Shown: positions 1-57,515 of the stretch, piece by piece
How the letters are laid out: each line of letters begins with the position of its first letter
Numbering within the stretch: the first letter of the stretch is position 1
NCBI GenBank assembly: GCA_025355385.1
Contig: JANXZS010000075.1
Location: 1-57,515 of the forward strand
DNA from: Acidobacteriaceae bacterium
GTDB lineage: Bacteria > Acidobacteriota > Terriglobia > Terriglobales > Acidobacteriaceae
Direction of reading: 5' to 3'
DNA length: 57,515 nucleotides
Notes under the pieces: generated by a model
Told to the model about the DNA's origin: nothing
What the model saw: only the letters and a program-made list of their open reading frames with translations
Databases searched by the model: none
Position numbers and translations under genes: made by a program

Positions 1-2
1 CT

Positions 3-110
3 GCCCGCCAGTTGGAAAACCTTCCGGGGGGATGGGGCATCATGCTCGATGATGTGGCTGCCGGGCTGTATGCTTTGCTTATCCTGCAGTCTGCGCGCCA
101 TTGGCTTTAG
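3..110 (+). CDS. pgpA: phosphatidylglycerophosphatase A, C-terminal end (partial)
   Basis: The window opens inside a reading frame whose last 35 residues include L-P-G-G-W-G-I-M-L-D-D-V-A-A-G, followed by a hydrophobic tail and a TAG stop. This GGWGIM-x-DD-x-x-AG arrangement is the C-terminal signature of PgpA, the membrane enzyme that dephosphorylates phosphatidylglycerol phosphate to phosphatidylglycerol. Only the tail is visible, so the catalytic region cannot be checked. PgpA next to cinA is a common bacterial gene order, and plsY/gpsA further along are also phospholipid genes, which supports the call. Confidence 0.75.
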   Translation, partial: ARQLENLPGGWGIMLDDVAAGLYALLILQSARHWL

Positions 111-155
111 CGCAGACCAGGCCAGCACCGCAGATCGACGAACGACGGGACAGAG

Positions 156-1202
156 ATGACCAGGATTCTTAATCGCGAACAGAACGCAGCACTGCCGCCG
201 GTCCTTGACGCAGTCGTGCCCGGAGCAGCCTTGCCGGGTGGAGAAGTTGAGATCCAGGGAGCAAATCTGGGACCGATTGACTCCCGGATACCCACGGCAT
301 TTGTCGATAAGTCGTCGGCTCATGTGCTGCTGAGCCGCCCCGGCCGCCTGATCTTGCGAGTGCCGGAGACGCATGGCGCTGGGGAGGTGCAGATTTTTCA
401 GGGCGAGGCGTCGAGCAACACGCTGCCGCTCAAGGTAGCCCAACTGCTGGCGGACGATGTTCACGCAGTGGGCAATCCGGCGATCGATATCGCAGGGAAT
501 GTTTACGTCACCTTCTCCGGGCCCCGCGGACAGGAGACGCCGGTCTCGGTCTTCAGGGTGCCGCCCGATGGCGAGCCGGAGAAATTCGTGACCGGCATTA
601 TGAACGCCACCGGTCTGGCCATCGATCCGTCGGGCTATCTCTACGTCTCTTCGCGCAATGAGGGAACGGTTTATCGGGTGTCGCCGGATGGCGCCGCCTC
701 TGTCTACTCCGAGGGAATGGGAGTGGCGACGGGGCTGGCCTTCGACGAGAAGGGTGACCTCTACGTGGGCGACCGTTCGGGCACGATCTTCAAGATTTCG
801 CGCGACCGGCAGACCTTCGTCTTCGCGACGCTGGAGCCGAGCGTGGCCGCGTATCATCTGGCATTTGGGCTGGATGGCACGCTCTTCGTGACCGGGCCTA
901 CCACGTCGAGCCACGACAACGTTTACGCTATCGACCGCGACGGCGCAACGCGTGTGTACTATGGCGGCCTTGGCCGTCCCCAGGGATTGGCGGTCGACTC
1001 CGCCGGCGAACTGTACGTGGCGGCGTCGCTGGCGGGCAAGCGAGGCATCATTCGCATTGAGCGTTCCGGGCAGGCTTCGCTGGTGCTGGCTGGTTCCAAC
1101 CTGGTGGGGCTGGCGCTGGGCCGCGATGGAATCGCGGTGCTGGCTACGTCCACCGCCGTTTATCATGTTCCCTTGGGGATTGAGGGCCTGCGGTTCTTTT
1201 AA
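156..1202 (+). CDS. IPT/TIG-like plus NHL/SMP-30-type beta-propeller protein
   Basis: A 348-residue protein. Residues ~15–95 resemble an IPT/TIG immunoglobulin-like fold (a G-G-E-V-E-I-Q-G-A-N-L-G stretch typical of TIG strands). Residues ~105–340 hold repeated units such as GLAIDPSGYLYV, GLAFDEKGDLYV, HLAFGLDGTLFV and GLAVDSAGELYV, the blade signature of NHL/gluconolactonase-type propellers. No convincing signal peptide follows the ATG, which lies just after a GGGACAG ribosome-site-like stretch. No catalytic residues are evident, so an enzymatic role cannot be claimed; binding or scaffolding is as likely. It sits between pgpA and cinA on the same strand. Confidence 0.7.
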   Translation: MTRILNREQNAALPPVLDAVVPGAALPGGEVEIQGANLGPIDSRIPTAFVDKSSAHVLLSRPGRLILRVPETHGAGEVQIFQGEASSNTLPLKVAQLLADDVHAVGNPAIDIAGNVYVTFSGPRGQETPVSVFRVPPDGEPEKFVTGIMNATGLAIDPSGYLYVSSRNEGTVYRVSPDGAASVYSEGMGVATGLAFDEKGDLYVGDRSGTIFKISRDRQTFVFATLEPSVAAYHLAFGLDGTLFVTGPTTSSHDNVYAIDRDGATRVYYGGLGRPQGLAVDSAGELYVAASLAGKRGIIRIERSGQASLVLAGSNLVGLALGRDGIAVLATSTAVYHVPLGIEGLRFF

Positions 1203-1381
1203 TAGCCGCCGGGAAGGACTGTTGCTCGCAGGGAAGAAACTGAGACGAGGGTGCCGTTCAGGGCTGGCTTGTGCCCCGCACAAGTATTGGATTTGCAACA
1301 AGAGCTTTAAGAACAGTCTCCCTTGCTTGCATCCTGCGTTGGTTTTGGATTCGCTCGAAATGAAAGTACAGATCGGCCCAG

Positions 1382-2626
1382 ATGAACTGTGAAATCATTG
1401 CCGTCGGCTCAGAGCTCCTGACGCCGTTTCGGCAGGACACCAATTCTCTTTACGTCACCGACCGCCTTTATGAGCTGGGCGTGCGCGTTGTTTTCAAGAC
1501 AATCGTGGGGGACCGCAAGGAGCATCTTGTCGACGCCATTCACACTGGTCTGCGCCGCGTGGACATCCTCATCCTGACGGGAGGCTTGGGCCCTACCGAG
1601 GATGATCTGACGCGGCAGGCCGTAGCGACTGCCCTCAAAATCGCCTTGAAGCGCGATCCCGACCTCGTGGCCCAGCTGTATGCGCGTTTTGCCGGGAGAC
1701 GAATCCAGATGACGTCGAACAACACCCGCCAGGGCGACCGGCTGGAAAACGCGACCATCCTCGACAATGCCAATGGCACAGCGCCCGGCCAGTGGCTGGA
1801 TACTATTTATGGCGGCCATCGCAAGCTGGTGATCTTGCTGCCGGGTCCGCCTTCGGAGCTGGAGCCGATGTTCGATCAGGCGTGCATGCCACTGCTCGAG
1901 GCCGCGCTGCCGGTGAGCTTCATCGCCCGGCGTACGCTGAAGGCGGCGATGATCGGCGAGTCGGCTGCCGATGCGCGCATCGCTCCCATCTACCAGAAAT
2001 ATGGCGACGTTGAGACTACGATTCTGGCGCATACAGGCGATATCCAGCTCAATCTGCTGTGCGCAAAGAAGGCGATGGATTTAGCGCAGCGTCGTGTGGA
2101 CGAGCTGGCCGGGAAGATTGAAGAGGAGCTGGAAGACTTCATCTACTCCTCGCAGGCGGAGACACTGGAGCAGATTGTTCTCTACTACCTGGGGATGCGC
2201 GGAGCCACGCTGGCCGTGGCGGAGAGCTGTACCGGCGGATTGATGTCGCAGCGGCTGACGAGTATCGATGGCAGTTCCAGATCTTTTCTTGGGGGAGCCA
2301 TCGTCTACAGCAACGACCTGAAGACGGAGTTCGCCGACGTTCCCCGCACCCTGATCGACGACTATGGTGCGGTGAGCAGCGAAGTGGCGGAAGCCATGGC
2401 TGACGGCATCCGCGAGCGTGTTGGGGCGACCTTCGGCTGTGGCATTACCGGTGTTGCTGGCCCTGGGGGCGGCACGGAGGAGAAACCGGTGGGGCTGGTG
2501 TATGTCGCCGTCTCCGATGGAAAACATACCGATGTCCTCGAGAAGCGATTCCTGGGGGGGCGAGAGAGCATTCGCCAGTGGGCCGCCCAGCAGGCGCTGG
2601 ACATGGTGCGCCGGCGACTGATGTGA
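1382..2626 (+). CDS. cinA: CinA family nicotinamide mononucleotide deamidase-related protein
   Basis: A 414-residue protein of the usual full CinA length. The N-terminal ~165 residues match the COG1058/MoaB-like domain (EIIAVGSELL near the start, then ILTGGLGPTEDDLT and LPGPPSELEPMF). The C-terminal ~160 residues are the PncC-type NMN amidohydrolase domain (AVAESCTGGLMSQRLT, GAIVYSNDLK, GITGVAGPGGGT). The family hydrolyses NMN to nicotinate mononucleotide in pyridine nucleotide recycling, while the N-terminal domain has ADP-ribose pyrophosphatase activity in some members. The start follows a 179-nt gap without a strong ribosome site. It is followed by a hairpin and a convergent gene. Confidence 0.93.
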   Translation: MNCEIIAVGSELLTPFRQDTNSLYVTDRLYELGVRVVFKTIVGDRKEHLVDAIHTGLRRVDILILTGGLGPTEDDLTRQAVATALKIALKRDPDLVAQLYARFAGRRIQMTSNNTRQGDRLENATILDNANGTAPGQWLDTIYGGHRKLVILLPGPPSELEPMFDQACMPLLEAALPVSFIARRTLKAAMIGESAADARIAPIYQKYGDVETTILAHTGDIQLNLLCAKKAMDLAQRRVDELAGKIEEELEDFIYSSQAETLEQIVLYYLGMRGATLAVAESCTGGLMSQRLTSIDGSSRSFLGGAIVYSNDLKTEFADVPRTLIDDYGAVSSEVAEAMADGIRERVGATFGCGITGVAGPGGGTEEKPVGLVYVAVSDGKHTDVLEKRFLGGRESIRQWAAQQALDMVRRRLM

Positions 2627-2739
2627 TAACGGCGAGTCCAGACTTACCGAATCTAAATTTTCAGGCCATTCGAAGAATCGAGTCCCGGGCATTCGGCAAT
2701 GCCGCATGCAGGTGCCGCAATGAATGGTGAAAGACCGAA

Positions 2740-2772
2740 GGGGGCTGTTGAGAACAATGCTCAGCAGCCCCC
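2740..2772. terminator. bidirectional terminator-like hairpin
   Basis: A 13-bp stem (2740–2752 with 2760–2772, one G·U pair) and a 7-nt loop lie between convergent cinA and the frameshifted gene ending at 2778. Read on the minus strand it follows the stop codon by only a few bases and is followed by a moderately T-rich stretch. No long T tract is present on the plus side. Confidence 0.6.
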
Positions 2773-2777
2773 ATCCG

Positions 2778-3295
2778 CTACTTCTCCAGCTCAATCCGCC
2801 TGCCTACCGCTGTTGAACATCCTGACGAAAGCACCGTTTTCCCGTCCGGGCCGATGAATTGTGCATATGCCGTTACGTCATATTCATCTGGTGTCTTCAC
2901 ACTGATTCTCTGATTGAGAAAGAAGGTACTCACCAGGCTTCCATCCGTCGACTTCGTCACGAACGCTACGCCTAAAGCTTTGTATGCGTGATTGCCCGTG
3001 TGGATCCAAACCCCATGACCAGGCCCTCGTTGATTCGGCCCGAACTGCGGATTTGAAGTTGTGTCCGTCGTCGTCCCGCCACTTTCGTACGTGAGTAGCG
3101 AAAGGAACGGTGCCCCACAGGCATATGCGTTTGGCAGTTCCGAAGTGTCACCTGAACCATCCAGCTTCCAACCAGTGCCCTGCCTTCATCCTCTGGGTCA
3201 ACGGTTTGCGCCGCCACTCTGGCCGCTGGAGATATCCCCATCCCCACCGAAATCGTCAGGACAGACATCATCTTTAAGTACCTAGCTTTCAACAT
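2778..3295 (-). pseudogene. secreted acidobacterial-type hypothetical protein, single frameshift
   Basis: Two reading frames on the minus strand join into one sensible protein. The upstream part starts at 3295 with a signal peptide (MLKARYLKMMSVLTISVGMG, then an A-x-A-Q site) and contains GSWMVQV-x-LRNCQT. The downstream part, in the next frame, contains GPGHGVW, TDGSLVSTFFLNQRIS and a C-terminal SSGCSTAVGRR. The break falls at the four-C run 3113–3116: adding one C gives PVGAPFLSLLTYESGGT and a continuous frame of 172 residues ending exactly at the 2778 stop. I recall similar secreted proteins with this NCQT...GHGVW...GC pattern from acidobacteria; their function is unknown. Either a recent mutation or a homopolymer sequencing error would explain it. 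It is divergent from a CadC-type regulator. Confidence 0.75.
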
Positions 3296-3306
3296 TGGAT
3301 TCCTCG

Positions 3307-3357
3307 TTTAGCGAATTTTTGGTTCGACTCTGCTTGCTGGCCTATACTTTCGCTAAA
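3307..3357. promoter_or_regulatory. candidate divergent operator/promoter of the CadC-type regulator
   Basis: A perfect 9-bp inverted repeat, TTTAGCGAA at 3307–3315 and TTCGCTAAA at 3349–3357, lies in the 128-bp gap between two divergent genes. Its centres are about 42 bp (four helical turns) apart. A TTGGTT-N18-TATACT promoter-like pair (3319–3324 and 3343–3348) points toward the regulator, so the right arm would overlap its transcription start. Binding by the adjacent winged-helix regulator is inference. Confidence 0.4.
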
Positions 3358-3423
3358 GGCACGTTAAGTCGTTAGCTTCTGCTGATTTTTTTCTGAAAGC
3401 TTTGTGAAGAAGCAATCCTTCCG

Positions 3424-5208
3424 ATGAGCGGCCCCGACCCCCACATCTACGACTTTGCCGACTTCCGCGTTGATCCAGGTCAACGGCTGCTTTTGCACGG
3501 CGGCGTCCAGGTTGCGATACCACCCAAGGTTTTCGACACTCTTCTCCTACTCGTGCGGCAACAAGGCAAAATCCTCGAGAAGCAGGAACTGCTCCTTGCT
3601 CTATGGCCCGACACCGCAGTCGAAGAGAACAACCTTACCCAGCACATCTCCACCCTGCGACGCATCCTCGGTGACACCCGCGCCGAAAACCGCTTTGTCG
3701 CCACCATTTCGGGCTTTGGTTATCGCTTCATAGCTCCCGTCGAAGTTCTAGACGCCGTTTCCCAGGGACAGGAGCCCACTCGTATCGCCGTACTCCCCTT
3801 CGAAAACCTAGGCGCTGGCCCCGAACGCGAATACCTCGCCGACGGACTCACCGAAGAAACTATCGTTGCCTTGGGACAGATCGACCCTCTGCACTTGACA
3901 GTCATCGGCCGTACCTCGGTGATGCGCTATAAACGCACCCCCCGGACCCTCGCAGAGATTGGCGAGGAACTCAAGGCCGCCTACCTTATCGAAAGCTCCC
4001 TTCGCGCCGAAGGCGATCGTCTCCGCATTACCTCCAAGCTGATCCGGGTCTCCGACCAGCTTCAGATTTGGTGCGCGTCCTATGAAAGTGAACCTGTGAG
4101 CATGTTTGCCTTCCAGCGCGAACTGAGCGTTGCCATTGCCGAGCAGGTCCGCCTCCGCCTGTCCCCCAGCCGCATTAGTGCTCTCGGACGCCGCCAGACT
4201 CAAAGCCCCGAAGCATACGACCTCTATCTGCACGGACGGCATTTCTGGAATCAGCTGACGGGTCCTACCACGCGCCGCGCCATCGAGTACTTTACCCGCG
4301 CCACCAACCTCGATCCTCATTACGCACTTGCATGGGCGGGCCTCGCCGACTGTTATTCCTCATTACCCATCCACGCCGACATCCCGCCACTGGTCATCAT
4401 GGAGAAGGCCCGCGACGCCGTTGCCAATGCCCTGGCCGCGGACCCGAACCTGGCCGAGGTGCAGACCGCCCTCGGCATCTTCAAGTTCTTCCTGGACTGG
4501 GACTGGTCCGCCGCAGAGGACGCATACCGCCGGGCGATTGTGCTGGACCCCAACTACCCCCTCGTCCATCGCATGCTCGGCATCGACCTTTCCCACGCCT
4601 GCCGCCACAGCGAAGCCCGCTCCGCGATGCAACGTGCGCGGGAACTGGATCCGCTCTACGTCATGCATCAATCGCTCTCATCGCAAATTGCTTTTGCAGC
4701 ACGCGACTTTGCCGCTGCGGCCCAGTTTGCTCGGCAGGCTATCGTTATCGACCCTGAGTTCTGGATCGCCCAACTCCATCTGGCGCAGGTTTCCGTTGAA
4801 TCCGGAGATTACGAAGTCGCACTCGACGCCCTCAATAAAAGCGGTTGCCTAAGCGTCCGCAACAGCAAAATCCTATCTCTTCGCGGCTATATCTTCGGGA
4901 AAATGGGCCGCTCTGTCGAAGCCTTCGAGATCATTCAAACTCTCGAAGCTATTGGTCGTGAGTGCTATGTTCCTCCCTATGCCACGGCGCTCGTCCATGC
5001 CGGCCTGGGCCAGGAGGACCTCGCACTGGAACGCCTGGAACGTGCTCTCCAATTACACGACGTGCACCTTATTTTTCTACCCATCGACCCTAAGTGGGAT
5101 CGCTTTCGCAGCAATCCCCGCTTCATCGAAGTCCTGCATAGCTGCGCGTTCTACGCCTATCCTGGTTCCCAGTCGACCTTGAACTCCGCTCCGTTTCTCC
5201 ATTCATGA
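3424..5208 (+). CDS. CadC-type winged-helix transcriptional regulator with TolB-like and TPR domains
   Basis: A 594-residue protein. Residues ~8–105 form an OmpR/CadC-type winged helix (AIPPKVFDTLLLLV early, KQELLLALWPDTAVEENNL in the middle and the terminal hairpin ATISGFGYRFIAPV). Residues ~115–265 resemble the TolB N-terminal/adenylate-cyclase-associated domain (RIAVLPFENLGAGPEREYLADG, then LIESSLRAEGDRLRI). The remainder is a series of TPR units (ALAWAGLADCYSSLP, NLAEVQTALGIFKF, WIAQLHLAQVS). No transmembrane segment separates the domains, unlike classical CadC, so it is probably cytoplasmic. This architecture is common in acidobacteria, generally without a known ligand. It is transcribed away from the frameshifted secreted-protein gene, a likely target. 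Confidence 0.85.
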   Translation: MSGPDPHIYDFADFRVDPGQRLLLHGGVQVAIPPKVFDTLLLLVRQQGKILEKQELLLALWPDTAVEENNLTQHISTLRRILGDTRAENRFVATISGFGYRFIAPVEVLDAVSQGQEPTRIAVLPFENLGAGPEREYLADGLTEETIVALGQIDPLHLTVIGRTSVMRYKRTPRTLAEIGEELKAAYLIESSLRAEGDRLRITSKLIRVSDQLQIWCASYESEPVSMFAFQRELSVAIAEQVRLRLSPSRISALGRRQTQSPEAYDLYLHGRHFWNQLTGPTTRRAIEYFTRATNLDPHYALAWAGLADCYSSLPIHADIPPLVIMEKARDAVANALAADPNLAEVQTALGIFKFFLDWDWSAAEDAYRRAIVLDPNYPLVHRMLGIDLSHACRHSEARSAMQRARELDPLYVMHQSLSSQIAFAARDFAAAAQFARQAIVIDPEFWIAQLHLAQVSVESGDYEVALDALNKSGCLSVRNSKILSLRGYIFGKMGRSVEAFEIIQTLEAIGRECYVPPYATALVHAGLGQEDLALERLERALQLHDVHLIFLPIDPKWDRFRSNPRFIEVLHSCAFYAYPGSQSTLNSAPFLHS

Positions 5209-5250
5209 CGGCTTTGTCTCTGCTTCCCTGCTGTTAAACTAACCAACGGA

Positions 5251-5907
5251 ATGTCGGCCACACACTACTTCGTTATTGCAGTCGTCGGGTATCTGCTGGG
5301 GTCTATCCCTTTCGGATATCTGCTAGTGCGCTTTGTGCGCCATGAAGATATTCGCGCCGTTGGCAGCGGCAATATCGGCGCGACCAATGTGCTGCGCTCA
5401 GGATCGAAGGGCCTGGGAGCCTTGACGCTGCTGCTGGACACGGCAAAGGGAGTGGCGGCAGTGTACGCCGGGGAATGGCTGGCGCACGTCTTCTTCTCGG
5501 CCAGCACATCGACCAGTATCAACCCGGGCGCAGCCGCAGCGCTCGCCGGGCTCTTTGCCTTGCTGGGACACGTCTTCCCGGTGTGGCTGGGCTTCAAGGG
5601 GGGCAAGGGAGTAGCCACGGGATTCGGAGTATTCGCTGCCCTGCTGCCCCTGGCGGCGCTGGGAACGCTGGTGGTCTTCGCGGTGGTCTTCGTGCTGTCG
5701 CGGTATGTCTCGCTGGCTTCGATTCTCTCCGCGGTTGCCTTGCCGCTGCTTGCGCTATGGCTCAACCGGGATGGTTACACTCCCCTGCTTCTGCTTGCCC
5801 TCTTTCTGATACCGACGGTGATCATCGTCAAGCATCACCAGAACATCCGGCGCCTACTCAGCGGCACCGAGTTTCGCTTTGGCAAACCGAATGGGAGTGC
5901 GGCATGA
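5251..5907 (+). CDS. plsY: acyl-phosphate:glycerol-3-phosphate acyltransferase PlsY
   Basis: A 218-residue integral membrane protein of standard PlsY length. It carries the three conserved PlsY motifs: GSGNIGATNVLR near residue 45, GHVFPVWLGFKGGKGVATG near 107–125, and a conserved hydrophobic C-terminal half ending in a basic cytoplasmic tail. PlsY transfers an acyl group from acyl phosphate to glycerol 3-phosphate, the first acylation in phospholipid synthesis. Its stop overlaps the gpsA start (ATGA at 5904–5907), indicating translational coupling with the enzyme that makes its substrate. Confidence 0.95.
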   Translation: MSATHYFVIAVVGYLLGSIPFGYLLVRFVRHEDIRAVGSGNIGATNVLRSGSKGLGALTLLLDTAKGVAAVYAGEWLAHVFFSASTSTSINPGAAAALAGLFALLGHVFPVWLGFKGGKGVATGFGVFAALLPLAALGTLVVFAVVFVLSRYVSLASILSAVALPLLALWLNRDGYTPLLLLALFLIPTVIIVKHHQNIRRLLSGTEFRFGKPNGSAA

Positions 5908-6911
5908 GCCGGATTGCAGTTCTGGGCAGCGGGGCATGGGGAACCGCCATCGCGCTGAGCCTCGCCCGGCGCGGCGGTCACGAGGTCACGCTGTGGACAC
6001 ATGCACAGGAGATCTGCGACGACATCGTAGCCCAGGGTGAGAACGTCCATTTTCTGCCGGGCTTCCCGCTGCCGCCGGAGATTCGCATCACCGCGGATCC
6101 GGTTAAGGCGGTAAGCGAAGCCGACATAGTCGTGGGCGTAGTGCCCTCGGAGTTCCTGCGACAGACCTACAAGCGCATTGCGCCATCGCTGCACGCGGGG
6201 CAGCTACTGGTCAGCGCCACCAAAGGTATTGAAGACATCACCTTCCTGCGTATGACGGAGGTGATCCACCGAACCCTTGCGGTCGAGGGCCTGCGCCTGC
6301 CTTGCGGAGTTCTCAGCGGACCGTCGTTTGCCTCGGAAGTTGCCGCCGGATTCCCTGCCGCCATCACCATCGCATTCGACGACATGGCGAATGCCGTGCT
6401 GGTACAGCGCGAATTCAGTGGTCCAACACTGCGTCTCTACTCGAGCGACGACGTGATTGGAGTGGAGTTGGGCGGGGCAATCAAGAACGTTATTGCCATA
6501 GCCTCCGGTACCGTCGCCGGACTGGGCCTGGGCTATAACAGCGCTGCTGCGCTGATCACTCGCGGGATGGCCGAGATTACCCGCCTGGCGGTGGCCTGTG
6601 GGGGACGGCGCGAGACGTTGGCTGGACTCTCCGGCATCGGCGACCTGGTGCTTACCTGTACCGGATCGCTGTCCCGCAATCGCACCGTGGGGTTTGAACT
6701 GGGCAAGGGACGCCAGCTGCCGGAGATTCTTGCAGGATTGGAAGGCAAGGTGGCCGAGGGCGTGCGTACCACCGCAGCCGCGCTCGGCTTGGCGCGACGG
6801 CATGACGTGGAGATGCCTATTACGGAGCAGATGGACATGATTCTGCATCAAGGCAAGTCTCCGCTCGAAGCCATGCGTGAGCTGATGAGCCGGCCAGGGC
6901 GAGACGAATAA
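5904..6911 (+). CDS. gpsA: NAD(P)-dependent glycerol-3-phosphate dehydrogenase
   Basis: A 335-residue protein beginning MSRIAVLGSGAWGTA, the GxGxWG nucleotide-binding fingerprint of GpsA. Other family marks are SATKGIE, a GPSFA motif near residue 138, the IKNVIAIASG catalytic-lysine region, and GIGDLVLTCTG-x-x-SRN-x-x-G in the C-terminal domain. It reduces dihydroxyacetone phosphate to sn-glycerol 3-phosphate. The frame stays open far upstream inside plsY, but the ATG at 5904 overlapping the plsY stop gives the expected length and N terminus, so I chose it. Confidence 0.95.
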   Translation: MSRIAVLGSGAWGTAIALSLARRGGHEVTLWTHAQEICDDIVAQGENVHFLPGFPLPPEIRITADPVKAVSEADIVVGVVPSEFLRQTYKRIAPSLHAGQLLVSATKGIEDITFLRMTEVIHRTLAVEGLRLPCGVLSGPSFASEVAAGFPAAITIAFDDMANAVLVQREFSGPTLRLYSSDDVIGVELGGAIKNVIAIASGTVAGLGLGYNSAAALITRGMAEITRLAVACGGRRETLAGLSGIGDLVLTCTGSLSRNRTVGFELGKGRQLPEILAGLEGKVAEGVRTTAAALGLARRHDVEMPITEQMDMILHQGKSPLEAMRELMSRPGRDE

Positions 6912-6952
6912 AGGGCCCTGCTTTGGTTGCGCCACTCCGAATGGGCGTGCAT

Positions 6953-8371
6953 ATGAACCTGAATACAACCGACAACGGCACACCGCCCGGCCTGATACGC
7001 GGTCTTGGCCTGTGGGCTGCCATTGCGGTCGTCATCGGGGCCATGATCGGGCAGTCGGTGTTCCTCGTAGCCAGCGATATGGCCCGTGAAGTGGGTTCTT
7101 CTACAAAGGTTCTGGCGGTCTGGCTTATCGGCGGCGTAGTGGTGCTGCTGGGGAGTTTTTGTTACGCGGAGCTAGGCGCGGCTATGCCCGAAGCGGGTGG
7201 CGACTACATTTATTTGAGCCGCGGACTCGGTTCCCTGTGGGGGTTCTTATACGGCTGGACGAGCACCCTGATCATGCGACCCGGTTCTGCTGCCATTATT
7301 GCTGCCGGGCTATTGCGGTTCGCGGGATTTCTCTTTCCGTCCATAGCCACTCCGCTCTTTACCTGGCACGTTCCGGTTCCGTTTCAATCGCAGCCATACC
7401 AATTCACGTTGACTGTCGCGCAGCCGTTGGCAGCATCGGTCATCGCGGCGGTCACCGCCATCAACTATTTCGGAGTCCGCACAGCAGGCCGTTTTCAAGT
7501 GTTTCTTACCTCTGTCAAAGTTGCCGTCGTGGTCGCAATCGTGATTCTCGGAGTGGCCCTCGCGAAACCGAGCGCAAGCCAGCCCGCATTTATCGCATTT
7601 CATTCTCATGCGCCATTGGAAGCATTTCTGATTGCCGTCGTGCCGGTGATGGCGGCCTACAACGGGTTCAGTTACCTGGGCCAAGTGGGCGGTGAAATAC
7701 TCAATCCGCGAAAGAACCTCCCGCTGGCCGCAATCCTGGGAACGTCGTTGGTTGTTACCCTCTATGTCCTCATCAACTGGGTCTTCTTTCATGTACTAGG
7801 CTTCTCGCGGGTGGCGCAATCCCAGCACGTTGCTTCCGATGCGGTGGCACTGCTTATTGGCGGTCCTGGTGCCAGGTGGCTGACCATCGCCCTGATCGTT
7901 TCTGCGTTTGGATCGCTCCACGCCAACTTCCTGACCGGTCCCAGAGTTCCATACGCCATGGCCCATGACGGTCTCTTCTTCGGCTTTGCGAAGCGCATTC
8001 AACCCTCGTTCCATACCCCTAGCGGTGCGCTGCTTTTTCAGGGTTGCGTGGCGATCCTGCTGGTGTTAACCGGTACATACCAGGAGCTGTATTCCTTCGC
8101 CATGTTCGCGATCGGCATATTTTTTGGATTGACAGCCTTCGCGCTTCTACGACTGCGCCTGCGAGAACCCGGGCTCGTTCGCCCATACCGAACGTTGGGA
8201 TATCCCTGGACGCCAATAGTCTTCGGCACCGCGTCCATTGCGACATCGGTGAATCTCATTCTGGTGCGACCACTCCGGTCGTCTGTTGGGCTGGCTATCA
8301 TGCTGCTTGGTATTCCGTTCTTTCGTTACTGGAGCAAGCGAGCCCGTGCCTCATCCCTCACCCCGCAGTGA
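6953..8371 (+). CDS. APC-superfamily amino acid permease
   Basis: About 472 residues with roughly twelve hydrophobic segments. The N terminus has the APC helix-1 signature (GLGLWAAIAVVIGAMIGQSVFLV, where LAT/APA members normally carry a G-x-G-I-F unwinding region), followed by CYAELGAAMPEAGGDYIYL, the classic APC helix-3 motif. This supports a proton-coupled amino acid or polyamine transporter in the inner membrane; the substrate cannot be read. Possible starts are TTG 6923, ATG 6941 and ATG 6953. None has a strong ribosome site, and I chose the one that leaves a short polar tail before helix 1. It lies 41 bases after gpsA. Confidence 0.85.
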   Translation: MNLNTTDNGTPPGLIRGLGLWAAIAVVIGAMIGQSVFLVASDMAREVGSSTKVLAVWLIGGVVVLLGSFCYAELGAAMPEAGGDYIYLSRGLGSLWGFLYGWTSTLIMRPGSAAIIAAGLLRFAGFLFPSIATPLFTWHVPVPFQSQPYQFTLTVAQPLAASVIAAVTAINYFGVRTAGRFQVFLTSVKVAVVVAIVILGVALAKPSASQPAFIAFHSHAPLEAFLIAVVPVMAAYNGFSYLGQVGGEILNPRKNLPLAAILGTSLVVTLYVLINWVFFHVLGFSRVAQSQHVASDAVALLIGGPGARWLTIALIVSAFGSLHANFLTGPRVPYAMAHDGLFFGFAKRIQPSFHTPSGALLFQGCVAILLVLTGTYQELYSFAMFAIGIFFGLTAFALLRLRLREPGLVRPYRTLGYPWTPIVFGTASIATSVNLILVRPLRSSVGLAIMLLGIPFFRYWSKRARASSLTPQ

Positions 8372-8420
8372 GACCGACTGTTTGCGTCAACTAAGAACAT
8401 GTTGGACCCGCGCACAGTTT

Positions 8421-8450
8421 CCACGTCTCAAGAGCGAGGCGCGGGCACCA
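8421..8450. repeat. degenerate REP-like palindrome copy
   Basis: The stretch CCACGTCTCAAGAGCGAGGC followed by GCGGGCACC matches the consensus seen at 27858, 32718 and 38745 (a GTCTC/GAGAC palindrome followed by a purine-rich GGGCACC). It lies between convergent genes. The right half is degraded, so this copy is less certain than the others. Confidence 0.45.
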
Positions 8451-8551
8451 AGTCTTAAGGCTTGCTCGCCGCATATCGAAGCCAGGCGCGAGACGCTGAG
8501 CCGCCTGTTGAGTTGTGAGGCCTATCTGACTGCGATGGGCAGTTGCTCCGT

Positions 8552-9190
8552 CTAGCGATGATCGGATCTGTACTTCTGATACGTCTTATCAAGTTCATTG
8601 ACGAGAGAATCCAACAAATTCAGGCGCATTTTGACCATGCCAATGCGGTCGGTAACCTCGGCAATCGTAGCTGGAGGCAACTGCATTTCTTGTGGCTGAG
8701 TCACCACCACCGAAGCGGCGCGCATGACATCGTCTACCACCTGCTGTTGTACTGTAAAAAGCGTTTCCTGCGTGCCGTAGATATCGGAATATTGCCTCGC
8801 ATCGTTGTAGGGCATATATGCAAAAGCACCCGTGGCCTGAGCGGTTTTCCAGGTAACCTCGTCAAAACTGCGCATAGTAAATGAAAACCCCAGCGTTTCA
8901 TGGGTGGGGCCGGGACGGATGCGCATATGAGAGAGGACCAGAAGGTCCTGGTCGAGCAGTTTCTGCTCATCCTGGATCTGTTGACGAATACTTGCCGTCA
9001 GCTTGCTGTTCTGTTCGATCTCGTTGCGGAGACCCGACTCTGCCTCCCGCACCAGGTGACGATGATGCTGCCACTCGACGCATCCTTCCAGGCTTAACGC
9101 GATGAGTAATCCAACGGTGATCGTAAAGAGATGAATGAAGAAGTCTCTGAGACCGCCGATTCTTTCGTGGGGTGCATGAACCTCTAGCAT
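8552..9190 (-). CDS. hypothetical membrane-anchored protein
   Basis: A 212-residue protein with one clear transmembrane helix at residues ~17–36 (FFIHLFTITVGLLIALSLEG) after a short charged N terminus. A long mostly helical region rich in Q and E follows, probably periplasmic (HHRHLVREAESGLRNEIEQN). I recognise similar proteins of unknown function in acidobacteria and proteobacteria, all with this MEVHAP-H-x-R-IGG-like start, but know no role. It is convergent with the permease gene and divergent from the HD-GYP gene. Confidence 0.7.
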   Translation of the reverse strand: MLEVHAPHERIGGLRDFFIHLFTITVGLLIALSLEGCVEWQHHRHLVREAESGLRNEIEQNSKLTASIRQQIQDEQKLLDQDLLVLSHMRIRPGPTHETLGFSFTMRSFDEVTWKTAQATGAFAYMPYNDARQYSDIYGTQETLFTVQQQVVDDVMRAASVVVTQPQEMQLPPATIAEVTDRIGMVKMRLNLLDSLVNELDKTYQKYRSDHR

Positions 9191-9471
9191 TCACCTCTCC
9201 AAATTGCCAACAGCATAGCAGACGGGTCACCATGAGAACGCACCCTAAGATTTTAGGGGAAGATTTGGGGCCGAGTTTGTCATTTTCCCTCGAATAACCC
9301 TTGCTTGCTGAAGGAGGCGGCGACTGTTTTCGCCAACAGATATGTCGCTCTCATCTACCTGGTTGGCTTCGTACCATCTTCGATCACCCGTTTACGACTT
9401 TCGTGCGACTGAAGAAAGAGGTTGCTGCCCGTAGACTGCTCTCATCCCGCAACAGGATGCGGCGCCACTCC

Positions 9472-10485
9472 ATGAAAAGCACTCAGGCCTTTCGGTTCAA
9501 GATCTTTCTGCCACTGTTTCTGTTGCTGATTGCTACCAGTGCAATCAGCTCGGCGGCCGCCACCGCGGCGCTCACCTCGGGACGCTCCGCAGTGCCATCA
9601 ACCTTGGTGGCTATATTGACCAGCTTTGCGATTTGTGCGCTGGCGAGTCAGTTCGTATCCAGGGCCATTGCCCAGGAGAGTCGCAGACTGGCGGCAACGA
9701 TTGGCCAGCCTCCCATTCCTCCACGGGGCCGGCTTCGCGCTCCGCAGCCGTTGTTTTTCGCGGAGGTGGCAGCGGCATGGGAAAAGGCTGTTCTTCGGTG
9801 GGAGCGCACAATCCTTGAGGAACAATTGAAGGCTACTCGTTCTAGCGCCGAGCTGAACGAGTTTCTCTGTACGGTGGCCAAGGCCACGGAGGAGCGGTCC
9901 CCGTTTATGCGCGGCCATGCTGAGCGCGTTGCCGCGTACTCGGTGGGCATTGCCGAGGAATTTCAGCTGGGAGAAGAACTGACCGAGCGCATCCGTCTGG
10001 CGGCGATGGTTCACGACATTGGCATGATCGGCATCGGTGAGCCGGTACTGAAAAAGGGCCGACTGCTGGGGGTACGGGAATTCGAAATTCTACGGGCACA
10101 TCCGTCACGGGGAGCTGCCATTCTGCGCTCCATCGAATCGCTGCGCGATCTGGTCCCCGCGGTAGAGCTGCACCACGAAGCGCAGGACGGCAGCGGTTAC
10201 CCTTATGGATTGACGGCAGAAGATATTCCCCTGGCGGCACGCATACTGGCGGTGGCCGACACCTTCGACGCACTGATCGTTGCCGATCCTCATCAGGCGG
10301 GGATGCGCGTAAGCGAAGCCCTGGATGTCCTCGATGACCTGTCAGGAACGCGGCTGGACCGCAGGGTGGTTGACGCATTCTTCTGCTTCCTTGAGCGCGA
10401 CACTCTGCCCCTTGATGGCGCCTGTGTTGCAGCCGGGGTGTCTTTTCTGCAGGAGCGGGTAGCCGAGGCGCGCATGCAACGATAG
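9472..10485 (+). CDS. membrane-anchored HD-GYP domain phosphohydrolase
   Basis: About 337 residues from the chosen ATG. Two hydrophobic segments near the N terminus (FKIFLPLFLLLIATSAISS and STLVAILTSFAICALASQF) form a helical hairpin anchor. The C-terminal half is a HD-GYP domain: HDIGMIG near residue 181, VLKK, HP-x-x-G, HHEAQDGSGYPYGL and ILAVADTFDAL. These are the metal ligands and GYP motif of cyclic-di-GMP phosphodiesterases, so c-di-GMP hydrolysis is likely though not proven. No sensory domain is recognisable between the membrane hairpin and the HD domain. A TTG at 9301 and an ATG at 9457 are alternative starts; the region before 9457 does not look coding. Confidence 0.85.
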   Translation: MKSTQAFRFKIFLPLFLLLIATSAISSAAATAALTSGRSAVPSTLVAILTSFAICALASQFVSRAIAQESRRLAATIGQPPIPPRGRLRAPQPLFFAEVAAAWEKAVLRWERTILEEQLKATRSSAELNEFLCTVAKATEERSPFMRGHAERVAAYSVGIAEEFQLGEELTERIRLAAMVHDIGMIGIGEPVLKKGRLLGVREFEILRAHPSRGAAILRSIESLRDLVPAVELHHEAQDGSGYPYGLTAEDIPLAARILAVADTFDALIVADPHQAGMRVSEALDVLDDLSGTRLDRRVVDAFFCFLERDTLPLDGACVAAGVSFLQERVAEARMQR

Positions 10486-10556
10486 AGCAGCGCGTGACTG
10501 CTGCCTGATTGGCTCTTGATACACTCAAGGCGGGCGAGCAAAGGGGCTTCGTCGGA

Positions 10557-11513
10557 ATGATTCAAACGCTGTTTGGCAGCTTGGACGAGCCGGAAAAGAA
10601 ATCAATCTTCGACCGCATGAAGCAGGCTGTCTCCCGCACGCGGGAGAACCTGGAGCAGCGGATCGAAGGGATCATCGCACTGACCCGCGAAGTCGATGAG
10701 GCAACGCTGGAGGAGCTGGAGCAGAGCCTGATCGCCTCCGATCTCGGCGTAACCACGACCGAGGAAATACTGACTACTCTGCGCGACCATGCCAAGCGCC
10801 AGCGCATACGCGACGGCGCAGAACTTCGGCAACTGCTGAAGACGGAAATCAAGGCCATCCTCGACCAGCAGGATCGACCCATCCGCGCCGTCAGCGGCCC
10901 GCAGATCATCCTGTTGGTGGGGGTAAACGGCACCGGAAAAACCACCACCGCAGGCAAACTTGCAGCGGTCTACCGCAGCCAGGGCAAGAGCGTTCTGCTG
11001 TGCGCGGCGGACACGTTCCGCGCTGCCGCCATTGAGCAGCTCGAGGTTTGGAGCCAGCGCAGCGGAGTTGAGCTGATCAAGAGCAAGCAGGGCGGCGACC
11101 CGACCGCGGTGCTTTTTGACGCAGTGCAGGTCGCAAAAAAACGCAACTTCGACGTCGTAATTGTTGATACTGCCGGGCGATTGCACACCAAGGGGGGCCT
11201 GATGGCTGAGCTGGATAAGATGCGCCGCATCACGCAGCGCTTGATCGTCGATGCTCCGCATGAAGTGCTGCTGGTGATGGACGCAACCACGGGGCAGAAC
11301 GGGCTGCAGCAAGCGCGGCTGTTTACCGAGTCAGCGGGTGTGACCGGCATCGTGCTCACCAAGCTCGACGGCACGGCCAAGGGAGGAATCGCGGTGGCCA
11401 TTGCCCGCGAACTGAACCTGCCTGTCCGCTATGTAGGCGTGGGGGAAAAGATCGAAGACCTGCTGCCCTTTGACAGCGAAGCCTTCGCGGAGTCTCTACT
11501 GGGCGGTGGATGA
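10557..11513 (+). CDS. ftsY: signal recognition particle receptor FtsY
   Basis: About 318 residues with the helical N domain (residues ~20–95) and the SRP-type GTPase G domain. GTPase motifs in order: GVNGTGKTTTAGKLA (G1) near 121, CAADTFRAAAIEQL (G2), DTAGRLHTKGGLM (G3) near 203, TKLDGTAKGG (G4) near 267, and the closing VGVGEKIEDLLPFD. FtsY receives ribosome–SRP complexes at the membrane. It lacks the long acidic A domain of E. coli, giving a short FtsY as in many bacteria. An upstream start at 10509 is possible, but MIQTLFGSLDEPEKK resembles the usual short N terminus. Confidence 0.95.
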   Translation: MIQTLFGSLDEPEKKSIFDRMKQAVSRTRENLEQRIEGIIALTREVDEATLEELEQSLIASDLGVTTTEEILTTLRDHAKRQRIRDGAELRQLLKTEIKAILDQQDRPIRAVSGPQIILLVGVNGTGKTTTAGKLAAVYRSQGKSVLLCAADTFRAAAIEQLEVWSQRSGVELIKSKQGGDPTAVLFDAVQVAKKRNFDVVIVDTAGRLHTKGGLMAELDKMRRITQRLIVDAPHEVLLVMDATTGQNGLQQARLFTESAGVTGIVLTKLDGTAKGGIAVAIARELNLPVRYVGVGEKIEDLLPFDSEAFAESLLGGG

Positions 11514-11831
11514 GGCGCGAGCATTGACTGCCATGATTCCAAGGCGTCGAAGTAGCGGCGGCTGGGGAACGACCTAAACGGAATTGCTACGTCAAAATGT
11601 TTGGCATCGTGACTGTGTCGAATTAGCCTGCAGCAGCATGGACGGGAGGATTTCCCGACCGGAGCATTTATCCCCTGATGACTCTGGCCGGAGTTGGTTT
11701 GCTTTCTGCAGGGTCATAAAGCAATCCATTTTTTTGTGTCTTGGGAAGAGCGGCGAAGTGGGGCATTCCTAACGGAACAACCGGGCCGAGTCTGTTACTT
11801 TGGCCCCTGAAGTGCAACTGCTCTAGCTTGC
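11514..11831. other. intergenic region between ftsY and ribD
   Basis: About 318 bases without a supportable gene. I looked for an FMN riboswitch ahead of ribD and did not find the conserved AGGG...ACCGGCGG or GATTCCGG blocks. A six-T run at 11729–11735 lacks a stem strong enough to call a terminator. Confidence 0.5.
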
Positions 11832-13040
11832 ATGACGGGCGGCTTGAGAAGTTCGACCTCCCTCGAACGAGATGGATCGGAGCCACCCTTGAACCAGTCA
11901 ACACTAGTGCCGTATGGCAGAGACGATGAAGCGGACAAGGCCTGGATGGCGCGAGCGCTGGCGCAGGCAAGGTTGGGAGTTGGCCTCGCCTCGCCTAACC
12001 CGACTGTCGGATGCGTAATAGTGAAGAACCATCATGTGATCGGCGAAGGCTTCCATGCCTATGCCAGTAAGGATCACGCAGAGATCGTCGCGCTGCGCGA
12101 TGCCGGGGCTGAGGCGCGGGACGCGACTGCCTATGTGACGTTGGAGCCCTGCAGTACGCGGGGGCGTACCGGGCCGTGCGCAGATGCGTTGATTGCCGCT
12201 GGAATTTCTCGGGTGGTAACGGCGACCAAAGATCCCAATCCCGCAGTCAACGGCGGCGGCATTGTGAGCCTGGTGGCGGCTGGTGTGCGCGTGACTGTGG
12301 GCGTGCGCGAGACGGAGGCCCGGCGCCTGAACGACGCCTTCGCGAGGTGGATTCGCAGCGGCTTGCCGCTTTTGACGCTGAAGGCGGGTTTGAGCCTCGA
12401 CGGACGCATCGCTCCGTCCAGTGGTGTTTATTCCGGCGGGGCGCCTTACTGGATTACAGGGGAAGAGTCGCGCACCGAGGTGCACCGCATGCGCCATGCG
12501 TCGGACGCGATTCTGCTGGGCATTAACTCCGCGATGGCCGATGACCCCTTGTTGACAGACCGCAGCGAACTTCCCCGGCGGCGTCGCTTGTTGCGGGCCA
12601 TACTCGATTCGCACCTGAGACTGCCGCTGGATTCGCGGCTGGTGTGTTCGGCGGAAGGGGATCTCGTCGTCTTCTGCAACGAGAGTTTGGCGCCGCAAAA
12701 GCAATCCCGCATCAAGGCCCTGAAGGACCGCGGGGTGCAGGTGGAGGAGTTGGGCGGCGATGTCCGCGTACCACTCAAAGAGGTTTTGAAGTGGTTCGCT
12801 GGCCGGCAAATCACCAGCGTCATACTCGAAGGCGGATCAACCCTGAACACGCAGGCTCTTCGCGACGACGTGGTCGATAAGGTCAGCTTGTTCTATGCGC
12901 CCAAGATCCTGGGAGGGGATGCGATGCCCTTGATTGGCAACCTGAACGGAAGGAATACCGTACTGAAGCAGGCAGAGCTCACGCGTTTTGCCTCCGACGT
13001 GCTTTTCCGGGCATTGATCCACGATCCGTGGGAGAGCTGA
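11832..13040 (+). CDS. ribD: bifunctional riboflavin deaminase/reductase RibD
   Basis: A 402-residue protein with both RibD domains. The deaminase domain carries the zinc site HAE (KDHAEIVAL) and PCSTRGRTGPCADAL, and begins with MARALAQARLGVGLASPNPTVGC. The reductase domain starts near residue 175 (LKAGLSLDGRIAP) and includes WITGEESRTEVHRMRHASDAIL. It performs the second and third steps of riboflavin synthesis from GTP. The first ~35 residues precede any conserved sequence, so the real start may be TTG 11889 or another downstream codon. ribE follows 118 bases later on the same strand. Confidence 0.93.
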   Translation: MTGGLRSSTSLERDGSEPPLNQSTLVPYGRDDEADKAWMARALAQARLGVGLASPNPTVGCVIVKNHHVIGEGFHAYASKDHAEIVALRDAGAEARDATAYVTLEPCSTRGRTGPCADALIAAGISRVVTATKDPNPAVNGGGIVSLVAAGVRVTVGVRETEARRLNDAFARWIRSGLPLLTLKAGLSLDGRIAPSSGVYSGGAPYWITGEESRTEVHRMRHASDAILLGINSAMADDPLLTDRSELPRRRRLLRAILDSHLRLPLDSRLVCSAEGDLVVFCNESLAPQKQSRIKALKDRGVQVEELGGDVRVPLKEVLKWFAGRQITSVILEGGSTLNTQALRDDVVDKVSLFYAPKILGGDAMPLIGNLNGRNTVLKQAELTRFASDVLFRALIHDPWES

Positions 13041-13158
13041 TTCTCCAGTTTCCGCGCAGCGGGCCACTCTCATCTCACGTGAAAATAGTCGCGATGGGAT
13101 GCCCTGCTGCCTCTAGACCGCCGGAGTCAGCAGCCGGGCGTGCGATAAGCTTGAAGCT

Positions 13159-13839
13159 ATGTTCACAGGATTGGTGGAGCAGATCGGAACTATCGTCAGC
13201 GTGGCGGAGCGCGCCGGGGCCAGACGCATTACCGTGGCTGCACCCGGCATCGCGTCCCGCATCCGCACCGGGGACAGCGTAGCGGTCAGCGGAGTCTGCC
13301 TGACGGCACTCGACATCCAGCCCGACTCCCATCCTCCGGTCTTCCATGCCGATCTGGCGCAGGAGACAGTCAATCGGACTTCACTCGCGATCCTCAAACC
13401 CGGATCTAAGGTGAATCTGGAGCTGCCGACCTCTGCGGGAAGCCCGCTGGGTGGTCACATCGTTCAAGGCCACGTCGACGGAATCGGCAAGTTGGTATCG
13501 CTCACCCAGGTATCGGACGCAGCTGATCCTGACCTGGCCGACTGGTGGCTGAAGGTCACGGTTCCGGAGAATGTCACACGCTTCATGATCGAGAAGGGGT
13601 CGATCGCCGTCGAAGGCATCAGCCTGACGATTGCCAGTTTTCAGCAGGGGCTGCCCGAGGGAGATGTAATCACCATCGCGATCATTCCTCATACCTATCT
13701 GGCAACGAATCTTCATACCATGCATCCCGGCTGGCCCGTCAACATTGAAGCTGATGTCCTGATCAAGTTCGCCGAGCAGCAGAGCCGCGTGCCGCAATTC
13801 GACATGACCGCCGACTTTCTGCTGGCCAACGGGTACTGA
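13159..13839 (+). CDS. ribE: riboflavin synthase alpha subunit
   Basis: A 226-residue protein with the two-fold lumazine-binding repeat: repeat one begins MFTGLVEQIGTIVSV and includes GDSVAVSGVCLTAL, and repeat two includes GHIVQGHVDGIGKL and GSIAVEGISLTIA. The MFTG start is diagnostic. The enzyme dismutates two 6,7-dimethyl-8-ribityllumazine molecules to riboflavin. It follows ribD, forming a small riboflavin cluster; ribH and ribBA are not in this window. Confidence 0.95.
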   Translation: MFTGLVEQIGTIVSVAERAGARRITVAAPGIASRIRTGDSVAVSGVCLTALDIQPDSHPPVFHADLAQETVNRTSLAILKPGSKVNLELPTSAGSPLGGHIVQGHVDGIGKLVSLTQVSDAADPDLADWWLKVTVPENVTRFMIEKGSIAVEGISLTIASFQQGLPEGDVITIAIIPHTYLATNLHTMHPGWPVNIEADVLIKFAEQQSRVPQFDMTADFLLANGY

Positions 13840-14064
13840 CCGATCTGGACCAAATCCAACGCACTCCAACTCAGGCCCGTCCGGGCAGCCCCGCGGCTCT
13901 GTATCAAAAAGAGACACACCTCTGCGGTGTGGGCTATCGGCAGAATTGCGCTAGAGCAGAAGCAGGGTTACTGTAAGCTGCGCCACATATCTCTGCAGGC
14001 ATTTTCATCAAGAAAATGCCCACATCGCTGACGCTGGATACATCACGCTATCCCTGCTTCTGCT
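13840..14064. other. intergenic region holding an inverted-repeat element
   Basis: Apart from the 118-bp element starting at 13951 I see no gene here. Bases 13860–13945 are GC-rich with short imperfect palindromes and nothing I can name. Confidence 0.4.
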
Positions 14065-14068
14065 CTAG
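13951..14068. mobile_element. 118-bp terminal-inverted-repeat element, copy 1 (MITE-like)
   Basis: A perfect 17-bp terminal inverted repeat, CTAGAGCAGAAGCAGGG at 13951–13967 and its reverse complement at 14052–14068, encloses a central hairpin (GGCATTTTC/GAAAATGCC around 13999–14021). The same unit occurs at 53348–53465 with identical length, and a third copy lies at 50019. No transposase is encoded, so it resembles a non-autonomous element or a structured intergenic repeat. No clear target-site duplication is visible at the edges. Confidence 0.8.
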
Positions 14069-14351
14069 ACAGTGTGGGTCTGCATGAAAATCGAGGGACT
14101 GGCACTGCCGCTGTTCTTCATCAAACTGGCCTTGTGTCCGTGGTAGTCAAAGACCACCAGGAACACGACCATGAGCGCAACTCCAACCGCAGTAGAAATC
14201 TCCCCATCTGTCGCGGTGGTGGTTCCTGACTACCAACCATCTGTTTTCTCCTGACGGCCAGTAGGAGTGGCCGTGGCGGCGGTTGTTTGGTTGACAAATG
14301 TTGGGGATAACGGCTCTCTGCAATTTTTTGCAATTGTAATGGTGGTGTCAT
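14065..14351 (-). pseudogene. possible decayed small membrane protein
   Basis: Read on the minus strand, an ATG at 14351 follows an AGGAGAA ribosome-binding site at good spacing, but its frame (76 codons) looks non-coding. A neighbouring frame looks coding: a threonine/alanine-rich stretch, one TAG stop, then ISTAVGVALMVVFLVVFDYH with a hydrophobic helix, ending MQTHTV at a TAG located within the inverted-repeat element. A small single-pass protein with a frameshift and an internal stop would explain this. No homologue is recognised, so the call is tentative. Confidence 0.3.
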
Positions 14352-14437
14352 AGGACTTTCTCCTGCGCGCCAATATTATTGATCACGAGCACACACGTTC
14401 TCCAGTTCGGGGGACAAGTGGGCGGGAGGCAGGCATC

Positions 14438-14650
14438 ATGGCTATCGCCTTAGCGTCATCGATAGGAAACCTGCAGGAATGGCTACAGTTTGTAGTAGCA
14501 GCTTGTGCCTGTGGATTGGTCTTTTGGCGGACTGGACTGGGGTCAAGCCCTGAGAGTTACGCGACGCGGTTCGACAACGCCAGGGCTGTCCGCAGACCTG
14601 GCAAACTGCTGCGATGGCCAACTCGCCCCACTCCAATTCGCGAGGGTTAG
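14438..14650 (+). CDS. small hypothetical ORF
   Basis: A 70-codon ORF whose ATG follows a GGGAGG site at 8-base spacing. The product starts MAIALASSIGNLQEWLQFVV, a mildly hydrophobic segment, then turns basic and low in conserved character. The good ribosome site is the main argument; the C-terminal half does not look like a folded protein. It may be a remnant, as its neighbour at 14065–14351 appears to be. Confidence 0.25.
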   Translation: MAIALASSIGNLQEWLQFVVAACACGLVFWRTGLGSSPESYATRFDNARAVRRPGKLLRWPTRPTPIREG

Positions 14651-14691
14651 AGGAACTGGCGGGCGCGGCTCTGATAGCCGGACGAAACGCC

Positions 14692-15972
14692 CTACTGTGG
14701 CGTGATGATGCCGCCCACCCGGCTTTTTGCGGGTAGCTCGATGCCCCGGTGATCCCGCTCCACCACTGCGCTTTTCCCCGCAACGCCGCTGGCATTCGGT
14801 CGCGCCAGGCGCATGGCCTCCGCAATCACATCCGTATACTTCAGTCCCGCGCCAGTGTTGAAGAGGACCACGCGATCGCTGGACTTCAGGTCTCCCGTTG
14901 CTATCAGTTGATCGTAGGCCGCAGTGGCGGCTGCTCCCTCGGGCGATAGCAGAATGCCTTCGTGTTTCGCCCAATCCAGCAGCGAGGCAAGGATGGCCTC
15001 GTCCGGGAGATCCAGGGCCATTCCCCCCGACTCCCGCAGGATCTCGAGAATAATGGCATCCCCATAAGGCTTAGGCACGCGCAGACCCGAGGCGAAGGTA
15101 TTGGCGTTGGCAAAGAATTGCGACACCGGGGCACCCTGTTGAAACGCGCGAGCCACGGGAGCGCACCCTGAGGATTGCAGGGCGAACATCCGCGGCCTCT
15201 TGCCAGCCCGAACCCAGCCCAGTGCTTCCATCTCTTCGAAGGCCTTCCACATACCGATCAGGCCGACCCCGCCGCCGGTGGGATAGAAGACGGCCTCGGG
15301 GTACTCCCAGCCAAGCTGCTCCACCAATTCGTAGCCCATGGTCTTCTTGCCTTCGACGCGGAAGGGCTCTTTAAGTGTTGAGATATCGAACCAGCCCTCC
15401 TGATGACTGCGCTCGGCGATGATGCGGGCACAATCGGAGATGAGGCCGTCTACGAGCGTCACATTGGCTCCATAGGCCACACACTCCAGGTAGTTGGCGA
15501 AGGGTACATCGCGCGGCATGAAGATGTTCGCCTCAATACCGGCGGCCGCCGCATAGGCGGCAAGGGCTCCGGCGGCGTTGCCAGCGGAGGGAACAGCCAG
15601 CTTTTTGATTCCATAGTTCCGTGCCATCGAGACGGCGAGTGAGAGTCCCCGCGCCTTGAAGGTTCCGGTGGGATTGTTCGCCTCTTCCTTGAGGAAAAGG
15701 TTGGGATTGCGGCGGCTGCTGAGCATCGGGGTCCAGCCCTCGCCCAAAGTTACCGGCTCCACATCAGGCAGGACGCCCGCATAGCGCCACATGCCGGGAC
15801 TGGGAGCGCGGTCGGCCGCCTGGGAATCAGGCCGAGCAGCTGACTGCCGCAGCGCGTCCATCTCATAGCGGACGTACAAGGCTCCAGCGCACGCAGGACA
15901 AACGGTTTGCGGGGTAGCGGCCGATACATGGACGTGGCAGCGGGAGCACTCAAGGAAGGCAATTGCCGGCAT
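14692..15972 (-). CDS. thrC: threonine synthase
   Basis: A 426-residue PLP enzyme. The N terminus carries a zinc-ribbon-like C-x-x-C...C-x-x-C (CSRCHVH and CPACAG), seen in one branch of threonine synthases. The PLP lysine lies in NNPTGTFKARGLSL, the phosphate-binding loop is PSAGNAAGALAAYAA, and a glycine loop reads YPTGGGVGLIGM. It converts O-phosphohomoserine to threonine. It is transcribed alone and divergently from the HAD hydrolase with an 81-base gap; hom and thrB are not in this window. Confidence 0.9.
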   Translation of the reverse strand: MPAIAFLECSRCHVHVSAATPQTVCPACAGALYVRYEMDALRQSAARPDSQAADRAPSPGMWRYAGVLPDVEPVTLGEGWTPMLSSRRNPNLFLKEEANNPTGTFKARGLSLAVSMARNYGIKKLAVPSAGNAAGALAAYAAAAGIEANIFMPRDVPFANYLECVAYGANVTLVDGLISDCARIIAERSHQEGWFDISTLKEPFRVEGKKTMGYELVEQLGWEYPEAVFYPTGGGVGLIGMWKAFEEMEALGWVRAGKRPRMFALQSSGCAPVARAFQQGAPVSQFFANANTFASGLRVPKPYGDAIILEILRESGGMALDLPDEAILASLLDWAKHEGILLSPEGAAATAAYDQLIATGDLKSSDRVVLFNTGAGLKYTDVIAEAMRLARPNASGVAGKSAVVERDHRGIELPAKSRVGGIITPQ

Positions 15973-16053
15973 ACCTCAGAGATTAGAGCATTTATCGTAA
16001 TGAGGTGTGGTGGTGAGTTTTTCGAGGGCGGGGCCAACAGGTAAACTGAAAGT

Positions 16054-16965
16054 ATGACCATTGCGCCACCCCTGGCCCTGCCGGTTAAGATGATTGCCAT
16101 CGATATCGACGGCACCGTATTGCCGACGCGAGGAACCACCATCAGCGAGCGCAATCGTAGGGCTCTGCAGGCGGTTGAGGCAGCGGGGATTGAGATCGTG
16201 ATCGCAACCGGTCGCCGCCAGGCCTTTGCCCTGCCGATTGTCGAACCGGTGGGGCTTCGGCGGGAGACCATTCTGATTTCCTCGAACGGCTCGATCACGA
16301 GAAATTTTGCCGGGGATCTGTTGGATCGGTCCCTGGTGCCAGCGGAGACGGCAAGGGAGCTTTGCGGGCTGCTGCGTAATTACGGCTCGACGGTGATGAC
16401 GTTTGATCGCGAAGGACCCGGCTCGCTGGTGATCGAGTCGTTGGTGACGCTGCACCAGCGAATTGCGCTGTGGGTCGAAGCCAATCGCGCCTCACTTGTC
16501 GAGGTGGCCCCGCTAGAGCGAGCATTTGACGGCGGCGAGTGCCCGGTGCAGGCGATGGTTTGCGGTTCGGTGGAAGCGATGCAGCGGGCGTATGCGGCAC
16601 TGAGAGCCAGCGCCCTGGCCCCGGGCATTGAAATCCACCGGACCGAGTATGCGGAGCGCGACCTCTGCATTGTGGATATTCTGCCCAACGGCTGCTCAAA
16701 GGGTGCCGCCCTCGAGCGGCTGGCGCAGCAGAGAGGGATAAGGCGGGAGCAGGTCATGGCCATTGGAGACAACTACAACGACTTCGACATGATGACCTAC
16801 GCAGGCCGCCCTGTGCTGATGGCAAACGCGGCCCCCGAGCTGCTCCTCACTGGCATGGAATGCGGCTGGCATACTACTGGCACCAACGACGAGGACGGCG
16901 TCGCGCAGGTGCTTGAATCCGTGTGCCGGGACGCAGATGAAGCCCGGAAAATGAATCGCGTATGA
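16054..16965 (+). CDS. Cof-type HAD-IIB hydrolase
   Basis: A 303-residue protein with the HAD motifs: DIDGTVLP (motif I nucleophile Asp) near residue 15, SSNGS (motif II), the conserved lysine in NGCSKGAALERLA (motif III), and GDNYNDFDMMTYAG (motif IV). The insert between motifs II and III is of the IIB cap type. Such Cof proteins dephosphorylate sugar phosphates, pyridoxal phosphate or nucleotides with broad specificity, and no substrate can be assigned. Its stop overlaps a possible start of the next gene (ATGA at 16962). Confidence 0.88.
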   Translation: MTIAPPLALPVKMIAIDIDGTVLPTRGTTISERNRRALQAVEAAGIEIVIATGRRQAFALPIVEPVGLRRETILISSNGSITRNFAGDLLDRSLVPAETARELCGLLRNYGSTVMTFDREGPGSLVIESLVTLHQRIALWVEANRASLVEVAPLERAFDGGECPVQAMVCGSVEAMQRAYAALRASALAPGIEIHRTEYAERDLCIVDILPNGCSKGAALERLAQQRGIRREQVMAIGDNYNDFDMMTYAGRPVLMANAAPELLLTGMECGWHTTGTNDEDGVAQVLESVCRDADEARKMNRV

Positions 16966-17036
16966 ACATGCCCATCTCGTGGCAGGGGATTCTTGAATCC
17001 AAGGTGATAGAGTGCCAAAGTGATAGTAGGACGAGG

Positions 17037-17843
17037 ATGACGTTGCGTAGAAAGGCTGGCTGGACACGAGGCATCGGGGTGATAACAGCCCTACTTGGCG
17101 TTGGTGGAAGCGGCGCCGTGGCTGCAGACAGTCCTGCCCCGAATCTCACCGCCCTTCACGTCACGCTGTCAAACGGATTTGACCTTATCTGTGATCATCG
17201 CGAATTCATCGGGGAGCGGGTTCGACTTTACCTCGAGCCGGGAAGCTGGAGTTTTGTTGAAGTAGCCGGGTTGGAGATCCTCAGCGTGGAACCAGCTCCA
17301 GCGCTGGGATCCGGCCCGGCTATGGCTCAGTCCTTGCCGGCCGGGACGGCCCAGCACCTGCCGGACCCTACACCGGATCAACTGCGTGGGATGATGTCGC
17401 GGGCGGGCGCGCAGCACAACCTCGATGTGGATTTGCTGGCGAGCGTAGTTCGCGCTGAGAGCGGGGGCAACATCCGTGCGGTCAGCCGGACAGGAGCCCG
17501 GGGTCTGATGCAACTTATGCCGGCCACCGCAACGCTGCTCGGGGTTGAGGACAGCTTTCACCCGGAGCAGAACATCAACGGCGGCACCGCCTATCTGGAT
17601 GCCCTGCTGCTTCGCTACCACGACGACATTCCCCGGGCCCTCGCGGCTTATAACGCTGGCCCTGCAGCGGTGCATCGCTATCACGGAGTTCCGCCCTATC
17701 GCGAGACACGCGCCTACGTGGCTCGGGTCATTCATGAATTCAACCGGCGCAAGTCCCTGGCAGCCAGAGACTCTCTCGCGGCGCTCGCGGCCACCCGCAC
17801 CGCAAGCCGGATGGCGACCGCAACAGAGAATCACATCCAGTAG
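17037..17843 (+). CDS. secreted lytic transglycosylase (SLT family)
   Basis: From ATG 17037 the product is about 268 residues and begins with a signal peptide (basic MTLRRKAGWTR, a hydrophobic glycine/alanine/leucine core, then AVAADS). Residues ~120–240 are a lysozyme-like SLT domain: DVDLLASVVRAESGGN with the catalytic glutamate, SRTGARGLMQLMPATA, NINGGTAYLDALL and ALAAYNAGPAAVHRY. Such enzymes cleave the glycan strand of peptidoglycan in the periplasm, forming 1,6-anhydro ends. The region between signal and SLT domain has no named domain. An alternative ATG at 16962 overlaps the HAD stop and would hide the signal peptide behind 25 residues. Confidence 0.88.
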   Translation: MTLRRKAGWTRGIGVITALLGVGGSGAVAADSPAPNLTALHVTLSNGFDLICDHREFIGERVRLYLEPGSWSFVEVAGLEILSVEPAPALGSGPAMAQSLPAGTAQHLPDPTPDQLRGMMSRAGAQHNLDVDLLASVVRAESGGNIRAVSRTGARGLMQLMPATATLLGVEDSFHPEQNINGGTAYLDALLLRYHDDIPRALAAYNAGPAAVHRYHGVPPYRETRAYVARVIHEFNRRKSLAARDSLAALAATRTASRMATATENHIQ

Positions 17844-17882
17844 CAACAGCGCATCCGGTAGAAGCATCGGGGAGAATTTATC

Positions 17883-18944
17883 TTGAAGACGAAGCACTGG
17901 GTGGTGTGGCTGATTGCCGCGGTGGCCCTGACCGCGCTGGTGATATTCGCGCACCATCGCATTCATTTTGACTGGCGCGTATTTTTTGAGCAGCTTCGTG
18001 CGGCGGATTGGCGCCGGATTGCGCTGGGGATCAGCTTCATCTACGTCGCCTACATCTTGCGGGCGGCGCGCTGGGCACTCTTCGTCCGCCCCACCAAAAA
18101 GGTTTCCACGTTTTCCGTGCTGGGGTCGCAGGTCATCGGCTTCACCGCGGTGGCAATCTTCGGACGCCTGGCGGACCTGGTGCGGCCATACCTTGTCGCT
18201 CGCAGATTGAACCTGCCGCTGGGCTCGCAGATCGCGGTCTACACGGTAGAGCGCATGTTTGACCTGGGATCGATGGCACTGATTTTTTCAACGGTACTAC
18301 TGTTTGGCCACGACAGCGTGGCCCTGCCCCACCACGAACTGATGATTCGCATGGCCAGAGCCGGCCTGCTGGGTACGGTTGCCCTGGCCGCCTTCGCCAT
18401 AGCGGTACGAGTATGGGGTGCGACGGTGGCGGCTATCGCGCAGAAGATGCTGCATCCCCTTTCGTCCTCCCTCGCGGAAAGCGTCGCGAGCAAGATCCGC
18501 GCCTTTCGCGACGGTCTGAATGCTATTGGATCTTTCTCGGAATTTGGCATAGCGGTGGCGCTCTCGCTGGCGATGTGGGGATTGATTACCAGCGCATATC
18601 TCCAAACTACCCATGCCTTTGTGAATTCGCCGGAACTGGCCACCATGACGCTCTCCCGCTGCATGCTGCTCATGGCGGCAAGCATGGGCGGATCTATCGT
18701 TCAATTGCCCATCATCGGTTGGTTCACCACCATTGGCGTGACGACGACCGCCATGCAGAAACTCCTCAACGTCGCTTGGGAGCCCGCGCTGGGATGCGGG
18801 GCCATGCTGCTGGTGGTCACCTTTATGTCCATCATCCCCGTAGGGCTGATCTGGGCACAGTTTGAACACGTATCCCTGAAGAAGGTCACCGAAGAGAGCG
18901 AGCATGCTGGGGAACAAGTGGCAGCCACTGAAACGGTCGTCTAG
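17883..18944 (+). CDS. flippase-like UPF0104/LPG-synthase transmembrane protein
   Basis: A 353-residue polytopic membrane protein with about eight hydrophobic segments. Features of the lysylphosphatidylglycerol synthase TM-domain family include the AAYILRAARW-type segment (YVAYILRAARWALFVRP), GRLADLVRPYLVARR and ERMFDLGSMAL. The catalytic C-terminal domain of MprF is absent, so it is a flippase-like protein of unknown lipid substrate. The start is TTG, supported by GGGGAG eight bases upstream. It follows the lytic transglycosylase by 39 bases. Confidence 0.85.
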   Translation: MKTKHWVVWLIAAVALTALVIFAHHRIHFDWRVFFEQLRAADWRRIALGISFIYVAYILRAARWALFVRPTKKVSTFSVLGSQVIGFTAVAIFGRLADLVRPYLVARRLNLPLGSQIAVYTVERMFDLGSMALIFSTVLLFGHDSVALPHHELMIRMARAGLLGTVALAAFAIAVRVWGATVAAIAQKMLHPLSSSLAESVASKIRAFRDGLNAIGSFSEFGIAVALSLAMWGLITSAYLQTTHAFVNSPELATMTLSRCMLLMAASMGGSIVQLPIIGWFTTIGVTTTAMQKLLNVAWEPALGCGAMLLVVTFMSIIPVGLIWAQFEHVSLKKVTEESEHAGEQVAATETVV

Positions 18945-19146
18945 CGAAACGGCTGGCGAGTGCCCGGTCTGCGAAGTTCTCTGGACAAATTCTCATCCCG
19001 ACCGGAGCGCGGCGAAGCCGGAGGTATTGCGCTTTCAGCGTCCGATCCATGGGATGTTCCTGATCCTTGGGCCTTTTACTGTCCTCTTGACACTTTCGTG
19101 GTGGCATTTAAACTATGTTGCTCAGGGCCAGATTGCGTACGTCTGA
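18904..19146 (+). CDS. possible small zinc-motif membrane protein
   Basis: An 80-codon ORF overlapping the end of the flippase gene by 41 bases in another frame. The product has a C-P-V-C pair near residue 20 and a hydrophobic helix near the C terminus (MFLILGPFTVLLTLSWW). Third-position base choice past the overlap looks coding-like and no other gene fills 18945–19168. No homologue is recognised and the ribosome site is weak, so it may be chance. Confidence 0.28.
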   Translation: MLGNKWQPLKRSSSETAGECPVCEVLWTNSHPDRSAAKPEVLRFQRPIHGMFLILGPFTVLLTLSWWHLNYVAQGQIAYV

Positions 19147-19168
19147 CTTAGCTCAGGAGCGAATCAGC

Positions 19169-20299
19169 ATGATCAACCTGCGGAGTAGCGCTGTCCTCGG
19201 TCTGTGTCTCGCCACAGCCCCTTCCCTGCTCGCCGATTTCACCTACCAGGAGACCACCAAGATTACCGGCGGCGCGGTCGTCGGCATGATGAAGGTAGCT
19301 GGCATGTTCAGCCATGAAGCTCGCAAGCTGGGCGAGCCCATGATTTCGAGCGTTTACCTGAAGGGCAACGTAATGGCCCGCGTAAACGACACCGACACCG
19401 AGATCATCGACCTGGACCGAGGCACGGTAACTACTATCAATCATCATGACAAGACCTACACGGTGATGACCTTCGAGCAGATGCGGCAGCAGATGGAAGC
19501 AGCGCGGCAGGAAGCGGAAAAGAAGCAGGCCCAAGAGACCAAGAGTGCTTCGACCAAGAGCAGTGAGCCGCCGCCGGACATGAAGTTCAAGGTGAACGTG
19601 CGCAACACGGGAGCCAACAAGGCTGTCGCCGGGCTGCAGGCCAGCGAGGCCATCCTGGCAATGGAACTGGAAGCCACGGATAAAAAGTCTGGCCAGTCAG
19701 GATCACTGGCGATGACGAACGACATGTGGTTGGCGCCGGAGATCCCCGGCTACGAAGAGATTCGGGATTTTGAACGCCGCTATGCCCTCAAGATGGGTAT
19801 GGTTTTGAGGGGGGCCATCAATCCCTCTATGCTGGCCTTGCAGCCGGGGATGGGACAAGGACTGGCGGACATGATGAAGGAGATGTCCAAACTGAAAGGC
19901 GTACCGGTCTTACAGGTGATGCGCGTCGGGGCCACGCCCAATGGCGAACCGCTGCCGGCTGCTTCAGAAGCTCCCCTGCCGCCAGCGGCAGAGTTGCCCA
20001 CGGTCGGCGAAATGGCGCAACAGACCGCTGCCAGTGCGGCGACCTCGGCGATAACCAGCCATATGGGAGCCATGGGCTCTGCTCTTGGCGGCCTGAGCGC
20101 GGGCCTAGGCGGATTTGGCAGGAAAAAGAAGAGCGACGCGCCCCCGGCGAATACCACTGCGGCCACGGCGACGAGCGCAGTTCTGATCGAGTCCAGTACC
20201 GAGCTGACCAACTTCTCCTCGGCAAAAGTGGATGGCTCGCACCTCGATGTCCCTTCTGGTTACAAGCAGGTACAGCCGAAGACGTATTCCTCGCAGTAG
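19169..20299 (+). CDS. secreted DUF4412-like hypothetical protein
   Basis: From ATG 19169, preceded by AGGAG at nine bases, the product is 376 residues. It starts with a signal peptide (MINLRSSAVLGLCLATAPSL, then LLADF). The N-terminal ~110 residues resemble DUF4412-type proteins (DFTYQETTKITGG, then YLKGNVMARV and IDLDRGTVTTI), followed by a charged Q/E/K helix, a second strand-rich part, and an alanine/glycine-rich low-complexity tail. Function is unknown; export to the periplasm or beyond is inferred. It is the last gene before a strong hairpin. Confidence 0.75.
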   Translation: MINLRSSAVLGLCLATAPSLLADFTYQETTKITGGAVVGMMKVAGMFSHEARKLGEPMISSVYLKGNVMARVNDTDTEIIDLDRGTVTTINHHDKTYTVMTFEQMRQQMEAARQEAEKKQAQETKSASTKSSEPPPDMKFKVNVRNTGANKAVAGLQASEAILAMELEATDKKSGQSGSLAMTNDMWLAPEIPGYEEIRDFERRYALKMGMVLRGAINPSMLALQPGMGQGLADMMKEMSKLKGVPVLQVMRVGATPNGEPLPAASEAPLPPAAELPTVGEMAQQTAASAATSAITSHMGAMGSALGGLSAGLGGFGRKKKSDAPPANTTAATATSAVLIESSTELTNFSSAKVDGSHLDVPSGYKQVQPKTYSSQ

Positions 20300-20312
20300 T
20301 GCCTGATCCTTC

Positions 20313-20351
20313 AAAAAAAGCGGCGGCAGAATCTTTTCGATTTTGCCGCCG
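20313..20351 (-). terminator. rho-independent terminator of the cytochrome c gene
   Basis: A 13-bp stem (20321–20333 with 20339–20351, one G·U pair, 5-nt loop) is followed on the minus strand by seven consecutive T residues (A run 20313–20319). This is a textbook intrinsic terminator for the minus-strand gene ending at 20393, and the hairpin may also stop the convergent plus-strand gene ending at 20299. Confidence 0.88.
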
Positions 20352-20392
20352 TTCTTGTGTTTAGTTTCATTTGCTGAGTGGTCCAGACTGTT

Positions 20393-20956
20393 TTACGGCC
20401 CCGGCTTGGCCGGCGGAATGGCGCGCAGATACTCGTAGATTGCGCGTAAGTCGTAGTCAGACATTTCCTGATAAGTGGGCCACGGCATCACCTGAAGCAG
20501 AGGTCCGAACTGCGGGTGTAGATGCTCCAGATCGATGCCTGTACGAATGATCTTCCTGAATTCCGCAAAGGTATGGCCTTCGGGGAGTCCGTTCTCGGGC
20601 GTGAGATTTCGCGAGGTGAAGGGACCAAACTTTTGGCCTCCCGCCAGGTAGTGCGCAGCGTTGATTTTTTTCTTCTGACCCAGGTATGGATCGCCGCCTG
20701 GAGCGAATTCGGGGTTGGTGTGGCATCCGCTGCAGTCTCCCACCGCGTTGACCAGGTAGCTGCCAAGGCCGACCAAGGCTGGATTTTTACCCTTTAGATC
20801 GAGCGGTACGGGAGCGATCTGATAGCCTCGCTTGATCCGCCACTGATCGTGCGTTGCTTGCGCGGTCTGAGCGTTGGCGGCGACCGTCACCGCGCCAAGC
20901 GCTGTAACCAGCCCCACCAAAGCTGTCACGTTTAAAGCGTTGCGTATCATCTTCAT
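20393..20956 (-). CDS. secreted class I cytochrome c
   Basis: A 187-residue protein with a signal peptide (MKMIRNALNVTALVGLVTAL, then NAQTAQA). One haem site, CSGCH, occurs near residue 75, and the likely sixth ligand methionine is in LLQVMPWPTYQEMSDYDL near residue 160. The C terminus (LRAIYEYLRAIPP) is the usual closing helix of mono-haem cytochromes that resemble alcohol-dehydrogenase or diheme subunits. It would carry electrons in the periplasm; no partner dehydrogenase lies nearby. It has its own terminator. Confidence 0.88.
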   Translation of the reverse strand: MKMIRNALNVTALVGLVTALGAVTVAANAQTAQATHDQWRIKRGYQIAPVPLDLKGKNPALVGLGSYLVNAVGDCSGCHTNPEFAPGGDPYLGQKKKINAAHYLAGGQKFGPFTSRNLTPENGLPEGHTFAEFRKIIRTGIDLEHLHPQFGPLLQVMPWPTYQEMSDYDLRAIYEYLRAIPPAKPGP

Positions 20957-21336
20957 TTTCTATCCACAAAACTGGGCTCTTCCCGCTCACACGGGAAGGG
21001 GGAAGCATTCTTTGCACTGGAACTGACAAATGGGCCCGATGGAAGTCCCAGCGCCGGTCCCGGGTGGTAGCCCGAGTGCGCCGGGTGTAACCGATGCAAG
21101 ATCCGTTTCGCTGCAGTGGCGTGCAGTTGGTATCCGCAATGCGCCACGTGCGGTGAAATGGATCTATCCACGAGCGAGGGATCGAACAAGTAACATCGCG
21201 TCTCCTCTCCCACTTGGCGGGCAATGATGCTTTGATGTGGGCAGGCTTGTCAAGCTCATTAAAGTACCCACTTTGCCAGTGACTTCTCGCGTTACGCCGG
21301 GTAGCGCTGACGCCCTGGAACGCATCTATAGTCTTC
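20957..21336. other. intergenic region between divergent genes
   Basis: About 380 bases separate the cytochrome c and the membrane protein starts. Several frames are open across it, but none has a signal, a ribosome site or recognisable content. I cannot identify a promoter with confidence. Confidence 0.4.
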
Positions 21337-21825
21337 ATGACAAACACCATGGCGAATCCCACAAAGTCGATTTTGAAGGGGGCGCTGGCCGGTTTTGCTG
21401 GAGGTCTGGTGGGCGCGGCGGCGAAGGCTTATCTCGAAGGACTCTACGCTCATCGGCTGGCCGAGCCACCAGTGCCAAATGCGCACTACGTGGATGGGCC
21501 CATCCACGAGATTGGAACAGCACTCGCCGTGACCCTTATGCCGGACGTCGCGCCCACCCTGGCACCCTGGGTCTCTCTCGGACTGGCTGGCGCGGCCTAC
21601 GGGGCAGCGGTGGAGATGGAGCCGACGACCTCATCCTGGCAGGGTGCGGCCTTTGGCCTCGCGATGGGCCGGGTTGGGCGCGCAACCTCGGCGCCTGATG
21701 CCGACTTCACCGCCGCCGGGGCTGCAGCGGCCACGCAGGCGCGGATCAGCAGCCGCGTGACCCATGCCGTCTTCGGTATTGTCACGGAGATTGTGCGGCG
21801 AGGCGTGCGGCGCGGGCTGGCCTGA
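21337..21825 (+). CDS. hypothetical membrane-associated protein, DUF1440-like
   Basis: A 162-residue protein with a glycine/alanine-rich hydrophobic segment at residues ~11–30 (SILKGALAGFAGGLVGAAAK) and further hydrophobic stretches around LAPWVSLGLAGAAYGAA and WQGAAFGLAMG. The arrangement resembles small DUF1440/YagU inner-membrane proteins, but the match is from memory and weak. Start may be 21337 or ATG 21349. nrdR follows 65 bases later. Confidence 0.6.
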   Translation: MTNTMANPTKSILKGALAGFAGGLVGAAAKAYLEGLYAHRLAEPPVPNAHYVDGPIHEIGTALAVTLMPDVAPTLAPWVSLGLAGAAYGAAVEMEPTTSSWQGAAFGLAMGRVGRATSAPDADFTAAGAAAATQARISSRVTHAVFGIVTEIVRRGVRRGLA

Positions 21826-21890
21826 ACAGAAGGTGGCGCCGGGGGAGAGTGAGCCAAGTAGAGACGGCCCTGCTAGAATCGCGGCACGAG

Positions 21891-22391
21891 ATGAAGTGCC
21901 CTTACTGCGGATTTGCGCAAGACCGTGTGGTGGACTCACGAGAGAGCAAGGAAGCGGATTCTATCCGCCGCCGCCGCGAGTGCGAGCGCTGCGAAAAGCG
22001 CTTTACTACCTATGAACGCCTTGACGAAATCCCCTACATGGTGGTGAAAAAGGATGGACGCCGCGAGCGATTTGAGCGCCAGAAGGTGCTCAGCGGCTTG
22101 CTCCGTGCCTGTGAAAAACGTCCCGTTTCAGCCAGCAAACTGGAGACAATCGTCGACGAGACCGAGGCGTATCTGGTGGATTCCCCAGAGCGCGAACGCT
22201 CCACGACGGCCATCGGCGAACTGATTATGGAGCGGCTGAGGGTTATTGACACGGTGGCGTATATCCGCTTCGCCAGTGTCTACCGGGACTTCAAGGATGT
22301 GCGCGAGTTTAAGGAAGAACTAGAGCAACTGCTGAACAGCAAAGAACAGCATGGCGTTGCGGGCAGGAAGAAGTCGGGGAACAGAGCCTAG
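21891..22391 (+). CDS. nrdR: transcriptional repressor NrdR
   Basis: A 166-residue protein beginning MKCPYCGF, with the second half of the zinc ribbon in CERCEKRFTTYER. Residues ~50–140 form the ATP-cone domain (MVVKKDGRRERFERQKVLSGLL, then VDTVAY-like VIDTVAYIRFASVYRDF). NrdR senses ATP/dATP and represses ribonucleotide reductase genes; none is present here, so it acts in trans. An upstream GTG at 21849 adds 14 residues that do not belong to the family, so I chose 21891. Confidence 0.95.
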   Translation: MKCPYCGFAQDRVVDSRESKEADSIRRRRECERCEKRFTTYERLDEIPYMVVKKDGRRERFERQKVLSGLLRACEKRPVSASKLETIVDETEAYLVDSPERERSTTAIGELIMERLRVIDTVAYIRFASVYRDFKDVREFKEELEQLLNSKEQHGVAGRKKSGNRA

Positions 22392-22480
22392 CAAATTCAG
22401 GGGATAGCAGAGAACAGAACTCAGGCCATTTCCCCGCCGACGACAACTGATCCCTTCTCTCTTCGTATTCAAGGAGCACC

Positions 22481-23515
22481 ATGAGCGCAGACGATCCGCA
22501 AAAGATACACACCGTCACGCTGATACCCGGCGACGGTATCGGTCCCGAGGTTAGCTCGGCGGTGGTGCGCATCCTTGAGGCCACCGGGGTCAAGTTCGAG
22601 TGGGAGCGGTACGCCGCCGGCGCGGACGCGTTCGCGCAACATGGCGAGTACGTGCCGAAAGAACTTTATGCCTCGATCGAAAAGACCAAGCTGGCGCTGA
22701 AGGGGCCGGTCACAACCCCTATCGGCGGGGGATTCTCTTCCATCAACGTGACCTTGCGAAAGGCGTTCGAACTGTATGTGAACTTCAGGCCCATCAAGAA
22801 TCTGCCGGGGCTGGAGACACGTTATCCCGGGATAGACCTGATCATCGTCCGCGAGAATACCGAAGGCGAGTATGTGGGTTTGGAGCATGAAGTGGTGCCG
22901 GGGGTAATGACCTCGCTTAAGGTCATTACCGAAAAGGGCTCGACGCGAATTGCGAAGTGGGCCTTTGAGTATGCACGCAAGCATGGCCGCCGTAAGATTC
23001 ATGCGATTCACAAAGCGAACATCATGAAGATGTCGGATGGCCTGTTCCTGAAATGCGCGCGCGCGATCGCCAAGGGCTACCCCGAGATTACGTATGGCGA
23101 ACACATCATCGACAACACCTGCATGCAACTGGTGACAAATCCGTACCAGTACGACACGCTGCTGCTGCCGAATCTTTACGGCGACATAGTGAGCGATCTG
23201 TGCGCGGCGTTCGTAGGAGGACTGGGGCTGGTGCCGGGAGCCAATATTGGGGCGGATGCGGCCATCTTCGAAGCGGTGCACGGTTCGGCTCCGGACATCG
23301 CGGGCAAGGACATCGCGAACCCTACGGCGATGTTGCAATCGGCCATCCTGTTGCTGCATCACATCAACGAGACCGATGCGGCAGACAAGGCCCAGGCGGC
23401 ATTGGAGCTGGTCTACGGCGAGAAGCGTTCGCTGACGCGGGACGTGGGCGGCACCAGTGGAACCAGCGCCTTTGCCGACGCAATGGTAAAAGCAATCGAA
23501 GAAGTCAAACTCTAG
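22481..23515 (+). CDS. NAD-dependent isocitrate dehydrogenase
   Basis: A 344-residue enzyme of the isocitrate/isopropylmalate dehydrogenase family with AAGG-type [26 protein letters not shown] (isocitrate-binding serine/arginines), [23 protein letters not shown], and [19 protein letters not shown]. The length and the S-x-N-V-T-L-R-K loop fit the short NAD-type (IDH3-like) enzymes rather than long NADP-type Icd, and isopropylmalate dehydrogenase is less likely because of the ENTEGEY motif. It performs the oxidative decarboxylation step of the TCA cycle. AAGGAG precedes the ATG. Confidence 0.88.
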
Positions 23516-23545
23516 CTTGAGCATTCGCCACAGGGACGGTTACGA

Positions 23546-24409
23546 ATGATATGGACTTGGTTAAGAATCGCTTCAACCGCAGGCAGTTCAACTCGAAGCA
23601 ACGCAAATTCTAGATCGGCAGTGGGATTTGCCGCCTTGGCACTGGTGATGACCGCCGCACTGTTCTCGGCTGGTTGCAGGAAAGCCGGCACCAACACCAG
23701 CACGGAGGCCAAGCCGGGACCTGCTACCGCCTACACGCCGATCGATTATGCGACCTCTGGCACCATCGCGGGGACGATCCGCTTCCCCAAGTCGGCGCCC
23801 GCGCGGATCCAGATTGACATGGCGCAGGATCCGGTCTGCGGCATCGCTGCGGACAACTTCAGCGAGCAGTACATGGTGAAGAATGGCGGCCTGCAGAACG
23901 TCTTCGTGTACGTCAAGGAAGGACTGAACGGCAAGGTGTACGCTCCCTCCACCAGCCCGGTAACGCTTGACCAGAAGGGCTGCCGCTATACGCCGCACGT
24001 AATCGCGGCCATGGTGGGCCAGCCGGTCGACTTCACCAACAGCGATGCCACCATGCACAACGTGCACGTGATGGCGGAGATGAACAGCAGCCAGAGCATG
24101 GACGTCTCCCAGCCACCGCGCGGCGGCGAGACGCAGCGGGCCTTTCAGAAGCCTGAGACGATGATGCCGGTGCGCTGCAACAACCATCCCTGGATGCAGG
24201 CATTCATTAACGTTGCGCCCAATCCCTTCTTTGCCGTGACCGACGAAAATGGCCACTTCGAGATCAAGGGATTGCCGCCCGGAACCTATACGCTGGTGGC
24301 CGTCCATGAGGAACTGGGGCAACAGACCGCGCAGCTTACCGTCACCTCCCAGGCCACCACAACCGCACAGATGAGCTTCACCGGCGGCGCAGGAAATATG
24401 GCGCAGTAA
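23546..24409 (+). CDS. cupredoxin-like lipoprotein with carboxypeptidase-regulatory domain
   Basis: A 287-residue protein with a hydrophobic segment ending FSAGC near residue 44, a likely lipidation site. Residues ~70–220 resemble plastocyanin/methylamine-utilisation-like copper proteins: GTIRFPKSAP, DPVC, VFVYVKEGL, VDFTNSDATMHNVHV, then RCNNHPWMQAFINV. The H and C residues there (HNVH, CNNHPWM) are plausible copper ligands. Residues ~225–275 are a CarboxypepD_reg-like beta domain (GHFEIKGLPPGTYTLVAVHE). Electron transfer or metal binding at the cell surface is inferred. It starts 30 bases after the isocitrate dehydrogenase gene. Confidence 0.75.
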   Translation: MIWTWLRIASTAGSSTRSNANSRSAVGFAALALVMTAALFSAGCRKAGTNTSTEAKPGPATAYTPIDYATSGTIAGTIRFPKSAPARIQIDMAQDPVCGIAADNFSEQYMVKNGGLQNVFVYVKEGLNGKVYAPSTSPVTLDQKGCRYTPHVIAAMVGQPVDFTNSDATMHNVHVMAEMNSSQSMDVSQPPRGGETQRAFQKPETMMPVRCNNHPWMQAFINVAPNPFFAVTDENGHFEIKGLPPGTYTLVAVHEELGQQTAQLTVTSQATTTAQMSFTGGAGNMAQ

Positions 24410-24465
24410 ACTGCAAAGCGCTGATTTCTTCTCACGACTAATATCTTCAGGCATGAGGAGATAAA

Positions 24466-24498
24466 CCTATATCTCTAAAGCGAGACATAGGGCACCCC
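24466..24498. repeat. REP-like palindrome copy
   Basis: A copy of the GTCTC/GAGAC family: ATCTCTAAAGCGAGAC followed by ATAGGGCACCCC. It lies between the lipoprotein gene and asd, ahead of the lysine operon. Confidence 0.65.
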
Positions 24499-24610
24499 GG
24501 ATACCACTCTCGCCGGGCGGATGTGTGGCTGGAGCCGGAAAGTAGCCGGCCCTATTTCGTTATGTTGGCTGATTTTGCTTCTGCCTCCTGTAAAATTCCA
24601 TGAAACGAAT

Positions 24611-25696
24611 ATGCAAAAGCCACTACAGATCGGCATCCTTGGCGCGACGGGCATGGTCGGCCAGCGTTTTATCCAGCTTTTGGAGCACCATCCCTGGTTC
24701 GAGGTGGCCTGGCTGGCGGCCAGTGACCGCTCGAGCGGAAAGCGTTTCGGAGACGCTGTGCGCTGGAAGCTGGACACGCAACTGCCCCGGCGCATTGCCG
24801 ATATGCAGGTGTCACCGGCCGAGCCCGCTGGCGCGCCCAAGGTGATCTTCGCCGCGCTGGATGCAGACATCGCCCGTGAGCTGGAGCCGAAATTTGCAGC
24901 TGCCGGGTGTGCTGTCGTGTCGAACTCGAGCGCCTTCCGCATGCATCCCGATGTACCGCTGGTGATTCCTGAAGTCAACGCGGAGCACCTGCACCTCATT
25001 GAAGAGCAGAGCTGGCGTAAGCAATCGGGTGGCTTCATCGTGACCAATCCCAATTGCTCCGCCATCGGGCTGGTGATGGCGCTGCGTCCGGTTGAAGAGC
25101 GATTCGGCATCGAGGCTATTTTCGTCACTACTATGCAGGCGGTCAGCGGCGCGGGCTATCCGGGAGTGGCTTCGCTGGACATTCTGGGCAACGTGGTTCC
25201 CTACATCAAAAATGAAGAAGAGAAGATGGAGGAGGAGACGCTGAAGCTGCTGGGCCGCTTCGATGGCCATGCGGTAAGGCCCCTGGCCGCTAAGATGAGC
25301 GCGCACTGCAATCGCGTCGCCGTCGAAGATGGACACACCGAAAGCGTTTCCATTAAGTTGCGTACTCAGGCTACGAAGGCGGAGATTCTGACGGCGTGGA
25401 AGGAATTCGCGCCACTCGCCGGTCAGCAGCTGCCCAGCGCTCCGCCACAGCCAGTCGAGTGGGTGGAGGCGGATGACCGCCCGCAACCGCGGCTGGATCG
25501 CATGCGCGGCAACGGCATGGCGGCAACGGTGGGCCGTCTGCGTCCCTGCGGATTGCTTGATTGGAAGTTCACGGTGGTCTCGCACAACACGATTCGCGGC
25601 GCAGCTGGGGCAGCAGTGCTCAACGCTGAATTGCTGCTTTCGCTGGGCAAGCTCGAACCCACACTCGACCGGACCATGACAGGAACGTCGGCATGA
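24611..25696 (+). CDS. asd: aspartate-semialdehyde dehydrogenase
   Basis: A 361-residue enzyme beginning MQKPLQIGILGATGMVGQRF, the NADP-binding fingerprint. The catalytic cysteine is in TNPNCSAIGLVMAL near residue 149, followed by TTMQAVSGAGYPGV and a late histidine region (HCNRVAVEDGHTE). The sequence belongs to the archaeal/fungal-like branch of Asd. It reduces aspartyl phosphate to aspartate semialdehyde, the branch point to lysine, threonine and methionine. The frame is open to 24521, but the family N terminus fixes the start at 24611. Its stop overlaps the lysC start (ATGA). Confidence 0.95.
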   Translation: MQKPLQIGILGATGMVGQRFIQLLEHHPWFEVAWLAASDRSSGKRFGDAVRWKLDTQLPRRIADMQVSPAEPAGAPKVIFAALDADIARELEPKFAAAGCAVVSNSSAFRMHPDVPLVIPEVNAEHLHLIEEQSWRKQSGGFIVTNPNCSAIGLVMALRPVEERFGIEAIFVTTMQAVSGAGYPGVASLDILGNVVPYIKNEEEKMEEETLKLLGRFDGHAVRPLAAKMSAHCNRVAVEDGHTESVSIKLRTQATKAEILTAWKEFAPLAGQQLPSAPPQPVEWVEADDRPQPRLDRMRGNGMAATVGRLRPCGLLDWKFTVVSHNTIRGAAGAAVLNAELLLSLGKLEPTLDRTMTGTSA

Positions 25697-27147
25697 AACT
25701 GGTCGTCATGAAATTCGGCGGTACTTCGGTGGAAGACGCAACCGCCATTGATCGCACGGCGCAGATAGTTGCCAGTAGAATTGCCCGTGGTCAGCAGCCC
25801 ATCGTCGTGGTCAGCGCCATGGCCAAGGTGACGGACCAGTTGCTATCGGTAGCAAATTGCGCTGCTCGCGGAGACCGCGCCGGCGCGCTGGCCATCAGCG
25901 CGCGACTGCGCTGCCGCCATCGCGACACCGCGTCGGCGCTGCTGCCCATGGAAAAGGCGGCCGTCTATCACACCTGGATGGATGTGCGCTTCGACGCACT
26001 CGACGAGGTATTGCGCGGACTCGCCGCGGTTGGCGAGTTGACTATCCGCGTAACCGACCTGGTTGCAAGCTACGGCGAACGCCTCTCCAGCAAGCTGCTC
26101 GCGGCGACATTCGAAGAGCGCGGCATCCCCGCGACAGCAGTCGATGCCCGCGACATCATCATCACGGATTCGCAATACGGCCGGGCGGTTCCCAATGACG
26201 AGCTGATCGAGCAGCGCTCTGGGCTGCATCTGTTGCCCCTGGTCGAGGATGGACGCGTGCCGGTGATGGGCGGGTTTATCGGCGCTAACGAGCAGGGCGT
26301 AACCACGACGCTGGGCCGCGGCGGCTCCGACTTCACCGCTGCTTTGGTGGGCGGCGCAATGAACGCAGAGGCAATCGAAATCTGGACGGACGTCGACGGC
26401 GTGATGACTACAGACCCCCGCGTCTGTCCTGACGCCCTGCGCGTAAAGACGATCAGCTTTGAAGAAGCGGCAGAGCTGGCCTACTTCGGTGCCAAGGTCC
26501 TGCATCCAGCCACGATCCTTCCCGCGGTGCAGAAGAATATTCCCGTGCTGGTGCTCAACTCCCGCAAGCCCGCGAATGAAGGCACGCGGATCATCTCGCT
26601 GGCTCCGCACTGCCGCAGCCCATTCAAGTGCATCGCAGCCAAGCGGCGGCTTACCATTATCGATGTGGTGGCAAACCGCATGCTGATGTCGCATGGCTAC
26701 CTGAAGGAGATCTTCGACGTCTTCGATAGGCACAAGTGTGCTGTGGACATGGTTTCCACGTCGGAGGTCAGCGTATCCCTGACAGTTGATTCGAACGAAA
26801 AGCTTCCTGCCATCGCGGCAGATCTGGGCAAGCTGGCCGACGTGAAGTATGAAGGCCGCAAAGCCCTGGTCTGCATGGTCGGCGAAAACATTCGCGGACA
26901 GAATGGCATTGCCGCGCAGGTCTTCCAGGCCATCCGCCACATCAACGTCCGCATGATTTCGCAGGGTGCATCGGAGATCAACATGAGCTTTATGATTGAT
27001 GAGGATGATGTGGACGAAGCAGTGCGCTCGCTGCACGCGACCTTCTTTGAGAATCCTGACCCCGAGATTTTCGACGTTAAAGCTCGTGAAGCTGCCCGGT
27101 CAGCGCTCGCTAGCATCGCACTTGCAAGTGAAAGCGTGAAGCAATAA
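25693..27147 (+). CDS. lysC: aspartate kinase
   Basis: A 484-residue monofunctional aspartokinase. The amino-acid-kinase domain begins MKLVVMKFGGTSVEDA and includes GFIGANEQGVTTTLGRGGSDFTAAL and EIWTDVDGVMTTDPRV. The C-terminal ~150 residues hold two ACT-type regulatory units (IDVVANRMLMSHGYLKEIF and ALVCMVGENIRG, ending near ISQGASEINMSF), so feedback control by lysine and/or threonine is likely. The start overlaps the asd stop and the stop overlaps the dapB start by one base, indicating tight coupling. Confidence 0.95.
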   Translation: MKLVVMKFGGTSVEDATAIDRTAQIVASRIARGQQPIVVVSAMAKVTDQLLSVANCAARGDRAGALAISARLRCRHRDTASALLPMEKAAVYHTWMDVRFDALDEVLRGLAAVGELTIRVTDLVASYGERLSSKLLAATFEERGIPATAVDARDIIITDSQYGRAVPNDELIEQRSGLHLLPLVEDGRVPVMGGFIGANEQGVTTTLGRGGSDFTAALVGGAMNAEAIEIWTDVDGVMTTDPRVCPDALRVKTISFEEAAELAYFGAKVLHPATILPAVQKNIPVLVLNSRKPANEGTRIISLAPHCRSPFKCIAAKRRLTIIDVVANRMLMSHGYLKEIFDVFDRHKCAVDMVSTSEVSVSLTVDSNEKLPAIAADLGKLADVKYEGRKALVCMVGENIRGQNGIAAQVFQAIRHINVRMISQGASEINMSFMIDEDDVDEAVRSLHATFFENPDPEIFDVKAREAARSALASIALASESVKQ

Positions 27148-27830
27148 TGCTCTTCGTCATGATTGGGCAGGGAAAGACGGGCAAGCTGGTAGGCGAGGTC
27201 GCCCGTGAGCGTGGGCACGCGGTGCGCGTGGTAGCCGAGGAGGACAACGCGAATGGCGCGGCGTTGACCGCTGAGTTGCTGAAGGGCGTGGATGCCGTCA
27301 TCGATTTCACTACGCCCGAGGCGGTTGTCCCCAACATGCGGGCCTGTCTGGAGCATGGGGCGCGCATGGTGGTAGGCACGACTGGCTGGTATGCCCAGCT
27401 ATCTGAGATGCGTGCTCTGGCCGAACGCAATCATGCGGCGCTGCTCTATGGAACCAACTTCTCAGTTGGAGTGCAGGTGATGTACCGGGTGGCAAGGGAG
27501 CTGGCGCGGGCGGCCCAGGGCTACACCTTCACCATCACGGAGACGCACCACACCAGCAAGAAAGACGCTCCTTCGGGCACTGCCCTCTCCATCAAGCAGG
27601 TACTGGAGACGGCGAATCCGGCACTCAACGTGGAGATCAGATCGGTGCGCGAGGGCGATGCCTCCGGTATTCACGTCGTGCAGGCGCGCTCGCAGAATGA
27701 CTTCCTCGAGTTGAAGCATGAAGCCTTCTCGGGTCGGGGATTTGCCGAGGGTGCGGTGCGCGCTGCCGAGTGGGTAACGGGAAAGACGGGATGCTGGGAT
27801 TTCCGCGAAATCTTTGAGCAGCTAGACTGA
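27147..27830 (+). CDS. dapB: 4-hydroxy-tetrahydrodipicolinate reductase
   Basis: A 227-residue protein, shorter than the ~270 residues usual for DapB. The N-terminal nucleotide site is MIGQGKTGKLVGEVA, then DFTTPEAV and GTTGW. The catalytic histidine/lysine motif reads ETHHTSKKDAPSGTA. It reduces the DapA product on the route to diaminopimelate. The shortness lies mainly in the region between the nucleotide fold and the catalytic motif, as in some other acidobacterial and Bacteroidetes-type DapB proteins. It overlaps lysC by one base. Confidence 0.92.
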   Translation: MLFVMIGQGKTGKLVGEVARERGHAVRVVAEEDNANGAALTAELLKGVDAVIDFTTPEAVVPNMRACLEHGARMVVGTTGWYAQLSEMRALAERNHAALLYGTNFSVGVQVMYRVARELARAAQGYTFTITETHHTSKKDAPSGTALSIKQVLETANPALNVEIRSVREGDASGIHVVQARSQNDFLELKHEAFSGRGFAEGAVRAAEWVTGKTGCWDFREIFEQLD

Positions 27831-27857
27831 GGCCTGCCTCAATAGTTCCTTCGATGA

Positions 27858-27890
27858 GCCCCATATTTCAAAAGCGAGACTTGGGCACCC
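27858..27890. repeat. REP-like palindrome copy
   Basis: GCCCCATATTTCAAAAGCGA followed by GACTTGGGCACCC is a slightly degraded member of the GTCTC/GAGAC family. It lies inside the lysine operon between dapB and the first unknown protein, where it may act on mRNA structure or stability. Confidence 0.65.
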
Positions 27891-27922
27891 GGCAGCCGAC
27901 CACCACAAGGTAAGCTTTTAAT

Positions 27923-28378
27923 ATGAGCGGAAGCGACGAGCGGGGCCCGCAGCAGCAGCAGAGGCTGAAGCAGGCCAAGATTGAGTTTGATGCCTTGCTG
28001 CGAAAGCTGCTGCCAGAGTGCGCGCGCGGGCGGTCGGGGCTGTTTGGCCAGCACGCGCGGGCCCTGGGCAAAGAGGCGGCCGCACGCTACTACGCATGGC
28101 CGGACTCGGACAAGTTGCTGGCGCTCAGCGAAGAGATCGCCGCCCGGCAAGAGGAACTGGGCGATACGAGCGAGTTGCCGCTGCTGAGCGCGTACCTTGG
28201 TTATCGCGCAGAGAGGGCCGCTGATGTTCCCGGCGAGCCCCGCCTGGCTTTGCGCTTTTTGCAGGAGTTGAAGCGGGAGGAGTTTGTGGCTCGGGGCCTT
28301 CCTACCAACATAGAGCGCTACGTCGAAACAGAGGATGTCGCGAGAGAGGACGATCGCGAAACGGATGAACATGAATGA
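27923..28378 (+). CDS. hypothetical protein, first of a tandem paralogous pair
   Basis: A 151-residue hydrophilic protein, no signal peptide or membrane segment. It shares with the next gene an N-terminal helix (RLKQAKIEFDALLRKLLPE, then ARGRSGLFGQ), a central W-P-D-S-D-K-L region, and PGEPRLALRFLQELKRE. The predicted content is almost entirely helical, and the C terminus is acidic (EDDRETDEHE). It is encoded between dapB and dapA, with a 4-base overlap (ATGA) to its paralogue. No function is recognised; a role in lysine or peptidoglycan precursor synthesis is suggested only by position. Confidence 0.75.
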   Translation: MSGSDERGPQQQQRLKQAKIEFDALLRKLLPECARGRSGLFGQHARALGKEAAARYYAWPDSDKLLALSEEIAARQEELGDTSELPLLSAYLGYRAERAADVPGEPRLALRFLQELKREEFVARGLPTNIERYVETEDVAREDDRETDEHE

Positions 28379-28839
28379 GCCGAAGTAAACGGTTTGAAAA
28401 ACGGGAGTTGCGGCTGGAGCAGGCCAAGGATGAGTTTGAGGTGCTGCTGCGCGCCTGCCTGCCCGAGGCGGCTCGTGGCCGTCTGGGTTTGTTCGATCAG
28501 TACGACACAGTGCACACCACTGCCCATAAACTGCCTCACGATCGCCACATGAAGCGGATGAACCGCATTAATGCTTCCCTGAATTTGATTGAAGAAGAAC
28601 GTGAAGATGTGCGCCCTGCCGAGATGCCAAGTAAGGGCGAGAATCGCGGCTGGCCCGAGGCCGACCATCTGCGCGAGCTGGCCGCAGAAGTAGTCGCGCT
28701 GAAAGAGCGTGCCGTCGAAACCGACCCGTGGCTGCCGCTCGACGCCTACCTGAGGGCTTGCAACGTAAAGGGCAAGAACGCTCCCGGCGAGCCGCGCCTG
28801 GCCATGCTGCTGCAGCAGGAGTTGAAGATCAGCAGCTAG
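28375..28839 (+). CDS. hypothetical protein, second of a tandem paralogous pair
   Basis: A 154-residue helical hydrophilic protein paralogous to its upstream neighbour: RLEQAKDEFEVLLRACLPE, ARGRLGLFDQ, then WPEADHLRELAAEV and PGEPRLAMLLQQELK. Relative to the first copy it has an insert of about 30 residues after GLFDQ (YDTVHTTAHKLPHDRHMKR...), and lacks the acidic tail. It starts within the stop of the first copy and ends 49 bases before dapA. Function unknown. Confidence 0.75.
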   Translation: MSRSKRFEKRELRLEQAKDEFEVLLRACLPEAARGRLGLFDQYDTVHTTAHKLPHDRHMKRMNRINASLNLIEEEREDVRPAEMPSKGENRGWPEADHLRELAAEVVALKERAVETDPWLPLDAYLRACNVKGKNAPGEPRLAMLLQQELKISS

Positions 28840-28888
28840 AGGGCTGAGTGTAGGCACCCCCCTTCTTACGGTGTAGACTCGACGAGTT

Positions 28889-29812
28889 ATGGAATTGACG
28901 GGTTGTGGGACAGCACTGGTAACGCCGTTTCGGCAGGACGGCAATGTGGACGAGCGCGCACTATTCTCCCTGGCGAACTGGCAGATCGATAGCGGCATCA
29001 ACTTTCTGGTCGCCTGTGGCACCACTGCCGAGACGCCCACGCTTAGCTATGACGAATGGGCGACTGTAATCTGCGTTGTGGCGGAGGCCGCCGGAGGGCG
29101 CGTGCCGGTGTGGGCGGGGTGCACGCACAACTGCACGCGGGAGGCAGTGAAGCTCGCCCGCGTGGCCGCGGAAATCCCCGGCGTGACGGCTATCCTTACC
29201 GCCAACCCCTACTACAACAAGCCGACGCAGGAGGGGCAGTACCAGCACTTCAAGGCGATCGGCGAGGCGGTGGAAATCCCCGTCGTGCTCTACAACATCC
29301 CCAGCCGCACGGGCACCAATCTTGAGCCGAAGACTATCGCGAGGCTGGCGCAGGATGTTCCAACCATCCAGGCGGCGAAGGAGTCGAGTGGCGTGCTCAG
29401 CCAGATCACCGAGTTGATCAACCTGCTGCCCCCCGAGTTCAAGGTCTTCGCCGGAGACGATCCTATCGCCTTGCCGGTGATCGCGGTCGGCGGCGCGGGA
29501 CTGGTGTCCGTGGCCTCGAACGAGATACCCGCGGAAATGGCCGGTATAGTGAACGCCGCACTGAGGAACGAGTGGTCCGTGGCTCGCCGCATCAACCGAA
29601 AATTCTACCCGCTGATGCTGGCCAATTTCTGGGAGACCAGCCCCTCGCCGGTGAAATACGTGATGGAGTTGATGGGCAGGATCGACCACACGGTACGCCT
29701 GCCGCTGGTTCCCCCTATTCCGGAAACCCGCAGGAAGCTGGAGCATCTGGCGGCGGAACTAGGCCTGCTGAAGCTGGCAACCGTGCCTGAAGGCAACCTG
29801 AAGATGTCCTAG
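28889..29812 (+). CDS. dapA: 4-hydroxy-tetrahydrodipicolinate synthase
   Basis: A 307-residue TIM-barrel enzyme. Family features are GTALVTPFRQDGNVD at the start, CGTTAETPTLSYDEW, the catalytic tyrosine in PVVLYNIPSRTGTNL, and the Schiff-base lysine in IQAAKESSG. It condenses pyruvate with aspartate semialdehyde. Compared with typical DapA the middle is standard, so it is likely active; some members of this family are sialic acid or other aldolases, but the operon settles the role. Confidence 0.95.
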   Translation: MELTGCGTALVTPFRQDGNVDERALFSLANWQIDSGINFLVACGTTAETPTLSYDEWATVICVVAEAAGGRVPVWAGCTHNCTREAVKLARVAAEIPGVTAILTANPYYNKPTQEGQYQHFKAIGEAVEIPVVLYNIPSRTGTNLEPKTIARLAQDVPTIQAAKESSGVLSQITELINLLPPEFKVFAGDDPIALPVIAVGGAGLVSVASNEIPAEMAGIVNAALRNEWSVARRINRKFYPLMLANFWETSPSPVKYVMELMGRIDHTVRLPLVPPIPETRRKLEHLAAELGLLKLATVPEGNLKMS

Positions 29813-29926
29813 CCCTCTGTGACGACGGACTGTGACTTCGGAGCAATCGAGGGCCCCTCAGAGAAGCATGTCCGGCGCTGATGCACACTACTCATCAACC
29901 GAAGAATATGGATATATTGAGTACCT

Positions 29927-30781
29927 ATGGCTGAGCAAGATACATCCCTGAAGACACGGATTGAGCGATTTTTTGCTGCGGGGCCTGCGGCGGTCACCGA
30001 CTCCGGAGCGATGCATGCCTTTCTCGAACTGCGTGAGGCCCTCGAGGCGGGCAAGGTCCGCGCGGCAGAGCCCGATGCTGCCTCGCCCTTCGGCTGGCGT
30101 GTGAATGCGTGGGTTAAACAGGGCATCCTTCTGGGCTTTCGCCTGGGCGTGATGAAGGAGATGGGCGGAGACGAATTTGGCTTCGTCGACAAGCATACTT
30201 TTCCTGTAAGGCGCTTCACGGTGGACGACGGCGTGCGCCTTGTGCCCGGCGGATCGTCGGTGCGGGCGGGTGCGTACCTTGCGAAGGGCGTTATCTGCGC
30301 GCCGCCTATGTTTGTGAACGTAGGCGCTTATGTGGATGAAGGCACCATGATTGACTCACACGCGCTGGTGGGCAGTTGCGCGCAGATTGGCAAACGTGTG
30401 CACCTGAGCGCGGCATCGCAGGTGGGCGGAGTGATCGAGCCGGTGAATGCCAGTCCCGTGGTCCTTGAGGATGACGTTCTGGTGGGCGGCAACTGCGGCA
30501 TCTACGAAGGTACAGTGGTGCGCAAGAAGGCGGTGCTGGCGGCTGGGACTATCCTGACCCGGGGCACGCCAGTCTACGACGTAGTGAACGGCGAGGTGCT
30601 GCGAGCAAGCGGGGATAAGCCGCTGGTGATCCCTGAGGGGGCGGTGGTCGTTCCCGGATCGCGGGCGATTGCCAAGGGCAAAGGCGCACAGTGGGACTTG
30701 AGCGTTTACACTCCAGTGATCGTGAAATATCGCGACGAGAAGACCGAGTTGAGCCTGGTACTCGAAGACCTGCTGCGATAG
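29927..30781 (+). CDS. dapD: tetrahydrodipicolinate N-succinyltransferase
   Basis: A 284-residue enzyme ending in a left-handed beta-helix with hexapeptide repeats ([22 protein letters not shown], then [23 protein letters not shown]). The N terminus carries the family's helical domain ([17 protein letters not shown]-like [21 protein letters not shown]). It transfers succinate from succinyl-CoA, so diaminopimelate is made here by the succinylase route; dapC and dapE are not in this window. It closes the lysine operon, with a 114-base gap from dapA. Confidence 0.95.
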
Positions 30782-30911
30782 CGCGAAGCCGCCCTGGAGG
30801 GCGCAGCACCCACCACAACCGGGTCAGACGAGGTCTGCCCCCGGAACTTCAGGCTGCCAGATGTGCCAAGCATTTTCACTTCTAGCCTCTACGGGCAAGA
30901 GTAGCCTTATG

Positions 30912-30935
30912 TGGCCTTTCCTGGCGAAGGCCACG
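30912..30935 (+). promoter_or_regulatory. leader hairpin upstream of RNase J
   Basis: A perfect 8-bp stem, GTGGCCTT with AAGGCCAC around an 8-nt loop, lies about 60 bases before the RNase J start. RNase E/G genes are often autoregulated through leader structures in other bacteria; here that is only a suggestion. It is not followed by a T tract. Confidence 0.3.
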
Positions 30936-30994
30936 ACGAGCCTGGTGGCTTTGTGAACACCGGAAGTGAAAAATGCTGTAGCATCAGAGTTTAC

Positions 30995-32650
30995 ATGGAT
31001 GAAAGTAAATTAAAGATTATTCCTCTGGGTGGTCTGGGCGAGTTTGGCATGAATTGCCTCGCGCTCCGCTGGCAAGACGACATCATCGTCATCGACGCCG
31101 GCCTGATGTTTCCTGAAACAGAACTGCTGGGCGTTGACATCGTGGTCCCGGACATCACCTACCTGATGGAGAACCGGGAGTGCGTTCGCGCCATCATTCT
31201 GACCCACGGTCACGAGGATCATATTGGCGGCCTGCCCTGGATCCTGAGCGAGCTGAACGTGCCCGTCTACGCAACGGAGTTCACGTTGGCCTACGTCGAG
31301 GGCAAGCTTGAAGAGCACAAGCTGCTGGACCAGACCGAGCTGATCGAGATCGAGCCCAAGCGTAAATTCACCATTGGCCCATTCACGGTGGAGCCGATCC
31401 GCGTGACTCATAGCCTCGTGGACTGTGTGGCTCTGGCAATTGAAACGCCGGTCGGAGTGGTGGTCCACACAGGCGACTTCAAGATCGATCTTTCGCCGCC
31501 GGATGGCAAGCCTTTCGATCTCCATACGTTTGCCGAGTACGGCAAGCGCGGTGTGCTGGCGCTGCTGCAGGACTCGACCAACGTCGACCGCCCCGGCTAC
31601 ACGCCCAGTGAGTGGGCTGTTCGCCCGCGCCTGGACGAGATTTTCTCGCGAGCCAAACGCAAGCTGTTCTTCAGCTGCTTCTCCTCCTCCATCTACCGCA
31701 TTCGCATTGCGCTGGAACTGGCCCACCTGCACAAGCGCAAGGTGGCCATTGTTGGCCGCTCCATGGTGGAGTCGTCTGAGATCGCTCAGGACCTGGGCTA
31801 CATCGACATTCCCCCCGGTCTGCTGATCAATCCAGGACAGATCAAGGACTACCCGGCTCATGATGTAGTGGTGATGATCAGCGGCACCCAGGGCGAGCCG
31901 ATGAGCGCGCTGTCTCGTGCGGCGGTGGACAATCACAAGTTCGCGCACATTGAGAAAGGCGACACGGTTGTTCTCAGCTCGCGCGTGATTCCCGGCAACG
32001 AGAAGAGCATTTTCCGCGTAATCGATCACCTGTACCGCCGCGACGCAGAGGTTATCTACGACGACGGTGCCTCGGGGCTGATCCACGTCAGCGGACACGG
32101 CAGCCAGGAAGAACTGCGCCTGATGACCAACCTGCTGCGACCGAAGTTCTTCATTCCGGTGCACGGCGATTATCGCCATTTAAGGCGGAACTCGGACGTT
32201 GCCATGAGTACGGGTGTAGTTGAGACGGCGATTCTGCTCGAAGATGGCGATGTTCTCGACGTGGATACGAAATCCGCGAAGAAGAACGGCAAGGTGACCG
32301 CGGGTCGCGTCTGCATCGACTCCGGCTCGACCGGCGACGTGGTTGAAGACCTGGTGATTCGCGACCGGCGCCTGTTAAGCGAAGACGGATTCGTGCTGGC
32401 GATAGTTACAATTAACAAGCGCACCGGCCAGGTGGAGCGTCAGCCCGAGGTGGTGACGCGAGGATTCGCGGCGGCCGACCTGACCGACGAGGCGCGCGAC
32501 GTTGTGGCGCGGACACTGGAGAACTCCAGCTCGGAAGAAAAAGCCGACTATGGAGTGACCAAGGAAAAGATTCGCATTGACCTGAAGCGCTATATACAGA
32601 AGCAGACCGGTCGCCGGCCGCTAATCATGCCGGTAATCCTCGAGATCTGA
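30995..32650 (+). CDS. rnj: ribonuclease J
   Basis: A 551-residue metallo-beta-lactamase/beta-CASP nuclease. The zinc motif THGHEDHIGGLPWIL (HxHxDH) lies near residue 75, followed by the conserved HTGDFKID, then FFSCFSSSIYRIR and SGHGSQEELRLM in the beta-CASP domain and PVHGDYRHL. The C-terminal ~100 residues (DVVEDLVIRDRRLLSEDGF) are the RNase J-specific domain. It acts as a 5'-to-3' exonuclease and endonuclease in mRNA decay and rRNA maturation. The ATG at 30995 gives the family N terminus (MDESKLKIIPLGGLGEFGMN); the frame extends upstream without similarity. Confidence 0.95.
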   Translation: MDESKLKIIPLGGLGEFGMNCLALRWQDDIIVIDAGLMFPETELLGVDIVVPDITYLMENRECVRAIILTHGHEDHIGGLPWILSELNVPVYATEFTLAYVEGKLEEHKLLDQTELIEIEPKRKFTIGPFTVEPIRVTHSLVDCVALAIETPVGVVVHTGDFKIDLSPPDGKPFDLHTFAEYGKRGVLALLQDSTNVDRPGYTPSEWAVRPRLDEIFSRAKRKLFFSCFSSSIYRIRIALELAHLHKRKVAIVGRSMVESSEIAQDLGYIDIPPGLLINPGQIKDYPAHDVVVMISGTQGEPMSALSRAAVDNHKFAHIEKGDTVVLSSRVIPGNEKSIFRVIDHLYRRDAEVIYDDGASGLIHVSGHGSQEELRLMTNLLRPKFFIPVHGDYRHLRRNSDVAMSTGVVETAILLEDGDVLDVDTKSAKKNGKVTAGRVCIDSGSTGDVVEDLVIRDRRLLSEDGFVLAIVTINKRTGQVERQPEVVTRGFAAADLTDEARDVVARTLENSSSEEKADYGVTKEKIRIDLKRYIQKQTGRRPLIMPVILEI

Positions 32651-32717
32651 CCGGCCGTCTGGTACGGATTGAGAACTGAGGATCTAGCCAAACGGACACG
32701 CCGCCCAGTTCCGCATC

Positions 32718-32752
32718 GTGCCCCACGTCTCAAAAGTGAGACACGAGCACCC
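32718..32752. repeat. REP-like palindrome copy
   Basis: GTGCCCCACGTCTCAAAAGT followed by GAGACACGAGCACCC, a near-consensus member of the GTCTC/GAGAC palindrome family. It lies between RNase J and the threonine dehydratase. Confidence 0.7.
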
Positions 32753-32858
32753 AATTAGAACCCGGTTGCTGAGAAGCGTGCACTCCGCTGCATGAATGAC
32801 TTAGGACTTTGGTGGATTCAATGCCGGACGACGTCAACACCACACGCCTGCTCCCACC

Positions 32859-33830
32859 ATGCTGATTTCACTCGCCGATATCGAAGCTGCACAGTTGCAT
32901 CTGCGCGGCGTCGCGGTCCACACTCCCCTGGTACCAATGGAGGACTATGACGGCGAGGGGCGGTTGTGGATCAAGGCTGAGTGCCTGCAGCCCATCGGCA
33001 GTTTCAAGCTGCGCGGTGCGTACAACAAGATCGCGCAACTAAGCCCGGAAGATCGCCAGCGCGGCGTCATTACCTATTCCAGCGGCAACCACGCACAGGG
33101 TGTGGCCTATGCGGCCAGGGCACTGGGGCTGAAGGCAGTCATCGTGATGCCCTCGAATACTCCCAAAGTAAAACTGCAAGCTACCCGGGCGCTTGGCGGC
33201 GAGATTGTGATGGTAGGGCTGGCGAGCCTTGAACGCAAGCAGAAGGCAGAAGAGCTGGCGCGGGAGTTTGGCTATGTCGTCGTCCCGCCGTACGACGATC
33301 CGGCCATCATCGCCGGACAGGGAACGTGTGGGCTGGAGATACTTGCCGATCTGGCGGATGTGGATCTGGTTCTCGCGCCAGTAGGCGGCGGAGGCCTGTT
33401 GAGCGGTGTGGCGGCGGCCATCAAACTTTCGCACCCCGGCGTCAAGGTCTTTGGCGTGGAACCAGAGCTGGCGGGCGACGCCGCAGAAAGCTACCGCACT
33501 GGGAACCTCGTCACATTCACCGGCGAACAGACCAGCCGTACACTGGCCGACGGGCTACGCACCCAAAGCATCGGCGAACTGAACTTCGCGCACATCCTTG
33601 CTTACGTAGATGGCATCGTGACCGTCACCGAAGCGGAGATTCGCAACGCGATGCGTCGCATGATCTTCTCTACCCGGTTGCTGACCGAGCCCAGTGGCGC
33701 GGTGGCAGCGGCAGGGGCGCTCTATCATTCTGCAAAGCTGCCGCCCTCTCGCAAAGCGGTCGCGGTGATGAGTGGCGGAAATGTGGAGCCGGAGACATTG
33801 CGGCGGGTGCTGAGCGAGCAGGAAGATTGA
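32859..33830 (+). CDS. threonine/serine dehydratase
   Basis: A 323-residue PLP enzyme. The lysine is in QPIGSFKLRGAYNK, followed by SSGNHAQGVAYAARALG, a glycine loop PVGGGGLLSGVAAA and the late MSGGNVEPETL. It lacks the C-terminal ACT-like regulatory domains of IlvA, so it resembles the short catabolic (TdcB-like) or serine-racemase-related class. It would convert threonine to 2-oxobutanoate and serine to pyruvate. A monofunctional role in isoleucine synthesis cannot be excluded, so I give no gene symbol. Confidence 0.88.
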   Translation: MLISLADIEAAQLHLRGVAVHTPLVPMEDYDGEGRLWIKAECLQPIGSFKLRGAYNKIAQLSPEDRQRGVITYSSGNHAQGVAYAARALGLKAVIVMPSNTPKVKLQATRALGGEIVMVGLASLERKQKAEELAREFGYVVVPPYDDPAIIAGQGTCGLEILADLADVDLVLAPVGGGGLLSGVAAAIKLSHPGVKVFGVEPELAGDAAESYRTGNLVTFTGEQTSRTLADGLRTQSIGELNFAHILAYVDGIVTVTEAEIRNAMRRMIFSTRLLTEPSGAVAAAGALYHSAKLPPSRKAVAVMSGGNVEPETLRRVLSEQED

Positions 33831-33993
33831 TCCAGCAGGTGAAGTGCGCAATCCGATGCAGCCTTCGTGCCCTTTCGTCGCAATTTTTCCGCCTTCTCCG
33901 GCGAAAGCATCCCGTCGTCGCCACGAGCCCAATCTCTGCGCGTCGGGTTGCATCTAGAATGAAGACTTGCTAATACACTGTGCGACGAACCCT

Positions 33994-34992
33994 ATGAGCC
34001 CGATGAATCGACTGCTGGCCTATTCTGTTTTTCTTCTTCCCCTGGTGACGCTGGCGCAGAAGCCCGCGTCGCCCGCCCCGCAGGGTACGCGTGCTACGGT
34101 TGTCCGCGAGACCGCAATTTACCTCGCGCCCGATACCACTGCGCAGAAGGTCGGCCAGATGACGCCGGGGCGCGAGATGGTAATCGTGGAGCATAGCGGC
34201 AAATGGCTGCGTGTATTTGCCAACACAGATGTAGAAGAGGCGCGCGATGCCGATGTCCCGCTCTTCGGGCAGGAATCGGCACCTCCCCCGGTTTCCGGCT
34301 GGGTTCAGGACAAGGGAGTCGTGACGGCGGCGACGGCCAATGGCGACGTCATTCTGCTGGGCGATGCCGCCACCAAGGAGACCACGGCTAGTGAGCCCCA
34401 TTCTCCCGCACGCGCGGCGCTGGACGCACGCCTTCTCTATCGCCGGGTCAGCGATTTCTTTCCTCAGTCCCCGCTGGCACCGGAGAGCGCCTGGCGCGCG
34501 GCAGACATCCGCTGGCAGTTGCAGAAGGCCGACACCATGTCGCGCCCCTCCGCCCATGAGAAAGAGAACTACCTGCGCGAGCAGATGGACGACGACGAGT
34601 TGAAGAAGATTGAGAAGAAGTATCCCCATACCAAGTGGGCAGATATGGCGGCCTTTCTGCACATCGACAACAAGCTTTGCGGCGACTGGCAAGGCTCGAC
34701 CAAGTGCCCGGAAAAAGAATCGGAGCTGTACGAGAAGTACGTCGCCGAGCATCCAGAGTCACCCAAGGCGCCCGAAGCCCTATATTCTGCCATCTACCGC
34801 CAATGCGTTCTGGTGGATATGTACGCGGCAAATGGTGACCACAAGAAATCGGACGGCGCACGTGCGAGCGCAAAAGGCTTGGCTGGTAAGCTGGTAAGTC
34901 ACTGGCCGCAGACAGATTATGCGGCCAAGGCGAGCGCTCTGATATACAAGTTGGCAGAGGATATTCCCATTTACGGTATCGATCGCGAATAA
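33994..34992 (+). CDS. secreted SH3-like domain protein with tetratricopeptide-like C terminus
   Basis: About 332 residues. From ATG 33994 there is a short signal peptide (MSPMNRLLAYSVFLLPLVTLAQ). Residues ~30–110 form a bacterial SH3-like domain (ATVVRETAIYLAPDTTAQKV, then GREMVIVEHSGKWLRVF and GWVQDKGVV). The rest is helical and resembles outer-membrane assembly TPR modules (PESPKAPEALYSAIYRQ, WPQTDYAAKASALIYKL), with a C-x-x-x-x-x-x-x-C pair (CGDWQGSTKC). Cell-envelope location is inferred; function unknown. uppP follows 21 bases downstream. Confidence 0.75.
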   Translation: MSPMNRLLAYSVFLLPLVTLAQKPASPAPQGTRATVVRETAIYLAPDTTAQKVGQMTPGREMVIVEHSGKWLRVFANTDVEEARDADVPLFGQESAPPPVSGWVQDKGVVTAATANGDVILLGDAATKETTASEPHSPARAALDARLLYRRVSDFFPQSPLAPESAWRAADIRWQLQKADTMSRPSAHEKENYLREQMDDDELKKIEKKYPHTKWADMAAFLHIDNKLCGDWQGSTKCPEKESELYEKYVAEHPESPKAPEALYSAIYRQCVLVDMYAANGDHKKSDGARASAKGLAGKLVSHWPQTDYAAKASALIYKLAEDIPIYGIDRE

Positions 34993-35013
34993 GCGGCAGA
35001 GACCGGAGGTTTC

Positions 35014-35889
35014 TTGAACGATTTCGTGTTGTCTGTGTTGCTAGGCATCGTGGAGGGGTTGACGGAGTTCTTGCCGGTCAGTTCCACGGCCCATCTGAGA
35101 ATCACCGAAGCATTGCTGCGTATTGACCTGACCAACCCCTATTGGAAGATGTATACCATCGTGATCCAGTTGGGTGCGATCCTTGCTTTGCTGCTGCTGT
35201 TCCTGGGCAGGATCGTCGAATTTATGCGCACCTTCCCGGAGGGAGAAGAGGGCGACCGCACCCTCTATACCCACCCTCTGACGCTCACCATGATCGCCTT
35301 TTTCTGTACCGCGGTGCCATCCCTTCTTCTGACCAAACTTATCGGCAAGCATCTGGAGGACATTCGCATCATGGCGATGGCGCTGGTCATCGGCGGCGTC
35401 ATCATGTGGGTGGTGGACGCGTGGAGTGTCCGTCGCGAGGCGACCACCAGTGACGTGGAGCAGATGACTCTGGGTCAGGCAGTCTGGATTGGCTTATGCC
35501 AGACGCTTTCCGCCGTTTTTCCGGGAACCTCGCGTTCCATGTCTACCATCGCCGCCGGTCAGCTTGCCGGTATGACCCGGTCCTCTGCGCTCGAATTCAG
35601 CTTCCTGGTGTCCATACCGACCATGATCGCGGCCACCGGCTACGACTTGCTGAAGACGCTGCACCCTAAGCACGTCGAGGGCGTGCAGGCACTCGCTCCG
35701 CTGGTGATGACGGGACACGACTGGATCGTATTGGCCATCGGCTTCGTGGTGTCGTTTATCGTGGCCCTGGGCTGTGTGGAGTGGTTCCTGCAGTGGGTCC
35801 GCAACCATGGATTCGTCCTGTTCGCCATCTACCGCATAGTGGTGGGGGGGATGCTCCTGACCTTCGGCTCCCGGCTATTCGGGGCGTAA
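35014..35889 (+). CDS. uppP: undecaprenyl-diphosphate phosphatase
   Basis: A 291-residue membrane protein with the two UppP signature motifs: EGLTEFLPVSSTAHL near residue 15–30 and FPGTSRSMSTIAAGQLAGMTR near residue 170, each bearing catalytic glutamate, serine and arginine residues. It recycles the lipid carrier for peptidoglycan and O-antigen synthesis and gives bacitracin resistance when overproduced. The start is TTG, supported by GGAGG at five bases. Confidence 0.95.
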   Translation: MNDFVLSVLLGIVEGLTEFLPVSSTAHLRITEALLRIDLTNPYWKMYTIVIQLGAILALLLLFLGRIVEFMRTFPEGEEGDRTLYTHPLTLTMIAFFCTAVPSLLLTKLIGKHLEDIRIMAMALVIGGVIMWVVDAWSVRREATTSDVEQMTLGQAVWIGLCQTLSAVFPGTSRSMSTIAAGQLAGMTRSSALEFSFLVSIPTMIAATGYDLLKTLHPKHVEGVQALAPLVMTGHDWIVLAIGFVVSFIVALGCVEWFLQWVRNHGFVLFAIYRIVVGGMLLTFGSRLFGA

Positions 35890-36204
35890 GGGTAGCGGCA
35901 AAAAACAGTCGCCGGTAAACAACTGTCAGATGTCACTGGTCAGTGGAAGTTAAACGGCGGACGAGCGATATGCCGGATACGGGATCAAAGCTGACCGCCA
36001 ACCGGTGTTTCCTCGTCCCAATCACTCTTGTTGTACACGGACAACTGACGACGGATCTGCGGCAGGTGGAGATGTGGATACCGCCTCGGGATTTTGTCCC
36101 CCTCGGCGGGGCTGTTCTGGGATAATCGGAATTGCTCTGGTGTTCGAGATGTATTGCCCGTGGAGCCATCTTCCATCCCACGGCAAGCATCGCTGCGCGC
36201 CTCA
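35890..36204. other. intergenic region ahead of ftsK
   Basis: About 315 bases. The ftsK frame is open back to 36094, but the added residues match nothing I know. A short palindrome, GTTGT...ACAAC near 36030–36047, is too weak to call an operator. Confidence 0.4.
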
Positions 36205-38727
36205 ATGAAGCCACTCAAACTGGTAATGACTCCTACGCGCAACCGTCGCCTGAACGAACTCGTCGGGCTGATCTTGCTTGTTGCCGCCGGCCTTCTTCTC
36301 CTCTCGCTTCTCTCCTATCGCGCCACTGACCCCTCCCTGAACACGGTGGGGGGATTCGCGTCCGGCCGTCCCGCGCACAACTGGACCGGGCTGGTTGGCG
36401 CCACCCTCAGCGACCTGCTGCTGCAGGTGGAGGGGCTGGGCGCCTTCTGCTTCCCCCTTTTCCTGGGCGGTCTGGGCTACACCTGGATGCGCTCCAGACC
36501 GGCAGGATCTCCCCTGGCCAAGTGGAGCGGGGTGGTACTGTGCCTGATCTTCGTCCCAGCTCTGTTCGGGTTGCTGCCCGGCCATATGCTGTGGATGCAC
36601 ACCCTACCAGTCGAGGGCATGGTGGGCCGTCTGACGGTGGACACGCTGGTTGCTTACCTCAACTTTCCTGGGGCCTGCGTAGTGGTTGGAACGATGGTGG
36701 CCATCGCCGCCTACCTCAGCACTACCTTCTCCTTCAACACCGGTCGCGATTGGCTGGTGGTACGCTTCGCGTTTCTGGCCAATTGGCGCGATCGCTGGGC
36801 CAACTGGAAGACCGCCCGTGCCCGGGCACGCGAGCTGAAGCGGGCGCGCAAGCTGGAAGCAGATCGCGAAAAAGCACTGGTCAAGGCCCGCAAGGCTGTC
36901 GGCAAGTCGCAGAAGGTCAGATTGGTTCCGATGGAGGAGGACAAGCCGGGCAATCGTCGCGAAGGCTTCGCTGAATTGTATGACGAAGCCGCAGCCCCAC
37001 CCACGCTTTGGGAGCAGATGCCTCGCGCCCAGGTTCCCGATGCAGTGGTCGAGCCTGCGGAAGAACTGAGGCCCCGCCTGGTTCCTCCGCGTATGCGGCC
37101 GGTTGCCGATGCGCCCCGAGAGGGCTGGGTGGACGCGGGCGAGGAGGCTCAGAGCGAGGCGGGCGAGCCGCTGGTACCAGAAAAGACCCGGGGAAACATC
37201 GTGATGGGCGAACGCGCTGACGCCGAGTTCCGCCCCGTAACCGTGACTCCCAAATCTGTCAGCGGCTACAAGCTGCCGCCGAGTTCGCTGCTCTTCCGCA
37301 GCGAAGAGGAGCAGGTGGTTCGCGAGGATGTATTGCGCGAAGAGGCCCAGGTTCTGGTGCAGAAATGCGCCGAGTTTGGCGTCCTGGGCCAGGTGGTGCA
37401 GATCAATCCCGGCCCGGTCGTCACCACTTTCGAGTTCCGCCCGGAGGCGGGTGTGAAGTACAGCCGCGTCACCGGCCTTTCTGAAGACCTGTGCCTCGCC
37501 ATGAAAGCCGAGAGCATCCTTATCGAGCGCATGGCAGGCAAAAGCACGGTCGGCATCCAGGTTCCAAACCCCGAGCGGGAGACCATCTGGCTGCGCGATG
37601 TGATTGAGTCGGAAACCTTTGGCCACGCCAAGTCGCGCCTGACCCTGGCCATGGGCAAGGACATCAACGGACGCATTGTGACGGCGGATCTGGCAACCAT
37701 GCCGCACGTGCTGATCGCCGGATCGACGGGGAGCGGCAAGTCGGTCGCCATCAACGCCATGATCATGTCGGTGCTCTATCGCTCCACACCGGAGCAGGTT
37801 CGCCTGATTCTGGTCGATCCTAAACGCGTCGAGCTGGGGATGTATGAGGGCATTCCGCATCTCTTCACTCCCATCATCACCGAGCCCAAGCTGGCGGCGA
37901 ACGCGCTGCGCAATGCGGTGCGGGAGATGGAGCGGCGGCTCAAGCTGCTGGCATCGCGCAGCGTGCGCAATATCGACCAGTACAACAAGCTCTTTGCGGA
38001 TGGCACTCCGAGCATGTTCGAGGACTCGGACGAGCAGCAGCCCCTGCCCTACATCATCATCATCATCGACGAACTTGCCGACCTGATGATGCTGGATAAA
38101 TCCAACGTGGAGGAAGCCATCACTCGCTTGGCGCAGATGGCCCGTGCCGTGGGCATCCACCTGGTGCTGGCGACACAGCGGCCTTCGGTCGACGTCATCA
38201 CGGGACTGATCAAGGCCAATGTGCCGACACGCATTTCTTTTCGCCTGGCAACCAAGGTGGACTCCAGAACGATCCTCGATTCGAACGGCGCCGAGTGCCT
38301 CCTCGGCCGCGGCGACATGCTCTTCCTGCCGCCCGGGACCTCGCGCCTGCAGCGCCTGCACGCTCCCTTTGTCACCGAAAAGGAGACCGCCGCGGTGGTC
38401 AGCTTCTGGAAAAATCAAGGTGAGGCGGAGTATGTAAACGGCTTCCTCGAATCGCCCAAGGATGAGAAGGGACGCGACCTTGACGCCATGAGCGATGGGG
38501 ACGACAACGATGAGTTATTTGAGGATGGAGTTCGCCTGATTCTCGAGTTTGGCAAGGCTTCGACTTCGCTCTTGCAGCGCCGTCTGCGCATTGGCTACGG
38601 GCGTGCGGCTCACCTGATCGACATGATGGAGCGCGACGGCATTGTGGGCCCGGCGGACGGGTCTAAGCCACGAGAGATCTTGAAACCACCGGAATGGCTG
38701 AACCAGATCGACCCCATCCTGCGCTAG
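36205..38727 (+). CDS. ftsK: DNA translocase FtsK
   Basis: About 840 residues. The N terminus has four hydrophobic helices (LVGLILLVAAGLLLLSLLS onward), then a linker rich in E and P. The C-terminal motor starts near residue 370 and contains the Walker A IAGSTGSGKSVAINAMI, the Walker B PYIIIIIDELADLMM, and LATQRPSVDVITGLIKANVPTRI. A gamma winged-helix domain closes the protein (LILEFGKASTSLLQRRLRI, then GRAAHLIDMMERDGIVGPADG), which reads KOPS-like sites. It pumps DNA for chromosome dimer resolution at the septum. Starts at 36226 or upstream are also possible. Confidence 0.95.
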   Translation: MKPLKLVMTPTRNRRLNELVGLILLVAAGLLLLSLLSYRATDPSLNTVGGFASGRPAHNWTGLVGATLSDLLLQVEGLGAFCFPLFLGGLGYTWMRSRPAGSPLAKWSGVVLCLIFVPALFGLLPGHMLWMHTLPVEGMVGRLTVDTLVAYLNFPGACVVVGTMVAIAAYLSTTFSFNTGRDWLVVRFAFLANWRDRWANWKTARARARELKRARKLEADREKALVKARKAVGKSQKVRLVPMEEDKPGNRREGFAELYDEAAAPPTLWEQMPRAQVPDAVVEPAEELRPRLVPPRMRPVADAPREGWVDAGEEAQSEAGEPLVPEKTRGNIVMGERADAEFRPVTVTPKSVSGYKLPPSSLLFRSEEEQVVREDVLREEAQVLVQKCAEFGVLGQVVQINPGPVVTTFEFRPEAGVKYSRVTGLSEDLCLAMKAESILIERMAGKSTVGIQVPNPERETIWLRDVIESETFGHAKSRLTLAMGKDINGRIVTADLATMPHVLIAGSTGSGKSVAINAMIMSVLYRSTPEQVRLILVDPKRVELGMYEGIPHLFTPIITEPKLAANALRNAVREMERRLKLLASRSVRNIDQYNKLFADGTPSMFEDSDEQQPLPYIIIIIDELADLMMLDKSNVEEAITRLAQMARAVGIHLVLATQRPSVDVITGLIKANVPTRISFRLATKVDSRTILDSNGAECLLGRGDMLFLPPGTSRLQRLHAPFVTEKETAAVVSFWKNQGEAEYVNGFLESPKDEKGRDLDAMSDGDDNDELFEDGVRLILEFGKASTSLLQRRLRIGYGRAAHLIDMMERDGIVGPADGSKPREILKPPEWLNQIDPILR

Positions 38728-38744
38728 AGGTAGATAGCGGAATC

Positions 38745-38776
38745 GGGTGCCCCATGGCTCGATCTTGAGACGTGGG
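38745..38776. repeat. REP-like palindrome copy (first of a pair)
   Basis: GGGTGCCCCATGGCTCGATC followed by TTGAGACGTGGG, one of two direct neighbours between convergent ftsK and the DUF2339 gene. It may serve as a bidirectional terminator. Confidence 0.75.
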
Positions 38777-38790
38777 CGTCAGGGGCGATT

Positions 38791-38822
38791 GGGTGCCCCA
38801 TGTCTCGATTTTGAGACGTGGG
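38791..38822. repeat. REP-like palindrome copy (second of a pair)
   Basis: GGGTGCCCCATGTCTCGATT followed by TTGAGACGTGGG, the most perfect copy, with the same orientation as the copy 46 bases upstream. Its last base directly abuts the TAA stop of the minus-strand gene. Confidence 0.78.
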
Positions 38823-40694
38823 TTATGTTGCACGTCGCAGCGCAAGCCAGTCGCGCTGATAGGCAAAGCTGATGGCGAGAAGCACCACGCCCAGCGCGAG
38901 AAAACTCATGACTCGATAACCCTGGCTGAGTTGGCTGGCATCGAAGAGAAAAACCTTGGCAATAGCCAATGCCAGCAGTACCAAGGATTGCCAGCGCACA
39001 AATGCCGAGCGCGCAACAAATCCCGCAGCCATCAGGGTCGCGCCATAGGCAATAAACCAACCGCTGTAGGCGAACTGCGAATAGACCAGATCGTGGGGAT
39101 CGACCACGCGACACAGATTTCCCGAAAGCCGGGCACCGCAAGTCCAGTAATGGTGGATTTCAAATGCAACGGCCCACAGCGCCACAACGTTGAAGGCAAT
39201 CGTAGCCAGGCCCGCTAGCCCGCTCAAGGAAAGAACGTCTCCTCGCCCCTCGGCGGTACGCCTGCCGCCCAGAACACTCAGCCACACAGCGAATGCAAAG
39301 ACCATGAGCGCCACCAGGTACGTTGCGAAATGAGCATTGAGTATGACCTCGACCGGCTGGAGCCGGGGATCGCTGACTTCGAGCACCAGGGCGCTGGCGA
39401 AGCAAAGCAGGATAACGGCGATCGCCAGCGCGCGCCTGCCCGGTCGCGGCCGCCAGAAAGCAATCCCGACCAACGCCAGTGCCTCTGCCAGCCATCCCAG
39501 CGTGATGAGATATCCAGTGAAGTGGAACCAGATAGCCAGCGCAAAAAAGAAGACGGCAATCGCTTCGTGCGTGGCGTAAAGCTCCTGCGAGGCCGATACA
39601 TTTGGTTCCACGGAATCCGTGCGCGGCCACGGCACCGCCAGTCGTGAAAGCGCAATGGACGCGACGGTCAAGGTGAGCGCGATCCAGACGCGCACCCATT
39701 CCTGCTGGGGTTGAGATACCAGCGAATAGGCTTCGATTGCGGCAACGGAAGCGATCCCAACTGGCGCGGCTATCAGGAATACCCTGTCTGTCGGAGAGGC
39801 CGATTCCCCGCCCATGAGGCGTAAGACAAGCAGCGGTGCCGCCGAGAAGACCACAAAGAAGGACGCTACAAATACGCTGGTATAAACAAGCAGGGGCGGG
39901 TGGTAGAACTCAAAAAACCATGCAAAGAAATAGGCTGCCGTCCCCAGGAACACTCCCACAGCCAAGCGGAGCCACGACCGCTGGCCCGCCAGCCGCAAAA
40001 CCCCGAGCGAAAGCAATAACAGGTATCCGAAGAGGAAGAACTCATGGTCCTCGCCGGTTGAGAGCAGTCCCGGGGTGATTATGCCGCCCAGCAGCGCATA
40101 AGCCGCCAGAACCTCTGAATCCTGCTGCCAGGCAAGATAAGCATTTGTAACCGTGACTGCGACCATCAGCAGAAACGCGACGGGAGCAGCAAACAGATGG
40201 TAAACGTTGAACGACGCCCACAAGGTCAAATACGCGATGCCGCTGCCCAATGCCTTAAGAGTGTACGAGAATGCCAGGAAGCTTTTATGGCGGAAGCGCT
40301 CCGACCATAAAATCAGAGCGGCCGCGGCAATCAGGCCAACCGCTATCCGCACGGAAGGGCCGATCCAATTGCGATCGAAGGCCCACTTTAGAAACCATGA
40401 CATGGCAAAGAGGACAGCGACAATCCCCACTCGATTGAAGAGCTGTGAGCCGATTCGCTGCTCCAGCGACTCCGCCTGCGGCCCCGGTCTGTTTACCGGC
40501 GCGGTGGCTCTAGCTGGAGGCGAAGGCGATGTCTTGAAGGGCGTTATCGGGTTCGGGGGCACGGAGAGAGGGGGAGCAGGAGCTTCGCCGAGTCGTGCAG
40601 AAGCATCTTGCTGCGCCGATTCCAGACGCATGACTCGGGCCGCAAGCTCGCGCAGTTCGCGCTGCAGCTCCTCGATCTCGCCGCTGTCAGCCAT
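38823..40694 (-). CDS. DUF2339 polytopic membrane protein
   Basis: A 623-residue protein. The first ~30 residues form a coiled coil (EIEELQRELRELAARVMRLE), followed by a proline-rich linker to ~75 and then at least sixteen hydrophobic segments. The start of the membrane region (EQRIGSQLFNRVGIVAVLF, then WFLKWAFDRNWIGPSVRI) matches the DUF2339 family. Function is unknown; no catalytic motif is visible. It is convergent with ftsK and divergent from the YncE-like gene. Confidence 0.85.
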   Translation of the reverse strand: MADSGEIEELQRELRELAARVMRLESAQQDASARLGEAPAPPLSVPPNPITPFKTSPSPPARATAPVNRPGPQAESLEQRIGSQLFNRVGIVAVLFAMSWFLKWAFDRNWIGPSVRIAVGLIAAAALILWSERFRHKSFLAFSYTLKALGSGIAYLTLWASFNVYHLFAAPVAFLLMVAVTVTNAYLAWQQDSEVLAAYALLGGIITPGLLSTGEDHEFFLFGYLLLLSLGVLRLAGQRSWLRLAVGVFLGTAAYFFAWFFEFYHPPLLVYTSVFVASFFVVFSAAPLLVLRLMGGESASPTDRVFLIAAPVGIASVAAIEAYSLVSQPQQEWVRVWIALTLTVASIALSRLAVPWPRTDSVEPNVSASQELYATHEAIAVFFFALAIWFHFTGYLITLGWLAEALALVGIAFWRPRPGRRALAIAVILLCFASALVLEVSDPRLQPVEVILNAHFATYLVALMVFAFAVWLSVLGGRRTAEGRGDVLSLSGLAGLATIAFNVVALWAVAFEIHHYWTCGARLSGNLCRVVDPHDLVYSQFAYSGWFIAYGATLMAAGFVARSAFVRWQSLVLLALAIAKVFLFDASQLSQGYRVMSFLALGVVLLAISFAYQRDWLALRRAT

Positions 40695-40906
40695 TTACCC
40701 CCAATGTACAGGCGGAGGCCGGAAGCAGGCAAAATTGCTGTTGCAGCAGCCGTAGGATGAGTGGGAAATGCCGAGATTCACGTCGGCTCAGAAAAAACGA
40801 CTTTCCCATGGTCTTAGGGAAGCTGCCATACGTCTGGACATGCAAACCGACACCGAAAGCGAACTGCTTTAGGTTACTATTTTCGTGTGTGCCTGGAGGC
40901 ACCTGA

Positions 40907-41959
40907 ATGTTCAAAGCAACGAAACTGACTACGCGTGCCGTAGTCACGGTGATGAGCGCAATGGCGCTGTCGATTCCCGCACTGCTGCCCGCAGCCGATA
41001 GCGGATCCCCTTATAAGGTGCAACAGACATGGACCATTGGCGGCGACGGTGGCTGGGATTATCTGACCGTCGACTCGGCTGCGCACCTGCTCTACATTGC
41101 GCGCAACACGCGCATCCAGATCGTCGACCTCAAAACCGGCAAACTCGTGGGTGAGATCACCGGCTTCAAGGGCACGCATGGAGTGGCACTGGATACGGCT
41201 GGCAAAACGGGTTACATCAGCGATGGCGGATCCAACAGCGTCGCCGTCTTTGACCGGGCCACCCGCAAGGTAACCGCAACCATTCCAACCGGCAAAAACC
41301 CGGATGGGATTCTCTTCGAGCCAAAGACCGAGCGCATCTTCACCTTCAACGGTGGCAGCAAGGATGCAACCGTGATTGATACCCACACCAACAAGGTCGT
41401 CGCGACGATTGCTTTGCCCGGGCGCCCGGAGTTTCCCCAGGCAGACGGCAAGGGAATCGTGTTCGCCAATATCGAGGACGTCAGCAAGATTGTCCGCATC
41501 GACGCGGCCAGCGCCAAGGTGACAGCGTCGTGGCCGATAGCCCCCGGGGAGGAACCGTCCGGCATGGCGATCGACATTGCGCATGACCGCCTGTTCAGCG
41601 TATGCGGCAATAAGAAAATGACCGTAGTCGACGCCAAGTCCGGCAAGGTCGTTGCCACTCCCGCGATTGGAAATGGGCCGGACGCGGCTGGCTTTGACGC
41701 AGCTCACTCCGTCGCATTCAGTTCCAATGGCGAAGGCAATCTGACCATCCTTTCGCAAAAGTCGGCGGATGAATATGAGACGCTGCAGACGCTCACTACC
41801 AAACCTGGGGCGCGAACCATGGCGGTCGACCGCGCGACCGGCAAGGTCTACCTGGCAACGGCGGCCCTCGGTCCGCGTCCTGCAGCGACACCAGAGAATC
41901 CGAGGCCGAGACCAGCCATCCTGCCCAACAGTTTCATGGTACTGGTAGTGGGACGCTGA
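40907..41959 (+). CDS. secreted YncE-like beta-propeller protein
   Basis: A 350-residue protein with a signal peptide (MFKATKLTTRAVVTVMSAMA, then LLPAAD). Repeated blades such as YLTVDSAAHLLYIARNTRIQ, GVALDTAGKTGYISDGGSN, GILFEPKTERIFTFNGG and GMAIDIAHDRLFSVCGNKK are the YVTN/YncE propeller pattern. YncE homologues bind DNA or other ligands in vitro, but the physiological role of this protein is unknown. The region between 41945 and the next start is only eight bases, so it may be co-transcribed with the REC–HPt gene. Confidence 0.85.
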   Translation: MFKATKLTTRAVVTVMSAMALSIPALLPAADSGSPYKVQQTWTIGGDGGWDYLTVDSAAHLLYIARNTRIQIVDLKTGKLVGEITGFKGTHGVALDTAGKTGYISDGGSNSVAVFDRATRKVTATIPTGKNPDGILFEPKTERIFTFNGGSKDATVIDTHTNKVVATIALPGRPEFPQADGKGIVFANIEDVSKIVRIDAASAKVTASWPIAPGEEPSGMAIDIAHDRLFSVCGNKKMTVVDAKSGKVVATPAIGNGPDAAGFDAAHSVAFSSNGEGNLTILSQKSADEYETLQTLTTKPGARTMAVDRATGKVYLATAALGPRPAATPENPRPRPAILPNSFMVLVVGR

Positions 41960-41967
41960 CGCGTGCG

Positions 41968-42714
41968 ATGACTCAGCCGAACCAAGCCGGCAAGGCGCAC
42001 AGCATCCTGGTGGTGGATGACGATCCCATCAGCCGGGAAGTTCTCGCCCTGCTGCTTGGCTCGGAGGGCCATCGCGTAACCACCGCAGCGAGCGGGGAAG
42101 AAGCCCTCAGCGCGCTGGCAAACGCCGCTCCCCTGGAGGTCCCGACCGCGATTCTCGTCGACCTCAAAATGCCCGGGCTGAGCGGGGATGAGTTGGCGCA
42201 CCGGCTGCGCAGCCAGGTTGGCAGCGGAGTTCTCATCCTGGCGATGAGTGCCAGCGAGCCCCCGTCCACGGTGCCGTTTGACGGCTTTCTGCTGAAGCCT
42301 ATCAACACCGAGTTGCTGGCGCGGATGCTGGCGGGCAGCGGTACTGGGCCTGTGACGCCGGGCGCTCCGCCTGCAGGCGACTCTCCCGGGCTGAATGAAG
42401 CTGTCTTCGCAAGGCTGCAAGCGATTATGCCCAGGGCGTCAGTGGAAGAAGTCTTCCAGATCTGCATCGAGGATGTCCGCAAGCGGATTCCCGAGATGAC
42501 AGCAAGCCTGGAGACGGGCGACGTCGACACCCTGCGCCGGGCGGCGCACACGATCAAGGGCGGCAGTTCCATGATCGGCGCCGCCAGGTTGTCGCAAATT
42601 GCGGCAAAAATCGAGACCGGCAGTTACAAAACAGGGGAGGGCCCCCAACTCCTGAAAGAATTGTCTTTAGCATGCGACGACCTACGGCGTATTCTGCTGG
42701 AAAGAAATGCATGA
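41968..42714 (+). CDS. response regulator with C-terminal histidine phosphotransfer domain
   Basis: A 248-residue protein. Residues ~12–128 are a receiver domain: acidic VVDDDP near 16, phospho-acceptor aspartate in VDLKMPGLSG near residue 65, and the late lysine in FLLKPINTELL. Residues ~140–248 are a helical HPt domain with its phospho-histidine in AAHTIKGGSSMIGA near residue 194. REC–HPt proteins usually relay phosphate from a hybrid kinase to an output regulator, which is exactly what lies downstream with an 8-base overlap. No kinase is adjacent. Confidence 0.9.
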   Translation: MTQPNQAGKAHSILVVDDDPISREVLALLLGSEGHRVTTAASGEEALSALANAAPLEVPTAILVDLKMPGLSGDELAHRLRSQVGSGVLILAMSASEPPSTVPFDGFLLKPINTELLARMLAGSGTGPVTPGAPPAGDSPGLNEAVFARLQAIMPRASVEEVFQICIEDVRKRIPEMTASLETGDVDTLRRAAHTIKGGSSMIGAARLSQIAAKIETGSYKTGEGPQLLKELSLACDDLRRILLERNA

Positions 42715-43432
42715 AAGCTTTGGTGATCAAAGTATGAAAACCGTACCCATACGAGTGAAAAGCCCGACGACGCGCGTCATCAGGATCCTGCTGGCGGACG
42801 ATCACCCTGTGGTTCGCATCGGCGTACGGAATATGCTGCAGTCCGACCCCGGCCTCGAGGTAGTGGGTGAGGCATCGGACGGCGATGACGCCATTACCCA
42901 GACTTTGGAACTGCTGCCTGACATCCTTTTGCTGGATGTGCAGATGCCGCGCCTGCCCGGCCTGGAGGCAATGCGCGCCATCATGAGCGGCTCGCCTACG
43001 GTCAAGATCATGCTGCTTACCAGCCTGATCACGACCCAGCAGGTCATTGAAGCATTGCAGATTGGCGCTCGCGGCATCGTGCTGAAAGACGCTGTGACAG
43101 ATCAGCTGACGACTGCCATCCGGGCCGTCTCCTCAGGGGATTACTGGATCGGCGGAAAACGTGTTGTCAACCTGGTCGGCGCGCTGCACGAGCTGATGCA
43201 GAAGGCCGCGGTGCCAGAGCGGAAGACCTACGGGCTGACCCCCCGCGAACTGGAAGTGGTCGGCTGCATTGTGGAAGGTTGCAGCAATCGCGACATCGCC
43301 AAGCAGTTCACGCTGAGCGAGGAGACGGTCAAGCGCCATCTCTCAAACATCTTCGACAAGACAGGCGTCTCGACGCGGCTGGAACTCGCGCTGTTTGCCA
43401 TTGCACACCGCCTGGTGACCCTGCAGTTCTAG
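42707..43432 (+). CDS. NarL/FixJ-family response regulator
   Basis: A 241-residue protein (or ~232 from ATG 42734). The receiver domain carries ADDHPVVRIGV and the phospho-acceptor aspartate in LLLDVQMPRLPG; the C-terminal LuxR-type helix-turn-helix reads LTPRELEVVGCIVEGCSNRD, then LSEETVKRHLSNIFDKTGV. It is a DNA-binding output regulator. The overlap with the REC–HPt gene strongly suggests a phosphorelay pair. Confidence 0.92.
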   Translation: MHESFGDQSMKTVPIRVKSPTTRVIRILLADDHPVVRIGVRNMLQSDPGLEVVGEASDGDDAITQTLELLPDILLLDVQMPRLPGLEAMRAIMSGSPTVKIMLLTSLITTQQVIEALQIGARGIVLKDAVTDQLTTAIRAVSSGDYWIGGKRVVNLVGALHELMQKAAVPERKTYGLTPRELEVVGCIVEGCSNRDIAKQFTLSEETVKRHLSNIFDKTGVSTRLELALFAIAHRLVTLQF

Positions 43433-43453
43433 CAGATCGTGCTCCACTTTCAT

Positions 43454-43494
43454 GAAGCAAAGCCCTCACATGGGCGTCAACGTGTGGGGGCTTC
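43454..43494 (+). terminator. terminator-like hairpin after the response regulator
   Basis: A 10-bp stem (AGCCCTCACA 43461–43470 with TGTGGGGGCT 43483–43492, one G·U) with a 12-nt loop, extended by GAAGC/GCTTC-like outer pairing. No T tract follows, so it may terminate by another mechanism or stabilise the transcript. Confidence 0.45.
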
Positions 43495-43674
43495 CCTCAT
43501 GGCCCTTGCTCCCATCAAATTCCTGAAGGCCTCCAATTTGCACGCTACAACTATTTCAGTTCAGGTATACGAAATAGCAGTACCCGCGCGAGCTTTTCCA
43601 TTAAAAGTCGCACGTCGTTAATCTTGCCGGGACAGGGCAAAAATTAACCTGGTAGGAATTCCGGAGGTACTCTC

Positions 43675-44565
43675 GTGAAGATCGCCTTTCTAGGGCTGGG
43701 AAAGATGGGCCTGCCAATCGCTACGCGGCTGCGCAAAAGCGGCGCCGATGTGACCGTCTGGAATCGCACGGCGAAACCGCTGGATGACCTGGCAGGATTG
43801 CAGATCGTCTCTGCGGCAACTGATGCGGTCGCGGGATGCGAAGTGGTCTTCACCATGCTGAATGACGATGAGGCCGTGAGCACAGTCATGCTGGGCGCGG
43901 ATGGGGCTGCCTCATTCATGTCTCCGGGCGCGATCCACGTCTCGATGAGCACGATCAGTGTTGCGCTTTCGGCGCGCCTGACTGCCGAGCACGCCGAGCG
44001 CGGGCAAATCTTTGTGGCAGCGCCGGTGTTTGGCCGGCCCAACGTCGCTGCACAGGGCAAGCTTTGGATCGCAATCGCCGGAGACCCGGCCGCCATCGAG
44101 CGCATCCGGCCGCTCCTCGACGCCATCAGCCGCGGTATCACCGTTGTCGGCCTGCAGCCGAAGCAGGCCCACGCACTCAAGCTCGGCGGCAACTTCATGA
44201 TTACCTCGATGATCCAGTCGCTGAGCGAGGGCTTCGTCTTCGCCCATGCTCAGGGCATCGATCCGGCGGTATTTCTGGAGACGGTCAACGCAGCGCTCTT
44301 TCAATCACCCTTCTACGCCGCCTACGGCAAGGTCATGCTGGATCCGCCCGAGCAGCCGGGGGCCACCATCGCACTGGGCATCAAAGACACACGCCTGCTG
44401 CGGGAGGCAGCCAGCGCCGCCAACACACTCCTGCCGCTGGCGGACCATCTCGCCCGGCAGTTGCAGCTGGCATCGGACGCCGGACTTACACGCGAGGATT
44501 GGGCCGTCGGACAATACCGGCTGGCGCAGAGTCTGTCCCAAGCACTCATTCCCCTGAAGCCGTGA
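43675..44565 (+). CDS. 3-hydroxyisobutyrate dehydrogenase-family NAD(P) oxidoreductase
   Basis: A 296-residue protein starting with GTG, supported by GGAGGT at eight bases. It begins MKIAFLGLGKMGLPIATRL, the G-x-G-x-x-G dinucleotide site of the family. Further marks are VWNRT, FVAAPVFGRP with substrate-binding residues, and the catalytic lysine in HALKLGGNFMI. The family covers 3-hydroxyisobutyrate, tartronate-semialdehyde and related beta-hydroxyacid dehydrogenases; the substrate cannot be read here. It lies 74 bases before an SDR gene. Confidence 0.88.
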   Translation: MKIAFLGLGKMGLPIATRLRKSGADVTVWNRTAKPLDDLAGLQIVSAATDAVAGCEVVFTMLNDDEAVSTVMLGADGAASFMSPGAIHVSMSTISVALSARLTAEHAERGQIFVAAPVFGRPNVAAQGKLWIAIAGDPAAIERIRPLLDAISRGITVVGLQPKQAHALKLGGNFMITSMIQSLSEGFVFAHAQGIDPAVFLETVNAALFQSPFYAAYGKVMLDPPEQPGATIALGIKDTRLLREAASAANTLLPLADHLARQLQLASDAGLTREDWAVGQYRLAQSLSQALIPLKP

Positions 44566-44639
44566 TGAGCGAGTTTTACCCACAGGTTCACGGTTGCGCT
44601 GACGACACGATTAACTTGCCGACTCGCTAAGTTGATACC

Positions 44640-45422
44640 ATGGACGTTATGACGGCTTTCAATGGGAAGATTGTGTTTATCACGGGAGCGAGTTCTGGAA
44701 TCGGAGAGGCCTGCGCTCATTCATTCGCGGCTGCGGGAGCAAGTCTCTTACTGGCAGCGAGGCGCAAGGATCGCCTGGAGAAGAGCGCCACCGACCTGCG
44801 TCGGCTGGGCGCGCCAAACGTTCATCTGCTGCAGCTTGACGTAACCCAGCCAATGGCCGTGGCGGGCGCAATCGCCGGATTGCCTGAGGAGTGGAAGGCC
44901 ATTGAAATCCTGATCAACAATGCCGGCCTGAGCCGCGGGCTGGACAAGCTGTACGCCGGGCAAATCGATGACTGGGAAGAGATGATCGACACCAATGTGA
45001 AGGGGCTGCTATACGTTACACGCGCAGTCGTTCCCGGCATGGTGAGTCGGGGCCGCGGCCACATCGTCAATATAGGTTCGACTGCGGGCGAAATCACCTA
45101 TCCCGGTGGTGCGGTGTACTGCGCAACCAAGGCTGCCGAACGAGCCATCAGCGACGGCCTGCGGCAGGATGTACTGGGAACGCCGGTACGGGTCACATCC
45201 GTAGATCCTGGCATGGTGGAGACTGAATTCAGCGAAGTGCGCTTCCGGGGCGATACCGACCGCGCGGCAAAGGTCTATCAGGGATTGACGCCGCTGAAGC
45301 CCGCGGATGTGGCCGATGCAATACTGTGGGCAACCACAAGGCCTGCTCACGTGAACATCGCCCGCATCTCGCTGACCCCAATCGATCAGGCCAATTCGCT
45401 CTTGTTTAACCGCAAAGCCTGA
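44640..45422 (+). CDS. short-chain dehydrogenase/reductase
   Basis: A 260-residue classical SDR: TGASSGIGEACAHSF (cofactor), LDVTQP, NNAGLSRG, the catalytic serine in IVNIGSTAG and Y-C-A-T-K with the tyrosine/lysine pair near residue 160. The sequence resembles YdfG-like NADP-dependent serine/3-hydroxy acid dehydrogenases, which would fit with the neighbouring hydroxyisobutyrate dehydrogenase-like gene, but that is inference. ATG 44649 is an alternative start. Confidence 0.9.
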   Translation: MDVMTAFNGKIVFITGASSGIGEACAHSFAAAGASLLLAARRKDRLEKSATDLRRLGAPNVHLLQLDVTQPMAVAGAIAGLPEEWKAIEILINNAGLSRGLDKLYAGQIDDWEEMIDTNVKGLLYVTRAVVPGMVSRGRGHIVNIGSTAGEITYPGGAVYCATKAAERAISDGLRQDVLGTPVRVTSVDPGMVETEFSEVRFRGDTDRAAKVYQGLTPLKPADVADAILWATTRPAHVNIARISLTPIDQANSLLFNRKA

Positions 45423-45599
45423 CTGTCGATCCGGCCGGGTCGCCTCTCAGCGATCCGAACAGGAACGTTGTTTGCCTCTGCCGTGCACCGCACGTAATTG
45501 CTCGGGCGATACACGGCTGTCTAGTTTCCGAAGCAGTAGAGAAGCGCCGAACTCTGCGGGTTCGATCCCCAGCAGTGGTATACCCCGATCGCCGGCTGC

Positions 45600-45872
45600 C
45601 TAAACGGCGACGGGGGAACAACCCAGCGATTCGAGCTTAAGCTCAACGTCCGCCAATGCCGCTGTCAAGGCAGCCCGCCGATGAGGGCTGGCGGTACGCT
45701 CCGATAGGATTCGTTCCCGCTGAAGCATAAGGGACTGCTTCTCGCGCTCGACTACGGCGCTGGCGGCCGCAATCTTCCGTTTGATCTCGGGATTGCGTTT
45801 CCCTGAGGCCGACTCCGACTGCTTCTCTAGCACTTGCTCCTCGACATTCTTGCTTTCCCATCCTCTGGACAT
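45600..45872 (-). CDS. small conserved-looking hypothetical protein
   Basis: A 90-residue protein from ATG 45872, chosen because MSRGWESKNVEEQVLEKQ is a start I recall from acidobacterial hypothetical proteins. It is highly charged and almost wholly helical, with an IKRKIAAASAVVEREKQSLM segment that could form a coiled coil. The frame extends upstream to 46028, but that part overlaps the divergent oxidoreductase gene and does not look coding. Function unknown. Confidence 0.65.
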   Translation of the reverse strand: MSRGWESKNVEEQVLEKQSESASGKRNPEIKRKIAAASAVVEREKQSLMLQRERILSERTASPHRRAALTAALADVELKLESLGCSPVAV

Positions 45873-45958
45873 ATCCCCATGGTACGTGTTTTCCCGCATC
45901 GGGAACACACTTTGTCGCATCCCCTCTAATATCGACGGAGTTTCTTGCGGAGGGAACG

Positions 45959-46972
45959 ATGAAAGCGTGGAGAATTGTGCAATTTGGGGTAGACCAGCTT
46001 GAGCAGGTGGAGACAGCCCTGCCGGCACCGGGGCCGGGGGATGTTCTAATGCGCATCCACGCCGTTTCGTTGAATTTTCGCGATCTGTTGATGGTCAAAG
46101 GCCATTACAACCCGAAGTTGGCCCTGCCGCGAATTCCCTGCTCGGATGGAGCAGGCGAAATCGTCGAAGTCGGCTCCGAGGTTCATGGCTGGAAGGTAGG
46201 CGACCGCGTCGCCGGCATTTTTATGCAGAACTGGCTGGACGGGCAGATGTCCTCCGCCAAGACCCGCGGTGCACTGGGTGGCGATATCGACGGCATGCTG
46301 GCCCAATACGTCGCGCTCCCCGCTGAAGGCATTGTCGCCATCCCCGAGTCTTTGAATTACGAGCAGGCCGCCACCCTGCCGTGCGCCGCAGTGACGGCGT
46401 GGAATGCGGTGACGCGCGCGCACCCGGTCCGAGCCGGAGAGACGGTCCTGATCCAAGGAACGGGTGGGGTTTCGATCTTCGCGCTGCAATTCGCGATGTT
46501 GATGGGAGCCCGCGTGATTGGTGTCTCCAGCAGCGACGAAAAGCTGGCCCGCGCCAAGACGCTCGGCCTGGATGCTGGAGTGAACTACCGCCAGGTTCCC
46601 GATTGGGCGCCCTGGGTTCTGGAGCAGACCAACGGCGATGGCGTTGACCTGGTGGTAGAAGTGGGCGGATCAGGAACGCTGCAGCAATCGCTCATGGCAG
46701 TCCGGGTCGCCGGAACAGTGGCGCAGATCGGCGTGCTTACCGGAGTTGAGGAGAGTCTTCTCATCGCCCCTATCCTGCACAAGCAGATCAGGGTGCAGGG
46801 CGTCTATGTTGGCTCGCGGCAGGACTTCGTCGATATGAACCGCGCAATTGCCTATGCCAGGCTGAAGCCGGTCGTCGATCAGTCTTTTGCCTTCGATAAC
46901 GTCAGGGAGGCTCTGCAAACTATGGAAAGTGGCTTGCACTTCGGCAAGATCGTGATTCGCGTAGCCAACTAA
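45959..46972 (+). CDS. zinc-independent medium-chain (quinone-oxidoreductase-like) dehydrogenase
   Basis: A 337-residue medium-chain dehydrogenase. It begins MKAWRIVQFG and carries the N-terminal GroES-like fold (LNFRDLLMVKGHYNPK, then PCSDGAGEIVEVGSEV) and the coenzyme site GTGGVSIFALQFAMLMGARVIGV. The usual catalytic zinc ligands of alcohol dehydrogenases (C...GHE...C) and the four-cysteine structural zinc loop are not visible, so it is closer to the quinone-oxidoreductase-like members. The natural substrate is unknown. It is divergent from the small charged protein. Confidence 0.88.
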   Translation: MKAWRIVQFGVDQLEQVETALPAPGPGDVLMRIHAVSLNFRDLLMVKGHYNPKLALPRIPCSDGAGEIVEVGSEVHGWKVGDRVAGIFMQNWLDGQMSSAKTRGALGGDIDGMLAQYVALPAEGIVAIPESLNYEQAATLPCAAVTAWNAVTRAHPVRAGETVLIQGTGGVSIFALQFAMLMGARVIGVSSSDEKLARAKTLGLDAGVNYRQVPDWAPWVLEQTNGDGVDLVVEVGGSGTLQQSLMAVRVAGTVAQIGVLTGVEESLLIAPILHKQIRVQGVYVGSRQDFVDMNRAIAYARLKPVVDQSFAFDNVREALQTMESGLHFGKIVIRVAN

Positions 46973-47161
46973 TTAGTGCAATTCGCTCGATCCACCTCAA
47001 AATGGAGATGAACTTCTCACTTCCATAACGCTACTTTTGCGCTATCTTGGCATCTCTATAAGCGGTACAGAAATCGGCGAACATACGCCGGACCTCCACT
47101 GAGTTGATTTGGCTTTCCCAGATCTGCTTGCCAAATTCGGGGAGATGAAAGGAACACTCTT

Positions 47162-47446
47162 ATGAATCGGATGCATTCTGTCTTGGAAATGGTATACGAC
47201 ACACTCTTCGGCTGCGGGCACGATCGGTTAACCCGTCCCTTTACCCTGAAGAAGCAGACCTATATGGTTTGCCTGGACTGCGGACGGCATGTCTACTATT
47301 CCGCGGAGCGCATGGAGCCCCTGAGCTCCGGGGAAATCCGCCGCATGAGAAAGATCCGTGCGAGTGAGATCAAGGTCCTGCCGGCGACAGTGCGGGGGCC
47401 CCAGCTGGTGCCCAGCGCAGACACCGAATCGAGCGCAACCGCATAA
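47162..47446 (+). CDS. small zinc-ribbon-like hypothetical protein
   Basis: A 94-residue protein with two cysteine clusters: FGCGHDRLTRPFTLK near residue 20 and YMVCLDCGRHVYYS near residue 40, together a plausible zinc-binding knuckle. The C terminus is basic then disordered. AGGA precedes the ATG at suitable spacing. I recall similar short proteins in acidobacterial genomes, with no assigned role. Confidence 0.7.
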   Translation: MNRMHSVLEMVYDTLFGCGHDRLTRPFTLKKQTYMVCLDCGRHVYYSAERMEPLSSGEIRRMRKIRASEIKVLPATVRGPQLVPSADTESSATA

Positions 47447-47782
47447 CCCGCTGAATCTTAGCAGCGGAGTGGTGCGCTTCTCCGCTGCTAACTGTCGCGC
47501 GTGGTTTCCCGCACTGAGCGCGCCTGCCAGGCCTGGCGTCCTTGCGCCGGACCCCCTCAGCCAGAATGTCAATATTCAGAAAACGCGGCGGAGCAGAATC
47601 ATTCCGCGTGTAGAGCCAAGGTGCGAGAATGCCGCTCGGTGGTCCCACAATGGGAAATCCTTCCCAGGCGTGACTTTTTTTGCATCCTTCACGTCGAAAG
47701 ACTGAGCTTCGTGTTCAATAGAAGCAGGCGTCGCCCGCGGGGGAGATTCCTAACTGAACACTTGAAAAGGCCGGTCTTCATC
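47447..47782 (+). other. leader region of the secreted trypsin-like lipoprotein gene
   Basis: About 336 bases after the small protein. The lipoprotein frame is open back to 47501, but that upstream stretch is not recognisable protein. Apart from the hairpin at 47458–47491 and a seven-T run at 47672–47678 I see nothing assignable; I looked for a c-di-GMP riboswitch and found no conserved core. Confidence 0.4.
47458..47491 (+). terminator. terminator-like hairpin after the zinc-ribbon protein
   Basis: A perfect 12-bp stem, TTAGCAGCGGAG with CTCCGCTGCTAA around a 10-nt loop, begins 12 bases after the stop codon. No T tract follows. Its perfect symmetry on both strands suggests a role in transcript ending or stability. 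Confidence 0.55.
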
Positions 47783-49972
47783 ATGATCAGAGTTTCCTTG
47801 TCGCGCGTGGCTGGATTGGTCTTGCCGCTTATTCTTCTAGTTGCAGGTTGCGGCGGCAATACCCCCGGCCCTACCAATGGAAGCTTCAGCATCAATCCGG
47901 CGACGATCAGTCTGGACACGAATACGCAGGAGACCTTCTCCGCGACCCTGAAGAGCGGCCAGACGGCGGACGTAACCTGGCTGGTGGCAGGTGGAGATAG
48001 CACTGCTGGCGCAGGCAGCATCTCTGCCTCAGGTGTCTACACCCCACCCGGCTATCTCACCACGGATTCGGCGCGGGTGCGGGTCAGCGCAACTCTCAAG
48101 AGCAACTCTTCCAGCATCACTACGGCCATCGTCACGGTTACTCCGGGATTCCTGCAGCCGTTGAGCCCAGAGAATTCCTCGCTTACAGCCGGATCGAGTA
48201 TGGATGTTCAAGGCACAATCTCCGAAGTCAGCGGAGGCAAAATCAGCTGGGTGGTCAGCGCGACGGCGAACGGCGGGGATGGAGGCGCTACCCTGGGCAC
48301 CGTGAGCAACAGCTCCTGCATGAGCAGCATCAGCAGCTATACGGCCTGTACCGTCACCTATAAAGCCCCGGCCACACTTCCGGCAAATTCTTCGGTCTAC
48401 GTAGTAGCAGCAGCCAATAGCGGCCCATCCACTACGCCGCTGCACATCCTGCTGAATTCCCAAGGTGTGAACAGTTCGCCGGTGACCAACCAGAATGCGC
48501 AGACGGGCCCCATACAGATGGGCTCATCCGGCGGCAACAACAACGACTACGATACCCAGAATGACCAGAGCGGCGCTACCTTCATCAGCGATTGCTGTGG
48601 AGGAACGCTGGGCTCCATCGTGGAGGACAGCACCGGCACACACTACCTTTTGAGCAACAACCACGTCCTCGCCGAGTCTGACCAGGCGCGTGTGGGGGAC
48701 TCGATCGTACAGCCGGGCCTGATCGATGGCGGCTGCACTCCCTACGGCCAGACCGGCGCCAGCGTTCGGCCGGTAGGAACTCTCAGCGCGTATGTGCCTC
48801 TCTCCAGCACGCAGACAAATGTGGACGCAGCCATAGCCCGTATCGATACCGCGGCGGTGGATTCCTCGGGCGCGATTCTGCAGATCGGCTCGCAGCAATC
48901 GGGTCTGCTGGCGGCATCGCCTCCCGCGGGCGGCACAGGCGAGGCACTCTCGGCCGGGAGCTTCAGCTCAGGGTCGTTGCGAGTGGTCAAGAGCGGACGC
49001 AGCACCGGGCTCACCTGCTCCACGATTGAATCCATCAGCCAGAATGTTAACGTGGATTACTTCAAGGACTGCGCCCAGAGCACGAGCTATCTGACCAAAA
49101 CCTACACCAACCAGATCTCCATTGGCGGCAACAGTTTCACCGATGCCGGCGACTCCGGCTCGCTCATCCTGGACGCCAGCAATGCCCAACCCATCGGCCT
49201 CTTCTACGCGGCAGGCAGCGGCTTCAGCATTGCCAGTCCCATAGGGGAGGTGCTCAGCGAACTGGCCCTCCAGGCGGGCCAGAGCAGTGGAAGCTTCAAG
49301 GTTACGGGCGGCGGTCAGCACGCGATTTCGTGTCTGAACTATGACACCAACACCGTGACTGCCGCATCTCTCGTCAGCGTCTCCCCTGCGGCGATGAAAG
49401 TAGCCCAGCAAGCGGCCAATCTCGCAGCGGCCTCCCTTGTGGACGCAAAAAAGGGAATTCTGGGAACTGCCCCCGGCAAGAGCGCAGACAGTCCCGGAGA
49501 AGCGGCGGTAATCGTCTACGTGGATGAAGAGAAGCAATACGTAAGCGTCCCCGCGACAATTAGCGGTGTGCGAACGGTCATCATCCCGGCGACGGCAAAT
49601 AGCGTTGCCAGCCATTCCGCCTCGGCGTACCGCTTGGTCCCCGCGGGGATACACCTTTCCGCCAGCGTCTTAACCCCGGCCATCGCGGTGAAGGAACAGA
49701 GCTGGAAATCGCTGATGAGCGATCCCGCGTTCTTCGGGGTGGGCGTCTCGCAAAGCCATGACAATCCCACCGAGGCCTCCTTGCTGGTCTATGTGGATCG
49801 CAAGGAGATGCCGCGTGCGAAGCCCGCGACCATCGGCGGCTTGCGGGTGCGCTATGTGTCGATGGACAGATTGCACGTGACACGGTCGACCGCTATCGGC
49901 CTGCCACATCCGTCCAGTTGCGCCATTCGCTCCCTCGCAGCAAATTCGCTTCGGCTGGATTCGCAGCAATAG
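47783..49972 (+). CDS. secreted lipoprotein with Ig-like and trypsin-like protease domains
   Basis: About 729 residues from ATG 47783. The signal ends in a lipobox (LILLVAGC). Residues ~30–230 hold two bacterial Ig-like modules. Residues ~270–510 form a trypsin-like domain with all three catalytic residues in order: histidine in LSNNHVLA (about 294), aspartate in NVDAAIARID (about 348) and serine in DAGDSGSLIL (about 458). Two similar C-terminal units follow (near residues 557 and 649), each with a G-x-G start, VYVD and an A-T-I-x-G motif. A surface or periplasmic serine protease is likely; the C-terminal duplication may be regulatory. Confidence 0.85.
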   Translation: MIRVSLSRVAGLVLPLILLVAGCGGNTPGPTNGSFSINPATISLDTNTQETFSATLKSGQTADVTWLVAGGDSTAGAGSISASGVYTPPGYLTTDSARVRVSATLKSNSSSITTAIVTVTPGFLQPLSPENSSLTAGSSMDVQGTISEVSGGKISWVVSATANGGDGGATLGTVSNSSCMSSISSYTACTVTYKAPATLPANSSVYVVAAANSGPSTTPLHILLNSQGVNSSPVTNQNAQTGPIQMGSSGGNNNDYDTQNDQSGATFISDCCGGTLGSIVEDSTGTHYLLSNNHVLAESDQARVGDSIVQPGLIDGGCTPYGQTGASVRPVGTLSAYVPLSSTQTNVDAAIARIDTAAVDSSGAILQIGSQQSGLLAASPPAGGTGEALSAGSFSSGSLRVVKSGRSTGLTCSTIESISQNVNVDYFKDCAQSTSYLTKTYTNQISIGGNSFTDAGDSGSLILDASNAQPIGLFYAAGSGFSIASPIGEVLSELALQAGQSSGSFKVTGGGQHAISCLNYDTNTVTAASLVSVSPAAMKVAQQAANLAAASLVDAKKGILGTAPGKSADSPGEAAVIVYVDEEKQYVSVPATISGVRTVIIPATANSVASHSASAYRLVPAGIHLSASVLTPAIAVKEQSWKSLMSDPAFFGVGVSQSHDNPTEASLLVYVDRKEMPRAKPATIGGLRVRYVSMDRLHVTRSTAIGLPHPSSCAIRSLAANSLRLDSQQ

Positions 49973-50018
49973 TGCCCAGCGCGGATCGGATTCACAGCAG
50001 ATGTAGCTCTTTAGTTCC

Positions 50019-50136
50019 CCAGAGCAGAAGCAGGGTTAATGTAAGATAAAGCGTAGATCTCTGCCGGCATTTTTATTGAGGAAATGCCTACATCGCTCAC
50101 GCTGGATACATCACACGATCCCTGCTTCCTTAACAA
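50019..50136. mobile_element. 118-bp terminal-inverted-repeat element, copy 2 (right end degraded)
   Basis: The left end CCAGAGCAGAAGCAGGG, the central GGCATTTTT/AGGAAATGCC hairpin and the CTGGATACATCACACGATCC block match copies 1 and 3. The right inverted repeat is preserved only through CCCTGCTTC (to 50128), after which sequence diverges. It lies between the trypsin-like lipoprotein and the histidine kinase. Confidence 0.7.
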
Positions 50137-50210
50137 CTGGGCAACGGTTTCGCGCTGGAACGGGATCTTCCCCTGCTCTTTCGGCGTTAGTCCGGTGCAG
50201 CCGGGCGCAG

Positions 50211-52115
50211 CTATCTCTGCCGTCGGTGCTCCAAACGCTGTTCCATCCCGAGCTCGACGGCACTCGCATCGACCGGCTTCTCGGGAAAGAAAAGCATGAA
50301 TACAGTGCCCGGTGGCATGCCGCTCGAAGCGGGCCGACTGCGCACGCAAACCAGGCCATCGTGCTTTTGGATAATCTCAGCGCTGACCCACAGGCCCAGA
50401 CCCGTCCCGGTAACTTCTTTCGTCGTGAAAAATGGTTCGAAGATGTGTTTGCGAACCGACGCATCCATACCCGAGCCGGTGTCGGCCACGAAGATTCGGA
50501 CGCCCCCGATGGCGGGGTCTTTCCACGAGCACGATCGGCGGACTGCCACGGTGAGGCGCCCACCGAGAGGCATGGCATCGACCGCGTTGCCAACCAGATT
50601 CGCGAAGAGCTGGCGCATCTCCCCAGCAAAACAAAACAGGTCACTTCCGCCCCTGTAGTCTTGTCTCACCTCGATATTGAAGCCGTTCATGCGTCCCTGG
50701 TGCAATGTCAGCACGGAGTCGATCAGATCCGGCACGTTGGAGAGCACCGGTAAGGTGGATTGGCGATAGAAGCGGAGAGTCTGCTGGGTAATCTCCGAGA
50801 CGCGCGCAACCTCATGCTGCGCCATCTCAGCGTATCTCCGCGCCTCCCGATCGAGCGATCCGTTCAGGTTCAGAAGGTATAGCAGGTTGGTAATTGCCTC
50901 CAGGGGATTATTGATCTCGTGGGCAATCGAAGCCGCCAGTCTGCCTGCGGCAGCCAACTTTTCGGTCTTGCGCAGCGCCTCCTCCGAGCGAATGCGCTCG
51001 GTGGTATCAACAATGATGGCGCCCACCCAGCGCACCGGTTGGGTGCCCGTCCGTACGGGATACAGGTTGACTAGCCAGTTACGCGGCACTCCCGGCTGGT
51101 TCGGAAGTTCGCCGCTCAGCTCAACGTCCTGTACCGCCTTTCCCGTGGTAAAAACTGTGCGGATATGTTCCTCCACCTCAAAGGATGCCGCAATGGGAAA
51201 AAGCTCCGATGGAGATTTACCCAGGTGCTGGCTGACCGGCAGCCCGTTCAGATCCGCGAGAAAGCGGTTAATCCGCACATATCGGCACTTGCGGTCGAAG
51301 AATCCAAAACCGGTGGGCGCATTCGCCAGCATAGAATCCAGCAGGGCCAGGGTATCGTTCAGCCCGGAGCGCTGCTCGTCCATGGACGACACCATGAGGT
51401 TGAATGCCGTGGTGAGATCGGAGGCTTCGTTGGAAGAGAGTACCGGTAACGGGAAGCGGTGTTGAGATGCGGGATCGCGGATAAGCTGGCTGGTGCCCTC
51501 GCGCAGCACTGCCAGCGGTTTGGTAATGGATTGGGCCAAAAGCACCGCGACCGCTATAGACGCCAGAATGGTGCATAGGGCATAGATAAAAGTGATGTGC
51601 AGGAGGGAGGAAATCTGGTTGCGATCCGGCTCGGTATCCGCACAGATCCAGGCAAAGCCAATCAGCTTTCCTTCGGCGAGGATGGGGGCTACCCCTTCCT
51701 GGTTGTTGGCATCGATGGCAGCCCGGAACGTCTCGCTGTCATTCATGGGATGAAGATGACTGCGCTCGGTGGGCGACAGAACGAAGAGGCCGTTCGACGT
51801 GGTATCGCTGCTTACAACGGTGCGGCCGCTGGTGTCAGTCACCTGGGCAGCATGGACGGCCGCCGCCTGGATCATCGTATTAACAGTGTCCTGCAACGGA
51901 TCAAACTGCCCGGTGGTCAACAAAGGCGCGGCCTGGATCGCAAGCAGTTTAGCCTGATAATTGAGCCGCCGTTCAGCGCGATGCCGAATCTCCACGGTCT
52001 GCTGGCGCACTAGCGCAAGAGCGAAAGAGAGGAGCAGAAGGCTCTCCGTCACTATCAATCCCGCAATGAGCTGACTGCGAATGGTGCGGGGTTTCAGAAA
52101 ATTCATAGCCTGCAA
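50211..52115 (-). CDS. membrane sensor histidine kinase (HAMP–PAS–HisKA–HATPase)
   Basis: A 634-residue kinase. Two membrane segments (residues ~16–36 and ~170–190) flank an extracytoplasmic sensor of about 130 residues. They are followed by a HAMP (LAQSITKPLAVLREGTSQL), a PAS domain (LLDSMLANAPTGFGFFDRKC), an H box with phospho-histidine in ASIAHEINNPLEAI, an N box (LFANLVGNAVDAMPLGG), and G boxes VADTGSGMD and GTGLGLWVS. It is a full transmitter with no adjacent response regulator, so its partner is elsewhere. It follows the reductase gene by 79 bases on the same strand. Confidence 0.93.
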   Translation of the reverse strand: MQAMNFLKPRTIRSQLIAGLIVTESLLLLSFALALVRQQTVEIRHRAERRLNYQAKLLAIQAAPLLTTGQFDPLQDTVNTMIQAAAVHAAQVTDTSGRTVVSSDTTSNGLFVLSPTERSHLHPMNDSETFRAAIDANNQEGVAPILAEGKLIGFAWICADTEPDRNQISSLLHITFIYALCTILASIAVAVLLAQSITKPLAVLREGTSQLIRDPASQHRFPLPVLSSNEASDLTTAFNLMVSSMDEQRSGLNDTLALLDSMLANAPTGFGFFDRKCRYVRINRFLADLNGLPVSQHLGKSPSELFPIAASFEVEEHIRTVFTTGKAVQDVELSGELPNQPGVPRNWLVNLYPVRTGTQPVRWVGAIIVDTTERIRSEEALRKTEKLAAAGRLAASIAHEINNPLEAITNLLYLLNLNGSLDREARRYAEMAQHEVARVSEITQQTLRFYRQSTLPVLSNVPDLIDSVLTLHQGRMNGFNIEVRQDYRGGSDLFCFAGEMRQLFANLVGNAVDAMPLGGRLTVAVRRSCSWKDPAIGGVRIFVADTGSGMDASVRKHIFEPFFTTKEVTGTGLGLWVSAEIIQKHDGLVCVRSRPASSGMPPGTVFMLFFPEKPVDASAVELGMEQRLEHRRQR

Positions 52116-52194
52116 CCTGATCTCTTCGTCCCTGTCTCCCTCTCTCGCCTGCTCTTGCGCGGGATCACGTACACCGCAGCAAAATTTCAGGCAC

Positions 52195-53241
52195 TCACCT
52201 GGCCAAACTCATCTTTTCTGTCAGATCGGATGCAATCTGGTGCCCGTGGAAGCGTCCGTTTTCTATGAAGATCTCATTGGTTCTTTTGCCGGCAACGATT
52301 ACTCCGGCAAGATACACGCCCTGCACATTGCTCTCCAGCGTGCGCCGATCGCATACCGGAAGCCGGTCTTCACCCTCAAGCCGCACTCCCAGGGCAGCAA
52401 GGAAATCAAAGTCGGGATGATATCCCGTCATGGCGAAGACGTAATCATTGGCCACCGTCAGCTCGCCCTTCGGCCCGGCGATGACCGCACTGTCTTCGTT
52501 GACGCGCGCGACATGGGATTGAAAATGGGCCTGAATCTCTCCATTTTTAATTCTGTTTTCTATGTCGGGCAAGATCCAATACTTCACATGCCGGTGCATG
52601 GCGGTGCCACGATGCACCAGCGTAACCCGTGCCCCGTGCCTCCACAGATCAAGCGCGGCGATGGCGGCTGAGTTCTTGCCGCCAATCACCAGCACGTCCA
52701 GATTGAAGTAAGGATGCGGGTCCTGGTAGTAGTGCAGCACCTTCGACAGTTCCTCGCCGGGGATTTTGAGATAATTTGGCAGGTCGTAATACCCGGTGGC
52801 GAGGATGATCTTGCGGGTTAGGAACAGGCGACCGCGCCCGAAGCGGTCCTCGGCCGAGACGCGAAATGCCCCGTCTCCGCCAGCAATATTGAGCACCCGG
52901 TGATACTGGCGAATATCCAGACGGTAATGCTCCGCGACCTTGCGGTAGTACTCCAGTGCCTCGCCGCGGTTGGGCTTCTGGTTGGGGCTGGCAAATGGGA
53001 TGTTGCCGATCTCGAGCAGCTCCGGCGTAGTGAAGAATGTCATGTTCGAGGGATAGTGGAAGAGCGAGTTGCACAGGCAGCCCTTGTCCACCAGCACCAC
53101 GCGCAAACCTAACTGCTGGGCATCAATGGCGCAGGCCAGTCCGGTAGGACCGGCGCCCACCACCAGAACATCAAACTCCTCATGCCCGGAACTCCCAGGC
53201 TCAAACGGAAGCGGGGCGAGGGTGTTGCTGGCTTGACTCAT
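52195..53241 (-). CDS. ypdA: YpdA/Bdr-type FAD-dependent disulfide reductase
   Basis: About 348 residues. It has two nucleotide-binding motifs: VVGAGPTGLACAIDAQQLGL (FAD) and VIGGKNSAAIAALDLWRHG (NADPH). A cysteine-containing segment LVDKGCLCNSLFHYPSNMTFF near residue 60 and TGYHPDFDFL late in the chain match the YpdA family, which reduces bacillithiol disulfide in Bacillus and Staphylococcus. Whether this organism makes bacillithiol cannot be seen here. Start: ATG 53241 with GTG 53259 as an alternative. Confidence 0.85.
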   Translation of the reverse strand: MSQASNTLAPLPFEPGSSGHEEFDVLVVGAGPTGLACAIDAQQLGLRVVLVDKGCLCNSLFHYPSNMTFFTTPELLEIGNIPFASPNQKPNRGEALEYYRKVAEHYRLDIRQYHRVLNIAGGDGAFRVSAEDRFGRGRLFLTRKIILATGYYDLPNYLKIPGEELSKVLHYYQDPHPYFNLDVLVIGGKNSAAIAALDLWRHGARVTLVHRGTAMHRHVKYWILPDIENRIKNGEIQAHFQSHVARVNEDSAVIAGPKGELTVANDYVFAMTGYHPDFDFLAALGVRLEGEDRLPVCDRRTLESNVQGVYLAGVIVAGKRTNEIFIENGRFHGHQIASDLTEKMSLAR

Positions 53242-53347
53242 ATCTTTAGAATACTTCACTCATAGGTCCAGATTCGATGATGTTCCTCTCGTGATGGCAG
53301 TTGATTTTGTTCGGATAGTGGGCGGCAGCTTTCCGTCGCATTCACGG

Positions 53348-53465
53348 CTAGGGCAGAAGCAGGGTTACTGTAAGGTGAGGCGCAAAGCTCTGCAGGCATT
53401 TTCATCAAGAAAATGCCTATATCGCTGGAGCTGGATACATCACACCATCCCTGTTTCTGCTCTAG
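53348..53465. mobile_element. 118-bp terminal-inverted-repeat element, copy 3
   Basis: CTAGGGCAGAAGCAGGG at 53348–53364 and the matching right end at 53449–53465 (two differences from perfect inversion) enclose the same central GGCATTTTC/GAAAATGCC hairpin as copy 1. Length is 118 bases, identical to copy 1. It lies between the YpdA gene and the membrane protein gene. Confidence 0.8.
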
Positions 53466-53660
53466 TTCCCCAAAACCTCTGCCGCTGCCAACGAGGCGTT
53501 TCTGCACTCCTTAGCGATTAGGTAAACCTGAATTTATCGATATCCCGTTTTGCGGGAACCTCGTCTTCGGACAAGACAAGCAGCCTAATCCAGGATCGTT
53601 TCTGAGTAGCCGATCAAATGCCCCGAACTCGGAGGATAGCGCTGATAGGTCGTTTCACCG

Positions 53661-53679
53661 AGTGACTCGGCCTGTTATC
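53661..53679 (+). repeat. 19-bp dispersed repeat, unit 1
   Basis: AGTGACTCGGCCTGTTATC occurs here and at 54800–54818 without mismatch. In both places one reading frame ends in V-T-R-P-V-I a few codons before a stop, which may indicate remnants of the same coding sequence. It flanks the membrane protein gene at 53883. Confidence 0.6.
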
Positions 53680-53882
53680 GACAGTTGAGATCCTCAGTTT
53701 CCGGATAGCCCGTTATCACAGAACGATCCGCTCGTGGCGCGGACAGATTGAAGATCGGGGGGTAAAACTTTCAGTGCGAAATACCCTTGTGAGCCTCCAG
53801 CTTACATGTTATGTTTCGCTCATTCCCGTAAACCGATCTTCGGCAGTCGCGTAGCACCCAGTATCGCAAAGGGAGAAGAGCA

Positions 53883-54653
53883 TTGGCGACAAACGCGGTC
53901 CTCGCGCAGCTACCCGGTCAAGCGTCCCGATACAGACCTGTCAATCGAACCGTGGAACGCGTGTTCTACAGCGCCATGGCGATCCTGATGTGCGTCGTCG
54001 TCTTCATTGGCTTTTCGCCAACTTACTTTCAGGCCGGCATGATGCGAGCGCCGCTGCCCAGTCCTATCCTTCACGTCCACGGGGCAGTCTTCACCCTCTG
54101 GATGCTGTTGTTCGTCGTTCAGGCCGCGTTCATCTCCACTCGCCACGTCCAATGGCATCGTTCCCTTGGCACCATCGCGTTTTGTCTTCCGCCCATCATG
54201 ATTGTTCTCGGCGTGATCGCTGCGATAGACGCGCTTCACCGCGGGGTGCGGATCGGCCCGCTCGACCCCGCTGTCTCGCTTGCAATCCCGCTGATCGGGA
54301 TCGTTGGCTTCACCATCGCGATCTATGCCTCCTGGCGGGCCCGGCGCAGGCCGGACGCGCATAAGCGCCTTATCCTGATCGCCACCATGGGGCTTGTCGC
54401 CGCAGCGTTCGGACGCCTTCCCTGGAGCCGCATTGGACTGCCGCCCGCCGCAGGAGCCGTCACCGGCCTCGGCGCCCTGCTTCTGCTGCTCATCGTCTAC
54501 GAACTCATCACGATCCGCCGCGTCCACCGCTCCACAATGTGGGCCGCGCCCCTTACGTTCGCCTCCGTCGCCCTCGCCGTCCCCATTGGAATGACACCCG
54601 CTTGGCACACCTTCGCCGCATTGCTCAACCGAACCATCGGGATGCAGCTATAG
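53883..54653 (+). CDS. hypothetical integral membrane protein
   Basis: A 256-residue protein with about seven hydrophobic segments (YSAMAILMCVVVFIGFSPTY, HVHGAVFTLWMLLFVVQAAF, and others) and short charged loops; H-x-H in the first loop pair and a histidine in HRSLGTI are the only obvious ligand-like residues. It resembles small haem- or quinone-linked membrane proteins of unknown function, but no family is recognised with confidence. The start is TTG, supported by GGAGAAG at six bases. It lies in a patchy region with repeats on both sides, so transfer is possible. Confidence 0.65.
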   Translation: MATNAVLAQLPGQASRYRPVNRTVERVFYSAMAILMCVVVFIGFSPTYFQAGMMRAPLPSPILHVHGAVFTLWMLLFVVQAAFISTRHVQWHRSLGTIAFCLPPIMIVLGVIAAIDALHRGVRIGPLDPAVSLAIPLIGIVGFTIAIYASWRARRRPDAHKRLILIATMGLVAAAFGRLPWSRIGLPPAAGAVTGLGALLLLLIVYELITIRRVHRSTMWAAPLTFASVALAVPIGMTPAWHTFAALLNRTIGMQL

Positions 54654-54999
54654 CAAGCAACACGGATGCGGTTCGGTATTGATTGACCTTCGAGGCGAAC
54701 AGAGCTTTGCGCACAGAAAACAGCCATGTTGAGGCTGTGCCGGCTCCCGTTGGGTGCATCATCGCCGATGCGCGTTTCGAGGCTCGGCAGTTCTGGAAAA
54801 GTGACTCGGCCTGTTATCACTAAGTGAGGGGAAGTCCACATTTACGAAATGCCGACATGCGTCAAACTGAATCAACGAGCAGTCATATGCTTCGTTAATC
54901 CCGTGCTTTGGCCACAGATACGGCATGAGACTTATATCCGTCGGGTCAGAGGTAGAATTCGAAGAAGTTAGCGGCGACAAAAAAACGTGAGGTCATTCC
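54654..54999. other. intergenic region with short repeats
   Basis: About 346 bases. It holds the second 19-bp repeat (54800–54818) and a 14-base segment (54755–54768) repeated at 55596–55609. The only notable frame encodes MLRLCRLPLGASSPM and ends V-T-R-P-V-I before a stop, which may be a gene remnant. No promoter is callable. Confidence 0.45.
54800..54818 (+). repeat. 19-bp dispersed repeat, unit 2
   Basis: Identical to 53661–53679. The preceding bases differ, so the shared block is short; it flanks the cupin gene on its upstream side. Confidence 0.6.
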
Positions 55000-55440
55000 A
55001 TGGTTACGGACAAGTCAGAAAAGATTCGGATCGGTGGTTTGGCGATTCGATTCCTGGTCGAAAGTCATACATCGGAAGGCTCCGTAGCTATGTTTGAGTT
55101 CGACGTTGCGGCCGGGGCGAAGGTGCCTGCCACTCACAGTCATGACGGGTACGAAGAGACGATCTACGGGCTGGCGGGCGTGCTGACCATGACGGTCGAT
55201 GGGTGCCGCAGCGAGATAGGTCCGGGCGACACGCTTTGCATACCTCGCGGAGCCGCCCACCGCTTCGACAACCTTCACTCGGCCGACGTGAAGGCGCTCG
55301 CGATTATCACCCCTGGCATTCTGGGGCCTGACTACTTCCGTGAAATGGCTGGCATCCTCAAGGCTGCAGCCGGCGGCCCGCCCGATCTCACGGCAATCGC
55401 GGTTGTGATGCGACGCCACGGCCTTACGCCCGTACCCTGA
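55000..55440 (+). CDS. small cupin-domain protein
   Basis: A 146-residue protein with the two cupin motifs: HSHDGYEETIYGLAGVLTM (H, H, E metal ligands) and GDTLCIPRGAAHRFDN (late histidine). Cupins of this size act as isomerases, dioxygenases or sugar-binding proteins; nothing narrows the choice here. The ATG follows TGAGGT at six bases. It is isolated, in a repeat-rich region. Confidence 0.85.
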   Translation: MVTDKSEKIRIGGLAIRFLVESHTSEGSVAMFEFDVAAGAKVPATHSHDGYEETIYGLAGVLTMTVDGCRSEIGPGDTLCIPRGAAHRFDNLHSADVKALAIITPGILGPDYFREMAGILKAAAGGPPDLTAIAVVMRRHGLTPVP

Positions 55441-55942
55441 CACTTTAGCTAGCTTTTTCGCGAAAGGAGTCCTGGTCACGGTTCGTTCGTGCCCCGGTTA
55501 CGGACAATCCCGAAGTAAGCGAGCGGGAAGCGGAACGATTCGGACATGTGATTGCTGATGAGGCCGGAAAACACATCGGCACAACTTTCAATTGTTGCAT
55601 CATCGCCGAGTCACTCAGCGAGAGCTCCCGGGGCCCCGGGGAACATCCGACCATCTGGGTCCCTCCCGGATAACGGGTAATCCGGGAACTATGCCGTGGT
55701 GCCTGCAGTGTCACGTTCTCGGCAAGTTCCGACCTGGCCTGTCTGCATAGCTGGCTGATCCCGAACGAGTCACGCGTATCCGGAGCCTTCTCCAAGTACC
55801 GGCAAGTCCGCTATACGAACCTCGCAGGGGCGGGACAACCTGACTGGCTGCAGAGTCCTGCTCTATACTCAAGTCCGCGCGGGAAGCTGGTTGCTCGCGC
55901 ATCGCTGTTCATCCCGAGGCTAAGCAAACAGGAGCCGTACGC
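55441..55942. other. intergenic region with a coding-like remnant
   Basis: About 500 bases. From 55449 to 55676 the plus strand has an open frame of about 75 codons with coding-like base use (including EVSEREAERFGHVIADEAG and TTFNCCIIAES) but no good start codon and no recognised family; it may be a gene fragment. The TGCATCATCGCCGA block (55596–55609) is shared with 54755–54768. Confidence 0.45.
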
Positions 55943-57394
55943 ATGTCCGAAGTTCGTGATATTTCCCAGGTTCGTAAAGAAAAAGATTCGCTTGGATTTG
56001 TCGAAGTGCCCGCCCGTGCCTACTACGGCGCACAAACCGCACGTGCGGTGGAGAACTATCCCATCTCCGGCATGCGCGCACATCCCGAGCTCATTCGCGC
56101 CCTGGGGATGGTGAAGCGGGCCGCTGCCCTGGCGAACAAAGATCTGGGATTGGTAGACGCGCACCGCGCCGATGCCATTCTCGAGGCCTCGCAAGAGGTG
56201 ATCGATGGCAAGTGGACCCAGGAGTTTGTCGTAGACGTCTTCCAGGCCGGAGCCGGCGTCAGCTTGCACATGAATACCAATGAGGTCATCGCCAACCGTG
56301 CTAATGAGATTCTGGGTGGCGCACTGGGTGAGTATGCCGAGGTACATCCCAACGACCATGTGAACTACGGCCAGTCCACCAACGATGTTTTTCCAACCGC
56401 CATGCGGGTGGGCACGCTGCTGGCGCTGGAGACGCTCTACCCGGTGCTCAATAACCTGGCCGGAACCTTCGCGGCCAAGGCGAAAGAGTTCCACGGCATC
56501 ATGAAGTCCGGGCGCACACACATGCAGGATGCGGTGCCCATGAGGCTGGGACAGGAGTTCGCGGCATACGGGCGCGCGATTGAGAAGGGGAAAAAGTTCC
56601 TCCAGAGCGCGTCGGACTCCCTGCGCGAGCTTGGCCTGGGCGGCAGCGCAGTCGGGACCGGCATCAACACCCATCCCGACTATCGCACCAAGGCCGTCGC
56701 CAACCTGTCGCGGATCTCCGGCGAAAGGCTCACTCCCGCCGAGGATATGCGCTGGGCTATGCAGTCGAACGCATCCATGGGAGAGGTGAGCGCGGCGCTG
56801 CGTGGTATCGCGCTTGAAGTCATTCGCATCGCGAACGACATTCGCCTGCTCTCCTCCGGCCCCAACACCGGCTTTGCCGAGATTTACCTGCCCAGCCTGC
56901 AGCCGGGCTCCTCCATCATGCCGGGAAAGATCAACCCGGTGATGCCCGAACTGGCGGCGATGGTGAGCTTCCAGGTCCTGGGCAACGATGCCGCCGTGGC
57001 CTACGCCATCCAGGCGGGACAACTGGAGCTGAATGTGATGATGCCGACGATGGCCTACAACGTCCTGCAGAGCATCACGATCATGGCCAACACGCTGCGC
57101 CAGTTCGACCAGCGTTGCGTCGCTGGCATCACTGCCAATCCCGAGCGCTGCAACTTCTACGCACAGAGCACGGTGTCGTTGGCTACCGCGCTCAATCCCT
57201 ACATCGGCTACGCCAGGGCCGCCGAGATGGTGAAGGAGTCGGTAGCCACGGGCGACTCAATTATCAAGATCGCCCGCGCCAAAAAATTGCTCAGCGAAGA
57301 GGAGATTGCCGAGATCCTCGACCCAGTCCGCATGACCGAACCGCAGTATCCGCTGGACGCGGCCAAGCAGCGAGACGTCAAAACCAAAGCCTAA
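55943..57394 (+). CDS. aspA: aspartate ammonia-lyase
   Basis: A 483-residue member of the fumarase/aspartase superfamily. It begins with a short extension, then DSLGFVEVPARAYYGAQT and HVNYGQSTNDVFPTA; the signature loop reads GSSIMPGKINPVMPE near residue 322, the M-P-E ending being typical of aspartase rather than fumarase C (GSSIMPGKVNPTQCE). It reversibly converts aspartate to fumarate and ammonia, linking aspartate-family synthesis to the TCA cycle. An AGGAG site precedes the ATG at eight bases. Confidence 0.9.
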   Translation: MSEVRDISQVRKEKDSLGFVEVPARAYYGAQTARAVENYPISGMRAHPELIRALGMVKRAAALANKDLGLVDAHRADAILEASQEVIDGKWTQEFVVDVFQAGAGVSLHMNTNEVIANRANEILGGALGEYAEVHPNDHVNYGQSTNDVFPTAMRVGTLLALETLYPVLNNLAGTFAAKAKEFHGIMKSGRTHMQDAVPMRLGQEFAAYGRAIEKGKKFLQSASDSLRELGLGGSAVGTGINTHPDYRTKAVANLSRISGERLTPAEDMRWAMQSNASMGEVSAALRGIALEVIRIANDIRLLSSGPNTGFAEIYLPSLQPGSSIMPGKINPVMPELAAMVSFQVLGNDAAVAYAIQAGQLELNVMMPTMAYNVLQSITIMANTLRQFDQRCVAGITANPERCNFYAQSTVSLATALNPYIGYARAAEMVKESVATGDSIIKIARAKKLLSEEEIAEILDPVRMTEPQYPLDAAKQRDVKTKA

Positions 57395-57427
57395 GAAGGA
57401 AGCGATCCCATTTCTACAGAAGCAGTG

Positions 57428-57465
57428 AGGCCGTGCCCTGGTGAGCGTTTTACCGGGCACGGCCT
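57428..57465 (+). terminator. hairpin after aspA
   Basis: An 11-bp stem (AGGCCGTGCCC 57428–57438 with GGGCACGGCCT 57455–57465) with a 16-nt loop begins 34 bases after the stop codon. No T tract follows; probable transcript-end or stability element. Confidence 0.6.
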
Positions 57466-57472
57466 GATTGCG

Positions 57473-57515
57473 TTAGAGCGGAAGCAGGGAGAGTGATCGC
57501 AAACATGTTCAAACA
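57473..57515 (+). repeat. possible fourth terminal-inverted-repeat element, cut by the window edge
   Basis: TTAGAGCGGAAGCAGGG matches the 17-bp left end of the 118-bp element family with two differences, but the following bases (AGAGTGATCGC) do not match the internal consensus. It could be the left end of a divergent copy or a chance resemblance. Confidence 0.3.

Follow-up and report, generated by a model that had tools for sequence, protein, structure and literature searches.

Enterobacterial ERIC/IRU sequences are fold-back palindromes, BOX elements are modular and variable in length, unlike the 118-bp element considered here, and IS630, as Tenzen and Ohtsubo are said to have found in 1991, prefers a TA that lies within CTAG. 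The closest precedent for the 118-bp element, to which we liken it by description, is RUP, a 107-bp repeat described as having 9-bp inverted repeats, a TA target and ends similar to those of an IS630 element, with IS630-Spn1 as the proposed mover (PMC2229807). RUP is tightly folded and enriched between convergent genes, and its row in the published table counts 23 copies lying between convergent genes and 65 lying upstream of one or more genes (PMC3049150). The 118-bp elements share with RUP the inverted repeats, the TA target, the IS630-like ends and the tight fold (PMC2229807, PMC3049150). They differ in that their inverted repeats are 17-19 bp long rather than 9 bp (PMC2229807), in that the family is found in 26 of the 79 genera sampled, its ends exchanged and its length nearly constant, and in their stronger convergent placement, 58 of 81 copies against the 23 convergent copies of RUP (PMC3049150).

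Other described repeats share some of these features. ERIC/IRU is a 127-bp intergenic MITE with TA termini and 7-bp inverted repeats; the elements described here resemble it in a size of about 120 bp, in the TA at the termini and in intergenic position (PMC2229807), and differ in their covarying 17-19-bp arms and in an IS630 partner class with matching outer ends. BOX, from Streptococcus pneumoniae, is enriched between convergent genes and encodes the stop codon of a gene in 36 cases, and both the convergent enrichment and the sharing of stop codons recur in the 118-bp element (PMC3049150). MITEPsy1 of Pseudomonas syringae, with a length of 100 bp and inverted repeats of 18 bp, is reported to use CTAG or YTAA as insertion sites, to duplicate 4 nt there and possibly to originate from ISPsy2 (perhaps of the IS5 family) (PMC3189936), whereas the end statistics of the 118-bp element fit TA rather than 4 nt. 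ISY100 undergoes Tc1/mariner-type transposition with duplication of TA (PMC2170065); the TA target is common to IS630 and ISY100 and to the 118-bp element, which has no transposase gene of its own. Neither 'Acidobacter' nor 'IS630' appears in the main text of a 2024 review of prokaryotic MITEs (PMC10969869), and no description of a 118-bp element family was found in the literature searched, which left out most subscription journals.

Here we describe such a family from an Acidobacteriaceae bacterium and its relatives, and propose that its members are very probably non-autonomous MITEs that IS630-family (Tc1/mariner-type) transposases move in trans by cut and paste. The window, that is the whole stretch of 57,515 nucleotides that was analysed, is contig C225 of a 4.63-Mb draft assembly in 321 contigs. 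Its features are given below, with genes called by a home-made codon model that was trained on ORFs of the same-genus genome G001 and of the window and is approximate.

13159-13839 (+) and 14692-15792 (-): genes around copy 1, convergent (codon-model gene caller)
13951..14068, minus strand: 118-bp element copy 1, with perfect 17-bp ends
13951..13967, no strand: copy 1 terminal inverted repeat with C-TA-G; putative TA target duplication at 13952-13953
14052..14068, no strand: copy 1 terminal inverted repeat with C-TA-G; putative TA target duplication at 14066-14067
13998..14020, no strand: copy 1 central hairpin, GGCATTTTC-loop-GAAAATGCC; the helix covaries between subfamilies
47807-49972 (+) and 50211-52106 (-): genes around copy 2, convergent (codon-model gene caller)
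50019..50136, minus strand: 118-bp element copy 2, lowest score among the 87 full copies of the genome; right outer end eroded
50066..50088, no strand: copy 2 central hairpin
52195-53241 (-) and 53952-54653 (+): genes around copy 3, divergent (codon-model gene caller)
53348..53465, minus strand: 118-bp element copy 3, one of only 2 divergent placements among 81
53395..53417, no strand: copy 3 central hairpin

A repeat search and a covariance model place the three copies in register as one family, as the preliminary description had held, and the model match spans the 118 bp given there in each of them; the repeat search sets the family at 13950-14068, 50018-50136 and 53347-53465, and in it the other two copies are 77% and 88% identical to copy 1. 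The 17-bp inverted repeats attributed to their ends are perfect in copy 1 (CTAGAGCAGAAGCAGGG), and in copy 3 the whole arm is paired if G-U pairs are counted, but copy 2 has lost its outer right end, although GAGCAGAAGCAGGG...CCCTGCTTC is still exact in it. The latter pattern is met three times in the window, on both strands in copy 1 and on a single strand in copy 2, and never in 100 dinucleotide shuffles. The minus strand of copy 1 folds with an energy of -62.7 kcal/mol against -33.9 in shuffles (z -9.2, and -5.8 for the plus strand), and copies 2 and 3 give z values of -3.4 and -7.1. By our own gene caller all three copies are intergenic, and the central hairpin is real in that its helix covaries between subfamilies, so that both of these earlier observations stand. 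None of the three, two of them convergent and one divergent, coincides with a stop codon, and at gathering scores the Rfam families have no match in any part of the window.

A covariance model built from 32 copies (R1) and searched against the window's genome returned 87 full copies of 117-124 bp, mostly of exactly 118 bp, rather than only the three, the case in which the preliminary description had held mobility to be doubtful. Two further matches were an internally deleted copy of 86 bp (C137:191-276) and a weak partial copy (C25:838-960). With its 118 bp the element has no room for a transposase gene, and together with its 17-bp ends and 87 dispersed full copies this gives it the features of a MITE. 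The mean divergence of the copies from their consensus is 6.6%, and since no two are nearly identical (the closest pair shares 95.8%) there is no sign of recent movement. Nearest-neighbour identity is 0.932 against 0.930 after permutation of the alignment columns, indicating that divergence is close to star-like, and no clear subfamilies could be distinguished among the 87. The spread of pairwise identity is slightly wider than in the permuted alignment (0.0334 vs 0.0295 +- 0.0020), and a few sites are weakly linked. The most variable positions are 1, 4-5, 19-22, much of 81-92, and 114. Plasmid and phage collections held no match to the element, and a pattern scan of GTDB contigs, which may exclude this genome and those near it, gave one match, in a Bacteroidetes bin, that did not match the element model.

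The ends of the copies read YTAG...CTAR, and 72 of the 87 carry TA just inward of the outermost base at either end. By these outermost bases 52 copies are C..G, 24 T..G, 7 C..A, 1 T..A and 3 of other combinations, and a left TTAG goes mostly with a right CTAG and rarely with TTAG. Such one-sided ends suggest that only TA is duplicated and argue against a duplication of 4 bp; target duplications of 4 bp or 6 bp were not supported, direct repeats beyond TA being rare once the one-sided variants are counted. A symmetric target does not explain the excess of T..G over C..A ends (24 vs 7). The right flank is rich in C, with C as its second base in 41 of 87 copies, and the base following the right end is C in 37, T in 24, G in 17 and A in 9.

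No copy in the genome lies inside a called gene. Among the 81 copies with genes on both sides, 58 are convergent, 21 tandem and 2 divergent, where 21.6% convergent, 54.9% tandem and 23.5% divergent would be expected from the intergenic YTAR sites of the G001 stretch, which is free of the element, when usage of the targets is weighted in (p ~1e-21 for the convergent excess). At 40 of the 87 copies a neighbouring gene, 41 genes in all, has the element's terminal TAG or TAA as its stop codon, where 30.2% would be expected (p 0.002). Most of this coincidence follows from the CTAG target together with avoidance of gene bodies, and a modest excess remains. Gene truncation was considered as the source of the stop-coincident copies and rejected, because it would use the three frames about equally, whereas 41 genes have their stop in that terminal triplet and just 4 have it at another place within a copy, three of them at 26 bases and one at 3. 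Ten of the 41 stop-coincident proteins have a match in the G001 stretch, 7 of them at 82% identity or more, and these 7 differ in length from their orthologs by +1, 0, 0, -1, -3, -2 and -2 residues; the four that are 1-3 residues shorter could reflect ordinary variation or slight trimming. The placement illustrates how an element that targets CTAG can enter the ends of genes without damage.

G001 is the only same-genus genome among 60 relatives, in none of which the subfamily of the window was found by DNA search at E 0.001. It is about 80% identical to the window's genome and colinear with it, and 400 kb of it were compared. Both flanks of 13 of the 89 listed copies fall inside these 400 kb; for 12 of the 13 the flanks are colinear and within 2 kb in G001, the thirteenth (C52:17933) being rearranged. 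Not one of the 12 colinear loci is occupied, and the superfamily model described below finds no element in those 400 kb, which answers the possibility raised in the preliminary description that the copies sit at fixed loci with no empty sites. Copy 2 of the window (50019..50136) is among the sequences absent from the colinear place in G001, and at C100:2909 the congener has a native CACTAG stop at the point of insertion.

Beyond this genome, a search of 396 genomes of the phylum, this one among them, with R1 matched 3 others, all of the same bacterial family, over the full model, the matches listed being 117-118 bp long. Further copies, whose end sequences differ, were found in G009, G397, G195 and G227. 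An alignment of 26 sequences (A3) resolves into arms (columns 1-19/102-120), an inner helix (23-28/93-98) and a hairpin (46-57/64-75). This three-helix rod is paired in 89.2% of cells, its structure having been chosen from the fold of the same sequences, which favours that structure, and 22 of its 36 pairs are changed on both sides. Cells that are doubly changed and still paired number 142, against 51.4 in shuffles (0 of 500 reach 142) and 20-35 when the structure is slid. Covarying pairs include 5 of 12 in the hairpin and 4 of 6 in the inner helix. Covariation confined to the arms could be explained by two sites bound by a single transposase, and that of the hairpin and the inner helix needs another reason.

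A second model built from A3 (R2) matched 149 of 398 genomes of the bacterial family at E 0.001, own included (148 of the other 397), in 26 of 79 genera; with at most 9 candidates scored per genome, copy numbers from it are lower bounds. Although their end sequences differ, 51 of 55 elements examined are 116-119 bp long (50 of 117-119 bp and one of 116), the others being two of 128 bp, one of 159 and one of 161; a 118-position model favours this length, yet it found the longer elements. Convergent placement is seen in 25 of the 48 superfamily elements that have both neighbours (p 3e-6 vs the G001 expectation), stop coincidence in 19 of the 55, no more than expected (p 0.47), and 4 genes have their end at another place within an element. 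An Rfam search of the elements at 14 loci, at E up to 1, gave three matches, all outside the elements. Long versions carrying genes were sought in G009 and G397 at loci with a single end, of which 30 of 127 places were taken, and were discounted: 24 of the 30 had a model match ending at that end, L223 had a weak one (E 0.07), and L232, L237, L238, L240 and L246 had no match there.

The longer versions vary in the region of the hairpin. L213 and L216, in G009, are 128 bp long and have an additional G+C-rich hairpin, some 10 bp in size, next to the central one, while L254:1323-1481 (159 bp) and L272:772-932 (161 bp) carry a similar insert of about 40 bp (CACCCCAGCGACGAAGACCTGTC...) in the central hairpin. 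The insert, of which a third copy lies at L254:1104, is possibly a further small repeat that has nested in the hairpin. Elements with different end sequences also occur in adjacent pairs, 17-19 bp apart (L254:1323-1481/1501-1618 and L272:772-932/950-1067).

The preliminary description had proposed to look for an autonomous element with matching ends, and a class that matches in the outer ends exists within the same bacterial family, namely IS630 elements with TAGAGC ends and YTAG targets. The example from G013 (L162) is 1,026 bp long including the TA pairs, has perfect ends CTAGAGCATTTTCGATTTAAGT and two overlapping frames, and is inserted at a CTAG on the TAG stop of a 404-codon ORF. It starts CTAGAGCATTTTCG, in which the first 13 bases from the TA are identical to the 118-bp members L252, L253 and L270; in G013 itself R2 detected no 118-bp element. 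The L162 transposase has relatives in 57 of 398 genomes (E 1e-15). Of 30 distinct L162-type loci, 12 had TA-flanked ends that could be detected, the ends being clear in L277, L287 and L293, and 11 of these 12 elements have TAGAGC at both ends (nine) or at one (two), the other, L284, having TAAACC. Five IS630 elements (L167, L169, L171, L181 and L186) have other ends, so the motif is not general to the IS630 family. The 118-bp elements occur in 34 of the 57 genomes with this IS630 clade and in 115 of the 341 others (p 2e-4, both lists being taken as the same 398 genomes and genomes being counted as independent of phylogeny).

The correspondence is less close in the window's genome, whose subfamily has only the first 5-6 bases after the TA in common with the IS630 ends. 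Two partial IS630 transposases (Pfam DDE_3) are present there, neither with matching ends, and no IS630 with GAGCAGAAGCAGGG-like ends was found in this genome or in the 30 loci that were examined for it. A direct association with an intact IS630 in this genome was sought and not found; it is possible that a cognate transposase was lost by misassembly of the draft. Lone ends with one mismatch occur on C13, C58, C64 and C66 among the 100 of 162 places listed, a backwards control pattern giving 6, and both DDE_3 matches are on other contigs than these four. On C312 (L128:1198-1920, minus strand) a partial and apparently decayed IS630 transposase lies about 1.4 kb from one element copy, and this fragment is 42% identical to the L162 transposase over 125 residues.

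The earlier MITE-like reading is supported and can be made specific as IS630-dependent. The copy number, the ends, the empty sites, the gene context, the covariation between subfamilies, the near-constant length and the IS630 elements with matching outer ends are observed, and mobilisation by IS630, duplication of TA on insertion and selection as the cause of placement at gene ends are what we infer. According to this model the transposed unit would be GAGCAG...CTGCTC and its target TA, usually within CTAG and otherwise mostly within YTAR; duplication of the TA would then give ends that read YTAG...CTAR. Insertion at a stop codon would leave the gene intact, because TAG or TAA is the target and the element supplies a G after the duplicated TA. 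Such harmless insertion, together with selection against hits in genes and promoters, would account for the placement at gene ends and between convergent genes.

It could be argued that the elements are instead exapted structured RNAs or 3'-end elements, a bidirectional terminator or RNA-processing site between convergent genes maintaining the fold. The convergent placement, the strong fold on both strands, the covariation between subfamilies in all three helices and the very uneven site rates (variance/mean 4.6 among the 87 copies) are all in keeping with this. However, the pairs of the consensus fold are not maintained in the window's genome, where the 87 copies show 23 double changes against 20.4 expected if independent, 9 of them compensated; the paired sides evidently mutate independently there and the fold is not repaired after insertion, for which reason a conserved RNA under post-insertion constraint was rejected. 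Furthermore, no T run follows the end of the element, the 12 comparable congener loci lack it, Rfam gave no match on the elements in the window or at the 14 loci, and pneumococcal insertion sequences and small repeats are also enriched between convergent genes (PMC3049150), and we therefore regard this explanation as improbable.

Spread in the manner of REP/BIME-type palindromes, by a RAYT (Y1 HUH) transposase acting on single-stranded hairpins, would suit the full-length fold-back, the conserved hairpin, the near-fixed size and the intergenic position at gene ends. We consider it highly unlikely, given that REPs are palindromes of 20-40 bp (PMC3733652), to which a 118-bp size and TA-flanked long arms do not fit, and that long terminal inverted repeats, TA at both ends and YTAR targets in common with IS630 are features of DDE transposons. 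That the elements are old, immobile repeats inherited vertically at fixed loci is scarcely credible: the lack of near-identical pairs and the nearly star-like divergence from the consensus would agree with it, but it is contradicted by the empty sites in the congener and by the patchy presence across the bacterial family.

If the elements are IS630-dependent MITEs, their unusual feature is a near-constant length and a covarying fold across subfamilies whose ends have been exchanged. Our guess is that the transposition complex most likely requires this fixed length and fold. It is conceivable, though we rather doubt it, that the whole folded molecule is selected, as a family-wide IS630-dependent lineage in which the 118-bp three-helix rod is kept while the ends follow different transposases; were this so, length and fold would be read by the transposition machinery, an extruded hairpin or a single-strand intermediate. 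With matches in 149 of 398 sampled genomes, the elements form a class of small mobile DNA that is abundant throughout a bacterial family and of which the literature searched gave no description. They also provide a natural series in which the inverted repeats are exchanged while the length and the internal hairpin stay nearly fixed, which raises the testable question of whether the mobility of bacterial MITEs needs a certain geometry or whether two transposase binding sites suffice.

The window also contains a shorter palindromic repeat of the GTGCCCCACGTCTC...GAGACGTGGG type. Its core has 0 near-matches in 400 kb of G001 and 6 in 239 kb of G000 loci, and the copies in the window lie at 8421-8445, 32713-32743, 38742-38776 and 38788-38822.
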